DNA from: a virus
DNA length: 36,502 bases
Strand: one strand, 5' to 3'
IMG/VR virus record: IMGVR_UViG_3300031749_000018
Span: 1-36,502 of that record
Part shown: piece after piece, positions 1-36,502 of the stretch
Layout of the letters: each line of letters starts with the position of its first letter
How positions within the stretch are numbered: position 1 is the stretch's first letter
The notes under the pieces: generated by a model
The model's database searches: none
The model's input: only the letters and a program-made list of their open reading frames with translations
Told to the model about the DNA's origin: nothing
Translations under genes and position numbers: made by a program

Positions 1-221
1 GCTCCAGCGGCGTGAGGTCCGTCTGCGCGCGCCGGACGCCGACGCAGTCCGGGCACGCCCACTCGCTGCGCCCACACCAATATGGCTCGTGGGGGAGCTC
101 CTCCGGCTGGTACTTCCCCTCGAGCGCCCCCTGGAGGGCCAGCCGCCACTCCCGCAGCAGCAGGGGCAGGTCCGAGGGGATCTCGCCGGCCTCGACCACC
201 ACGCGGTCGTCGAGGCTGTAG
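1..221. repeat. Terminal direct repeat, left copy
   Basis: Bases 1-221 recur at 36282-36502 with two substitutions: C at 128 versus G at 36409, and T at 219 versus A at 36500. Both fall in the nuclease gene that crosses the join. One is silent (glycine) and the other exchanges Tyr for Phe. The gene reads in a single frame over the join, so the ends most simply represent assembly overlap of a circular or circularly permuted genome. The two benign differences look like population variants rather than random errors. A true direct terminal repeat cannot be excluded. Confidence 0.9.
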
Positions 222-622
222 AGGGCGAACTCCCCGGGGCAGCCGTCGTACCGCAGGCGGTACACCCCCAGCTGGTACCGCCACTGGCGCTCCGGCTCCA
301 GCGGGCCCCGGCTGCGGTACTTGACCTCGCGAATGCTCACCCCGCCGTCCCGCTGCACGACGAAGTCCGGCCGCCCTCGGACGGGGACGCCCTCGCCATC
401 CAGGCTGATCAGGCGGCCCGGATAGAAAGCCTTGCCCTCCTCGCGCAGGGCGGCCGCCTCGAGGCTCTCAAAGTGCGCCCCCACTGACATGCGGCGCAGC
501 TGGGCCGGCGTATACGGTCGTGTCTTCGGCCGCCCCACCAGCCTCGCTGCGGCGCAGTGCAGGCACTTGCCGACCTCGGAGGCGGCGAGCGCCCCCCTGT
601 GCTGCTCCTCCCAGGTGCTCAT
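1..622 (-). CDS. Cas4-like PD-(D/E)XK exonuclease with Fe-S cysteines (first 207 codons; continues at 36281)
   Basis: The gene starts at ATG 622 behind a GGAGGGACAAG ribosome site and runs off the left end. Joined to 36281-36016 it gives 295 residues in one frame. Visible RecB/Cas4 nuclease motifs are His50, Asp86 in GRPDF, Glu99 and Lys101 in REVK, and the QLGVY (QxxxY) motif at 117-121. Cys20 and Cys23 near the N-terminus, with Cys183, Cys190 and Cys193 in the C-terminal part, fit the four-cysteine 4Fe-4S ligand set of Cas4/AddB nucleases. The stop overlaps the start of a RecT-type annealing protein. An exonuclease plus annealase pair is the usual phage two-component recombination system, which makes ssDNA ends and anneals them. 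There is no cas1 or cas2 nearby, so an adaptation role is unlikely. Confidence 0.85.
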   Translation of the reverse strand, partial: MSTWEEQHRGALAASEVGKCLHCAAARLVGRPKTRPYTPAQLRRMSVGAHFESLEAAALREEGKAFYPGRLISLDGEGVPVRGRPDFVVQRDGGVSIREVKYRSRGPLEPERQWRYQLGVYRLRYDGCPGEFALYSLDDRVVVEAGEIPSDLPLLLREWRLALQGALEGKYQPEELPHEPYWCGRSEWACPDCVGVRRAQTDLTPLE

Positions 623-906
623 CTTGTCCCTCCTCTCGCTCCGATGTGAACAATGCCGTCGGCTCCCAGCCACATGGGCGGGAGGCCGGCAGCATCCACC
701 TCCCTGCGTGCGGCATCCAGCGCGACAGCCCATCTGGCCCGGGCCTCGAGGTCGGCAAGCCACAGCGCCTCGGCCGCGCTCGCGCTAACAGAGGGTGCGG
801 GAACGCGGAGAGTGCGGGGTGCGGACATGAGCGCGGCGAGGAAGGCCGCGGCCCAGAGGGTGAGCCGCGGGCAGGGCCACCTGGGCGTCTCCCCCCACTT
901 GCCCAT
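619..906 (-). CDS. Small membrane-anchored protein, unknown function
   Basis: This gene encodes 95 residues. Its ribosome site GGGAGGTGAG lies just after the stop of the 53-residue gene upstream, and its TGA overlaps the ATG of the Cas4-like nuclease (ATGA), so it is translated within the early operon. A single hydrophobic segment (about residues 15-28) follows a short positively charged N-terminus. An alanine-rich, probably helical stretch (about 42-70) and a small WLGADGIVHIG segment come next. The topology (one N-terminal anchor plus a helical outer domain) is similar to an inner-membrane spanin, but no spanin partner is evident, so the function is open. Confidence 0.65.
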   Translation of the reverse strand: MGKWGETPRWPCPRLTLWAAAFLAALMSAPRTLRVPAPSVSASAAEALWLADLEARARWAVALDAARREVDAAGLPPMWLGADGIVHIGARGGTR

Positions 907-909
907 CGC

Positions 910-1071
910 TCACCTCCCCGCCGGGGTCAGATACCGCCAACACCAGGCGCGGTCCTGGCAGCCGTGGCTCATGATGCGCTGCCGCCGCACCGTCTCCGCC
1001 CGCGTCGCGCCAATGCTGGCAGCACTGAGCGCCATCACCGCGAGGAGCACTGCCACGAGGACGTCTTTCAT
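910..1071 (-). CDS. 53-residue secreted or membrane peptide, unknown function
   Basis: This short gene reads ATG at 1071 to TGA at 910, with a strong AGGGAGGT site five bases upstream. The product begins MKDVLVAVLLAVMALSAAS, a hydrophobic stretch that could be a signal peptide or membrane anchor. A basic segment and a C-terminal part with two cysteines (CQDRAWCWRY) follow. The gene sits three bases upstream of the 95-residue membrane protein, whose ribosome site overlaps its end, so the two probably act or are made together. No family is recognised. Confidence 0.65.
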   Translation of the reverse strand: MKDVLVAVLLAVMALSAASIGATRAETVRRQRIMSHGCQDRAWCWRYLTPAGR

Positions 1072-1172
1072 GCCTACCTCCCTTCAGCCCATAGGTGCCA
1101 CATCTGCCCCGGCGCTTCACACACAGTCAGGGCAGCCCCGGGTCCCCGGCGAGCACAGACCGGAGTTTGTTC

Positions 1173-1226
1173 GGGGCGCCCTGGAGGGAAGGAAGGGAGG
1201 GAGCGAGGGGACAACCAGGGCGCCCC
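1173..1226. repeat. Perfect 12-base inverted repeat in the 1072-1260 intergenic gap
   Basis: The arms GGGGCGCCCTGG (1173-1184) and CCAGGGCGCCCC (1215-1226) are exactly complementary and enclose 30 bases that are almost all purine on the plus strand. In early-operon RNA this would be a strong GC hairpin between the lipoprotein gene and the 53-residue gene. No T-run follows, so it is not a standard terminator. RNA processing or attenuation is possible. No gene is seen in the rest of the 190-base gap. Confidence 0.6.
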
Positions 1227-1260
1227 GGCGGCGGGCTTTCACTTCCCCGGGGCCGCCACT

Positions 1261-1764
1261 CTATCCTGTGCACTTGAGCGTCAGGGCGATCGCCCGCTCC
1301 TCGCCCGGCTTGATGTCGCCGCACTGCACGCTCACCCACCGGTCCGCGTCCGGGGTGAGCGACAGGGCGGCCCCCAAAACAACGACGACCACCGTGTTGC
1401 TGGTGGCCGCGCCCTGAGAGCCGTCCGGGTTTGTCCAGGTCGCGGTCGCCTGGCTCACGATCGCCTTGGGACCTGTGGCGCTGACCAGCGCGAAGCCCGT
1501 GGGCAGCTGGTAGCGCCACGTCACCTGCTTGGCCGCCTGCGCCTCAGTCGCGGGGACCGTCACTGCGTTAGAGAGGGTCACCGTCTCGCCGACCTTGACG
1601 GCCGTCCGGTCGGCCTCCAGTGTAACCACCGGGTCGGCCCCCTCGGCCGAGGACGCGTAGGCCACGCCCGGCTCGAACAGCACCTCGGCCCTCGGTCGGC
1701 AACCGGCCAGGGCCCCCACCAGCAGCAGGCCCGCCATGGCGAGCGCAGCGGTCCTTATCGTCAT
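1261..1764 (-). CDS. Secreted lipoprotein with an Ig-like/DUF11-like beta domain
   Basis: The product has 167 residues. A classic lipoprotein signal, MTIRTAALAMAGLLLVGAL then AGC, places the lipidated Cys at residue 22. The mature part is rich in beta-branched residues, with phrases such as VTLEADRTAVKVGETVTLSN and VTWRYQLPTGFALVSATG that resemble the DUF11/Ig-like repeats of bacterial surface proteins. The start overlaps the stop of the XRE gene (ATGA), so the lipoprotein is expressed with the presumed repressor from the promoter at 2013-2041. A phage lipoprotein placed beside an immunity-type gene often alters the lysogen surface or blocks superinfection. That role is inference only. Confidence 0.8.
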   Translation of the reverse strand: MTIRTAALAMAGLLLVGALAGCRPRAEVLFEPGVAYASSAEGADPVVTLEADRTAVKVGETVTLSNAVTVPATEAQAAKQVTWRYQLPTGFALVSATGPKAIVSQATATWTNPDGSQGAATSNTVVVVVLGAALSLTPDADRWVSVQCGDIKPGEERAIALTLKCTG

Positions 1765-2003
1765 GATGGGTCTCCCTCCTTCTCAGCTTCCTGCTTCAGC
1801 TGGCGCACCCGCTCAGCGAGGATGCGTATAACGTGCTCCTCGGCCTGCTGTAACCGCTCAGAGGACGGGGTCAGCCATCCCGTCTCCCACCGGGACAGCG
1901 AGGCCGGGTGAACGCCCATCGCCCGGGCGAGCTCGGCCTGACTGATTCCCAGGAGCCGCCTGATCCGGCGGATCGAGGGCCCGTCTCTAACTGTAAGGTT
2001 CAT
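1761..2003 (-). CDS. XRE-family helix-turn-helix regulator, likely repressor
   Basis: The product has 80 residues. An N-terminal helix-turn-helix of the Cro/CI (XRE) type spans about 9-60, with recognition region SQAELARAMGVHPASLSRWE. A charged helical tail (about 48-75) could dimerise. The ATG at 2003 has no Shine-Dalgarno sequence, but a perfect sigma70 promoter puts the predicted transcript start only a few bases upstream, so the messenger should be almost leaderless, as for lambda cI. The start overlaps the stop of the large virion gene by four bases. Together with an integrase gene this suggests a temperate phage. Whether the protein is a CI-like, Cro-like or operon-specific regulator cannot be told. 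Confidence 0.9.
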   Translation of the reverse strand: MNLTVRDGPSIRRIRRLLGISQAELARAMGVHPASLSRWETGWLTPSSERLQQAEEHVIRILAERVRQLKQEAEKEGDPS

Positions 2004-5000
2004 TGCGCCGGCATTATACCGCCGGGCGGCCCCTGTGTCAAGAACTCTTGCGCGCTTTCCGGAGCAGTCTCCTCCTCTGCGGGCGGCCGGAGGGCCTCGC
2101 CCGACGTTACCAGGGCTGCGAGGCCGCTCTGCGACTGCTCCGCTAGCTGCCTCACCTTTGCGTCTACAACGTCCTGCGCGGTCATCCCCGGCGGCACGGC
2201 CCGGAGCGTCCTGTCCCCTTTCCCGAGCGCCTGCGCGGCCCAGAGGGCCCGGTCCCAGTCCTGGAGCGCTTCGGCGGCCCTTCGCCGGCGCTCCCAGAGC
2301 TCGAGCACGTAGTCGACGGGTGACATCGACCGCCTCGGTCGGAGGATGAAGGCCCTGAGGTCCGAAAAGGCGCGCTGGTAGGCATCGCTCTTCTGCCGCA
2401 CCACGCCGGACAGGGTCTCCCCGCTGGTGTCGACGGGATACAGCCGGATGCCACTGCTGCGCAGTATGGCCTGGAGCACGGTCGGCGCGGACCGCATTGT
2501 GCGCTGCTCAAGCTCGGTGAGCGGCAGGCCCATGCGGCGCTTTTCTAGCGCCCGCTGGAGGACCGGCTGCGCCCTGCGCGCGTTGGTCACCCTCTTCACC
2601 ATCGGAATGTGCGGCACAAGGAGCGTGCCGAGCAGGTAGTTGGCTGCGGCGCCGACCTTCACGTCCGGCGGGTCGTTGGGCTCGAATATCTTCTGGCCAG
2701 TGAAGGAGTCCTGGCCGGTGATGGCGTTTGCGATCGCCGTGAGCGGGCCTCCTAGGCTCGCGATGAAGTCGAGGTTCTCCTCGCCCACCAGCGGAAACGT
2801 GTACCGCAGGGTCGCCCAGACGGGCCGGCCGTAGGCGTCCGTGAAATTGGCGCGGATCGCGTAGGGGGCGGCATAGGGCGGCAGCAGCGTCCGCTCGGCC
2901 TCGGCCTGCTCCGGCGTCGCGTCCGCGTAGGTGATGGCGCGAAAGGCCCTCAGCCAGTTAGCGTACCGGGCCGGGTTCCTGATTGCCTCCCGGGCGAAGG
3001 CATCCACGGAGCCTGCGTAGAAGCGGACAAACGGGTAGATGCCGGTGTCCCCCAGAAACGAAATGAGCGGGTGAAAGCGGTCGTAGCGGATCGTCGCGAG
3101 GTCGGCGACCTTGGCCGCTTCGGCATCGCTGAGGCCCATCCACCTGTTCGCCGTGAATATGCTGAGCCGCGCCCAGCGGTCGGCCGCAGCATATGCGTCC
3201 ATGGGCCTGCGCAGGGCGCGCGTCATCCAGCCCCATATCTCCTCGCCGACGTGCCCCGGGCGCGGCGTCAGGGGCCCGGCGAGGCTGTAGAGGCGGCCCG
3301 CCTCCGTCCTCACCAGGCTCGTGCCGAGGCCCGCCGAATGCTCCTCAAACGCCCGGGTCAGAGGCCCGCCCGCGTGCAGGTCAATGGCCGACACCGTGCG
3401 CGCTGCCGGGATGAGCCAGCCCGGCACGCGCCCGGGAATGTTCTCCTGAATGACGCCGCCAAGGAGGTTGCCGACAGTGGTCGGCAGGTAGTAGGCGGTA
3501 CGCGCCAGCTTCCACACCCCCATGCCGTAGCTCCACAGCGGCCCGAGAACGGGCATTCGCCGAAGCCACTCGCTGGCCTGCACAAGCTTGTTGAGGCCCA
3601 GCAGGGGCATCGCCACCTCGTCTGAGAGGTAGAGGACCGGGGGCGCCGCCCGCCCCATCCTCTCCTCCCAGGCGCGGAAGAAAGCCTCATACTGCTTGCT
3701 GCGCCTCAGAGGCCAGGTGAAGCGGTCCGTGGGCGCCCAAATCACCCTGCGGCCCTGACGCAGTCGCTCCGCGCGCGCCGCCGCCTCACCCAGCGCGCCC
3801 AGCTGGCGCTGGAACTCAGCCACCTTGATCCCGGCCAGGAGCTGCCGCGCACCCACCTCCATGCGGCGTATGGCGGACTTCTCCGCCTCGAGGACGCCGT
3901 GCAGGAAGCTGTCAGGCGGAAGCGACCGGGGCTTTCGGATTGCGCTTATCGCGCCGGCGCCGCTCGTGCGGATTCCAGTTGCGCGCTCGAACATCGCGCG
4001 GTACTCGGCGGCCAGACGGGCAACGTCCGGGTCGCCCCTGCTGATCAGCGCCTCCAGGGCCTCCGCCATGCGCCCGCTGAGCAGCGCGTGATCCATGTGC
4101 AAGTGACCGAGCGCCTTCAGCCTGGCGACCGTCGTGGGGTGGTAGACCCCCAGCTCCCCCAGCCGATCCCAGAGCTTGCCCTTGGCGTCCCAGTACCTCT
4201 CGAGCACCGCCCTCGCCTGGGGGAAGACGCCCGTGACCCAGTCCCCAAACCCGGGGTCGGCAGCCAGCCTCTCCGCCTCCCTGGCGATCGCCGCATCCCT
4301 CGCCTGCGTCATCGCGTTCAGGAGCCGCTCATCCCCCAGCGTCTGCACAAGTCTCTCCCGCCAGGGTTGCATGAGCGCGCCCGCCTCGTCGAACCGCCGC
4401 AGCACGTCGCGGATGCGCTCCAGGTGCGCCAGGGCCTGCCCGGCCTTGGGAGAGCCGAACCGGAAGGCGACAGTCCCATCCTGCCGCAGCAAGTCCCCGG
4501 CGAGCTTGTCCGCCCAGGCCCTGAGGCGGTCGGTCGGGGCGAGGCGGGAGACGTCCTGCAGGAGCTCCTTCAGGTGCTCCTCGGCCGCGGGGCGCAGGTG
4601 GCGCTCCAGCGCGGCCGTGAGGGTGCGAACCTGCCTGCCGAACTGCCTCTCGGCGACGCCGGGCTTGTCATAGACCAGGGCGAACAGCGAGGCGAAAGCG
4701 TCCTGCGGACTGGCCGCGGACACGCCCCGCCACGCCGGCTCGTCCCTGCTGAGCATGCCGACCAGGCGCCTGAGAGCTGCGGCCTCATCATCGCTGAGCC
4801 CCACCAGCCTGTGCAGCGGCATGCCGCCGGCCTCATCTGTCACCACGTTCGCCAGCTTCTGTCCCAGTGAGTGCAGCGCGCTGACCCTGCCCGGCCCTGC
4901 TGCCGTCCCCGCGGCAGCGCCGAGCACTGGCTCCAGCCCGGCCTCCCCGCCGCGCCGCCGCAGCGCCGCAAGCAACCACTCGGGAGCGAGTGGCTCACCG

Positions 5001-6244
5001 GCTTTGGGAGCGGCGCCGGCTCGTACGCCGCCCAGGAGCACCCCGAGGGCCCTGCGCGCCGCCCGCGTATCCGCCATCGCCTGGCCGCGGAAGGCCCGCG
5101 CCGCTTCTGCGATCCTCTCGACAGCGCCCCCTGGAACCCGAATGCCAAGGCGCTTCGCCTGCTCCAGGACGGTGCTCCTCACGCCGTTGATCCACTGGGT
5201 GGCCGTCTCCAGCCCCGCCTTCTCGCCCGCGTCCGCAAGCGCGGCCAGGAGCTCGTCGAAGGCCCGCCTGCCCTCCGCGCCCCTGCCAAGCGAGTTTCCG
5301 ATCCTGGTGACCTCCTTGACGACGCCCGACAGGTCGCTGCCGAAGACCCGAGCCAGGCGGGCGAAGCTGATCATGGCCTGCTCGCCGGCCTCTCGCACCG
5401 CGAGTCGGCCGACCGCGGTGCCGGGCAGCAGCTGCCGCTTTATGGCCGCCAGCACGGGCAGCCTGCCGAGCGCGGACTCCGCGAATCGGGTGGCCAGCCT
5501 ACCAGCCGGTCCGGCCAGCGGACGGAAGGCGAAGCGCGCCGCCGCCCCTGCGCCCTTGAATATGATCCCACCGAAGTATGTGACTGGGTCGACGGCCGCA
5601 CTGAGCGCCCAGGCCGGGAGCGTCCGGGTGAAGAACCCCCCAGCGCCCTTCATCTCCTCGGAGAGGGCGAGCCGCTCGACCTCGTCCCAAGACTGGAAGG
5701 GTGCGGGCGGTGGGTGTGCTGTCGTGTCACCCGCAGCCCATTGCCGGTAGGCCTGGAAGTAGCTGCGCCGGGAGGGCCCGCCGAACACGTCGAGCAGGCC
5801 CCGCGGCCCCTTGGCCGGCTGGGGCAGCTCACCGGCCCCGGGTGTGTACCGCGCAAGCGTGTCGAGGACAGACATCTCCCGGGCCACGGCGTGCTCCGCT
5901 GTCTCCCCAGTCTTCACCTTCACGCCGTAGATGAGCCGGACACCGGGCTTCGGAGTCCACTCCAGGACCTTCGCCGCCGCCGTCAGCGGCCACAGCATGA
6001 GCTTGCGCAGGTTAGTGCGCGGTGCTTCTGGTTCAGACCTCAGGCCGGGAGCCAGCCCGGGCTCGCCGACGTACGCGCCGGCTGGGGTGGCGACACCGGG
6101 CCGGAGCGGCAGCCCCGGCAGCGGGTGGGCAGCGACGAAGCGCCGGATCTCCTCGGGGTCCGGCAGCGTCTCCGGATATGGCGGATTGCCGCGGGCGAGG
6201 CGCGGGTCCTGGCGAAGGTCAAACGGGCTCCATGGAGTGGTCAT
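2000..6244 (-). CDS. Very large internal virion (ejection) protein, T7 gp16-like by size and order
   Basis: The product has 1414 residues, starting at ATG 6244 behind GAGCGAGG. It is mostly alanine-, arginine- and leucine-rich helix, with a few hydrophobic stretches such as ARTAYYLPTTVGNLLGGVI. No catalytic motif was recognised, and in particular no clear transglycosylase site. It is the last gene of the late block, following proteins of 141, 192 and 757 residues. T7 has gp13, gp14, gp15 and gp16 of 138, 196, 747 and 1318 residues in that order, so this is probably the largest component of a DNA-ejection conduit packed in the capsid. The assignment rests on synteny and length, not on recognised sequence similarity. 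Confidence 0.7.
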   Translation of the reverse strand: MTTPWSPFDLRQDPRLARGNPPYPETLPDPEEIRRFVAAHPLPGLPLRPGVATPAGAYVGEPGLAPGLRSEPEAPRTNLRKLMLWPLTAAAKVLEWTPKPGVRLIYGVKVKTGETAEHAVAREMSVLDTLARYTPGAGELPQPAKGPRGLLDVFGGPSRRSYFQAYRQWAAGDTTAHPPPAPFQSWDEVERLALSEEMKGAGGFFTRTLPAWALSAAVDPVTYFGGIIFKGAGAAARFAFRPLAGPAGRLATRFAESALGRLPVLAAIKRQLLPGTAVGRLAVREAGEQAMISFARLARVFGSDLSGVVKEVTRIGNSLGRGAEGRRAFDELLAALADAGEKAGLETATQWINGVRSTVLEQAKRLGIRVPGGAVERIAEAARAFRGQAMADTRAARRALGVLLGGVRAGAAPKAGEPLAPEWLLAALRRRGGEAGLEPVLGAAAGTAAGPGRVSALHSLGQKLANVVTDEAGGMPLHRLVGLSDDEAAALRRLVGMLSRDEPAWRGVSAASPQDAFASLFALVYDKPGVAERQFGRQVRTLTAALERHLRPAAEEHLKELLQDVSRLAPTDRLRAWADKLAGDLLRQDGTVAFRFGSPKAGQALAHLERIRDVLRRFDEAGALMQPWRERLVQTLGDERLLNAMTQARDAAIAREAERLAADPGFGDWVTGVFPQARAVLERYWDAKGKLWDRLGELGVYHPTTVARLKALGHLHMDHALLSGRMAEALEALISRGDPDVARLAAEYRAMFERATGIRTSGAGAISAIRKPRSLPPDSFLHGVLEAEKSAIRRMEVGARQLLAGIKVAEFQRQLGALGEAAARAERLRQGRRVIWAPTDRFTWPLRRSKQYEAFFRAWEERMGRAAPPVLYLSDEVAMPLLGLNKLVQASEWLRRMPVLGPLWSYGMGVWKLARTAYYLPTTVGNLLGGVIQENIPGRVPGWLIPAARTVSAIDLHAGGPLTRAFEEHSAGLGTSLVRTEAGRLYSLAGPLTPRPGHVGEEIWGWMTRALRRPMDAYAAADRWARLSIFTANRWMGLSDAEAAKVADLATIRYDRFHPLISFLGDTGIYPFVRFYAGSVDAFAREAIRNPARYANWLRAFRAITYADATPEQAEAERTLLPPYAAPYAIRANFTDAYGRPVWATLRYTFPLVGEENLDFIASLGGPLTAIANAITGQDSFTGQKIFEPNDPPDVKVGAAANYLLGTLLVPHIPMVKRVTNARRAQPVLQRALEKRRMGLPLTELEQRTMRSAPTVLQAILRSSGIRLYPVDTSGETLSGVVRQKSDAYQRAFSDLRAFILRPRRSMSPVDYVLELWERRRRAAEALQDWDRALWAAQALGKGDRTLRAVPPGMTAQDVVDAKVRQLAEQSQSGLAALVTSGEALRPPAEEETAPESAQEFLTQGPPGGIMPAQ
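2013..2041 (-). promoter_or_regulatory. Perfect sigma70 promoter for the early operon
   Basis: On the minus strand, TTGACA (2041-2036) and TATAAT (2018-2013) are separated by exactly 17 bases. Transcription should begin near 2006, three or four bases before the XRE start codon. A CCGGC-N8-GCCGG inverted repeat overlaps the -10 box and could be an operator for autoregulation. The promoter lies in the final codons of the 1414-residue virion gene, and thus separates late from early transcription. Confidence 0.85.
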
Positions 6245-6270
6245 CCTCGCTCACCTGTCTGGATTTCCGT

Positions 6271-8544
6271 CTACAGCCGGGCCTGCGTTCCGTAGAGGAC
6301 CGTGCCCCAGGGCCCCAAGATGGGCGCGCTCGCCTGGCGGCGTGACGGGGGCCCAATCGTCTCGCGCTCGCCTCGCCAGGCCCCCATTCTCTGCTGAGGT
6401 AGGATCTTCTGCTTCGCCCCCCTGGCGGCCCATCCCAGCCGGTACCGGGCGATCGCGTCCGCGGCCGTGATGATGATCCCGTGCCTGCGGTAAATCTGCA
6501 CGATCCTCTCGGCGGCCCTGGTGACGGCGCGGGGATCGCCAGATGCGAGGGCCTTCTGCGTGCCGGGGCTGTTCAGGTGGTCCAGCGACTCCTTAATCGC
6601 GAAGGCGCGCTGCCAAGCCGGCGAGCGGGGATCGAGGATCTCAGGCTGGAAGAGCTGCACGCCCGGCGGAATCTGCTGGGACTTGCTCTGCTCCGCCAGG
6701 ACCTGGTCGGCATAGCGCTGGATGTCGGACGCGATGGACTGCTGCGGCTTCCCAGCCTTGAGCCCGGCAAGAATTATGTGCGTCACCTGCGCAACGTAGG
6801 GGTCCTGCGTCGGGTCCAGCGTGTTGATGATCGCCTGAGAGCCCTGACCGGCCTGCCCGCCGCCCTGGCCCCCGAGGATCTTTGCCCACAGGGCGAAGGC
6901 CTGCGCGAGGCCAGAGTCCCCGGTAGAGCCAAGGTTTACAACGAGCGGAGACTGCGACAGGCCCGGCAGACCGCCGCCGGCCGCGCCGCCGGCCTCACCG
7001 CTCGCCGGCAGGGGGATGCCCGGCCCAAGGGACTGGCGCAGCAAGAACACCCGCCTCGCCCCTTCCTGCCAGGCCTGAGCCATCACCTGGTTCGGGTCAG
7101 CCAGGCCCATCGAGAGCTGATCCCGGTGCAGGGTCAGCACGTCGTCGACGCCCGCCTGAAACGCCCGCATCTCGGCCACGCTGAGCTGCAGCCGCTGCGC
7201 CGACTCAGCCAGCGCGATGCGCGCGGCCCGCTCCTGTTTTGTGGCGTCCGCCCGGGCTCGCGACAGCGCCCACCGCTTCTCCTCCTGCGCCAGCCTCGCG
7301 TCATTCATCCTCTTCATCTCGTCGAAGCGCTTTTGCGCGAGCTCCAGCTGCTGCTGCTGGTAGCGCGTGCGCGTCATGAGCGCCACGCTCTGATCGAAGT
7401 GGTAGATGAGGTCGTCCGGGTCCTCCGGGAGGGTTGCGGCGCTCGGCGGCAGCCAGCCTCTTTGCTTTCCGATGTTGACCAAGCTGTTGTAGAGCCTCAC
7501 CGTGGGCAAGAGCTCCAGCTCTTCCGCGGTGACGTTCCCAGTCTGGCGCACCCTGTGGACAACCGTCATGAGCCTCCCATCCAGCTCGTCGAGCTGCGCG
7601 AAGAAGTTGCGCTGGTTCAGGCCGCCCTGCGCCATGGTGAAGCCGCGCTCAACCGCCTGGCCAAGGTCGGGATCCGCCATGTACAGCGCGGTCACCGTCG
7701 CCGCCGGCACCTCGCTCACGTCGCCCCCCGAGAGGATGTACCGCACCCAGCCGGCTATGTCGTTCGCCGCCGGCTTGGGCGGCCCGGCCTCCTCGGGCTG
7801 GCGGGCGGCGGCCTCGCCGGGGGCCGGAAGCGCCACCGGCTGCGGCTGGGGGGCGGCTTCCGGCCTACCAGAAAAAGGAAGCGGCGAGAGCGCCACCGGC
7901 GCCGTCGCGGGCCTCGCCAACGCGTTCGCAAGGCTCAGCGTCTGCCAGGCCTGGGGGACACCCTGCGTCGGCGCGAGCGGCGCGGGCCGTGGCCTCCCGC
8001 TCAGCACGTCCTGCAAACTGAGCGCCGTCAGGTGGAACGCAGGAAACATCGACGCCGTCACGGAGGGCGGCGCCGCCCCCGCGCCCGGGCCTGGGGCTGG
8101 CGGCCCGGCGCCCAGGAGCTGGCGGTAGACTGACGCCCGCCACGCGAGCCGTGGTATCGTCGCCTCGGCCTCGGCCTTCGCCACGTCGGCCTTCTGCTGC
8201 TCGGTGGCGAGCTGCAGCCTCTGCATCTGCTGCTCCAGCGTCCCGGCCGGCTGCTCCTTCGGCAGGTAGCCCAGCGGGTCGAAGCCATAGACCCGGGTGA
8301 AGTATTCCCTCACCGGGCCCGACCGTAGGATCTGCCACTTGTCGGGGTCGACCGAGGCCTCCCCGATGATCTGCATCGCTTCCTGCTTCCTTGCCTGCTC
8401 CGACAGCTTCACATCCGCAAAGGCCGTCGCCAAGCGCGCGATGGTGTCCCACAGGTTCGCCTGCCCCGCGATCGGGGCCTGCTGAACCGTGGGCTGCATC
8501 CACTGCCACGATGGCTGCGGCCAGGCGCCTGCGGGTGCGCTCAT
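6271..8544 (-). CDS. Internal virion protein, T7 gp15-like by size and order
   Basis: The product has 757 residues. The ATG at 8544 is preferred because GGAGGATAGGC precedes it; it lies three bases after the stop of the 192-residue gene. The protein is rich in Gln and Ala, with long helical or coiled stretches (for example the segment around QQQLELAQKRFDEMKRM) and a proline-rich low-complexity part near residues 140-260. No enzyme motif is visible. Length and position match T7 gp15 (747 residues), a ring component of the ejection machine. The exact fold is not established here. Confidence 0.7.
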   Translation of the reverse strand: MSAPAGAWPQPSWQWMQPTVQQAPIAGQANLWDTIARLATAFADVKLSEQARKQEAMQIIGEASVDPDKWQILRSGPVREYFTRVYGFDPLGYLPKEQPAGTLEQQMQRLQLATEQQKADVAKAEAEATIPRLAWRASVYRQLLGAGPPAPGPGAGAAPPSVTASMFPAFHLTALSLQDVLSGRPRPAPLAPTQGVPQAWQTLSLANALARPATAPVALSPLPFSGRPEAAPQPQPVALPAPGEAAARQPEEAGPPKPAANDIAGWVRYILSGGDVSEVPAATVTALYMADPDLGQAVERGFTMAQGGLNQRNFFAQLDELDGRLMTVVHRVRQTGNVTAEELELLPTVRLYNSLVNIGKQRGWLPPSAATLPEDPDDLIYHFDQSVALMTRTRYQQQQLELAQKRFDEMKRMNDARLAQEEKRWALSRARADATKQERAARIALAESAQRLQLSVAEMRAFQAGVDDVLTLHRDQLSMGLADPNQVMAQAWQEGARRVFLLRQSLGPGIPLPASGEAGGAAGGGLPGLSQSPLVVNLGSTGDSGLAQAFALWAKILGGQGGGQAGQGSQAIINTLDPTQDPYVAQVTHIILAGLKAGKPQQSIASDIQRYADQVLAEQSKSQQIPPGVQLFQPEILDPRSPAWQRAFAIKESLDHLNSPGTQKALASGDPRAVTRAAERIVQIYRRHGIIITAADAIARYRLGWAARGAKQKILPQQRMGAWRGERETIGPPSRRQASAPILGPWGTVLYGTQARL

Positions 8545-8546
8545 GC

Positions 8547-9125
8547 CTATCCTCCGCCCATGTGCGTCGCCTTCCACCAGACCGTCGCGGCCTGGAGAAG
8601 CTGGTCAAAGGGACTCGCTCCGTAGGTGACCTGCACTGGGGTTCCCGTGCCCATGGCCGCGATCCGGGCGAACAGCTCCTGGAGCTGCGGCCACATCTGG
8701 CTCGCCGCCCACTGCTGTTCGGCCCGCCGCTGGCGCTCCGGCCACAGGTAGCCGTAGCGCAGGTTCGCCAGCTGCTGCGCCTGCTCGCCGGCCAGCTCGG
8801 TCATCGCCGCCTGCCGCCCGCTGGAGAACGTCAGGCCGGCCTGGAGCCAGGGCGCTAGCGCCTGCTGCTGCTGTTTCTGGTAGTAGGCCAGGGCCGGCCC
8901 CTGCGCCGCCTCGATGGTCTGCTGCAGGAGGGGATCGCTCGTCACGTCCAGGTAGGACGGCAGCAGGTAGCTCTGCCACAGGGCCAGGCTGGGCTGCCAC
9001 AGGCTGCGAGCTGCCTTGACCGGGGCTTGCAGACCAGACGTGACAGCCCCTTGCAGGGCCTCGATACCCGGCCAGCGGCCCACCATCTCGTACTGGGATT
9101 TAGGCCTCCCGAACAGATTGTGCAT
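8547..9125 (-). CDS. Internal virion protein, T7 gp14-like by size and order
   Basis: The product has 192 residues, with start ATG 9125 behind AGGAGGTTGG. It is helical and very Gln/Ala-rich (for instance YYQKQQQQALAPW), like the small ejection protein gp14 of T7 (196 residues), which forms the outer-membrane pore. It has a moderately hydrophobic central part (SLALWQSYLLPSYL) but no signal peptide. It overlaps the end of the GNAT-like gene by 26 bases and is followed directly by the 757-residue gene. The assignment is by order and length. Confidence 0.65.
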   Translation of the reverse strand: MHNLFGRPKSQYEMVGRWPGIEALQGAVTSGLQAPVKAARSLWQPSLALWQSYLLPSYLDVTSDPLLQQTIEAAQGPALAYYQKQQQQALAPWLQAGLTFSSGRQAAMTELAGEQAQQLANLRYGYLWPERQRRAEQQWAASQMWPQLQELFARIAAMGTGTPVQVTYGASPFDQLLQAATVWWKATHMGGG

Positions 9126-9525
9126 TGTCGCCCAACCTCCTACTGAGCAGGATGGCCACCGGCTCCAGGCCCCAGCGCCTGTGCAGCGCCTTCAGCCGGG
9201 CGCCCCGGTAGCTCGCGAACAGGCCCTCGGCCCGGCGCGCCTGCGCCCACCGGCACAGGAACTGCCACATCGGCCGGCTGGCGGCCCGGCTCGACTTCGC
9301 GGCCGCGATGTAGGCCGCCCTCGTTCCGAACCACCTGCCGACAAGCGCCACAAGCGCCCCCTTCAGCTCGCCGTCCGCCTCCGCCATAAGCGCAAGCCCA
9401 TGGTCGCCGACGATCGCCTCGCCGATGAGCGGTAGCAGCTCCACCGGGTCGACGGTGAGCTCGGCGTCAGCAAAGTAGGCCAGCAGGCGCCCGGCGTCGT
9501 CGATGCCCGCCTGGCGCAGGCTCAG
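9100..9525 (-). CDS. GNAT-fold protein, T7 gp13-like by position; probable CTG start
   Basis: The reading frame carries a GNAT-type pattern: SLRQAGIDDAGRLLAYF, then GLALMAEADGELKGALVALVG, then a degenerate C-terminal part. No ATG, GTG or TTG gives a sensible N-terminus. A CTG at 9525 overlaps the TGA of the upstream gene (CTGA) and yields a typical GNAT opening (M)SLRQAGIDDA, 141 residues in all. T7 gp13 has 138 residues and the same place before gp14, and such phage proteins are often GNAT-like. The acetyl-CoA loop looks poorly kept, so a structural role is more likely than acetylation. Confidence 0.6.
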   Translation of the reverse strand: MSLRQAGIDDAGRLLAYFADAELTVDPVELLPLIGEAIVGDHGLALMAEADGELKGALVALVGRWFGTRAAYIAAAKSSRAASRPMWQFLCRWAQARRAEGLFASYRGARLKALHRRWGLEPVAILLSRRLGDNAQSVREA

Positions 9526-9818
9526 CTCAGCCCTAGCCTTGACAGCGCCCGCCGTATCGCCCGCTCGTCGATCGCCGCGTCCAGCAGGGCCATGAACACC
9601 GGACCCGTCAGCTCCAGCCAATGTCTTACCTCCGGCGGCAGCTCGCCCATCGCCTCGGCCACCTGCGGCGAGGCCGACAGCGCCTCCCACGCCCGCCGGT
9701 GGTCATCCTCCTCGAGGGCGCGCAAGACCTGTCCGAGCGCTGCCCACTCCGCGCGCAGCGCGTCCGCCAGCTGCCTGGCGGCTGCCAGCCTGTCAAGCAG
9801 GACCGATAGCTTGGACAT
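9522..9818 (-). CDS. Small helical virion-region protein, unknown
   Basis: The product has 98 residues from ATG 9818, with a strong GAGGAGGAGAGG site. It is an acidic, alanine- and leucine-rich, all-helical protein with no recognised domain. It sits between the endolysin and the GNAT-like virion protein, with a CTGA stop/start overlap to the latter. It could be a chaperone or assembly factor for the internal proteins, but nothing in the sequence proves that. Confidence 0.7.
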   Translation of the reverse strand: MSKLSVLLDRLAAARQLADALRAEWAALGQVLRALEEDDHRRAWEALSASPQVAEAMGELPPEVRHWLELTGPVFMALLDAAIDERAIRRALSRLGLS

Positions 9819-9828
9819 CCTCTCCTCC

Positions 9829-10296
9829 TCAGCGGTACAGCTCGTCGACCTTTCCGGCGAGGTTGAAGCTGGGCCTCACCGGCCCAACCACCACGCCGAA
9901 GCGCTCGCCGCGGGCCTCCACAATCGCGTTCTTCGCAATCACGATACCCACATGCCCGATCCGCATGGGCTTATCGGGGTACGCGCGGGCACTCTGCACG
10001 AAGACCAGCAGGCCCGGGTGGTTCGTCTCGCGGGCCGCCTGGATCGGCACCGGCCGGCAGTGGCAGCACTGCACGCCGGCCCCGTCGAAGCGCTCCAGGG
10101 GCAGCCCGCCGACAGACGAGACGCCGGCGGCCCACAGGCCGGCCTGCACGAGCTCGGAGCAGTCCCATGCCTGCTGGTCGGCGAAGGCGTAGAGGTTGCC
10201 CAGGGCCTCAGGCTCTAGCCTCACCTCCGAGCCGAGCCGATACCCCTTCCCGACCTGCTTCAGCAGCCACAGGATGAGCTTGGCGACCTTAGTCAT
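9829..10296 (-). CDS. NlpC/P60-type peptidase, endolysin
   Basis: The product has 155 residues from ATG 10296, with GGAGGGCGG upstream. The NlpC/P60 core is visible: nucleophile Cys46 in WDCSELVQAGLWAAGV, His115 in GHVGIVI, and a following IVEARGERFG strand that normally carries the third active-site residue. Such enzymes cut peptide bonds in the peptidoglycan stem. There is no signal peptide, and the gene lies directly behind a holin-like gene (eight-base overlap), which supports a canonical holin-endolysin lysis pair. A tail-associated wall peptidase is the alternative. Confidence 0.85.
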   Translation of the reverse strand: MTKVAKLILWLLKQVGKGYRLGSEVRLEPEALGNLYAFADQQAWDCSELVQAGLWAAGVSSVGGLPLERFDGAGVQCCHCRPVPIQAARETNHPGLLVFVQSARAYPDKPMRIGHVGIVIAKNAIVEARGERFGVVVGPVRPSFNLAGKVDELYR

Positions 10297-10576
10297 CCGC
10301 CCTCCGCTTCGCCCCCAGCAGGATGCTGACGGTGTTCTCCAGGACCATCGGCCCCGCGATCGCCGAGGCCAGGGCCAGCTCGGGCGCGCCGTCCGCCAGC
10401 ACCGCGGCCGCGACTCCGATGAACATGGCGGCCAGCGATCCGAGGCTCAGCTCCCGGCGCCCGCGGTCATACCGCGGGAGCACGAGGATCCCCCGGCGCA
10501 CGAGCAGCTCGTGAATCAGACCCCCAAGCAGACCGCAGAGCCAGTATCTCAGCAAACGCTGCCCAATCACTCCCAC
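10289..10576 (-). CDS. Holin-like membrane protein
   Basis: The product has 95 residues, starting with GTG at 10576 (AGGGGG site six bases upstream). There are two or three likely membrane helices, about 8-24, 46-61 and 65-87, and the C-terminus is short and charged (AKRRADD). Size, topology and position just before the NlpC/P60 endolysin fit a phage holin. No specific holin family was recognised. The stop codon overlaps the endolysin start region. Confidence 0.75.
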   Translation of the reverse strand: MGVIGQRLLRYWLCGLLGGLIHELLVRRGILVLPRYDRGRRELSLGSLAAMFIGVAAAVLADGAPELALASAIAGPMVLENTVSILLGAKRRADD

Positions 10577-10579
10577 AAC

Positions 10580-10807
10580 TCACCCCCTCTTCGCGCGCCG
10601 CCTGCCCGCTATCATCCGGGCCTTGAACCCCGCTGCGCCGAGCTTCTTGATGCCGGTCCGCCGCAGTCCCGCCGCCACGTAGGCCTCGGGATTGCGGATT
10701 CGCTTCCCGCCGGCGGTCCTGCCGCCGCGCGCCCTAATCTCGGCGACCCCCCTGTTGAGGATGTTCTGGAACCCCTTCAGGGGCGTCCTGCGTCCCACCT
10801 TGGCCAT
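10580..10807 (-). CDS. Small basic protein, unknown
   Basis: The product has 75 residues. The ATG at 10807 is chosen because AGGAGG lies nine bases upstream; the longer upstream frame has no such site. The protein is strongly basic (many Arg, Lys and Gly: KARMIAGRRRAKRG at the end) and could bind nucleic acid or be a minor virion part. Its first 74 bases overlap the end of the preceding gene in another frame. Confidence 0.6.
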   Translation of the reverse strand: MAKVGRRTPLKGFQNILNRGVAEIRARGGRTAGGKRIRNPEAYVAAGLRRTGIKKLGAAGFKARMIAGRRRAKRG

Positions 10808-11009
10808 CTCGGGCCACCTCCTGTGCGGTGTTCGCGCCGGCGGCGAAGGCGTCCACCTCGCGGATCTGCGGCTGGAGCCAACCGTCGGCATCTATGGGCA
10901 AGCGGATCGGGAGCACCGCAAACGACACCCCGTACTCCGCCATCACCCGCCTTACGTGGTCAACGCGCTCGCGAAAGCTCATCTGCCTCGGGTCATCCAT
11001 GTCCGTCAC
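10734..11009 (-). CDS. Small acidic-to-mixed protein, unknown, overlapping the next gene
   Basis: The product has 91 residues. The GTG at 11009 overlaps the upstream TGA (GTGA), the coupling style used throughout this genome. An internal ATG three codons later is also possible. The N-terminal two thirds (MSFRERVDHVRRVMAEYGVSFAVLPIRLPIDADGW, written here in pieces: MSFRERVDHVRRVMAEYG and VSFAVLPIRLPIDADGW) look like a normal folded protein. The last 25 residues are Gly/Gln-rich and are encoded by bases that also encode the next protein. No family is recognised. Confidence 0.55.
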   Translation of the reverse strand: MTDMDDPRQMSFRERVDHVRRVMAEYGVSFAVLPIRLPIDADGWLQPQIREVDAFAAGANTAQEVARDGQGGTQDAPEGVPEHPQQGGRRD

Positions 11010-11278
11010 TGCCCTCCCAGAAGCTCGGCCGGCGGCTGCCACGCGCCCAGCTCGCCGACGTCGGGGTAGAGGGCGACCGCCGCGCGGACCCCCGAGACGG
11101 CGTCGCCATACCTGGCGACCGCCACCTGCAGCAGGCGGCTGCGCTCTGCGTCCGTCAGGTCCGCGTCAGCCAGCCGCTCCTGCGCCCGGTACAGGACGCG
11201 GCGCACCTGGTCACTCGCCTGCTGGACGCGGTTGGCTATCGCGTCCAGGGCCTGCACCTTCTCTCTCAGCGTCGCCAT
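11006..11278 (-). CDS. Small helical protein behind the tail fibre gene, unknown
   Basis: The product has 90 residues from ATG 11278 (GAGGGACGG upstream). It is almost entirely helix with a regular hydrophobic spacing (LDAIANRVQQASDQVRRVL), so a coiled coil is likely. It lies immediately after the tail fibre gene, where phages often place fibre assembly chaperones, but no chaperone family was recognised. Confidence 0.7.
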   Translation of the reverse strand: MATLREKVQALDAIANRVQQASDQVRRVLYRAQERLADADLTDAERSRLLQVAVARYGDAVSGVRAAVALYPDVGELGAWQPPAELLGGQ

Positions 11279-11288
11279 CCGTCCCTCC

Positions 11289-13241
11289 TCACATCAGGGT
11301 CTCGACCGCCCAGTACTTCAGGTCTATCGTGCCGCTCCCGGGCGTCGTGCCGACGACCTCGTAGGACAGCACGAGCGCCTGATCCGCCGTCGTGTTCAAC
11401 GGCGCGTCGCCGATGTTCTCGAGCACTCCTTGCAGCGAACCGGCGACGACGTAGCCTATCGAGCCGCCGGCGCCGCTTACCTGCTCCGAGAACGACGAGT
11501 AGCGGATCTGGCCGCCCGAGGCGCGCGTCCGGCAGTAGACCACGGGCCGCAGCACGCCGTTCCAGTACCAGACACCGCCGCCGAAGGAGAACTCGCACAT
11601 GCCGATCACGGTGCCCGACGTGCCGCCCAGGCGCACGCGGAAGCGGATCGTGCCCCCTCCTTGGCCAGGCGTGCCGGTCGCGGCGATGTAGACGTAGACC
11701 CGGAACAGCTTGCCGGCCGCCCACAGGCTCCCCGGGATCGTGTACATCGGATTGACCCAGAAGGTCTCGCTCGTCGGGCCGCTGAAGGTCGCCTGGGTGG
11801 CCGTGCTCGGGCCCGAGGCGAGGCCCGTCCCGTTGAAGTGGGTGGCCGTCCCGATCCTGTGTTTCATGGCACGCGCCGTGGAGTGCATGGTCACCGCGCC
11901 CTCGGCACCCGGGTCGTTCGCCGCGTCGGCGATGTACAGCGTTTTCACGCCGAGCGTCGAGGTCCCGATGTCCTCCGAATTGTCCGCGAGCGGATACAGC
12001 GCCGTCGCGCTCAGCAGCCACTGCCCGGTCCCGCCGACGGTGAAGCCGATCACCCCCGAGCCGTAGCGGTACAGGCCCGTGCCCGTTTCGTCTCGGAAGC
12101 CCAGGCCCGGCGCCGAGGCCGTGCCGTCCCTCACCAGCGCCTGCGCGCCCCGCAGCCGCAGGCCCTCGACGCGGCTGGTCGTTCCCGCCAGCGTGCTCAG
12201 CAGGAGCAGGTCGGCGCCGCGCCCGGAGGCCGACCAGTTCTCCGTCGCCGAGGCGGTGATCTCGCCAGAGATGATCGCGCTGCTGCCGTCATAGCCCGCC
12301 AGCCGGTAGGCGCCGAGCGTGTCGCCCGACTGCACCGCGGCCGGGCTGGCCGGGCTGCCGCGGGAGCGCCGCAGCCAGAGGCTCGGAAACTCGCCCGCGG
12401 TGTCCGAGTAGGTGAACATCGTCAGCGTGCTGTACACGCCGCCGGCGCCGGGCGCGACCGTCAGGTTCACCATCTGGTTCGCCGAACCGTCGCCGGGGTG
12501 AACCAGCACGTACTTCGCGCCGGAGGTGCTCGTGTCCCGGAACAGGCGCACCTGGGCCTGGCTCGCGCCGTCCGCGGGCAGCGGGTTCAGGTCAAGGTAG
12601 GAGACGCCGGAGGCCGTCCGCTTGTCCAGCGCGCCCTGGCTGGCGGACGCGTCGCGGACCTGGGCATAGCTGTCCGCGGAGCCGACCCCGCGGACCCTCA
12701 CCTGCGCGCCCGCGGCGCCGTCGACGTAAGCATCGCCCCCGATGTGCAACCGCGCGGACGGCGAGGAAACCCCGACGCCGAGGCGGCTGTTCGTATAGTC
12801 CCAGACGAGGCTCGCCGAGCCAGCCAGCCAGCCGCTCGCGTCCGCGTAGAAGACCCGGCCGGCTGTGAAGGGCATGTTGGCGACGAGGGCCTGGCGCTCG
12901 GCAAGGGCGAGGTGATAGCGCTCGGTGAGGCCGCCGCCCTGGATCCCCGACAGGTCGTTGTGCACCGAGTTGCCGGTCCCGGCCACGAACAGGGGCCTCC
13001 ACTGTGACCCGTCCCACTTCCACCAGGTCATCTCCGCGATCGCGTAGGCCTCCTGGCCAAGCGCGCCCTGAGTGGCCGCAAGCTGGGCCTCGTCGCGCAC
13101 GTAGACGTGCAAGCGCCGGCGCTCCAGCGCCTCCCTGGCCAGGGCCTCGTCCACCGCCCGCACCATGTCCTGGCCCCAGGCCCGGACCGCGTCCGGCAGC
13201 CCACTAGGGGACGGCCACGCTGACGGCGGCGGCAGCCTCAT
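11289..13241 (-). CDS. Tail fibre, receptor-binding protein
   Basis: The product has 650 residues. The ATG at 13241 overlaps the stop of the nozzle gene (ATGA) and is preferred over a longer frame inside that gene. After an N-terminal helical attachment part (1-75) come fibre hallmarks: HNDLSGIQGG followed by ERYHL, then VFYADASGWLAGSASLVW and RLGVGVSSPSARLHIGG, typical of trimeric phage stem repeats. A long Ser/Thr/Gly-rich beta region ends in a probable receptor-binding domain (about 480-650). No intramolecular chaperone cleavage motif or catalytic site was recognised. Confidence 0.85.
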   Translation of the reverse strand: MRLPPPSAWPSPSGLPDAVRAWGQDMVRAVDEALAREALERRRLHVYVRDEAQLAATQGALGQEAYAIAEMTWWKWDGSQWRPLFVAGTGNSVHNDLSGIQGGGLTERYHLALAERQALVANMPFTAGRVFYADASGWLAGSASLVWDYTNSRLGVGVSSPSARLHIGGDAYVDGAAGAQVRVRGVGSADSYAQVRDASASQGALDKRTASGVSYLDLNPLPADGASQAQVRLFRDTSTSGAKYVLVHPGDGSANQMVNLTVAPGAGGVYSTLTMFTYSDTAGEFPSLWLRRSRGSPASPAAVQSGDTLGAYRLAGYDGSSAIISGEITASATENWSASGRGADLLLLSTLAGTTSRVEGLRLRGAQALVRDGTASAPGLGFRDETGTGLYRYGSGVIGFTVGGTGQWLLSATALYPLADNSEDIGTSTLGVKTLYIADAANDPGAEGAVTMHSTARAMKHRIGTATHFNGTGLASGPSTATQATFSGPTSETFWVNPMYTIPGSLWAAGKLFRVYVYIAATGTPGQGGGTIRFRVRLGGTSGTVIGMCEFSFGGGVWYWNGVLRPVVYCRTRASGGQIRYSSFSEQVSGAGGSIGYVVAGSLQGVLENIGDAPLNTTADQALVLSYEVVGTTPGSGTIDLKYWAVETLM

Positions 13242-14851
13242 CGCCCGCGAACCCTCCAGTCCACAACCAGCGCCGAGACCCGGAAGGTCGTCGTCGCGTC
13301 GTTTGCCAGGCGGAAGGCGAAGGCCCGGCCGGAAACCCTCGCGTCTACCCACGGCGTCTCGGTGGCGCTGAGGGTGACCTGCTGGCCCTCCTGCCAGGTC
13401 ACGTTGTGCCCATCCTCGCTCGCCCCGATCTGCACGGTTACCTCAGCCCCAGCGGTGGGGCGCTCGGCGAGGATGCCCACGCGCCTGATCTGCTGCGCGC
13501 GCAGGGGATCGAAGGCCACCAGCCCGGTCTCCACGCTGGCTCGTATCGGCGCCGGAACCTGCTGGTTGCCCACCTCCACGGCGCCGTCGATGGTCGTCTC
13601 CGGGCTCAGCTGCCAGACGGTCCCGTCCTTGGTTCCGATCAGGGGAACCACGGGCTCGGCCGCCACGACGCCGGACAGACCGTCGATCGTGGGCGCAAGG
13701 TGGGGCAGCTCGTCGATCTCGTTGTAGTCGGGGCTGATCGCCTCTAGAAGCGCCGTCAGGTCGTCGATCCTCCTCACGCCGACGGCCTGCCAGCGCCCCA
13801 GGACAGTGGCGGGCAGCTCCCACAGGTACATCGCGCCGTTGGCGTAGTCAACCACCAGCATCAGGTCGTTATCCGGAGACTGCGTGGAGGAGAAGCTCAG
13901 CCAGTACTGCTGCCGCGCCGGCCAGCTCATCCCGCAGACCCAGTCCAGCCGCTGGCGGTTCACCATCCCGGTTATGACGCGCCGCACCGCGTCTGGCGCA
14001 GGGCGCGCGACGATGCCGTTGAAGGCGTAGACGTTGTCCTCGCCCAGGTAGAAGGCGGTGGGCTGCTCCTCCGTCCACACGTCGCCCAGGCTGTGGGGGC
14101 CGACGCACCCGGGCGCGTCGATCGCCTGGAAGGCGAAGACGTAGGGCGGCCCCACGAAGCTCATGCGGGTGATCGAGTGCTGGCGCGCGACGTAGAGGTA
14201 GTCGCCCAGCCGCCACAGGTCGGTGATGTGCCCAGGCGGATCGACGAGGATGTTCTCGCCCGAGTCCCCGTCCAGCCACATGTCCTCGCCCGGCCCGATA
14301 AGGCCTGGCTCCGAAGACCACTTGACCATCTGCGGCAGCGCGTTCCCCGCGTCGATGATGTAGCCGGCCACGAGGTGGTTGGCAAGCACGCCCAGATAGC
14401 GGCACTGCGGGCTGCCGGACTGCGCGGCGAAGCGCTCGGCGACGCCGTCCCAGCTGAAGATGCCCTCGGAGCCGCCCCAGGTCACCCACACCTGGTTCTC
14501 CCAGGTGACCGCGGAGGGCCGACACACCAGGCTGCTGTCGGCTAGCGGGCTGCGGTCCGTCCAGGCATGGCTCTGCGCGTCGGCGGTGTGGACCTTCGCG
14601 TGCCCGTACTGATCCTCGGTGACCGCGACGAGCCAGGAGTCGCCACTCGCCTTCCGGTACTCGTAGAGCAGAAGCGGCGTTCCGTCGATCCCGGTCTTGA
14701 ACGGCGAGAACCGCCCCGGCCGCTTCTGAAGCGCGCCGCGGTAGAACTCGACGTTTCTGGCGCGCCAGAGCGAGTCCTGCGGCACCAGGGCCGGGCTGCC
14801 CAGCTCCGCCCGCTCACCTCCGGTGAAAGGCCCCAGCACGGTGGTAGGCAT
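13238..14851 (-). CDS. Tail nozzle or hub, beta-propeller type
   Basis: The product has 537 residues from ATG 14851. The opening TTVLGPFTGGERAELGSPAL, then RNVEFYRGALQKRPG, is the pattern of podovirus tail proteins that form the distal nozzle (P22 gp10, T7 gp12 type). Repeated Trp-containing blades (VTWENQVWVTWGGSEGIFSW, VWQLSPETT, YLWELPATVLGRW) support a propeller-like fold. It lies after the adaptor and before the tail fibre, the expected order. The family assignment is by pattern and context. Confidence 0.75.
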   Translation of the reverse strand: MPTTVLGPFTGGERAELGSPALVPQDSLWRARNVEFYRGALQKRPGRFSPFKTGIDGTPLLLYEYRKASGDSWLVAVTEDQYGHAKVHTADAQSHAWTDRSPLADSSLVCRPSAVTWENQVWVTWGGSEGIFSWDGVAERFAAQSGSPQCRYLGVLANHLVAGYIIDAGNALPQMVKWSSEPGLIGPGEDMWLDGDSGENILVDPPGHITDLWRLGDYLYVARQHSITRMSFVGPPYVFAFQAIDAPGCVGPHSLGDVWTEEQPTAFYLGEDNVYAFNGIVARPAPDAVRRVITGMVNRQRLDWVCGMSWPARQQYWLSFSSTQSPDNDLMLVVDYANGAMYLWELPATVLGRWQAVGVRRIDDLTALLEAISPDYNEIDELPHLAPTIDGLSGVVAAEPVVPLIGTKDGTVWQLSPETTIDGAVEVGNQQVPAPIRASVETGLVAFDPLRAQQIRRVGILAERPTAGAEVTVQIGASEDGHNVTWQEGQQVTLSATETPWVDARVSGRAFAFRLANDATTTFRVSALVVDWRVRGR

Positions 14852-14854
14852 CGC

Positions 14855-15568
14855 TCACCACCGAACCTCCAGAGTCGCGGAGTAGACGGAAATCGTGTGC
14901 GTGGGGAAGGCTTCCGTCCTCAAAGCTGCGCCCTGGAGGCGAAGGTAGCAGAACTCGTCGAGCGCAAACAGCTTGCTGCGCAGCATCTCGACGGCCGTGT
15001 TGCCTGACTCCACAAGCGATTCGCTGATCGTGACCCACGAGGCGCCGGGAGGCACGAGCTTGGAAAGGCGGTACTTCGCCGTCGCATGGTACGCGCCTCG
15101 CCGGTGCACGACGCGCAGCCTACAGCTCGTTGTCGCCGGATAGTACATCCCCAGGTAGGCGACGCCCGAGTAGGTGTCCGCGGTGGCCCACTCCTCCGGC
15201 AGGTCACACCACTGGTCTCCGCCCCCGAGCTGCCCGTACCACGAAAAGCCCGAGACCAAGGGTATCTCCACGTAGCGCCCGCCCTGAATCTGGCGCCAGC
15301 TGCCGGACTGGCGCACCCAGAGCGCACGCGTATCCGTCGCCCAGTACAGCTCCCCGTCCTGGGCCGAAGCCGGCAGGCTCGCCTCGACGCCCGTCTTGAT
15401 GCGGGCCGTGCCCTGCGCCAGCACGCAGTCCTGCGGCCAGTTGGGCATCAGGTCCGTGAAGAGCTGGTTCAGCGGCGACTTGATCTGGTCGCGGATTATG
15501 TCGTCGATCGAACCCGGGTCCTCGGCCCCGGTGGGCAGGTTCACGTTCCACGTGTACGGGCCCGCCAT
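14855..15568 (-). CDS. Tail-associated structural protein
   Basis: The product has 237 residues. The ATG at 15568 has AGGAGG seven bases upstream and is preferred over a GTG two codons earlier. The N-terminal part (NVNLPTGAEDPGSIDDIIRD) and the segment DGELYWATDTRALWVRQSG are common in phage fibre and tail-tip proteins. The second half is a beta-rich domain. The gene sits between adaptor and nozzle, so a short tail component or fibre-attachment protein is likely. Confidence 0.65.
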   Translation of the reverse strand: MAGPYTWNVNLPTGAEDPGSIDDIIRDQIKSPLNQLFTDLMPNWPQDCVLAQGTARIKTGVEASLPASAQDGELYWATDTRALWVRQSGSWRQIQGGRYVEIPLVSGFSWYGQLGGGDQWCDLPEEWATADTYSGVAYLGMYYPATTSCRLRVVHRRGAYHATAKYRLSKLVPPGASWVTISESLVESGNTAVEMLRSKLFALDEFCYLRLQGAALRTEAFPTHTISVYSATLEVRW

Positions 15569-15587
15569 CAGCACCCCTCCTCCCTGC

Positions 15588-16244
15588 CTAGCTCAGCTGC
15601 ACCGCCGACCTCCGGGCGCCGCGGTAGGGAATGAGCTGGAGGGGACCGGACCGCACCGCGTCACGGTGGGCCCGCCACAGCGCCTCCAGCGCGCCCTGAT
15701 AGACCGCCCGGAAGGCCGCCATAACCTCCGAATCCTGGAGCGTCGCCGCCCCGCGCAGCGTCGCCCCGGCCTCGACAACCAGGGGCCACCTCTCGGTCAG
15801 CGCGTTCGTATCATCGTCGTTCACCAACAGCGGCAACGCCGCCCAGTAACGCACAAGCACCTCGTACTCGCCATCGGGCGCCGGGCCGATCAGGAGCTTC
15901 GCGTCCCCCGGCCGCAGGGCGTACATCGAGGGCGCGCCCTGGCTCGAGGAATTGCCGCTCAGAATCATCAGGCCGGACTCGCTGGCGCGATCGAGGGGCC
16001 ACCACCTTCCGTCAGAGACGATCCAGGCATCCCGGAAGGTGCGCAGGCCGGTGGGCAGGGAGTACTCCACCACGCCCTGCACGGTCGTCAGCGAGACGGA
16101 GGTCTCGAGAAACCACCAGTCGGCCATGTTGCCGACGGACTGACCCTCGTCGTTCACCCACTGGCCGACCTTCTCCCTGACCACCGCCAGGTCGCGCCCG
16201 AGGTTCCCGATGACCCTCGACTTGAGCTCGCCGAAGGTCGCCAT
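15588..16244 (-). CDS. Head-to-tail adaptor, SU10-type
   Basis: The product has 218 residues from ATG 16244. It starts MATFGELKSRVIGNLGRD, followed by helices (REKVGQWVNDEGQSV) and a beta region with WWFLETSVSLTTVQGVVEYSL. This is the pattern of the phage adaptor family named after phage SU10, equivalent to T7 gp11 and P22 gp4, which forms a dodecameric ring below the portal. Its position between head genes and nozzle agrees. There is no sign of a tape-measure or tail-tube gene, which points to a short-tailed virion. Confidence 0.8.
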   Translation of the reverse strand: MATFGELKSRVIGNLGRDLAVVREKVGQWVNDEGQSVGNMADWWFLETSVSLTTVQGVVEYSLPTGLRTFRDAWIVSDGRWWPLDRASESGLMILSGNSSSQGAPSMYALRPGDAKLLIGPAPDGEYEVLVRYWAALPLLVNDDDTNALTERWPLVVEAGATLRGAATLQDSEVMAAFRAVYQGALEALWRAHRDAVRSGPLQLIPYRGARRSAVQLS

Positions 16245-16248
16245 GCGC

Positions 16249-16701
16249 TCACGCCTTCTTCTTCGCCGCCCTCAGCGCGGCGACTCTCTCCTCGACCATT
16301 GCGCGGATCGCGTCCGCCGTCTCCGCCTCGGCATCGCCGACCGAGTCATACTCGCTCACAAGGTCCGGGTCTTCCTCCACCGGAACGGGCTCGGGCGGCT
16401 TCCCCGCCGGCCTGGGGACGTCGGCCTCGTGCGCCTCCCTCAGGTGGTCGAGCAGCTCGCCACGGCTCGCCGTCTCAAAGTCGCACACCGGGCACGCGTA
16501 CGTGCGCACCGGCCGGGTGTCCTGCAAGCTCGGAAGCCCGCCCATCGCCTCCACCTGCTCCTGCACCCACTTCGGCACCTCCTTGGGCGCCAGGACGCGG
16601 CCATCCGGCGCGAAGTAGTTGCCGTCCTGCACGCGGATCATCTCGCCGTCGCGGGTGAAGGCGAGATAGTTTCGGCGCTCGTCAAAGCGAGTCTTGCGCA
16701 T
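16249..16701 (-). CDS. Hypothetical protein with a C2H2-like zinc finger
   Basis: The product has 150 residues from ATG 16701 (GAAAGGGG upstream). Cys70, Cys73, His86 and His91 form a Cys-x2-Cys-x12-His-x4-His pattern (YACPVCDFETASRGELLDHL), the spacing of a classical zinc finger. The C-terminal third is acidic, then helical and lysine-rich. It lies among head and adaptor genes. Short C2H2-type fingers occur in some phage head-region proteins, but the role here is unknown. Confidence 0.7.
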   Translation of the reverse strand: MRKTRFDERRNYLAFTRDGEMIRVQDGNYFAPDGRVLAPKEVPKWVQEQVEAMGGLPSLQDTRPVRTYACPVCDFETASRGELLDHLREAHEADVPRPAGKPPEPVPVEEDPDLVSEYDSVGDAEAETADAIRAMVEERVAALRAAKKKA

Positions 16702-16726
16702 GCGGCTTGCCCCTTTCTTCTTTGCG

Positions 16727-17002
16727 CTAGCCCAGAGGCTCGATCTCGAGCGTCACCTGGGCGGTGTTGGTGAGCGTCGCATACATGCCTTTGCTGAATG
16801 TCAGCCCGTGCCAGGTGTACTGGAGCCAGGCGCTTCCGCCGCTGTGCCCCACCTGGTCGAGCGCGTCATCGCTGCCCGTCGTGCCGTTGCGAAGCGAGAC
16901 CGAACCGGCCAAGGTCCCGGCGTTGATGTGGGCCGTGTACAGCCGGCAGGGATTGCTCGAAACGAGCCCGCTCGCCGTCAGCGTCACCGCGGTCGTCGCC
17001 AT
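16727..17002 (-). CDS. Small beta-rich head protein, unknown
   Basis: The product has 91 residues from ATG 17002. It is Thr/Ser/Gly-rich with alternating hydrophobic strands (MATTAVTLTASGLVSSN, YTWHGLTFSKGMYATLTN), like small capsid-surface or decoration proteins. It follows a 138-residue protein of similar composition with a six-base gap. No specific family was recognised. Confidence 0.65.
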   Translation of the reverse strand: MATTAVTLTASGLVSSNPCRLYTAHINAGTLAGSVSLRNGTTGSDDALDQVGHSGGSAWLQYTWHGLTFSKGMYATLTNTAQVTLEIEPLG

Positions 17003-17008
17003 CGCCGT

Positions 17009-17425
17009 CTACCATCCGATCGCGACGAACCTGGCGGTCAGGGCCGACAGGTCAGTGCCGTTGGGGACCTCGGTGTGCGCGATGCCCGTGATGCCGGTGC
17101 GGGTGTTGGCGGCGGCCTTGCTCAGTGCCGCGCCGTTGGCGTCCGAGGCGATGCCGATCGCCACCGTTCCCCCCTGCCCGCCGGTGATCGTCGCCGTGAT
17201 CTCGTGCACGAGCAGCTTTGAGTTGGTCTTGTCCCAGGAGACGTGATAGCCCCCCGTCCCGCCAACGAACATGATCGCATCGAGGCGGGAGGCGAAGCCC
17301 ACGCTCTGCGGCGTAAACTGCTTGCCGCCGGTCGCGTACGAGTTGTCGAACGCGACGGTCCCTGTGGAAAGCTTGCGCTTCCCAAGCAGGACCGGCGGCC
17401 CGTCCAGCGAGAAAGACAGCGCCAT
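17009..17425 (-). CDS. Beta-rich virion protein, possible capsid decoration
   Basis: The product has 138 residues from ATG 17425 with a strong AAGGAGGATAACAC leader. It is Gly/Thr-rich and beta-strand-like throughout (VSWDKTNSKLLVHEITATI). It lies two genes downstream of the major capsid protein, the usual place for decoration or minor head proteins. The strong ribosome site suggests abundant synthesis. The function is inferred from position. Confidence 0.7.
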   Translation of the reverse strand: MALSFSLDGPPVLLGKRKLSTGTVAFDNSYATGGKQFTPQSVGFASRLDAIMFVGGTGGYHVSWDKTNSKLLVHEITATITGGQGGTVAIGIASDANGAALSKAAANTRTGITGIAHTEVPNGTDLSALTARFVAIGW

Positions 17426-17502
17426 GTGTTATCCTCCTTGTTGCCCCGGGGGCCGGCCTGGGCGGGGCCGGCCCCCGCGTCCCGCACCGCCCAGCCTAGC
17501 GC

Positions 17503-17931
17503 CTATTCGGTGTACCCTGGCGCGAGGTTGGCCTCGTTGGCGTAGCGTATGAGCGCGTACAGCTGCGCCGCGCCCTGCGCGCCCGTGCCGCTCGCCGCCT
17601 GCGTGACCCGCAGTTGCACTATCCGGCCGGCGGACGCGTCGACGAACGCGGGCGCAGTGGCCATCTCTTCGCGGCGCTCGCCCGCGCCGTCGTCGGCCGT
17701 GAACGAGATGCTGGCGACGCTGGTGAGGTTGCCGCCGCCGTTGTCGGCCACGGCCACGTCGACAATGGGCAGCGTCGTCGGGCCGACGATGTCGGTCGTG
17801 ACGCGGGCCACAATCCCCAGAACGTAGCAGTCCCGGGACAGCCGGTAGGTCTTGGAGCCCGTGCTGGTCAGCGTGGTGTCCTGGCCGCCCAGCGGAACCT
17901 CCTCGACAATCTCGACAGCAGGATAGGGCAT
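17503..17931 (-). CDS. Virion protein next to the capsid gene, unknown
   Basis: The product has 142 residues from ATG 17931 (GGAAGGAGAGGACAC upstream). Its beta-rich sequence has YRLSRDCYVLGIVARVTTDI near the N-terminus and a helical C-terminus ending NLAPGYTE. It follows the major capsid gene directly and is probably a head decoration or completion protein. A 77-base gap without a gene separates it from the next gene. Confidence 0.7.
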   Translation of the reverse strand: MPYPAVEIVEEVPLGGQDTTLTSTGSKTYRLSRDCYVLGIVARVTTDIVGPTTLPIVDVAVADNGGGNLTSVASISFTADDGAGERREEMATAPAFVDASAGRIVQLRVTQAASGTGAQGAAQLYALIRYANEANLAPGYTE

Positions 17932-17954
17932 GTGTCCTCTCCTTCCTCACGGCA

Positions 17955-18923
17955 TTACGCGCTGGTGACCAGCACCGACCGGGCCTCGCCGTCCGTCGAG
18001 TAGACCCAGGTCGGGCCCGAGCCGACCAGGCCATACCAGGCGAGCGCCATGGAGCGGCCAAAGTCCCGCTCCGACTGCTTGGCCCGGATCTCCGGCGCGA
18101 CCACGACGCCGTGAATCACCGGGTCCTCGCCGAAGACGATGGCCTCGCCCAGGACGCCGTTCTGCCCCACGCTGTTGCTCAGGGCGCCGGCGTGGTTAGT
18201 CCAGACGAAGCGGGTGAAGTAGTACCGGCCCACCTCGCCTCGCAGCCGGTTCTGCGGCTCCGCGTAGACCTGCACGTGCTCGAAGTCCGGGTCATCGTAC
18301 AGGCCGCGGAGGAACTTTCCGGTGCAGACGCACACGTACTCGTCGGTGTCGCTGAAGTACGGGGGAACGCGCAGCGTGTCACGCATGTAGTCGATCAGGT
18401 TGCGATGGTGATACGCGTTCCAGTTGGACGTCGCCGTCGCGGAGGGGACCCCGTTCGTGCCGATCGTCGCCGAGGTCGGACCGGTGGGGATGTAGTACAC
18501 GCCGCTCTGCCGGAAGGCGTAGGCGTGAATGGCATCCAGCACCTTGGCCAGCCGGTTCCTCAGCACCTGCTCCACGATCGGCTCGATCGCGATCTGGCCC
18601 AGGGTAGTCAGCTTGGCGGAGTACGAGACGGCACGGCCGTACTCGTAGACCATCAAGCTCCCCTGGGCGATGCTTATGGTATCCTCGGGGATCGGCTGGT
18701 CTTCGGTCAGACGGTCAGACAGGTAGGTGGGCGTAACGGACAGGTCCGACGCCACCTTGTCAAAGTAGAAGGTCCCCGACCGCTTCGGGCCGATTCCAGG
18801 CTCGGGCCGCACGAACTGGCCGAACTTCAACGTGGCCAGCGCGCGAAACCGAACCTTCTTCGTCAGCTCGGGGACGGCCAAGTAGCCCCCGAGCCCCGAA
18901 ACGTCGTAAACCTGCATTGGCAT
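17955..18923 (-). CDS. Major capsid protein
   Basis: The product has 322 residues from ATG 18923 (GAGGAGCTG site). Its features fit the HK97-fold capsid proteins of N4-gp56/P22-like type: an N-terminal beta segment, KRSGTFYFDKVASDLSV (E-loop-like), a long spine helix (EPIVEQVLRNRLAKVLDAI), and the domain with KFLRGLYDDPDFEHV and GEAIVFGEDPVIHGVVV. It is preceded by an acidic helical scaffold and followed by small beta-rich proteins, the standard head-gene order. The exact subfamily is uncertain. Confidence 0.85.
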   Translation of the reverse strand: MPMQVYDVSGLGGYLAVPELTKKVRFRALATLKFGQFVRPEPGIGPKRSGTFYFDKVASDLSVTPTYLSDRLTEDQPIPEDTISIAQGSLMVYEYGRAVSYSAKLTTLGQIAIEPIVEQVLRNRLAKVLDAIHAYAFRQSGVYYIPTGPTSATIGTNGVPSATATSNWNAYHHRNLIDYMRDTLRVPPYFSDTDEYVCVCTGKFLRGLYDDPDFEHVQVYAEPQNRLRGEVGRYYFTRFVWTNHAGALSNSVGQNGVLGEAIVFGEDPVIHGVVVAPEIRAKQSERDFGRSMALAWYGLVGSGPTWVYSTDGEARSVLVTSA

Positions 18924-18943
18924 GGCACAGCTCCTCTAGCGAT

Positions 18944-19771
18944 TCATTCGGAGCTGCTGCCAGCGCGCAGGCCCTCCATTTCCTTGACGTACGCCTCCAC
19001 CAGGGCTTCGTCGCTGGGCGGAGGTGGGGGTCCGGTCTGACCCCTCGCGCCCCTCGGCGTCCCCGCTGCGCCCACCCCGGGCGCGGCTGCCGGAACCGTC
19101 GGAGCGCCCTCCGGCGCCGCCGGCCCCTTCGGGGCCCTGGACGCCGTCCCCCGCGCGGCCGGTGGCGCGGTCTCCTGCGTCACCGGAGGCCCTATGCCCT
19201 GCTGAGGCTGCCCGGTCTCCAGAAGACCGGACAAGGCGCTCAGCTCCGCCCTCATGCGGTCGAGCACCGCGGGCTCGGCCCGCTCGAGGGCGGCGCGAAT
19301 CGGCATGCTTGGCGTCACCGCCAGCTGCCGCGTCACCTCCTCCTCGAGCATCGCCGCGTAGCGGTCGCTGCGACGCCATGGCTTGTCCGGCTCGGACAGG
19401 AACTGCTGCAGCGTCCGCTCGTTCCGCAGTCTCGCCTCGAGGGCGCCGCTGAGCGTGGAGGTCAGCAGAGGCAGGAGCTTGCTGCCGATCGCGGCAATGG
19501 CCTGTTGCGGATTCGTCTGCAACAGCTCGACCAGGTCGGCCTCGCTCCCGCCCACAGGCGACGGCGTTCCCCACTGCCACGTCGCTTCGGGTTCGGCCCC
19601 ATAGCCGGTCGGCCCTGCGTCGAAGCGTCCGGCACGCGTCTGGAGCTCGCGGTACTGCCGCTCCATGGCTCGGGTCTGCTCCTCGAGCTCCTGGAGCCTC
19701 TTCCGCATCTGCTCAAGCGCGTCCGCCCCTCCCTCGGGAGCCGTGCTCTCCGGTTCCGGGTCCTGTGTCAT
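18944..19771 (-). CDS. Scaffolding protein
   Basis: The product has 275 residues. The start at 19771 follows GAGGAGGCGT. It is acidic and helical with an early coiled coil (EQMRKRLQELEEQTRAMERQ), a Pro/Ala-rich linker around 210-250 and a charged C-terminal helix. Its place directly upstream of the capsid gene and this composition are typical of phage scaffolds, which guide capsid assembly and leave or are cut before packaging. No protease gene is seen. Confidence 0.8.
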   Translation of the reverse strand: MTQDPEPESTAPEGGADALEQMRKRLQELEEQTRAMERQYRELQTRAGRFDAGPTGYGAEPEATWQWGTPSPVGGSEADLVELLQTNPQQAIAAIGSKLLPLLTSTLSGALEARLRNERTLQQFLSEPDKPWRRSDRYAAMLEEEVTRQLAVTPSMPIRAALERAEPAVLDRMRAELSALSGLLETGQPQQGIGPPVTQETAPPAARGTASRAPKGPAAPEGAPTVPAAAPGVGAAGTPRGARGQTGPPPPPSDEALVEAYVKEMEGLRAGSSSE

Positions 19772-20037
19772 ACGCCTCCTCGCTTCTCACGCTCCCGCTC
19801 GCCGGCCCTGATGCGGCGCTCTAGCTCGGCGTCAATCGCGTCGAGCGCCAGCAACAGGGCGCGCGCCTGGAGCAGCGCCTCATAGCTCTCCGCACCGCGG
19901 AGGTCTATCAAAACCTTTCTTACCACCTCTTGGCGAAGTTGAGACCAGTACGCGTCCGCCCAGGCCGCCGCATCAAGCCCTGCGGCAATCCTGGCGTCTC
20001 TGGGAGCGTTTCGGGCGCGCCAAGGATCGTGACTCAC
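19768..20037 (-). CDS. Small helical protein, unknown
   Basis: The product has 89 residues. It starts with GTG at 20037, overlapping the TGA of the 56-residue gene (GTGA), and its end overlaps the scaffold start. It is all-helical and rich in Ala, Arg and Glu (LLQARALLLALDAIDAELER). It may assist head assembly, but no family was recognised. Confidence 0.7.
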   Translation of the reverse strand: MSHDPWRARNAPRDARIAAGLDAAAWADAYWSQLRQEVVRKVLIDLRGAESYEALLQARALLLALDAIDAELERRIRAGEREREKRGGV

Positions 20038-20204
20038 TTTGCCGTCTTCTTCCGCCTTTCCGTGGGCCGCCAGCCATGCTCCCGGGCGCGCAAGAGCCTA
20101 AGCTGCGCCTCCGCGGCCCGCCGGCTCGCGCCCCGGGCCGTCACCTTCCCGCCCCACACCGCCTGCCAGCGCCCCGGTGAGACCCGCCTGACGTAACCGG
20201 GCAT
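20034..20204 (-). CDS. 56-residue basic protein resembling an Arm/AP2-type DNA-binding strand domain
   Basis: This small gene reads ATG 20204 to TGA 20034, two bases downstream of the portal stop, with GGGAG in the end of the portal gene. The product begins MPGYVRRVSPGRWQAVWGGK, then VTARGASRRAAEAQL. This resembles the three-strand plus helix domain at the N-terminus of tyrosine integrases and AP2-like proteins, with an Arg/Lys-rich tail. It is unusually placed between portal and scaffold genes. The DNA-binding role is inferred from pattern only. Confidence 0.65.
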   Translation of the reverse strand: MPGYVRRVSPGRWQAVWGGKVTARGASRRAAEAQLRLLRAREHGWRPTERRKKTAK

Positions 20205-20205
20205 C

Positions 20206-22095
20206 TCAGCGCTCCCACGAGGTCAGCTCCTCGCCCATGGGCCCCTCCGGCTCCGGCGGCAGCTCGCCCTCGAGCTCCGGCTGGGCCTGCGTGGGAATCC
20301 GCGGCGCAATCACAATCGCCCCGGGCGTCCTGCGAAGCCCAGCGCCTGCCGCCGGCCCCGCCGGCCCCGCTCCCGCCTGCGCCATCCGCGCCACCTGCAA
20401 CTGCGCGAGCTGCTGCTCGCGGCGCTGCACTTCCTCCTCGGTCTCCAGCAGGTCCGAGGAGTCCAGCTCCATCGCGTCCAGGAAGCGCTCCAGCGTCTGG
20501 CGTATCCGCAACCGCATCGCAATCTCCGGGTTCGCCGCCGCCATGGCCAGCAGCTGCTGAAGCCGCTGGAGGGTCTGGAGCTTCTGCACCATGGAGCTTA
20601 TCCCGTGGACGCGGATGTCCGCCCCGGACCGCAGCATCTCCACCTTCGCCTCCGGCAGCATCTCATCCAGCGCCTGCAACAGGTCCGGACGGTCCTTCAG
20701 CTTCCGGCGCATCTCGGCGTCGGGAAGCAGCCCCGGGACCTCCATCAGCGTCGCCAGGGCCAGCCGCAGCGCCGGCTCCAGGAACTGGGCCTCAATGTCT
20801 GAGGCGTAGTTGTCAAAGAGCCCCAGCGCCGACTGCGTGGTGGTGGCCACCTCGGTCGCCGTCGTCCCCCGCTTGGAGACCATGATGCCCTGCACGGGGT
20901 CCGTGACCGAGGTGTTGCGCTGCTTGATGCGGTCCAGGAACTGAAGGATGGGGACGGCCGCCATGTCCACTGTTCCGGCCTTCACCGGGCGCAGGGCGGG
21001 ATTCGGCCCCGCCACCCGGCGCTCCAGGATCGTGCCCGGACGCAGACCCTCATCCAGCTGGGCGGGGTCCAGGCCGCCGGGCCCGGTGTCCGCCTCCGCA
21101 ATCGGCAGGGCCGCCAGCGTGTAGCTGTCGAGCACGAGGTTCAGGATCTCGGTCATCGTGAGGACGGTCGGGGCCACCGACTCGATGAGGCTCTTGCCGT
21201 AGGGGGTGTCCGGCAGCGCCACGATCGAGGCGTAGGCGTAGGGGCGCTGGCCGTGCCGGAAGGGATTCACCTGCGGCGGGCGCACCAGCACCGCCCGGTT
21301 CGCCACCGTGCAGACGATGTTGCGGGCCACCACGTTGCCCCGCTCGTCCTCCAGGTCGCCCCAGTACTCCAGGAGCTCCACGACGCCCCGGCGCAGGCTC
21401 TCCCCCATCATCGCCAGCTGCGTCCGCTGCGTCCAGCGGGTGTCCGACTCGCTGTAGCGCAGGCCCGCCCGGTCGAGCTCCCCCAGGTTGCGGTACAAGG
21501 GCGGCCGGCCCGCGCCCTCCGAGGCGGCGGCCCACGCCTCCAGGTCGCTGCGGCGCACCAGCATCCGCTCGATCACGAACCGGTCGAGCCCCGTCGGGTC
21601 CGGCCAGAAGTCGTAGGGGCTCACGACCCTCACCCGCAGGGGATGGTTGGGACCGCCCTGGAACATCTTCATCACCATGAGGGAGGACAGGATCGCGTTC
21701 TTCACGCAGTCCCGGAACCGCGGCGCGAAGCCGGCCAGCTCCAGGTAGCGCTCGAACCAGTCCTGCACCGCCGCCTCCAGGGCCTCGTCGGCCATCTCCA
21801 GCGAGAACCAGTTGCCCGGCCCCATCAGCGCCCGCTTCAGCAGCCCGCAGGCCCGCTCGGTGATGGGGAACACCTCCGACAGGACCTGCTGGCTCTGCCA
21901 GTCCTGCTTGTCCGTGAACTCGACGTCGTTGTGGTACAGGCCCCAGTTGAGGTCCCACTGCTCATACAGCGGCCTGGCCATGGCCTCGCAGTCCGCCTGC
22001 CGGGAGACCACGAAGTTGACGATATCCCGGTCCGTCATGCCAACCGGCACGTCGTCGCCCGGCCCGAGGCCCTCCTCATCCTCCCGCGCCGTCAT
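20206..22095 (-). CDS. Portal protein
   Basis: The product has 629 residues. The ATG at 22095 overlaps the terminase stop (ATGA), which decides the start against a longer frame. Typical portal features include an N-terminal helical part with a conserved LLKRALMGPGNWFSLEM region, a beta domain (RVRVVSPYDFWPDPTG), the long stem-helix part (LIESVAPTVLTMTEIL) and a Gln/Ala-rich C-terminal barrel helix (about 500-590). The portal forms the dodecameric DNA channel of the capsid. The size and the lack of a fused protease fit podoviruses of the P22/SU10 type. Confidence 0.9.
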   Translation of the reverse strand: MTAREDEEGLGPGDDVPVGMTDRDIVNFVVSRQADCEAMARPLYEQWDLNWGLYHNDVEFTDKQDWQSQQVLSEVFPITERACGLLKRALMGPGNWFSLEMADEALEAAVQDWFERYLELAGFAPRFRDCVKNAILSSLMVMKMFQGGPNHPLRVRVVSPYDFWPDPTGLDRFVIERMLVRRSDLEAWAAASEGAGRPPLYRNLGELDRAGLRYSESDTRWTQRTQLAMMGESLRRGVVELLEYWGDLEDERGNVVARNIVCTVANRAVLVRPPQVNPFRHGQRPYAYASIVALPDTPYGKSLIESVAPTVLTMTEILNLVLDSYTLAALPIAEADTGPGGLDPAQLDEGLRPGTILERRVAGPNPALRPVKAGTVDMAAVPILQFLDRIKQRNTSVTDPVQGIMVSKRGTTATEVATTTQSALGLFDNYASDIEAQFLEPALRLALATLMEVPGLLPDAEMRRKLKDRPDLLQALDEMLPEAKVEMLRSGADIRVHGISSMVQKLQTLQRLQQLLAMAAANPEIAMRLRIRQTLERFLDAMELDSSDLLETEEEVQRREQQLAQLQVARMAQAGAGPAGPAAGAGLRRTPGAIVIAPRIPTQAQPELEGELPPEPEGPMGEELTSWER

Positions 22096-23555
22096 CCTCT
22101 CCTCCTCGCGCGCCCGAAGCTGCCGGCGGCCACCAGGGTGAAGGTCCGGCCCCGGCGCCTCGGGACTCCGAAGGTGTAGGTCCCCAGGGTGTGCGCCCGC
22201 GGCCGCCATTTGCCCGGCAGCGCCGCCATGGCCAGCGACAGGGCGTACCCCAGGGCGTCTATGGGGTCCGAATAGGGCCCCTTTATGTCATCGTGAGTGT
22301 AGCCCCCCGCCAGACCGGACACCAGCGTCCGGCAGGACGGGTCAAACTGCATCGCCGGCTCCCCGTGCACCAGCTTCGCCAGCAGCGCCCCGATCATCTC
22401 CCTCCGCGCCGTCCGGCTCGAGGTCCCCGCCGCCGGCGCCACCCCCGCCTCCATCAGCGCGTCCACCGCGCTTCGCTCATCCGTGAAGCTGGTGGCGAAC
22501 GCCGCCGGGTCAATCGCATCCTCGAACTCCCACTCCCGCCCCCACTCGGCGAAGCAGTCCGACACCACCTGCCAGCCGAACTCCGCGATCCCCCGCGCCT
22601 GCTCCACCCACTCCCGCAGCACTCGCACCTTCGGCCCCGGCCCCACCGAGATGGCCACGCACGCCAGCCGCTTCCCCAGCGTCGCGATGTCCCAGCCCCT
22701 CACGATCGGCCGGCCCGGCCACGGCGACAACGGCTCCTGCGAGGCGTGCAGGCTGCGCCGGAACTCCGGAAACACCGCGCTCCCCTCCCCGAACACCGAC
22801 CCCAGCCGCCCCTCCACCAGGTTCAGCCGGTCCGTCTCCGGCAGCTCCAGAAACGACTCGATGAACCCCCGGGACAGGTGCGGGTTCGTCAGCATCGACA
22901 CCTCATACAGCTTCCGGCTCTCCGACGGCCGGCCGAAGGCGTCCTCCAGCCAGTGCCCCATCACCCGCGGCGGGTTCGCCGTCAGGAATATCTGCTGCGT
23001 CACCCCCGGCTGCCGGATCCTCGCCCGCAGCTCCCGGAAATCCCCCTCCGTCAGCTCCGCCGCCTCATCCGCCCACACCAGCCCCCGGTTCACCCCTCCC
23101 AGCCCCTGCGGGTCCTGCAGATGCCGAAAGTACACCGTCGCCTCCGAGGGAACCAGCCGCAGCTGCGGAGAGGGGGTCAGGCGGAACTGCGCCAGCTCCG
23201 GCGGCAGCTGCCTCAGGCTCTGGAACGTCGCCCCCGTCTCCGGATAGCCCGGGTCCACCAGCCGCCACAGCGCCCACGCGATCGCCTCCCCCACCGTCGC
23301 CGTCAGGTCCGGATAAGCCTTCCGCACCGTCAGGATCCGCACCCCCGCGTCCCGGCTCGCCACCCGCAGCACCCGCAGCGCCCCCGCCAGCGTCTTCCCG
23401 CTCCCCTTGCCCCCGCACAGCAGCACCTCGCGGGTCTCATCCGCCACCGCCTGCTCCTGCACCTCGCAGGTCGGACGCAGATTCGTCGCCCGCCAGGGGT
23501 CCTTCGCCGCCAGCGCAAACCGCGCCAGGCTAGCCGCTACCGCCACCCTTCTCAA
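22092..23555 (-). CDS. terL: Terminase large subunit, ATPase and nuclease
   Basis: The longest frame has 487 residues. Walker A GGKGSGKT is at residues 48-55 and Walker B is in GLVWADEAAEL. The C-terminal RNase H-like nuclease shows Asp in RGWDIATLG, Asp in EDAIDPAAF and the final acidic pair in YSDPIDALGYAL. The enzyme pumps DNA into the procapsid and cuts it. The start is uncertain: TTG 23555 or GTG 23546, both within the end of the small-subunit gene, and neither has a clean ribosome site, so translation may be coupled. Confidence 0.92.
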   Translation of the reverse strand: MRRVAVAASLARFALAAKDPWRATNLRPTCEVQEQAVADETREVLLCGGKGSGKTLAGALRVLRVASRDAGVRILTVRKAYPDLTATVGEAIAWALWRLVDPGYPETGATFQSLRQLPPELAQFRLTPSPQLRLVPSEATVYFRHLQDPQGLGGVNRGLVWADEAAELTEGDFRELRARIRQPGVTQQIFLTANPPRVMGHWLEDAFGRPSESRKLYEVSMLTNPHLSRGFIESFLELPETDRLNLVEGRLGSVFGEGSAVFPEFRRSLHASQEPLSPWPGRPIVRGWDIATLGKRLACVAISVGPGPKVRVLREWVEQARGIAEFGWQVVSDCFAEWGREWEFEDAIDPAAFATSFTDERSAVDALMEAGVAPAAGTSSRTARREMIGALLAKLVHGEPAMQFDPSCRTLVSGLAGGYTHDDIKGPYSDPIDALGYALSLAMAALPGKWRPRAHTLGTYTFGVPRRRGRTFTLVAAGSFGRARRRG

Positions 23556-24075
23556 AGCGACCGAGGAGATCGTCCGCCTCCTTCGCGATCCGCTCCAGCT
23601 CCTTCGCCGACAGCTTCCTCAGCTGCCCGCCCAGGTCCCAGCCGCCCCCCTTCCCGCTCACCTCATCCCGTATCGCCCCCACCGCCTTCAACGCCACCTC
23701 CAGCGCCTTCGCCTGCGCCGACGGCAGGCTCTTCGGGCCCTCCCCCTTCTCCACCCGAAGGTTGGCCAGCCCCATCGCCCGCTCCACCACGCTCCGCAGA
23801 AACGCAACCCGACCCGCCCCATCCTCCAGGTCCGGCAGCTCCACCGGATCCGCCCGGAACGTCAGGCGGGCCCGCGCCGGCACCTCCCACCCGCAGCTCT
23901 GGCAGCGCCAGAACGGACGCGCCTCCGGCTCCTCCTGGCCGTCCTCCCGCACCAGACGCCACACCCGCTTCACCGAACCCCGCTGGCAGCTCCAGCACAA
24001 CCTCCGCCCAGCCCCATCCAGCGGCGGCTCCTCCGTCTGCGCCCGGCCAAGCTCGTCCACCAGGTCCTCTTCCAT
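23530..24075 (-). CDS. terS: Terminase small subunit-like protein with zinc ribbon
   Basis: The product has 181 residues from ATG 24075, chosen for GGAGGCGTGCG just upstream. Two CxxC pairs (Cys27/Cys30 and Cys58/Cys61) form a zinc-ribbon-like N-terminal part. The C-terminal half is helical and charged (SAQAKALEVALKAVGAIRDE), as in small terminases that oligomerise. It immediately precedes terL and overlaps it by about 25 bases, so packaging-site recognition is the likely job. A zinc ribbon is unusual for such a protein, and homology to known TerS is not evident by eye. Confidence 0.7.
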   Translation of the reverse strand: MEEDLVDELGRAQTEEPPLDGAGRRLCWSCQRGSVKRVWRLVREDGQEEPEARPFWRCQSCGWEVPARARLTFRADPVELPDLEDGAGRVAFLRSVVERAMGLANLRVEKGEGPKSLPSAQAKALEVALKAVGAIRDEVSGKGGGWDLGGQLRKLSAKELERIAKEADDLLGRFEKGGGSG

Positions 24076-24178
24076 CGCACGCCTCCGCACCTAACAGTTA
24101 CCACGCTGGCGGCAGGAAGCTAGCAAGCAAGCGAAAACCCGCGCGAGGGGGAAATATGGGGGAAGCCTATGCTAGAAA

Positions 24179-24209
24179 GGGGGCCGGGGGCGGGGGGGAT
24201 GGGCAGGGG
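24179..24209 (+). repeat. G-quadruplex-type tract
   Basis: Five runs of three to seven G, separated by one or two bases, lie on the plus strand (GGGGG CC GGGGG C then further G runs). The spacing fits a G-quadruplex. The C-rich complement would be in the leader of late messenger RNA. Confidence 0.6.
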
Positions 24210-24515
24210 CGCGCCCCGGCGATCCGGGGCCCCGGGGGCGCACCCCCGGCCGGCGATCCCGGCTGCCCTGGCGGCCCCCTTCCTTATATTCAGAAGCCGA
24301 TCGATTCGGAGAATGTATCTTATGCGCATCGATGCCAGACCGGAGCGGGCCGAGACCCCGAAGACCGACGGCCGCCCAGCACCGATCCCAGGTGATCGAA
24401 CCTGCCACGCCATGACCCAGACCACCGGCCGATGACCTCGAGCAGACCGATCGGCCCCCGGCCGGCGCGCCGAAAGGGGATAAGTTAGGGCGGCTTTCGG
24501 CCGCCGGCAAAAAAT

Positions 24516-24543
24516 GGTATTCCAATACCTAATTACCTAATTA
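24516..24543. promoter_or_regulatory. Operator-like palindrome plus tandem CCTAATTA repeats
   Basis: GGTATT-CC-AATACC (24516-24529) is a perfect inverted repeat. It merges into two exact head-to-tail copies of CCTAATTA (24528-24535 and 24536-24543). This AT-rich patch stands out in GC-rich surroundings and lies upstream of the late genes, so it may bind a regulator such as the XRE protein. The function is inferred. Confidence 0.45.
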
Positions 24544-24594
24544 TCCCCTTCTACCAGCACCTGATTACCTTCGCCGCCGCCGCCACTGCCGATT

Positions 24595-25947
24595 ATGTCC
24601 CAACCGTAGTGTAAGGTTGGGCGACTCCCGGGCGTATGTTAGGCCGCAACGAGCTCCCTGTCAAGAATCACCGGCGCTGCCGGGCTGACGCACTCGGGTT
24701 CATCCAGGGCGGCTTTCAGCATCCACAGGTCCCGGTGTCCCACGATCTTGCGGAAGCGCTTCTCCGTCTCCAGCGCGGCGGCCCCGGCCCAGCGCAGCGC
24801 CATCTCCCCATCTCGCCAGCGGGTGACTCGTCCGGTCCGCCTTCCTACCCCCGACAGTAGGCTCTCGATCACATTGGTGGTGGCCAGGCATCTCCGCAGC
24901 CTCGGGGAGAGGCCCAGCCGGTTGATGGTGAAAGTCTCCTCCAGTCCCTCCCGCAGGCTGGCCGCCGCCTGGGGGTGAGATCGCTCCAGCCACTCCGCCT
25001 GCTTGCGCAGCCTGGCCATCCCTTCTTCTGGCTGCAAGCGCCATGCTGCCCGCATCGCCGCCGCCACCTGGGCCTGCATGTCCTTGGGCAGATACCCCAG
25101 CACATTGCGCCGCTTGTGCGCCAGACACCGCTGCACCGGGTTTTCCCTGCCATAGACCGCGTCAATCGCTTTGCGCAGCGCCTTGGAGCCATCAATCACA
25201 AACAGCCGCCGGCGGCCAGGTTTGACGCCCCTCTCCATCAGGTCCTCCAGCAGCCCCTTCACCACCACCGCGTTTTCCGTCGCCCCCTCAGACAGCCCCA
25301 GGACGTGCTTGCGCCCCTCGGTGTCCACTCCTACCGCGCTCACCACCTGGTGGCCCCCGAAGTCCTGGCCGTCAATGTAGATCACCAGCAAGTCCAGCTC
25401 ATCGAAGCGCCGCTCGCACAGCGCCCTCAAGGCGGCGGCGCTCGCTTCCTGGAACTGGCGACTCACCGCGTTCTTGGAGACTCCGCAGCGGTCCGCATTG
25501 CGGCATACGCCGGGATCGGCACTTCCGCCCCCTGTCCCCCGCCTCTCCTGCGCAGTCGGGGCTTGCACACCCGCACCTTCTGGCCCCCCAGCGCCACCAC
25601 CCCGCCTTGCTGCCCATGGCGCCGGATCGCACCCCCGGCTCGCCCTGGATGGGGCGGCCCCGCCACCTGCTCCGCCGACACCAACAGCACCGCCTCCAAC
25701 GCCGCCCGGCCCAGGTCCCGCACCAACCCCTCCACCGCCAGACGCCCCTGCTCGATCAACTCCACCATCGGCTGGAGCGCCTGCCCGTGCTGGGCCAGAA
25801 ACTGGCCTAGCCTCTCACTGTCCTTCTTGCTCGCAATCTGATACTCTCTTCTCACGGCGGTTCTCTCCTTTCTAGTGATTTGGTTGCCCGATTCTACCAG
25901 AACCGGGCGGAGAGAGCCGCCTCAACCTTCAACTATGAATGGGACAT
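24595..25947. mobile_element. Decayed IS256-family insertion sequence
   Basis: The element is bounded by imperfect terminal inverted repeats. The left end reads ATGTCCCAACC from 24595 inward and the right end, on the minus strand, reads ATGTCCCATTC from 25947 inward. Inward similarity continues with TAGT, AAGGTTG and CG-CTC blocks, over about 33 bases. Inside is a broken mutator-type transposase on the minus strand. No exact target duplication is certain, although both flanks contain CACTGCCG. Length is about 1.35 kb, a little short for the family, which agrees with an internal deletion. Confidence 0.8.
24639..25855 (-). pseudogene. IS256/mutator-family transposase, frameshifted and internally deleted
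   Basis: The N-terminal part (ATG 25855, MRREYQIASKKDSERL through GGQKVRVCKPRLRR to VPIPAYAAMRT) and the C-terminal part (from about 25500, CGVSKNAVSRQF through DELDLLVIYIDG, RRLFVIDGSKALR, CLATTNVIES and RVTRWRDGEM) lie in different frames. The mutator-type catalytic Asp residues are visible in YIDG and VIDG, and a later Glu in NVIES. Family members normally have some 35-40 residues between AYAAM and the GVSKNAVSR segment, including a conserved helical ST-RxY motif. Here they are missing and the frame shifts at the joint, near 25490-25500. The element should therefore be immobile on its own. Confidence 0.85.
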
Positions 25948-26039
25948 CCTCGCCACCACTGCCGCGCGGCCCCCCGAAAAACCCTGCCCTTGGCGGCCGC
26001 CCGCTACAAAAAAAATAAAAAAAAATTTTGCAAGGGGGC

Positions 26040-26068
26040 TTGACACATACTGCGAATCATGGTATGGT
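26040..26068 (+). promoter_or_regulatory. Strong sigma70 promoter for the integrase block
   Basis: TTGACA (26040-26045), a 17-base spacer and TATGGT (26063-26068) form a near-consensus promoter. It is preceded by an A-rich tract (26007-26028) that could serve as an UP element. Transcription should start near 26075. The leader then folds into CCGGGCC-ggga-GGCCCGG (26080-26097) before the ribosome site of the first gene. Confidence 0.85.
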
Positions 26069-26119
26069 AGTGGTGGAAGCCGGGCCGGGAGGCCCGGGAA
26101 CAAGGAAGGGAGGATCAAC

Positions 26120-26437
26120 ATGAGGAACCCGATGAGCGACGGCGAGAGGGCAGTGCGGCATCGCTACTGGATGCGGAACGCCTTCCACAAGACCCGCACG
26201 TTCGTCTGGGTCCGCGAGGGAGGCCTGGTCAGCGGCCGGGTCATGCGCCGCGCGTGGCGGCGCCTGTGTGCGCGCGACGGCTGCTGCTGCTGGATGAGCG
26301 CGGAGGGCGCCCCGGCAAGGCCGGACCTGTGGCTGGTCCGCGCTAGCCTCGAGCCCGCGGCGGCGGCCCGGGCGGGCTGGGACGGCCGCGATATGGATGC
26401 GCATGTCGTGGTCTCAGTCGGTGATTCGAGCTGGTAG
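26120..26437 (+). CDS. Arg/Trp-rich protein, first gene of the plus-strand block
   Basis: The product has 105 residues from ATG 26120 behind AAGGAAGGGAGGATCAAC, a strong site 50 bases after the promoter. It is basic and rich in Arg and Trp (RHRYWMRNAFHKTRTFVWV), with three consecutive Cys in RDGCCCWMS, and no family is recognised. Being the first gene after the strongest plus-strand promoter and sharing a transcript with the integrase, it may be a regulator or lysogeny-associated factor. There is no visible helix-turn-helix. Confidence 0.75.
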   Translation: MRNPMSDGERAVRHRYWMRNAFHKTRTFVWVREGGLVSGRVMRRAWRRLCARDGCCCWMSAEGAPARPDLWLVRASLEPAAAARAGWDGRDMDAHVVVSVGDSSW

Positions 26438-26440
26438 TTC

Positions 26441-26510
26441 GCCCAGGACGGGCGTTCGGATGCCGGCCGGCGCTTCCCCCTTGGTCGCTGCCGAAGCGCC
26501 CGTCCTGGGC
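26441..26510 (+). terminator. Long perfect stem-loop between the first two plus-strand genes
   Basis: GCCCAGGACGGGCG (26441-26454) pairs exactly with CGCCCGTCCTGGGC (26497-26510). The stem extends by TTCGG/CCGAA after a one-base bulge, giving about 19 pairs. It begins three bases after the stop of the first gene. There is no T-run, so it may be an attenuator, an RNA-processing site or a weak terminator that reduces integrase synthesis relative to the first gene. Confidence 0.6.
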
Positions 26511-26544
26511 CAACGTCGTGCGAAATGTGGAGAGGAGGACAGGG

Positions 26545-26925
26545 ATGGATCTGTTGCAGCTGATCGAGTCGTTCGACTTGGATGCGATCCCCGTGATCGC
26601 AAAGGGTGAGGAGAACCTGCTGGGGAGCGCCGTAGTTCAGGCCGCGGCCGCGATTCGGCCGCGAATCCATGCGTTGGCCCTCGCGCTGCTCCGGGGGCTG
26701 GCCGCCAAGGGGGGTACGGAGGGGGCCGGCGCGGTGGCGGAGGCCATGAACGAGCGCAGCCTGTTCATGGCGACGGGCATTGGGGCGCTCCTGCTCGTCT
26801 ATGGCTGCAGGTTCACCCTGCACGCGCTCGGACTTGGGGCCACCGATATCCCGGTGGGACCCGCACCGCATGGAGATCGTGGGCCATGGTGGCCACAACA
26901 CCGAAGAGACTGCCGCAACCACTGA
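26545..26925 (+). CDS. Small protein with one membrane segment, unknown
   Basis: The product has 126 residues from ATG 26545 with GGAGAGGAGGACAGGG upstream. The N-terminal two thirds are helical and alanine-rich (RPRIHALALALLRGLAAK). One hydrophobic segment at about 83-103 (MATGIGALLLVYGCRFTLHA) may cross the membrane. The last 40 bases overlap the integrase start in another frame, and the C-terminus (WWPQHRRDCRNH) is encoded there. No family is recognised. It is not a standard integrase N-terminal domain. Confidence 0.65.
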   Translation: MDLLQLIESFDLDAIPVIAKGEENLLGSAVVQAAAAIRPRIHALALALLRGLAAKGGTEGAGAVAEAMNERSLFMATGIGALLLVYGCRFTLHALGLGATDIPVGPAPHGDRGPWWPQHRRDCRNH

Positions 26926-27497
26926 CCAGAGACGAGGTGCGGACGCTGTTCGCCGCCCTGCCTCGCCAGGGAGCGGTTGCGGCCCGGAACCGCGCCCTCC
27001 TGGCCCTGATGTATCGGGCCGGGCTGCGCGTGAGCGAGGTCTGCCGTCTGCGGCTGTCGGACCTCGATGCCGCCTCGCTCGCCTTGCACATCCGCAAGGG
27101 GAAGGGCGGCCGGGACCGAACCGTGTACCCTGACCTAGAGGCGTGGCGGATCCTCGGGAACTGGCTCGCCGCTCACCCTGGCGGCGAGTGGCTGTTCCCG
27201 CTGCTGCGGGCCACGCCGTGGCGGCCCAGCCTGGACAGCGATCGCCACGTGACGCCCCGGTACGTCGAGGCGCTCGTGGCCAAGCTGGCGCGGCGGGCCG
27301 GGATCCGCAAGAGGGTGACGCCCCACACCCTCCGGCACACCTTCGCGACCGAGGCCGTGAGCGAGGGAATCCCGCTCCATCAGGTGCAGCGGGACCTCGG
27401 CCACGCGCACCTCGCTACCACCGCCATCTACCTGCACGTGGCGGACAGCGAGAGAGAGGCCCGGGCCAGGACGCGCGCACCGGCCGGCATCGCCTAG
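26886..27497 (+). CDS. int: Minimal tyrosine recombinase (integrase), catalytic domain only
   Basis: The product has 203 residues from ATG 26886. The complete active site is visible: Arg48 (AGLRVSEV), Lys73 (KGKGGRDR), His147 and Arg150 (HTLRH), His173 (LGH) and Tyr182 (AIYLHV). Typical phage integrases have 300-400 residues with an arm-binding and a SAM-like core-binding domain. Here only about 15 residues precede the catalytic domain, and all residues needed for strand exchange are kept. The stop TAG shares the CTAG palindrome with the stop of the opposing methyltransferase gene. It probably integrates the phage, with help in DNA binding from elsewhere. Confidence 0.9.
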   Translation: MVATTPKRLPQPLTRDEVRTLFAALPRQGAVAARNRALLALMYRAGLRVSEVCRLRLSDLDAASLALHIRKGKGGRDRTVYPDLEAWRILGNWLAAHPGGEWLFPLLRATPWRPSLDSDRHVTPRYVEALVAKLARRAGIRKRVTPHTLRHTFATEAVSEGIPLHQVQRDLGHAHLATTAIYLHVADSEREARARTRAPAGIA

Positions 27498-28009
27498 TCG
27501 CTGGGGCAGGGGTGCAGCGCACGGGTCAGGGAGACCTGGCTCGTGCGCTCGCGTATCAGGGGGACATACTCCTCAGCCAGCTCGATGCCGATCCACCAGC
27601 GCCCCAGCTCCTCGGCGACCATGAGGGTGGTTCCGGTCCCGGCAAACGGATCGAGGACAATGGCCGGGCGCGTGGGCCATCCCTCCAGCGCCTCGGGCGG
27701 CCACCTGTCGGGCTCGACCTTGCCGGCGCCGCCGCGCGTGTCGCGCCCCACGGCCGTCGGCTCCAGCTCGAAGGCCCCGCGCCAGGCGCCGCAGCGTGAG
27801 CAGAAGGCGTCCCGGCGCTCGCCGCCCGGCGCGGCCCAGACGTGGTCGCATCCGTGGTCGCCGCCATCCAGGGGCGGCCAGACCACCTCCTGCTCGCCCG
27901 CGTAGCGCCGCAGTGACCAGTACGGCGGCGAGGTGACCGCGCACTGGACGCTCTCCGGCTCCAGCCGGCGCAGCATATCTACGCAGTGGCCAACGAGTAG
28001 CTCCCTCAT
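27494..28009 (-). CDS. DNA N4/N6-methyltransferase with large internal deletion
   Basis: The product has 171 residues. The ATG at 28009 is preferred for the CAGGAG site. Motif IV TSPPYW (26-31) and, after it, the AdoMet motif DPFAGTGTT (120-128) show a beta-class amino-methyltransferase. The segment CDHVW and FCSRCGAWRG, ending in ELEPT, matches the zinc-containing insert of common phage enzymes. In those, about 200 residues follow, with the remaining fold and target recognition (phrases such as GTLWLNLGD). Here ELEPT joins almost directly to the C-terminal AdoMet part. The frame is intact, so it is either a decayed gene or a stripped-down enzyme. Confidence 0.8.
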   Translation of the reverse strand: MRELLVGHCVDMLRRLEPESVQCAVTSPPYWSLRRYAGEQEVVWPPLDGGDHGCDHVWAAPGGERRDAFCSRCGAWRGAFELEPTAVGRDTRGGAGKVEPDRWPPEALEGWPTRPAIVLDPFAGTGTTLMVAEELGRWWIGIELAEEYVPLIRERTSQVSLTRALHPCPSD

Positions 28010-28086
28010 CTGCTCCTGCCAAACTCCCAAACGATCCGGGCCGTCGCCTCCGGGTCGTCATACCTGACGCGCCAGAGGGCGGTCGC

Positions 28087-28463
28087 GGTTCGCACGGACC
28101 TGACGGGCCTCACAGATCCAGTGGCTCGCACTAAGCTTCCGGTCCTCACGCATCCGGTGGCTCGCACTGCCATTCCGGGCCCCACGGAGACTGCGGCTCG
28201 CATGGTCCGTCCGGGCCTCATTCGCGGTGTGGCTCGCAGACAAGCCAGGCTCGCCCCGGGCCTCAACACATGAACGGCTCGCATCGGCAGCCTGGGCCTC
28301 ACTGTTCTCACGGCTCGCACTCACCTTTCGGGCTTCTGGGGTGCGGTGGCTCGCATGCAACTGCGGGTCACAAAGCCGGAGCGGCTCGCAAGTTTGCAAT
28401 GGGTCTCATCCCAGGCGCGGCTCACAAGTGCAGCACGGGCATCATGTAACGCCTGGCTCGCCG
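28087..28463 (-). repeat. TIGR-type guide RNA array: alternating 9-base repeats with 9-base spacers
   Basis: Read on the minus strand, repeat R1 (NTGCGAGCC) and repeat R2 (NTGAGGCCC) alternate, each followed by 9 variable bases, so the period is 36. There are eleven R1 copies (plus-strand starts 28087, 28123, 28159, 28195, 28231, 28276, 28312, 28348, 28383, 28419, 28455) and ten R2 copies (28105, 28141, 28177, 28213, 28258, 28294, 28330, 28365, 28401, 28437). One spacer has 8 bases and one interval has 18. Spacers are all different. The array begins two bases after the stop of the IS110/Nop5-like gene. This matches tandem interspaced guide RNA arrays, whose 36-nt RNAs carry two 9-nt guides. 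The open frames across it are by-products of the period. Confidence 0.87.
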
Positions 28464-28464
28464 C

Positions 28465-29217
28465 TCACCTCTCGATCACCGGGATGACGCCGGTGTGGCC
28501 CAGCACCTCGATCACGTACGGCAGGCGCGTCGGCAGGCCGGCCAGCTCGCGGCCCCGCTGCCAGTAGTGCGCGAGGAATACCTTGGCCACCTTCCGGCGG
28601 GCCATGCTGTCGATGTGCCCGTCCGAGAAGCGCAGCAGCGGCGTCCCGTCCCGCTTCAGCCGGGGCGGGTCCCACGGCATCGGCTCGGGGTGCAGACGCC
28701 GCAGCCGCTCCTTTTCGCCGACATAGAGCTGCCGGTACCCGTCACCGCAGCGCACAAAGCTCTCCGCCGCCTTCCAGGCCAGCACGCGCAACCGCGGGTT
28801 CCAGTTCGCTTTCTGGCCCCGCTGCCGCCTAGGGGCCAGGCCGTCGACGGTGTGCAGGCCGGCGTAGGCCCACAGCTTGGAGACGGTGTCAAACCGTGAT
28901 AGGTCTGCGGCCCAGGCGAACAGGCCGCCGGCGATGCAGGGGCCGACTCCCTTCACGTCCTTCAGCCACAGATCCCAGAGCGGCTGGCCCCTTATGCGCT
29001 GCTTCACCATGGCCCGCAGCTCGGCCTCCTGGCGCGCCAGGCGCTCATCCATCCAGTCCTGAAGGGCTTTGGCCTTGTCTGCGTCAAGGCCTTGGCGCTC
29101 CACGGCCGCCCGAATGCGGTTCTCGCACTCCAGGCGCATCTGCTGCACATCGTAGTACGCCTCCACGAGGACGCGCAGCTCTGTGCGGTCCAGAGGCGCT
29201 GGCGCTGCCTTTCTCAT
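28465..29217 (-). CDS. tas: Tas-like protein (IS110 C-terminal/Nop5-like), nuclease-free
   Basis: The product has 250 residues from ATG 29217, overlapping the previous stop (ATGA). Residues 10-75 form a long helical or coiled region. Residues 84-158 (WLKDVKGVGPCIAGGLFAW, then LSRFDTVSKLWAYAGL, then NPRLRVLAWKAAESFVR) are the helix-hairpin-helix Transposase_20 domain of IS110-family enzymes, related to the Nop domain of box C/D RNA proteins. The C-terminal part (MARRKVAKVFLAHYWQRG, YVIEVLGHTG) is the standard ending of a phage-borne group. The N-terminal DEDD/RuvC catalytic domain of IS110 is absent and no HNH is present. With the adjacent array this fits a TasA-type, RNA-guided DNA-binding protein rather than a transposase. 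Confidence 0.85.
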   Translation of the reverse strand: MRKAAPAPLDRTELRVLVEAYYDVQQMRLECENRIRAAVERQGLDADKAKALQDWMDERLARQEAELRAMVKQRIRGQPLWDLWLKDVKGVGPCIAGGLFAWAADLSRFDTVSKLWAYAGLHTVDGLAPRRQRGQKANWNPRLRVLAWKAAESFVRCGDGYRQLYVGEKERLRRLHPEPMPWDPPRLKRDGTPLLRFSDGHIDSMARRKVAKVFLAHYWQRGRELAGLPTRLPYVIEVLGHTGVIPVIER

Positions 29218-29591
29218 CGTCGCTTTCCTCCCTTCCGGGGATACTTCCCCTCCTCTACCACGTCGATAGTCTCAGCGATCCTGGCGGCCCGCTCCCGCCA
29301 CCTCTGGACTCGCTGCTGCGCCAGCGTGAGGGAGCGCCGCAGCGCCCTCAGCCGCTTGCGCTCCGCCGGGGTCGCCGGCACGACGGCGATCCGCAGCTCG
29401 ATGGTGAGCGCCCGGCGCAGCTCGGCCGGGACCTGCGCGGTCCGCAGCACCTTGCGACGCCAGCGAAGCACGATCCTTGGCGCGCACAGATTCGCCGCGG
29501 GCGCCCAGCAGTCCGGGTCCACCTGGGCTCCGGTCAGCCGGCACCGGTGGACTTCGGTCTGTTCGTCGAAAATGCGCCAGTGGCAGTACAC
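29214..29591 (-). CDS. Unknown basic protein translated ahead of the Tas-like gene
   Basis: The product has 125 residues. The GTG at 29591 follows GGGAG and the TAG of the membrane protein gene. Its N-terminal part has several Cys and His (YCHWRIFDEQTEVHRCRL, DPDCWAP, NLCAP), possibly a metal site. The C-terminal half is a basic helix or coiled coil (RAARIAETIDVVEEGKYPRKG). Its stop overlaps the Tas-like start, so the two are co-translated. It could be a partner in the same system, but no family is recognised. Confidence 0.7.
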   Translation of the reverse strand: MYCHWRIFDEQTEVHRCRLTGAQVDPDCWAPAANLCAPRIVLRWRRKVLRTAQVPAELRRALTIELRIAVVPATPAERKRLRALRRSLTLAQQRVQRWRERAARIAETIDVVEEGKYPRKGGKRR

Positions 29592-29596
29592 CGTTA

Positions 29597-30151
29597 CTAG
29601 CTCCCGCCGCCCGCGAGGATCGCCGCCAGCCAGATGATCCCGAAGACCACGGCGATTGTGATGTCAGCGGCCCGCCAGGGCGCGCACCGCCCGTCGAACT
29701 CGTGGCGCGCCGCAAACAGACGGTTGAGGTCGCGCTGCGCCCCCAGCAGGACTGCAAGCGCGAAGCCGACGCCGACCAGACAGGCGATCGGGTTCTCTGC
29801 GTGGCAGGCCACGCCACAGACGAACCAGGCCGTGAGGAAAAGCCACGGCGGCGCGACCGGGCTGAGGCCCACCTCCGACAGGCGCTTCCTCACCTCGTCG
29901 AGGACTTCCCAGATGACGACCAGCCCGTACACCGGCGCAAGCAGGCCCAGCATACGCCAGCCCGGGCGCCGGAAGCGGCCCCACACCACGCCGAGCGCCC
30001 TCATCGCCCGCCACAGCCAGAGGAACAGGTAGACGAACAGCGAGAGGATCGTCAGCAGCGCCACGCGGCCCAGCGGTTGCACCGGCCACCAGTCCGGCAC
30101 GGGCAGGTTCCCGACTAGCTCTTTCTTCGCGTCCGCAGTCTGCGTGTTCAT
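29597..30151 (-). CDS. Integral membrane protein, unknown
   Basis: The product has 184 residues from ATG 30151 with GGGAGGTGTGAGAG upstream. Five probable membrane helices are seen at about 28-47, 66-82, 102-117, 121-137 and 162-181, with a short N-terminal soluble part. No enzyme motif is visible. It lies between the DHH phosphoesterase and the Cys-rich protein. Phage early membrane proteins of this size often affect superinfection or host physiology; here that is only a possibility. Confidence 0.75.
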   Translation of the reverse strand: MNTQTADAKKELVGNLPVPDWWPVQPLGRVALLTILSLFVYLFLWLWRAMRALGVVWGRFRRPGWRMLGLLAPVYGLVVIWEVLDEVRKRLSEVGLSPVAPPWLFLTAWFVCGVACHAENPIACLVGVGFALAVLLGAQRDLNRLFAARHEFDGRCAPWRAADITIAVVFGIIWLAAILAGGGS

Positions 30152-30167
30152 CTCTCACACCTCCCGG

Positions 30168-31094
30168 TCATTGGTCCCGTAAGGCGCTCCCCTCGGCCCC
30201 GGCGTGGCCGCGCAGCAGCCTGCCCACGGCCTCCGACAGGCCGAGGGCCAGCCCCCGCCACGGCGCCCTGAAGGCAGCCGCGTGCGGGTGGCCGCCGCCG
30301 CCCATCAGCTCGGCCACGGCCCTCGCGCCCGGCCCGCGCACCCCCACGGTCACCGCCCCGCCGGCGGCGTGCGCGGTCTGGAGGGCCACCAGGGCCACCG
30401 GCGCGCCGAGCTCCTCGGCCAGCGCGCCGCCCACCTCGGACACCGAGCCGCAGGGCAGCACGCCCACGTGGACGTCGCCGGCCCCCGGCGCGCTGGCGGT
30501 CCAGAGCGAGTCCCTCGCCGCGGCCTCGCCCCGCGTCCGGTCGCGCAGCCTCATGGCCGCGCCCAGTGTGACCAGGCTGACCAGGGAGGGCTCCGCGGTC
30601 AGCCACGGCCAGCCCGGCCGCAGGATGCGCGCCACCGCCTCGGCGCCGGCTGCCGCGACGAGCGCCGACAGGGCGCGCGACGGCTCGAAGCACGGTGAGT
30701 CGGCCAGCATGTAGTCGGAGGCCTGCGCCCAGTCGGCCCAGTCGTCAAACGCGACGCACTCCAGCAGCGTGACCTCCCGGCCGTCGGCCGCGAGCTGCCG
30801 CATCACCCGGGAAATCAGCTTGGCCGAGCACAGGCCCGGCTCGTAGACGACCTGCGCCCGGACCCGGCCGCCGCGGTCGGCGTGGTGGTCGAGGATGACC
30901 GTCCCCCGGTCGGCCAGGGCGGGATGATCGTCCGGGAGGTTCAGGTCCGCGATGATGCACGGCGCGGCGTCAATCTGGCCCTCCTGCCCGTACGTCAGCC
31001 ACACCGGCTGCCGGTGGCCCAGCGCCCACAGCGCGAGCCCCGAGAAGAGCCCGTCGAGGTCGTCGGCGTGGCTGTACACCCTCATCGGCTTCAT
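30168..31094 (-). CDS. DHH/DHHA1-family phosphoesterase
   Basis: The product has 308 residues. The ATG at 31094 (GGAGGT eight bases upstream) overlaps the resolvase stop (ATGA). Metal-site motifs of the DHH family are HADDLDG (9-15), ADLN with Asp50, and LDHHAD (68-73). The C-terminal DHHA1 domain shows the substrate-binding GGGGHPHAAAF near residue 265. Relatives include RecJ, oligoribonuclease NrnA and cyclic-di-AMP phosphodiesterases. The substrate here could be short oligonucleotides left from DNA or RNA breakdown, or a cyclic nucleotide signal. The sequence does not settle this. Confidence 0.85.
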   Translation of the reverse strand: MKPMRVYSHADDLDGLFSGLALWALGHRQPVWLTYGQEGQIDAAPCIIADLNLPDDHPALADRGTVILDHHADRGGRVRAQVVYEPGLCSAKLISRVMRQLAADGREVTLLECVAFDDWADWAQASDYMLADSPCFEPSRALSALVAAAGAEAVARILRPGWPWLTAEPSLVSLVTLGAAMRLRDRTRGEAAARDSLWTASAPGAGDVHVGVLPCGSVSEVGGALAEELGAPVALVALQTAHAAGGAVTVGVRGPGARAVAELMGGGGHPHAAAFRAPWRGLALGLSEAVGRLLRGHAGAEGSALRDQ

Positions 31095-31621
31095 GGTCTC
31101 ACACCTCCGTTCCTTATCTCGCCGCCGCAGCGCGTCCCTATCCAGCCGGCCGGCGGTCGCAGCCTCCGGGCATACTCCGCGATGCAGATGGCATCCGCCA
31201 GCCCGTCCAGCAGCCTCCCCCGCGGGGTGCGCAGGCGAACCGCGGGCCACAGGCGCTGCGCCACCTGGGCCACCGCCTCCTTGCGCTTTCGGCGATCCCG
31301 CGGGAGCGTGCCGCAGACCTCCTTCTGCCACCGGGCCGGGGACACGCGGACAAGCGGCAGGCCCAGCGCCATGGCGACTCCCTCCCAGAAGCCACCATGC
31401 CAGCCCACGCGGTAGTTGGCCGTGGCGCTGACGCCGGCGAAGGCGTGCGTGTCCTCCAGGGCGACCAGCAGGGGCCGCTCGAAACTGGCCCAGGCGGACA
31501 GCGTCCGCAGCGCTCCTTGCAGGTCCGCGAGGCTGTGACAGGTGCACGTGCCGCCCGACACGATGCACAGGCCTCCATCAGCCCCGGGATCGATTCCCAC
31601 GACGGCTCTTGCTTCCGGCAT
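31091..31621 (-). CDS. RuvC-like Holliday junction resolvase
   Basis: The product has 176 residues from ATG 31621 behind AAGGAGGAGGATC. The RNase H-fold acidic residues are Asp11 in GIDPGADGG, Glu56 in VALEDTHAF, and Asp139/Asp143 in LLDGLADAICIAEY. This is the phage RuvC-like pattern. The enzyme would resolve branched DNA from replication and recombination before packaging. It is set among the replication genes and overlaps its upstream neighbour by 44 bases. Confidence 0.87.
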   Translation of the reverse strand: MPEARAVVGIDPGADGGLCIVSGGTCTCHSLADLQGALRTLSAWASFERPLLVALEDTHAFAGVSATANYRVGWHGGFWEGVAMALGLPLVRVSPARWQKEVCGTLPRDRRKRKEAVAQVAQRLWPAVRLRTPRGRLLDGLADAICIAEYARRLRPPAGWIGTRCGGEIRNGGVRP

Positions 31622-31889
31622 GATCCTCCTCCTTCGTGGCTGCTGCCAGGTGCTGCATGCGTTTGGCTGCGCGCAGCCACTTCTGGCGCACCTGCTCCAG
31701 GTAGGCCGGCCCTACTCGGGGATGAGCGCGGGCCCGCAGGTAGTGCCGCCGGAGCGTGTCTGGCTTGAGGGGATCCTCCAGGTTCGCCCGGTTCCACTGC
31801 TTGGCCATGTCGGCCCAGCGGATGCGGCCTCCCAGGGGACGGAAGCTGCCCCGGAGCAGCTCCAGCTCAGGAACCGCACGGTAGGCCAC
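31578..31889 (-). CDS. Small basic protein, possibly DNA-binding, unknown
   Basis: The product has 103 residues from GTG 31889. The ribosome site is weak, so an internal ATG at 31808 is possible. The sequence RWADMAKQWNRANLEDPLKPDTLRRHYLRA suggests a helix-turn-helix-like part, written here as two pieces: RWADMAKQWNRA and KPDTLRRHYLRARAH. The C-terminus is rich in Arg and Lys. It lies between the origin-side gene and the resolvase. No family is certain. Confidence 0.6.
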   Translation of the reverse strand: MAYRAVPELELLRGSFRPLGGRIRWADMAKQWNRANLEDPLKPDTLRRHYLRARAHPRVGPAYLEQVRQKWLRAAKRMQHLAAATKEEDHAGSKSRRGNRSRG

Positions 31890-31907
31890 GAACCTCAGTC
31901 CATACCG

Positions 31908-32171
31908 TCACCTCCCCTTTCGTTGCTCGAGGCCCGGCAGCGGGAGCTGCTTCCGCGGTCCGTCAGGCTGCGGCTCACCGAAGACGAGCGCCCGTAGCTC
32001 GGCGTCGCCCTGGCAGAACAGCTCCACGATCCGGGGCTTCTCCTGGGCCACGCGGCGCAGGTGTTGCGCCAGCGCCACCTGCTTCTTGTCGCCGGGCGCG
32101 CTGACGAACACCCGCATGGCCCGGTCCCATTCCCGCCGGACCTCGGGGTCCGACCAGTCTATGGCCCGCAT
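31908..32171 (-). CDS. Small protein next to the origin-like region, unknown
   Basis: The product has 87 residues from ATG 32171 (GAGG just upstream). It is charged and helical (DPEVRREWDRAMRVFVSAP, KKQVALAQHLRRVAQEK), ending in a Pro- and Lys-rich tail (RKQLPLPGLEQRKG). It starts directly after the iteron and palindrome region, so it could bind there or help replication. No known initiator domain is recognised. Confidence 0.65.
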   Translation of the reverse strand: MRAIDWSDPEVRREWDRAMRVFVSAPGDKKQVALAQHLRRVAQEKPRIVELFCQGDAELRALVFGEPQPDGPRKQLPLPGLEQRKGR

Positions 32172-32185
32172 GCCTCAGCCCCCTG

Positions 32186-32287
32186 GACATATGCAGTGCA
32201 GCCGTGCACTGCATACGTCGCGGCGCGTGATGCGGAGCCCGGACCGGCCCCGGGACCTGTGAAGTGCAGCCGTGCACTGCACAGGTC
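32186..32287. repeat. Twin 34-base palindromes with identical cores
   Basis: Two inverted repeats share AGTGCA-gccg-TGCACT. The first has arms 32186-32200 and 32205-32219 (one mismatch in 15). The second has arms 32254-32268 and 32273-32287 (one mismatch in 15). Their centres are 68 bases apart. The core is kept while the outer arms differ but stay self-complementary, which means structure or dyad binding is selected. They lie between the AT-rich part and the next gene. Confidence 0.8.
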
Positions 32288-32309
32288 GGACATGTGGTGC
32301 AGGACCCGT

Positions 32310-32505
32310 CGTATTAATGTATGTATGAAGTAGTAGTGTATGTATATATGCACACGTTGCACGAGTGCACAAGTCCGCCGGGACACGTGCAATGCACATG
32401 TCCTGCACATGTCTGCATACGTCTTGCACATGTGCAGTGCACATATCCCGGATGTGTGCATTGCACACGTTCTGCACACGTTGCACACGTCGCGCACATG
32501 GGTAT
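32310..32505. other. Origin-like region: AT-rich stretch plus TGCACAYGT iterons
   Basis: After the primase-helicase stop comes a cluster of TGCACAYGT-type 9-mers. Full or one-mismatch copies start at 32349, 32393, 32404, 32414, 32425, 32438, 32462, 32473 and 32482, with degenerate copies at 32358, 32366 and 32493, many spaced 9-11 bases (one helix turn). Next to them, 32310-32350 is an almost pure A/T/G stretch (TATTAATGTATGTATG, GTATGTATATATG), an unwinding element in a GC-rich genome. Iterons plus AT-rich DNA plus palindromes beside the primase-helicase are the classic layout of a replication origin. No initiator gene of a known family is seen. Confidence 0.72.
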
Positions 32506-34838
32506 TACGCGTCCGCGACATCCCTCGTGGCCTCCTCGCCTGACACCTGGGCCAGCTCGTAGCGGACGTGCCTGCCCTCTCTGCGCCGGATCACCTCCTG
32601 ACGCCTGCCCATGGCGGCCATGACCTCCTTTGCCAGCCGCGCAGAGCAGCCCGCCTCCTTGGCGACCGCCTGCGCCAGGTCGCTCGAGACCATGGGGCCG
32701 CCCTGCAACAACCTGCGGACTGCGTCAGCCGCCTGCTCGGCCCTCTCGCTGGCCGTCTCGCTGACCCAGTCGCCGCGCATGAGGATCGAACCGCCATGCG
32801 GGCCGTCGAGCTTCTCGAGGTAGAACGGTCTGGCGACGTCCTCCGCAAACCGGCTCTTCTCGTGGGAGACGATGCGGGGCCCGTCGGGCCTGCCCGTCAC
32901 CATCAGGACCGAGTCCGCCCGGCTCACGATCGCCTGAGCACCCAGGACCGAGGACCCCAGGTCGTGGGGATCCATGCCCGGCTGAAACTTGCGCCGGTGA
33001 TGGACGACGATGATGGCGCATCCCACTCTGGCCGCGAACCGGCGGAGCCTTTGCATCTCCCGCCCCATGTCGCTGTTGCTCCGAATGTCCGTCCAGGGCG
33101 GGGCCGCATCGGCGAGGGTGTCGATGACGATGACCTTGACGTGGTACCGGCGCACCTCGTGCTCGAGCGCCGCAATCTGGGCGGTGTGCCACACCGGGGC
33201 GTCGAAGTACCGCAGGGGGCGCTGGGCCTCGCTGGCGGGCTCTTCCGGCTCCTCGTCGAAGAAGTCATCCTCCTCGGGCTTGAGAGCGCCGTTGCCCAGC
33301 GGCGTCTCCACGTCGGCTCCGCGGTCGAGGTCCAGCAGCCGGGCCTTCATTCCGGCCAGGCCGAGCTCGTAGTCGATGTACATCGCGCCGCCGCGCTGCT
33401 CGATCGACCAGTGGCCCAGCCACTGGCGAAAGCCGTTTGCGACGGCGTGACACAGGCTGACGGCCAGCCAGGACTTGCCCAGGCGGCTGTCCCCGGCGAT
33501 CACGGTGACCCCGGTCAGGGGGATGAGCGGCCTCACGAGCCAGCGCACCTCGATGTCCATCCGGAGGAGCTCGTCGATGCCCACGCTCTCCAGCACTGCC
33601 GGCGCAGACAGGTCGAGGCTGGCCAACAGGCGCTCCCGCCGCTCCTGCTTCTCGGCCTCCGTGCGCCGCCAGCCCTCCCGGTAGCTCTCCCAGGCGACGG
33701 CCTGCTCCCGGTAAGCCCAGCAGTCCAGCACCATCTTGGCGTGAGCCCTGACCGTGCGCGGGTCCACCTCGATCGAGGCCAGGCGCCGCAGCAGCTCGTC
33801 GCCTCCGGCCTTTTGCAAGAGCTGGCGCTCATGCAGCCTGGCCCGCAGCAGGCTCGCGTCGACGGGATCTCCCTTGCCGTGGAGGTCGAGAATCGCCTCG
33901 CAGATGACCGCGTGCTCGGGAACCCAGAACGCGCGCGGCGTCAGGAGGGCCTCCGCGATGAAGATGGCCTCCTTGCTGGCGAGCATCGCGGCCAGCACGG
34001 CGCGCTCCGCATCCTCGTTGTAGGGCAGCTCGTGGATGGCCACCGGGGACTGCGGCTCGGGCTCCCACCTGGGGGTCTTCGCGACCAGCTCCAGGAGCTC
34101 TTCCTTGCTGTGGCCGGCCGCCAGCCAGTCCGTCACGTCGCCCTTCTCGGCCACGTCGAGGCGCACGACCTTCACGCTGGCGGCGCGCCCCCACAGGCTG
34201 CGCGCCCTGTGTGCGGCGGCGGCAAGGCCAGCCGCATCGTTGTCGGGGATGACTATCACGTGCGCGAGCTTCAGCTGCTCCGTGAGGCGGCGGTCCCACC
34301 GCCCCGATCCCCCAGACGGCGTCGTGGCGCACAGGCCCAGCGCCTCCAGTGAGTGCACGTCCTTCTCGCCCTCCACGAGAAAGACCGGCTCCCCCGCGAC
34401 CACCGCCTGGCGCACCTGGGGCAGCCGGTACAGCACCGGCCGGACGCCCTCCAGGTTCCAAATCCAGCCGCCCTGACCGTCAGGCCGGCGCTGGGCGAAG
34501 GCCTTGGGCCTGTAGCGGACAACCTGGTAGAGGAGGTTGCCCTCCTCATCTGTGTAGTCGTAGAGAGCGACAATCTCGCGCCCGCCGCCCACATCCTGGG
34601 CCGGCAGCCGTTCTCTTCGCGGAGGCTCTTCGAACAGGTCGGCCATGCTCAGGCCGAGCGCGGCCACAATCCTCTCTGTCGAGCAGCCAGCATGACACCG
34701 CAGGAGGATCTTGCCGTCGGCTTCCCTTATGGAGAGGGAGGGCTGGTGGTCATCATGGGCGGGGCACAGGGCCTGCCAGCTGTCGGGCCCGGCCCGCCGC
34801 ACTTTGCGAAGTCGAGACAGCAAGTCTGTCGCCCGCAC
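32505..34838 (-). CDS. Fused primase-helicase: CHC2, Toprim, DnaB-N-like and RecA-like ATPase
   Basis: The product has 777 residues from GTG 34838 (GGGAG eight bases upstream). Domains in order: CHC2-type zinc ribbon (Cys25, His28, Cys48, Cys52); Toprim-like part with VEGEKD (155-160) and IPDNDAAG (197-204); a segment at 272-375 like the DnaB N-terminal domain (LPYNEDAERAVLAAMLASKE); and a RecA/RepA-type ATPase with Walker A GDSRLGKS (449-456), Walker B KVIVIDT (568-574) and IIVVHHRRK. A winged-helix-like tail follows (about 700-770). It would prime and unwind DNA at the fork. It is next to the origin-like region. Confidence 0.88.
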   Translation of the reverse strand: MRATDLLSRLRKVRRAGPDSWQALCPAHDDHQPSLSIREADGKILLRCHAGCSTERIVAALGLSMADLFEEPPRRERLPAQDVGGGREIVALYDYTDEEGNLLYQVVRYRPKAFAQRRPDGQGGWIWNLEGVRPVLYRLPQVRQAVVAGEPVFLVEGEKDVHSLEALGLCATTPSGGSGRWDRRLTEQLKLAHVIVIPDNDAAGLAAAAHRARSLWGRAASVKVVRLDVAEKGDVTDWLAAGHSKEELLELVAKTPRWEPEPQSPVAIHELPYNEDAERAVLAAMLASKEAIFIAEALLTPRAFWVPEHAVICEAILDLHGKGDPVDASLLRARLHERQLLQKAGGDELLRRLASIEVDPRTVRAHAKMVLDCWAYREQAVAWESYREGWRRTEAEKQERRERLLASLDLSAPAVLESVGIDELLRMDIEVRWLVRPLIPLTGVTVIAGDSRLGKSWLAVSLCHAVANGFRQWLGHWSIEQRGGAMYIDYELGLAGMKARLLDLDRGADVETPLGNGALKPEEDDFFDEEPEEPASEAQRPLRYFDAPVWHTAQIAALEHEVRRYHVKVIVIDTLADAAPPWTDIRSNSDMGREMQRLRRFAARVGCAIIVVHHRRKFQPGMDPHDLGSSVLGAQAIVSRADSVLMVTGRPDGPRIVSHEKSRFAEDVARPFYLEKLDGPHGGSILMRGDWVSETASERAEQAADAVRRLLQGGPMVSSDLAQAVAKEAGCSARLAKEVMAAMGRRQEVIRRREGRHVRYELAQVSGEEATRDVADA

Positions 34839-34866
34839 GCACTCGCTCCCTTTGAGCGCCGAGAGG

Positions 34867-34942
34867 GGGGCGGCCGGGGGTTTGTTCGTGGGCTCTTGGG
34901 GGGAGTCAGCTGCTTAGGGGAAGCGACGGTCCCGGCCGCCCC
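34867..34942. repeat. 12-base inverted repeat between annealase and primase-helicase genes
   Basis: GGGGCGGCCGGG (34867-34878) and CCCGGCCGCCCC (34931-34942) are perfectly complementary across 52 bases. The stem lies in the 113-base gap after the RecT stop and ends about 20 bases before the helicase ribosome site. It may limit read-through or stabilise RNA. It has no T-run. The bases next to one arm, GTTTGTTCG, also occur beside the inverted repeat at 1173-1226. Confidence 0.6.
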
Positions 34943-34951
34943 AAAGATTGT

Positions 34952-36019
34952 TCAGCTGAGAGGCCTGAGAGCCTCCTCCCAGTGGCGGGTCAGAAGCTCC
35001 CGCCGCTCCTGCGGGGTCAGCTCGCTCATCCTCCCTGCGGGCCGCCCCAGGGCCTGCTCTACCCAGGTGCGGATCGCCTGGCCGGTCTGGTGGCGGCTGC
35101 GCAGCTGCTTCTTCAGCTCGGCCGCCACCTCCTCGTCGGACAGGCCGGCGATGTGGCGAGCCATCTGCTCGGCGGGCGTCTCCTCGGGCTCGCCTTCCGA
35201 CCGACCTTGGGGCTCGGCCGGCAGCTCATCCTCCCAGGGATCGGGCTCTGGCGCGGCAGCGGCGGCGGCCGCCGGCTCAGACGCCGCCTCCGCTCCGGCC
35301 CCGCCCGCGGTCTCGGGGGCCGGCGCGGCCTGGGCCGCCATGCCCGCCTCTGCCTCCTCGGCCGGCGGTATTACCACCGCCTCCTCATAGCCCTCCGGGC
35401 CCGCAGACTGAAACTCCTCAGCCAGGTAGGCCCGGGAGAGGCCCGTCGCCAACCGATACCCGCGGGCGATCAAGCGCACCTGCGCCATGTGCCGCCAGCC
35501 CACCTTGTCATCCCGCCAGGCGCGGGCTAGCTTGTTGTCGCGCATCTGCGCCAGTTCGCGCAGGTATGCGCCGTACACGATGGGCAGGAGGGGAGGCTTG
35601 CGAACAATCTCGATCTCCACCCAGAAGTCGGGATCAAACTCCTTCGGCCATTCGCGCACCGGAGGCCGGAACCGGTCGCCGAGCACTACTCCGGTCTGCT
35701 CGGCGAATTGCCGGAAGACGTCGTAGGCGAGCCCCCTCTGCCAGATGACGCACTTCTGGCCCGTGGGGCTCGTCTCCTCGAAGGGGATGAGAAAGGCCTG
35801 CCCGATTCTCGGGTCGACGCCCCAGCCGGCGCAGAACAGCAGGAACTGCTGGGCGTCGGCCACAGGCGGCGGGCCGTGCTTGCTGCGGTACAGGGCCTGC
35901 ACGTCCGCCACACTCACCGCGATCTGCACTCCCGGGAAAACACGGGACGGCCAGACCTTGGGCTGCACGAGGGCGAGCCCGCTCTCCTCGCTCTTACGGA
36001 CCGATATCTGTGTGCTCAT
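34952..36019 (-). CDS. RecT-family single-strand annealing protein
   Basis: The product has 355 residues from ATG 36019, overlapping the nuclease stop (ATGA). The N-terminal two thirds show the RecT/Bet pattern: EIEIVRKPPLLPIVYGAYLR, LARAWRDDKVGWRHMAQVRLIARGYRLATG (given in pieces: LARAWRDDKVGWRH and MAQVRLIARGYRLATG) and, earlier, FLLFCAGWGVDPRIGQAFLI. A long Ala/Glu/Pro-rich linker follows (about 220-300), then a helical tail that may contact other replication proteins. It pairs with the Cas4-like exonuclease upstream for phage recombination. Confidence 0.87.
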   Translation of the reverse strand: MSTQISVRKSEESGLALVQPKVWPSRVFPGVQIAVSVADVQALYRSKHGPPPVADAQQFLLFCAGWGVDPRIGQAFLIPFEETSPTGQKCVIWQRGLAYDVFRQFAEQTGVVLGDRFRPPVREWPKEFDPDFWVEIEIVRKPPLLPIVYGAYLRELAQMRDNKLARAWRDDKVGWRHMAQVRLIARGYRLATGLSRAYLAEEFQSAGPEGYEEAVVIPPAEEAEAGMAAQAAPAPETAGGAGAEAASEPAAAAAAAPEPDPWEDELPAEPQGRSEGEPEETPAEQMARHIAGLSDEEVAAELKKQLRSRHQTGQAIRTWVEQALGRPAGRMSELTPQERRELLTRHWEEALRPLS

Positions 36020-36502
36020 TGCTCCTCCTCGACAAGCACGGTGCGGGTGACCACCTCAGTCACCGGAAGGCTCCGCCTGAGCTCCGGCGGGATCGCCTTC
36101 ACGTCGACTCTCGTGGACCGCGTCTCCCGCAGCCGGTAGACCCTTCCGCCCCAGCAGACCTCGCCCCCGTGGGCGGCCACGATCTCCTGCGCCGCCAGGC
36201 GGGCCGCCTCATATTCCCGGTCCCGCAGCCGCATTCCTTCATAGAACGCCCTGAGCCGGCTGAACTGTCCCAGCCGCTCCTGCTCCAGCGGCGTGAGGTC
36301 CGTCTGCGCGCGCCGGACGCCGACGCAGTCCGGGCACGCCCACTCGCTGCGCCCACACCAATATGGCTCGTGGGGGAGCTCCTCCGGCTGGTACTTCCCC
36401 TCGAGCGCGCCCTGGAGGGCCAGCCGCCACTCCCGCAGCAGCAGGGGCAGGTCCGAGGGGATCTCGCCGGCCTCGACCACCACGCGGTCGTCGAGGCTGA
36501 AG
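36016..36502 (-). CDS. Cas4-like exonuclease, C-terminal part (joins to 1-622)
   Basis: This is the open continuation of the nuclease gene. The unique part is 36016-36281; 36282-36502 repeats the left end of the window. It contains the C-terminal Fe-S cysteines (YWCGRSEWACPDCVGVRR) and a helical region ending LVEEEQ. The stop overlaps the RecT start. In this copy the residue before SLDD is Phe instead of Tyr, owing to the T/A difference at 219 and 36500. Confidence 0.85.
   Translation of the reverse strand, partial: FSLDDRVVVEAGEIPSDLPLLLREWRLALQGALEGKYQPEELPHEPYWCGRSEWACPDCVGVRRAQTDLTPLEQERLGQFSRLRAFYEGMRLRDREYEAARLAAQEIVAAHGGEVCWGGRVYRLRETRSTRVDVKAIPPELRRSLPVTEVVTRTVLVEEEQ
36282..36502. 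repeat. Terminal direct repeat, right copy
   Basis: This copy matches 1-221 except at 36409 and 36500. Removing one copy gives a circle of 36281 bases in which the nuclease gene is intact. See the left copy for interpretation. Confidence 0.9.

What the first reader, a model, noticed from the sequence alone, without database searches (positions are those of the whole stretch)
28087..29217. A phage-borne TIGR-Tas locus: Nop5/IS110-like protein plus dual-spacer guide array
Directly after a nuclease-free Transposase_20/Nop-like gene lies an array of two alternating 9-base repeats (NTGCGAGCC and NTGAGGCCC on the minus strand), each followed by 9 variable bases, with a 36-base period and ten units. 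From established knowledge, as I recall it, TIGR arrays encode 36-nt RNAs with two 9-nt guides that act with Tas proteins related to IS110 and box C/D Nop5 proteins. The format match is exact in period, number of repeats and spacer length. Standard annotation would call the gene an IS110 transposase and the array a pair of hypothetical repeat proteins. What the guides target is unknown.
Basis: partly seen in the sequence, partly recalled or inferred. Interest (0 to 1): 0.97.

Follow-up and report, generated by a model that had tools for sequence, protein, structure and literature searches.

The report
Phage-borne TIGR-TasA RNA-guide locus
A bacteriophage carries a recently described RNA-guided DNA-binding system (one small guide-binding protein plus ten paired-guide RNAs), and guides of this system and its relatives match head (capsid and portal) genes of other phages, hinting that it works against rival viruses.

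Summary
The gene at 28465-29217 (-) encodes a nuclease-free Tas (TasA) protein: 195 bits against a cutoff of 100 for NCBIfam TIGR_Tas, phmmer E 8.5e-37 to the TasR structure 9mty, and an AlphaFold model whose best PDB matches are TasR and TasH. Right behind its stop codon lie ten units of edge TGCGAGCC(A/G) + 9 nt + loop TGAGGCCC(G/A) + 9 nt; two of 20 spacers are irregular (8 and 18 nt). A colinear virus (TasA 92% identical) has the same repeats but mostly other spacers. A scan with the repeat pattern alone found 12 loci with both array and tas gene. This is a new member of a known kind: dual-repeat TIGR-TasA (Faure et al. 2025).

The new part is candidate natural targets, which that paper could not identify. 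Window guides do not match their own genome. A guide shared by two related arrays matches six phage contigs at the predicted geometry, all in capsid genes. Window guide 7 has two exact matches among 2.9 million viral contigs, both in Mu-like head genes (1-bp gap). One archaeal guide matches another virus's tas gene. The target evidence is suggestive, not proof.

The parts
28465..29217 (-). tasA gene, 250 aa, nuclease-free Tas (Nop-type) protein
   Evidence: NCBIfam NF052498 195 bits, cutoff 100; PDB TasR E 8.5e-37; Foldseek TasR 5e-12
28086..28462 (-). TIGR array: 11 edge and 10 loop repeats, ten units
28454..28462 (-). first edge repeat, 5'-truncated (GGCGAGCCA), two bases after the tasA stop codon
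   Evidence: relatives also start with a truncated edge
28356..28372 (-). irregular unit 3: loop TGTGACCCG with an 8-nt spacer
28239..28256 (-). irregular 18-nt interval of unit 6 with a decayed edge-like GGCGAGCC
28280..28315 (-). predicted tigRNA 5; related to unit 3 of the sister array (16 of 18 spacer letters equal)
28199..28234 (-). predicted tigRNA 7 (A CACCGCGAA, B GACGGACCA); exact gap-1 matches in two Mu-like head genes
28091..28126 (-). predicted tigRNA 10 (last); related to the last unit of the sister array (13 of 18 letters equal)
28086..28094 (-). last edge repeat TGCGAACCG, needed only for its TGCG

Best explanation
This is a dual-repeat TIGR-TasA system carried by a tailed phage. 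tasA and the array are read together on the minus strand. The transcript is cut inside each edge repeat (TGCG|AGCC) into ten tigRNAs, AGCCR-spacer A-loop-spacer B-TGCG, mostly 36 nt. A TasA dimer holds one tigRNA by its two UG...CC box pairs and opens an 18-bp DNA site, one strand pairing with spacer A and the other with spacer B. Lacking a nuclease, TasA would act by holding and bending the site, blocking transcription or replication. The likely purpose is competition with other viruses: guides spare the own genome, turn over quickly, and in relatives (perhaps here too) match conserved head genes of other phages. Shown here: gene family, array, repeats shared with relatives, spacer turnover, no self-target. 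From published work on TasR/TasH/TasA: processing, dimer, dual-strand targeting. Inferred: blocking, and rival phages as targets (about 0.5 on its own). The confidence given is for the identity and the RNA-guided DNA-binding mechanism.
For: Curated Tas model passed, IS110 model failed. TasR and TasH are the best matches by sequence and by fold. Array format and boxes as published. Twelve array loci found by repeat pattern alone carry tas, while 12 simple 9-bp repeats do not. Same repeats but mostly other spacers in a colinear virus. No self-target. Shared guide of L016/L026 matches capsid genes at gap 0 in six of six cases. Window guide 7 hits two Mu-like head genes. L038 guide hits a tas gene.
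Against: No RNA, binding or phenotype data. No terminator or sigma-70-type promoter found. A few exact 18-mer matches per guide are expected by chance in so large a collection, and one guide has a chance-like cluster. Guides 5 and 10 of the window gave no convincing target. Guide 7 matches need a 1-bp gap. Guides show no coding phase as a set.
Confidence: 0.9

Rival explanations
1. TIGR-TasA as a regulator of host or own genes: guides bind host promoters or genes, or phage genes, and act as a programmable repressor for lysogeny or host takeover.
For: TasA has no nuclease. The host is unknown, so host targets could not be searched. The record has an integrase gene, so a lysogenic life is possible.
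Against: No window guide matches the nearly complete own genome or the sister virus better than re-paired guides. Spacers turn over between close relatives, unlike a fixed regulatory circuit. The targets found lie in other viruses.
Confidence: 0.2
2. TIGR-TasA as an RNA-guided aid to integration or segregation: bending of chosen DNA sites helps the phage integrase or partition (suggested for TasA by Faure et al.).
For: Integrase gene at 26886-27497 lies about 1 kb away. TasR bends DNA strongly.
Against: An attachment-site aid would need one fixed guide, not ten that turn over. No ParB-like partner among the neighbours scanned.
Confidence: 0.08
3. Not a TIGR system: a decayed IS110 transposase next to a coding minisatellite.
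For: Pfam Transposase_20 match 5e-7; PHROG 'transposase'; long open frames cross the array.
Against: IS110 model far below its cutoff while the Tas model is far above. Gene intact and 92% conserved in a colinear virus. Spacers replaced and no coding signature. True coding minisatellites found with the same pattern lack tas.
Confidence: 0.02

Closest known systems
TIGR-TasA, dual-repeat type (Faure et al. 2025, PMC12045711)
   Same: Solo Nop-type Tas protein; two alternating 9-nt repeats and 9-nt spacers; UG and CC boxes; array next to tas; carried by a phage
   Different: Two irregular units; box C ends in A or G; box D often only NG in loops; no terminator found; candidate head-gene targets
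TIGR-TasR (structure 9mty)
   Same: Best sequence and fold match (E 8.5e-37; Foldseek 5e-12)
   Different: No RuvC nuclease domain in the window protein
TIGR-TasH (Salicola phage CGphi29; 9w04, 21kl)
   Same: Second-best match, also phage-borne
   Different: No HNH domain in the window protein; 31.5% identity to the CGphi29 protein
IS110/IS621 bridge-RNA recombinases
   Same: Shared RNA-binding (Nop-like) fold; Pfam Transposase_20
   Different: No DEDD/RuvC catalytic domain; fails IS110 cutoff; array of guides instead of one bridge RNA
Box C/D RNP protein Nop5
   Same: Nop-domain ancestry according to Faure et al.
   Different: Not significant in the fold search (E 2.7)

Membership tests
TIGR-Tas | Nop-type Tas protein | tested here: met
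   NCBIfam NF052498 195 bits, cutoff 100; TasR/TasH best in PDB
TIGR-Tas | Adjacent array of two alternating 8-12-nt repeats with about 9-nt spacers | tested here: met
   18 of 20 spacers are 9 nt
TIGR-Tas | Box D (UG) and box C (CC...) in both repeats, extra pair in the edge | tested here: met
   Window edges: G 11/11, CC 11/11, C or T at position 3, G at position 6 in 10/11; loops: G 10/10, CC 10/10
TIGR-Tas | Truncated edges at both ends | tested here: inconclusive
   First edge truncated; last edge complete but decayed (TGCGAACC); relatives show clear TGCG ends
TIGR-Tas | Terminator after the array | tested here: inconclusive
   None found by a simple consensus scan
TIGR-Tas | Processed 36-nt tigRNAs bound by Tas | not testable with these tools
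   Predicted only
TIGR-Tas | DNA recognised by spacers A and B on opposite strands | not testable with these tools
   Indirect: exact matches of guide pairs in phage genes in the expected geometry
TasA subtype | No nuclease domain | tested here: met
   250 aa; no RuvC or HNH match; matches TasR only from its residue 134 on
IS110 transposase | Passes the IS110 family cutoff, with N-terminal DEDD domain | tested here: not met
   36 bits against a cutoff of 140; no such domain in Pfam scan
Box C/D RNP (Nop5) | Recognisable Nop5/Nop-family protein | tested here: not met
   No Pfam Nop match at E<=1; 1nt2 only at E 2.7; partner proteins were not searched for

The most novel reading that the evidence does not exclude
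Phage-borne TIGR-TasA guides are weapons of virus-virus competition aimed at conserved coding stretches of rivals' head genes (major capsid, portal) and at rival tas genes, silencing them by RNA-guided binding rather than cutting. These would be the first natural targets of TIGR systems.
Probability: 0.45. Interest if true: 0.88.

Novelty: new member of a known kind. Interest (0 to 1): 0.6.

Why it matters
TIGR systems were described in 2025 with no known natural targets, no known source of spacers and no clear role for nuclease-free TasA. This locus comes with a colinear sister virus whose array has the same repeats but mostly other spacers, so spacer turnover can be studied directly. The matches of guides to phage head genes give concrete 18-bp sites to test. 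If confirmed, viruses carry a programmable, non-cutting silencing system against each other.

Tried and rejected
Self-targeting or targeting of the sister virus: best hits have 3 mismatches, same as re-paired guides. Guide 5 exact, and guide 5 and 10 degenerate patterns in IMG/VR: few or unrelated, chance-like sites. Nine window guides against INPHARED by blastn: nothing convincing. The opposite geometry, rc(B)+A, gave no exact hit. Codon-phase coherence of guides: no signal. Single-query Tas scan of GTDB genomes: nothing confirmed; the array pattern worked instead. Host assignment: no tRNA, and IS256 and terminase relatives point to no one host. The permutation test is circular for the capsid contigs, which were fetched by the same guide; only the L038-G003 hit there is unbiased. 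A 20-nt repeat at the ends of G001 looked like a terminal repeat but does not extend. A second guide of L016 has no exact match in the capsid-hit contigs.

Full report
WHAT IS THERE. On the minus strand, two bases after the stop codon of the gene 28465-29217, runs an array from 28462 to 28086. It has 11 edge repeats (TGCGAGCC followed by A or G) and 10 loop repeats (TGAGGCCC followed by G or A), strictly alternating, making ten units. Spacers are 9 nt except in unit 3 (8 nt) and unit 6 (an 18-nt interval with an edge-like GGCGAGCC in it). TGCGAGCC occurs 8 times in the 36.5-kb window, all in the array. Lag-36 identity is 0.53 in the array and at most 0.44 elsewhere. No open frame in the array shows the third-position GC signal of the phage's other genes.

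THE GENE. The 250-aa protein passes NCBIfam TIGR_Tas_endo (195 bits, cutoff 100) and fails IS110 (36 bits, cutoff 140). In the PDB its sequence matches only TasR (9mty, E 8.5e-37) and TasH (E 2.9e-20) significantly. The AlphaFold model (pLDDT 84.4) matches TasR (E 5e-12) and TasH (1e-10) first, IS621 at 3e-4 and Nop5 not significantly. There is no nuclease domain, so this is TasA; the NCBIfam word 'endonuclease' does not fit it. The window is a whole IMG/VR virus record with terminase, head-tail adaptor/portal, major head and primase-helicase genes.

RELATIVES. A colinear virus (G001, mostly 87-93% nt identical) has a 92% identical TasA and an array with the same repeats. Of the spacer pairs, only two clearly resemble each other between the two arrays: 16/18 letters (window unit 5, L002 unit 3) and 13/18 (the last units); the null expects 0.018 pairs with 13 or more matches. 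L003 (63%) and L004 (38%) also have arrays right after tas, with TGCGAGCCA edges and other loops. A scan with the repeat pattern alone found 26 stretches in viral and prokaryote collections. Fourteen have variable-spacer arrays, and 12 of these have a tas gene in the stretch (L002 and L003 are among them). The other 12 are 9-bp-type repeats without tas. Array ends in relatives (AGCC at the start; TGCG, then divergence, at the end) place the cut inside the edge as TGCG|AGCC, giving 36-nt RNAs as published.

TARGETS. From the published rules one target strand should read spacer A, then 0-2 bases, then the reverse complement of spacer B; the order is my inference from the 8-nt 3' overhangs. No window guide matches its own genome or the sister virus better than re-paired guides. 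Two related arrays (L016, L026; Tas 57% identical to the window's) share one guide pair, GGCAACACC/TTCCAGCGT. Its predicted target has seven exact matches in IMG/VR, six with gap 0. Five of the six lie at the same codons (VT-GNTTLE-G) of Phage_capsid_3 major capsid genes; apart from one identical pair these contigs are about 65-78% alike in DNA. The sixth lies in another capsid-like gene, a weak SU10_MCP match. The guide-bearing contigs hold no such capsid gene. Window guide 7 (CACCGCGAA/GACGGACCA) has two exact matches, both with a 1-bp gap, which TasR tolerates: one in a Mu-type portal gene, one in a Mu gpT major head gene. A guide from an archaeal MAG contig (L038) matches, at gap 0, the conserved KGIG codons of the tas gene of another TIGR virus, G003.

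HOW FAR TO TRUST THE TARGETS. A collection of this size should yield a few exact 18-mers per guide by chance (the size there is assumed). The L038 guide also hit a group of near-identical marine viruses that looks like chance. What argues against chance is the kind of gene hit: sites hit by degenerate patterns that are not real guides lie in head genes in 0 of 7 cases, judged by reading the spanning frames, while every gap-0 hit of the capsid guide and both hits of window guide 7 lie in head genes. The numbers are small and the capsids are homologous, so this is suggestive only. Guides 5 and 10 of the window gave nothing.

MECHANISM. Known from work on other Tas proteins: Tas-dependent processing, a dimer with one tigRNA, each spacer pairing with one strand, strong DNA bend. 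Inferred for TasA here: stable blocking of a gene of a co-infecting virus. Not shown: expression, binding, effect, host.

COMPARISON AND NOVELTY. The testable defining features of dual-repeat TIGR-Tas are met; the array's 3' end and terminator are inconclusive. It is a new member of a known kind. Faure et al. state that genuine spacer targets were difficult to identify; no paper in the searched library reports any, but preprints and many journals are not held there. The candidate targets are the part worth following.

Noticed in passing
L006 2648-2982 (Mycobacterium phage Euphoria, upstream of gp70): Gp70, annotated hypothetical or transposase, is a distant Tas relative found in 76 mycobacteriophage records; the 335-nt gap upstream folds into strong stem-loops (z -4.5), a candidate stem-loop TIGR array in phages with a tractable host.
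   Followed up: partly
24537-26018: IS256-family element (transposase split over two frames) present in the window virus and absent at that place in the colinear virus G001.
   Followed up: partly
27494-28030: DNA methyltransferase gene just beyond the array seems to have lost about 490 bp of its middle compared with G001; only the two ends match the family.
   Followed up: no
32172-32504: Non-coding stretch before the primase-helicase gene with imperfect 11-24-bp TGCACATGTCC-type tandem repeats; possible origin or other element.
   Followed up: no
L016 array (start 6645, -), L026 array (start 3776, +): The two arrays share one whole unit, and share a spacer A (CATTGACGG) joined to different spacers B, so units and half-units seem to be exchanged.
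   Followed up: partly
L022, L025, L030-L033, L035-L037, L039-L041: 9-bp-type repeats (TGCGAGCCG, TGGCTGCCG and similar) in Elusimicrobia, Myxococcales and other genomes mimic the TIGR repeat but have no tas gene; a trap for array searches.
   Followed up: no
L109 7938-7956 and L108 2029-2047: Two unrelated Mu-like head genes (gpT and portal) share a 19-mer coding TDQFAV in the same frame, 22 of 23 bases identical around it.
   Followed up: partly

What the first reader, a model, noticed from the sequence alone, without database searches (positions are those of the whole stretch)
28087..28463. Spacer content and irregular units of the array
In array order the A/B spacers are AGGCGTTAC/GTGCTGCAC, GCGCCTGGG/ATTGCAAAC, GCTCCGGCT/GCAGTTGC, ACCGCACCC/GAAAGGTGA, GTGAGAACA/AGGCTGCCG, GTTCATGTG/(18-base interval), ACACCGCGA/GGACGGACC, GCAGTCTCC/GGAATGGCA, ACCGGATGC/GGAAGCTTA, ACTGGATCT/GTCAGGTCC. 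No spacer is repeated. Unit 3 has an 8-base B spacer. Unit 6 has 18 bases that include a GGCGAGCC repeat-like piece, so the 9-base register is kept even there, as after an internal recombination. The last R1 (28087) and the first unit (R2 ATGATGCCC) are degenerate, as expected at array ends.
Basis: seen in the sequence. Interest (0 to 1): 0.8.

Follow-up and report, generated by a model that had tools for sequence, protein, structure and literature searches.

The report
TIGR guide-RNA array beside tasA
A phage carries a known type of RNA-guide cassette (a TIGR-Tas system without a nuclease), and comparison with a near-identical sister phage shows that its guide list is almost completely rewritten while the rest of the genome stays about 90% the same.

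Summary
On the minus strand, 28462-28086, two 9-nt repeats (edge TGCGAGCCR, loop TGAGRCCCR) alternate with 9-nt spacers in ten units. The array starts 2 nt after the stop codon of a 250-aa gene (29217-28465). This gene matches NCBIfam 'TIGR-Tas' (195 bits, cutoff 100) and the solved TasR and TasH structures, but has no nuclease domain. It is therefore a TIGR-TasA locus: a known kind (Faure et al. 2025) and a new member.

A colinear sister phage (about 87-93% nucleotide identity over most of the genome) keeps tasA (92% aa), yet only two or three of its 12 units are homologous, and their spacers have changed. Across three sister-phage pairs, shared units keep their order and unique units pile up at the tas-proximal end (P about 0.002; 0.014 conservatively). 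A and B spacers can also be re-paired separately. Unit 6 and the 8-nt spacer fit such recombination.

I found no convincing target: no self-match, no excess over decoys, only chance-level database hits. The guide-array reading is very secure. The biological role is inferred, most likely cleavage-free interference with other DNA.

The parts
28465..29217 (-). tasA: 250-aa Nop-domain (TIGR-Tas family) protein without a nuclease domain
   Evidence: NCBIfam NF052498 195 bits vs cutoff 100; PF02371; PDB TasR 9mty E 8.5e-37 and TasH E 2.9e-20 by sequence; AlphaFold model pLDDT 82.5 best matched by TasR/TasH
28086..28462 (-). TIGR dual-repeat array, 10 units, from first edge repeat (GGCGAGCCA, 28462-28454) to last degenerate edge repeat (TGCGAACCG, 28094-28086)
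28427..28462 (-). unit 1: edge GGCGAGCCA, A GGCGTTACA, loop TGATGCCCG, B TGCTGCACT (degenerate first unit)
28391..28426 (-). unit 2: A CGCCTGGGA, B TTGCAAACT
28356..28390 (-). unit 3 (35 nt): A CTCCGGCTT, B CAGTTGCA (8 nt)
28320..28355 (-). unit 4: A CCGCACCCC, B AAAGGTGAG
28284..28319 (-). unit 5: A TGAGAACAG, B GGCTGCCGA; homologous to sister unit 3 (same A, B differs at positions 4-5)
28239..28283 (-). unit 6 (45 nt, irregular): A TTCATGTGT, loop TGAGGCCCG, then 18 nt GGGCGAGCCTGGCTTGTC containing an edge-repeat-like GGCGAGCC
28203..28238 (-). unit 7: A CACCGCGAA, B GACGGACCA
28167..28202 (-). unit 8: A CAGTCTCCG, B GAATGGCAG (possible diverged homolog of sister unit 11, 12/18)
28131..28166 (-). 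unit 9: A CCGGATGCG, B GAAGCTTAG
28095..28130 (-). unit 10 (last): A CTGGATCTG, B TCAGGTCCG; diverged homolog of the sister's last unit (13/18, null P 2.5e-4)
27494..28030 (-). gene after the array: reading frame with DNA methyltransferase matches at both ends; the same-strand order suggests cotranscription (inferred)

Best explanation
The stretch is the guide array of a TIGR-TasA system carried by a tailed phage. Shown here: the two-repeat/two-spacer architecture, an adjacent Nop-domain Tas protein without a nuclease, conserved box-like ends (TG start, CCR end) in both repeats, and very fast turnover of spacers between sister phages. Inferred from Faure et al. 2025: the array is transcribed with tasA on the minus strand and cut, with Tas bound, into about 36-nt tigRNAs. 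A TasA dimer plus one tigRNA then binds an 18-bp DNA site of the form 5'-spacer A-(0 to 2 bp)-reverse complement of spacer B-3'. Without a nuclease the complex would bend or block the DNA rather than cut it, most likely to silence or hinder rival mobile elements, or host genes, during infection. Inferred from the comparison: the array changes by gain of units near tasA, loss, point change and recombination between short repeats that can re-pair A and B spacers; unit 6 and the 8-nt spacer in unit 3 are scars of this process.
For: Tas identity. Array architecture and register. Same architecture beside tas genes of relatives at 92, 63, 57, 39 and 37% identity, and in many contigs found by repeat pattern alone. 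Sister phage colinear at about 87-93% nucleotide identity over most of the genome; unit turnover and shared units. Separate inheritance of A and B: L017/L018 share A CATTGACGG with different B; L019 uses A TGGTTGAGA with two B; L005 reuses A and B in three combinations. Targeting geometry, processing and TasA role: Faure et al. (PMC12045711).
Against: No target was found for any unit of this array, so the function is inferred. There is no rho-independent terminator after the array and no sigma-70-like promoter before it, although the phage is GC-rich and the genes lie in one direction. The array RNA folds no better than shuffles, which is neutral. Two shared units have diverged by 28-33% in the spacers, which could also mean that old units decay without selection.
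Confidence: 0.88

Rival explanations
1. The array is a genuine TIGR array, but its guides serve phage-internal regulation (binding the phage's own genes), not other DNA.
For: TasA has no nuclease, so self-binding would be harmless; the locus sits next to replication-type genes (DnaB/primase, RecT, DHH).
Against: No natural spacer pair matches its own genome or the sister genome with fewer than 3 mismatches, while mixed-up pairs occasionally do; over 183 units and about 660 kb natural pairs show no excess over mixed pairs once pre-selected hits are set aside. Fast turnover is not expected for guides to own conserved genes.
Confidence: 0.08
2. The array is a decaying remnant: tasA is kept, but the guides are mostly drifting and no longer matter.
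For: Degenerate loops and edges, an 8-nt spacer and an irregular unit 6; spacers of shared units changed at 17 of 144 positions against 9 of 144 in repeats.
Against: Repeats remain highly conserved at the box positions in both sisters; the sister has 12 well-formed units, almost all different, so the array is being renewed, not just eroded.
Confidence: 0.1
3. It is part of an IS110-type transposon: the protein is a transposase fragment and the repeats are bridge-RNA or end sequences.
For: Transposase_20 (PF02371) and the label 'transposase' in PHROGs.
Against: IS110 equivalog model 36 bits, cutoff 140, whereas TIGR-Tas 195 bits, cutoff 100; no N-terminal catalytic domain; best fold matches are TasR and TasH, IS621 ranks lower; ten tandem variable guides are not an IS110 feature.
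Confidence: 0.01
4. It is a repeat-protein gene (12-residue repeats) rather than an RNA array.
For: Open frames of 104 and 113 codons cross part of the array.
Against: 8-nt and 18-nt spacers; spacers are unrelated in a 92%-identical sister locus; no family match for these frames; the same array type occurs beside tas genes in many other contigs.
Confidence: 0.01

Closest known systems
TIGR-TasA dual-repeat systems (Faure et al., Science 2025, PMC12045711), e.g. Flavonifractor plautii FpTIGR
   Same: Solo Nop-domain Tas protein, adjacent array of alternating edge and loop repeats with 9-nt spacers, truncated or degenerate ends, mostly in phages
   Different: No rho-independent terminator seen; repeat ends CCR instead of a strict CCA; unit 6 irregular; expression and processing not tested
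Salicola phage CGphi29 TasH system (SpTIGR)
   Same: Homologous Tas core (31.5% identity) and downstream dual-repeat array
   Different: TasH has an N-terminal HNH nuclease and different repeats (AGCGAGCCA/AGACAACCA)
TasR (PDB 9mty)
   Same: Best structural and sequence match for the Nop part
   Different: TasR carries a RuvC nuclease that this protein lacks
IS110/IS621 transposases with bridge RNA
   Same: Shared RNA-binding Nop-like domain (PF02371)
   Different: No catalytic domain, scores far below the IS110 model cutoff, guide array instead of one bridge RNA

Membership tests
TIGR-Tas | Nop-domain Tas protein encoded next to the array | tested here: met
   NCBIfam NF052498 195 bits vs cutoff 100; TasR/TasH matches
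TIGR-Tas | Two alternating 8-12-nt repeats separated by about 9-nt variable spacers | tested here: met
   Ten units, 9+9+9+9 register
TIGR-Tas | Box motifs (UG start, CCA-like end) shared by edge and loop repeats | tested here: met
   TG..CCR in both repeats; column information; relatives have TGCGAGCCA/TGAGAACCA
TIGR-Tas | Truncated or degenerate edge repeats at both array ends | tested here: met
   GGCGAGCCA first, TGCGAACCG last
TIGR-Tas | Predicted rho-independent terminator after the array (typical, not defining) | tested here: not met
   None found in 27500-30200
TIGR-Tas | Processing to 36-nt tigRNAs bound by Tas | not testable with these tools
   Needs RNA sequencing
TIGR-Tas | Tandem-spacer recognition of both strands of an 18-bp DNA target | tested here: inconclusive
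   No target found above decoy level
TasA subtype | Solo Nop domain, no HNH or RuvC | tested here: met
   250 aa, coiled-coil helix starts at residue 11, no nuclease family match
TasA-TasParB operons | ParB-like gene in the operon | tested here: not met
   No ParB match in the genes upstream
IS110 transposon | DEDD catalytic domain and full IS110 model match | tested here: not met
   36 bits vs cutoff 140
CRISPR-Cas | 25-36-nt single repeat type | tested here: not met
   Two alternating 9-nt repeats; cas genes were not searched for specifically

The most novel reading that the evidence does not exclude
TIGR arrays are actively renewed with a polarity: new or exchanged units appear near the tas gene, old units persist at the far end, and recombination between the 9-nt repeats re-pairs A and B spacers. 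This would be a first, comparative answer to how TIGR arrays evolve without any adaptation genes.
Probability: 0.4. Interest if true: 0.75.

Novelty: new member of a known kind. Interest (0 to 1): 0.52.

Why it matters
How TIGR arrays arise, what they target and what nuclease-free TasA does are named as open questions by the discoverers (PMC12045711). Sister phages that share most of their genomes at about 87-93% identity but have almost wholly different arrays show that spacer content changes much faster than the genome around it, in keeping with a role against changing opponents. They also give a concrete comparative handle on array growth. If the polarity and A/B re-pairing hold in larger sets, array evolution becomes testable by sequence comparison alone.

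Tried and rejected
Own-genome 16-nt match of unit 3 (17603-17618): 16% of random 377-nt segments have one as long, so chance.

Conserved-target scan for unit 5 / sister unit 3 in IMG/VR: one AT-rich contig, chance.

Unit 10 target in IMG/VR: four hits, three of them one identical prophage. Decoy pairs gave 12 and 0 hits, so counts are uninformative.

The unit shared by L017/L018 matches exactly a codon-conserved motif (GNTTLE) of the Phage_capsid_3 major capsid gene in five homologous contigs. Attractive, but no other spacer of those arrays hits these phages above chance and decoys give similar counts, so it stays a lead only.

Phage-collection search with unit targets (gap 0): none for units 1, 2, 4 and 5; unit 9 has 17/18 in Cutibacterium phage endolysin genes, expected by chance at this database size.

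L047 unit 13 matches the IKGIG codons of another tas gene exactly; its own tas is not matched and its genome has a 1-mismatch match in an unrelated host gene; treated as chance.

Rfam: no match. Array RNA structure: no excess stability. First genome-contig scan for tasA relatives: none.

Full report
WHAT IS THERE. On the minus strand, directly after a 250-codon gene, lie ten units of edge repeat (TGCGAGCCR), 9-nt spacer A, loop repeat (TGAGRCCCR), 9-nt spacer B. The edge-A-loop pattern is absent in shuffled windows at this density (13 matches, 10 of them in the array; shuffles mean 1.45, largest 5). Column information over 18 units from this array and its sister shows the repeats as positions 1-9 and 19-27, starting TG and ending CCR; positions 10-18 and 28-36 carry little information. 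The inserted GGCGAGCC in unit 6 is identical to the array's own first edge repeat, which fits recombination inside the array; no donor unit was identified.

THE PROTEIN. The gene at 29217-28465 matches NCBIfam NF052498 (TIGR-Tas) with 195 bits (cutoff 100) and the IS110 model with only 36 (cutoff 140). By sequence it finds TasR (9mty, E 8.5e-37) and TasH (E 2.9e-20) among solved structures. A predicted structure (pLDDT 82.5) is closest to TasR and TasH and then IS621. It has no HNH or RuvC part, so it is TasA. The PHROG label 'transposase' is an inherited name.

RELATIVES. tblastn-type scans gave tas relatives with arrays in IMG/VR at 92% (L003), 63% (L004), 57% (L017, L018), 39% (L005) and 37% (L019, L020) identity, and in isolated phages: Salicola CGphi29 (the TasH example of Faure et al.), Microcystis Mvi-JY20 and 76 mycobacteriophages. 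A scan for the repeat pattern alone found further arrays, most with tas genes, including 20- and 29-unit arrays and three in archaeal or bacterial assemblies. Three other pattern hits (L045, L046, L048) are plain 9-nt tandem repeats without tas and are false positives.

ARRAY EVOLUTION. The phage of L003 (G001) is a colinear, circularly permuted sister: about 87-93% nucleotide identity over most of the 36.5 kb. Its array has 12 full units against 10 here. Homologous units: unit 5/sister 3 (same A, B differs at positions 4-5), unit 10/sister 12 (both last; 13 of 18 spacer bases; null P 2.5e-4), and possibly unit 8/sister 11 (12 of 18). Everything else is unrelated. In two other sister pairs (L017/L018, L019/L020) shared units are also colinear. 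Counting unique units before the first and after the last shared unit over the three pairs gives an excess of 27 at the tas-proximal side (P 0.002; 0.014 if one array per pair is used). L017/L018 share spacer A CATTGACGG with different B; L019 uses A TGGTTGAGA with two B; L005 shows three overlapping A/B combinations. So recombination at the short repeats can re-pair A and B. In shared units, spacers changed at 17 of 144 positions and repeats at 9 of 144. This is a small sample and the polarity test was devised after seeing the data.

TARGETS. Faure et al. report 8-nt 3' overhangs and a 'C-5' cut rule. My arithmetic from these gives the target as A-(0 to 2)-rc(B) on one strand. With this geometry no unit matches its own or the sister genome with fewer than 3 mismatches. 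Over 103 and then 183 units against 378 and 661 kb, natural pairs do not exceed mixed pairs, apart from hits that had been pre-selected by exact scans. Exact scans of IMG/VR gave 1, 4 and 7 hits for natural pairs and 12 and 0 for decoys. The capsid-motif hit is the most suggestive single lead but is not significant. The phage collection gave no exact target for the eight units searched.

MECHANISM. Shown: architecture, protein family, absence of a nuclease, rapid turnover. Inferred from the published system: cotranscription with tasA, processing to tigRNAs, two-strand DNA binding with strong bending. Inferred only: that the purpose is to silence or hinder other DNA. Fast turnover and lack of self-matches fit this; lack of known targets leaves it open.

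VERDICT. A new member of a known kind, TIGR-TasA, very secure. The new information is comparative: near-complete guide replacement between sister phages, a tas-proximal bias of change, and re-pairing of half-guides.

Noticed in passing
L008 2143-2482; L060-L063 upstream of the tas gene: Cluster-A mycobacteriophages (Ohno789, Euphoria, Barriga, Froghopper, Chanagan; 76 mycobacteriophage records match) carry about five hairpins upstream of a gene annotated 'transposase' or hypothetical. Stems are conserved; 9-nt A and B segments between CCA-like and CG motifs vary between phages. This looks like a stem-loop TIGR array in phages that grow on a laboratory host. Faure et al. cite mycobacteriophages, so it may already be in their tables.
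   Followed up: partly
L061 hairpin 1; L099 901-916: Barriga hairpin-1 target (AAACCCTCG|GGGCGGTGC) matches 16 of 18 bases, mismatched only at the outer edge, at the end of gene 36 of Fishburne and, by the search tally, probably many further mycobacteriophages. Chanagan's hairpin 1 keeps the same core. Chance not excluded.
   Followed up: partly
L053, L056-L059: The spacer pair conserved in sister arrays L017/L018 equals a codon-conserved motif (GNTTLE) of the Phage_capsid_3 major capsid gene in five homologous contigs.
   Followed up: partly
L019 2790-3474 and L020 10772-11200: Of the five units shared by this sister pair, four have loops that depart strongly from the loop consensus; canonical units mostly turn over.
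   Followed up: no
L040/L041 (one 104-kb phage contig) and L035: A large phage with two separate TIGR arrays (about 13 and 20 units), and a phage with a 29-unit array of 9-11-nt spacers.
   Followed up: no
L036 4539-5220 (IMGVR 642979336, 33.5-kb contig): About 18-unit TIGR array with a tas gene; the record name suggests an isolate genome, so its host might allow target search.
   Followed up: no
window 24639-25568: Mutator-family transposase in a segment (24536-26018) that has no match in the sister phage, possibly a recent insertion.
   Followed up: no
PHROG 4285: The PHROG family named 'transposase' that covers this protein appears to be a Tas family; phage annotations using it hide TIGR loci.
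   Followed up: no

Follow-up and report, generated by a model that had tools for sequence, protein, structure and literature searches.

What does a dense cluster of short repeats do beside the primase-helicase gene of an uncultured phage, and which protein acts on it? The cluster lies in IMG/VR record IMGVR_UViG_3300031749_000018, whose 36502 bases are referred to here as the window. Judged by its anatomy, its conservation in a related contig, and comparison with more distant relatives and with a described PICI origin, the region at 32186-32501 is very probably the phage's replication origin, as an initial annotation had proposed. The adjacent primase-helicase is probably the initiator that targets this origin.

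The genome and its repeat-dense locus

The two ends of the window share 221 bp at 99.1% identity, and a related contig, L001, is continuous across the junction, indicating a circular map. The gene content includes terminase, portal/head-tail adaptor, major head and tail families, together with a RuvC-like resolvase, the primase-helicase, and weak RecT-like and exonuclease-like matches. The features of the locus are listed below.

31578-31889, minus strand: 103-aa open reading frame rich in basic residues, without a PHROG or Pfam match
31908-32171, minus strand: 87-aa open reading frame of unassigned function, the downstream neighbour, without a PHROG or Pfam match and with an 87-aa counterpart in L001
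32186-32219, no strand: palindrome 1, an inverted iteron pair, part of iteron set 2
32254-32287, no strand: palindrome 2, an inverted iteron pair, part of iteron set 2
32187-32286: iteron set 2, two inverted iteron pairs
32303-32352, no strand: AT-rich stretch, proposed unwinding element (from A+T content and identity with L001)
32349-32501, no strand: iteron set 1, about 13 copies of TGCACAYGT (from motif counts and spacing)
32383/32393, 32428/32438 and 32452/32462: three head-to-head pairs with a 1-bp spacer, within iteron set 1
32505-34838, minus strand: primase-helicase gene, 777 aa, proposed initiator (Pfam, PHROG)
32553-32759, minus strand: C-terminal winged-helix domain, about residues 693-762, proposed to bind the iterons (AlphaFold2, Foldseek, VIA)

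Anatomy of the putative origin

The initial annotation described roughly nine to twelve TGCACAYGT-type 9-mers, and the counts bear this out. All 11 exact TGCAYAYGT sites of the window fall within 32187-32490, while 100 dinucleotide-preserving shuffles yield a mean of 0.40 sites and never more than 2, so that none of the 100 reaches 11. The narrower TGCACAYGT occurs in eight exact copies across the window, every one in 32349-32490, and when up to two mismatches are allowed, 30 of the window's 134 matches lie inside 32150-32510. The head-to-head pair TGCANTGCA appears six times, always within the origin region (0.48 expected). A scan for 8-mer repeat density ranks 32186-32501 as the densest place of the window with a score of 82, followed by an unrelated array near 28051 with a score of 73.

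Plus-strand copies, degenerate ones included, follow one another in start-to-start steps of 68, 71, 17, 27, 11, 10, 11, 13, 24, 11, 9 and 11 bases. The proposal that they often stand about one helical turn apart thus holds for seven of the 12 steps. The array directly follows the primase-helicase gene, as claimed: the gene ends at 32505, and the first iterons begin less than 20 bases beyond it. Most of the array (32349-32501) sits between the stop codon and the AT-rich stretch, with the palindromes on the far side. The core of this stretch, 32313-32352, contains 30 A+T among 40 bases (mean 12 of 40) and is the richest 40-mer of the window, in agreement with the 40-base element first described; at other lengths, 26004-26033 is richer as a 30-mer and 26008-26057 ties as a 50-mer. 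A helical-turn array of short repeats beside an AT-rich stretch is the arrangement of an iteron origin.

The two 34-bp palindromes are also present, each with 15-bp arms, one mismatch and a 4-base GCCG loop. Each proves to be an inverted iteron pair, 23 bp from start to start, and the layout is therefore one of two iteron sets flanking the AT-rich stretch. A third iteron palindrome, at 32431-32467, outranks both.

Conservation in a related contig

L001, approximately 90% identical over the origin part, keeps the same layout, and the 9-mers persist in it with a nearly unchanged TGCA core. Across 17 compared iterons (two of which overlap), changes by position number 0, 0, 0, 1, 3, 4, 5, 3 and 1; a single one of these 17 changes falls in the TGCA half, and the variable half mostly exchanges C for T or A for G. 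Identity between window and L001 is 131/147 in the iterons, 43/46 in the AT stretch (32303-32348) and 89/111 in the remainder. L001 also differs from the window by an insertion of ~930 bp at 7970-8903, corresponding to ~31899 in the window, which contains two successive open reading frames that look alike and have no assigned function.

Wider searches for the motif itself gave little. Two adjacent TGCACAYGT sites occur in 22 stretches of viral contigs, none with more than three to four sites together, and were treated as chance. An Rfam search gave no match, and distant blastn matches in phages were confined to short stretches of the primase.

Skew analysis does not support an origin at this place. 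The GC-skew minimum, which the initial annotation had suggested checking, lies elsewhere, at 26.0 kb and 6.3 kb from the array; the two extremes are 6.3 and 12.8 kb away. The AT-skew maximum is 0.7 kb from the array and is not significant. We rejected GC skew as an origin marker, its extremes lying off the array both here and in the cultured phage RHph_Y3_1 discussed below. Two outcomes together had been named as counting against an origin: a skew minimum elsewhere, which is what we find, and loss of the 9-mers in relatives, which is the opposite of what L001 displays.

The primase-helicase as candidate initiator

The 777-aa protein matches a PHROG DNA primase family (2e-42). In Pfam, it matches Zn_ribbon_DnaG (residues 5-49) and Toprim_2 (153-236), both below the cut-off, followed by a DnaB N-terminal domain (271-371) and AAA_25 (421-617). 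Unlike T7 gp4-like primase-helicases, which work at the fork and do not bind an origin, it does not stop after the RecA-fold domain, and its L001 homologue likewise has a 111-residue tail; among RecA-fold relatives, 44 of 69 are tail-less.

The tail of the protein is predicted to form a winged helix. An AlphaFold2 model of residues 673-777 places helices at 22-39, 46-57 and 61-73 and strands at 77-82 and 85-90 (numbering of the modelled piece), with a pLDDT of ~90 over piece residues 31-90; in the full-length model the tail has low confidence. Foldseek relates the tail to SmtB-like and other winged-helix proteins, with a best E value of 1.2e-3 and zero matches at E <=0.001. VIA likewise returns winged helices, with Z scores reaching 10.3 and cullin WHB domains, which were not selected for binding DNA, at the head of the list; fold similarity of this kind does not by itself establish DNA binding. 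A 70-residue piece of the tail gives a below-cut-off match to AlkZ-like proteins, which we take to be a winged-helix family. The initial annotation, having seen no recognisable initiator, had looked to the small neighbouring proteins; the predicted winged helix at the end of the primase-helicase speaks against that view.

Several steps can be envisaged for how the primase-helicase might act. The winged helix would bind TGCACAYGT iterons on both sides of 32303-32352, gathering primase-helicase subunits at the origin, and the AT-rich duplex would then open. The RecA-fold ring could close on the exposed single strand and unwind, while the N-terminal CHC2/Toprim primase would make the first primers. 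Loading of a DnaB-like ring normally requires an initiator and a loader; here, a separate loader may not be needed.

Arrays at the 3' end of related genes

We collected 108 loci that encode relatives of the primase and scanned 97 of them, those with a closed open reading frame of 500 residues or more and sufficient flank; the other 11 had an open or short reading frame or too little flank. The whole-protein search of viral contigs (alignment A1) kept the best 80 of at least 600 stretches. The 97 loci are accordingly a subset of all such loci, with a bias towards the primase domain, and 49 of them fall in a single 40% identity cluster. The window of densest 8-mer repeats coincides with the 3' end of the gene in 29/97 loci, including one (L130) whose repeats look coding, and with the 5' end in 0/95. 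Counted by 40% identity clusters, this becomes 20/37 at the 3' end and 0 at the 5' end, with a chance expectation of 4.5% per locus. The repeats of these arrays mostly differ in sequence from those of the window. A search with the C-terminal helicase half of the protein retrieved the L001 contig alone, once more (as L116).

Among RecA-fold relatives, arrays accompany 12 of 25 proteins with a tail of at least 90 residues and none of the 44 without (Fisher p 6e-7, L130 left out). With L130 counted, the classes stand at 13/25 for tailed RecA-fold, 0/44 for tail-less, 5/11 for D5/SF3, 5/6 for L011-like and 6/11 for other proteins. By clusters, the tail contrast is 10/18 against 0/2 (p 0.24), and the link between tail and array is therefore not established independently of descent, with few clades carrying it. 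Thirteen of the 25 tailed RecA-fold loci, L130 counted here, have no top-ranked array, although L008, L045 and L071 come near the top.

Co-variation between iterons and tails was also considered and set aside: groups are suggestive, and the overall statistic is weak. GGAACCA is common to L037, L041 and L045, which have related tails (L041 is not top-ranked), and CGGACA to L008 and L009. Similarity between iterons is weakly correlated with similarity between tails (Mantel p 0.046), and at least as well with similarity between helicases. An automatic test for two iteron sets and an AT-rich stretch, built on a single 7-mer, flagged 19/34 loci and missed the window.

Six annotated phage and plasmid records were scanned for an array at the 3' end of the primase-helicase gene. 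In the cultured Rhizobium phage RHph_Y3_1, the gene for an AAA_25 primase-helicase has a GTTCCCA array at its stop codon; no other repeats in the 40-kb genome are as dense (69 vs 16), and the keto-skew maximum lies 86 bp away (p 0.35). The array is top-ranked in plasmid pSR14, and scores 41 vs 50 elsewhere in a Streptomyces plasmid record and 30 vs 32 elsewhere in BruhMoment; no array was found at the gene in Salinibacter phage M1EM-1 (13) or Microcystis phage Mae-JY30 (11). The sister Streptomyces plasmids L136 and L139 encode near-identical tails, with an array at the gene in L136, where it ranks third within the plasmid, and not in L139. The Streptomyces plasmids NZ_CP058979 and CP108844 list no other recognisable replication gene among 24 and 27 genes in their incomplete tables, which fits an initiator role for such proteins.

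Alternative readings of the locus

Chance or an assembly artefact can be dismissed almost entirely, since the shuffles never approach the observed site count and L001, an independent contig, has the same array. The array might instead be an operator or a partition/incompatibility site, at which a regulator controls downstream genes or copy number while replication starts elsewhere. Arrays that mix inverted and direct sites are also used by repressors and centromere-binding proteins, some of which are winged helices (TubR and AspA are among the Foldseek fold matches), and the skew extreme lies away from the array. We nonetheless hold this to be improbable: 31500-33000 has no sigma-70-like promoter, the sole promoter type covered, and no terminator; in relatives, the array accompanies the primase-helicase gene; and an AT-rich stretch between two iteron sets is what passages of PMC6092414 describe for PICI origins. 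It is somewhat easier to imagine, though still unlikely, that the palindromes are single-strand initiation hairpins recognised by the primase beside the iterons, like ssiA/ssiB of RSF1010. The two palindromes are near-identical with the same loop, and an excerpt of PMC4234260 attributes both iterons and two stem-loops to RSF1010. An unusually strong hairpin (p < 0.05) occurs in five of 15 array-bearing RecA-fold loci, the window included; the other ten have none, and hairpins are thus unsupported as a general feature of such loci. Moreover, arm mismatches in L001 preserve iterons rather than pairing, and the best hairpin there is a different one. The palindromes being less perfect in L001, their sequences favour a reading as inverted iteron pairs, that is, binding sites, over priming hairpins.

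The locus could also be an origin whose iterons are recognised by one of the small proteins (31908-32171 or 31578-31889) or by a host protein, which would then bring in the helicase in the manner of lambda O or RSF1010 RepC. Both genes adjoin the array, the 103-aa product is basic, and DnaB-like helicases with separate initiators are known, RSF1010 RepC and SPP1 GP38 among them (available parts of PMC4234260 and PMC8965321). Against this, neither product matches Pfam or PHROG, and the L001 counterpart of the 103-aa protein is shorter by a net 19 residues, although the iterons are kept. The array also follows the helicase gene across many relatives, in which we did not find the two small proteins. 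The 87-aa product, which L001 retains, may still have such a role. We regard a small-protein or host initiator as a less probable arrangement, albeit one deserving some weight, and favour the primase-helicase as the protein that binds the iterons.

Comparison with known replication systems

The closest layout is that of the PICI/SaPI origin (Pri-Rep-ori), placed 3' of the replication gene with two iteron sets flanking an AT-rich region; plasmids carrying such a pri-ori are maintained, according to the available text of PMC6092414. The window has its array immediately 3' of the replication gene and two sets (32349-32501 and 32187-32286) around 32303-32352. As a positive control, we scanned an island of E. 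coli CFT073, taken from its gene content to be EcCICFT073, and the densest repeats of its 49 kb lie 5-10 bases past the primase stop (43 vs 28). Unlike PICIs, satellites with an incomplete virion gene set, the window represents a phage genome that includes terminase, portal, capsid and tail genes, and its helicase consists of AAA_25 with a DnaB N-terminal domain, whereas the CFT073 primase is D5_N/DUF5906/Pox_D5. The window origin therefore likely combines a PICI/SaPI-like layout with an SF4/RecA-fold primase-helicase as self-targeting initiator.

P4 alpha-type initiators share a C-terminal winged helix with the window protein (in the latter a predicted fold only), which has no D5_N/Pox_D5 match and thus lacks their D5/SF3 helicase. 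The helicase of P4 alpha belongs to SF3, that of the window to the RecA fold. Like the window protein, P4 alpha unites a Toprim-type primase, a helicase and a C-terminal winged helix, and its winged helix binds origin repeats (passages of PMC4234260). The same source, as far as its available part goes, places the origins of archaeal plasmid pRN1 (ORF904) and phage BIP-1 directly downstream of a primase-helicase-winged-helix gene; these systems differ from the window in having an SF3 helicase, an archaeo-eukaryotic primase, and a large stem-loop without iterons as origin. It further describes RepA, RepB' and RepC of RSF1010 as a RecA-fold helicase, a primase and an iteron binder at an iteron origin; these are three separate proteins, whereas the window seemingly uses one. 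The self-loading helicases SCCmec Cch2 and SaPI Rep use their C-terminal domain to bind direct repeats that lie a short way downstream of the gene encoding them (excerpts of PMC7581432), as we infer for the window; unlike the window protein, Cch2 has no fused primase and is a 3'-to-5' helicase.

What sets the window apart from these systems is the fusion of a primase and a tail to a RecA-fold helicase that has a DnaB N-terminal domain, and this in a phage that encodes virion proteins itself. Our search of the open-licence literature found no account in which an AAA_25/SF4 primase-helicase combines a winged helix with iterons 3' of its gene. There is perhaps an even chance that such proteins form a broad, undescribed class of phage and plasmid initiators, in which a primase and an SF4/RecA-fold helicase (AAA_25, accompanied here by a DnaB N-terminal domain) are joined to a rapidly changing C-terminal winged helix that targets iterons 3' of its own gene. 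If so, one protein would find, open and prime the origin, forming a compact replication module with RHph_Y3_1 as a cultured example, and origins of uncultured phages and plasmids could be sought just past the primase-helicase stop codon.

Other repeats and neighbouring genes

Long arrays occur in L010 at 7650-8050 and 8950-9200, at least 0.8 kb past a primase-helicase gene, where GGAGTTCA boxes alternate between GCGAGCC and CGGTCGC arms. The second-densest repeats of the window, at 28086-28462, form an array of ~11 units. Its GGCTCGCA-like boxes recur for the most part at intervals of exactly 36 bases, with variable stretches and a second, GGGCCTCA-like box between them; no comparable tandem array was reported in L001 10900-12298. 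This array adjoins the first of three further genes.

28465-29217, minus strand: 250-aa protein matching only PHROG 4285 'transposase' and Pfam Transposase_20 (IS110-type), with a counterpart in L001
24639-25568, minus strand: 309-aa protein with a Transposase_mut match
30168-31568, minus strand: 466-aa protein whose C-terminal part matches a DHH/DHHA1-type phosphoesterase

The 250-aa product may represent a domesticated gene rather than a mobile element. The Transposase_mut match starts at profile position 166, suggesting that the 309-aa protein is possibly truncated, and its gene sits in an AT-richer, strongly skewed part of the window near 24-26 kb. The gene for the 466-aa protein overlaps the reading-frame region of the RuvC-like gene.
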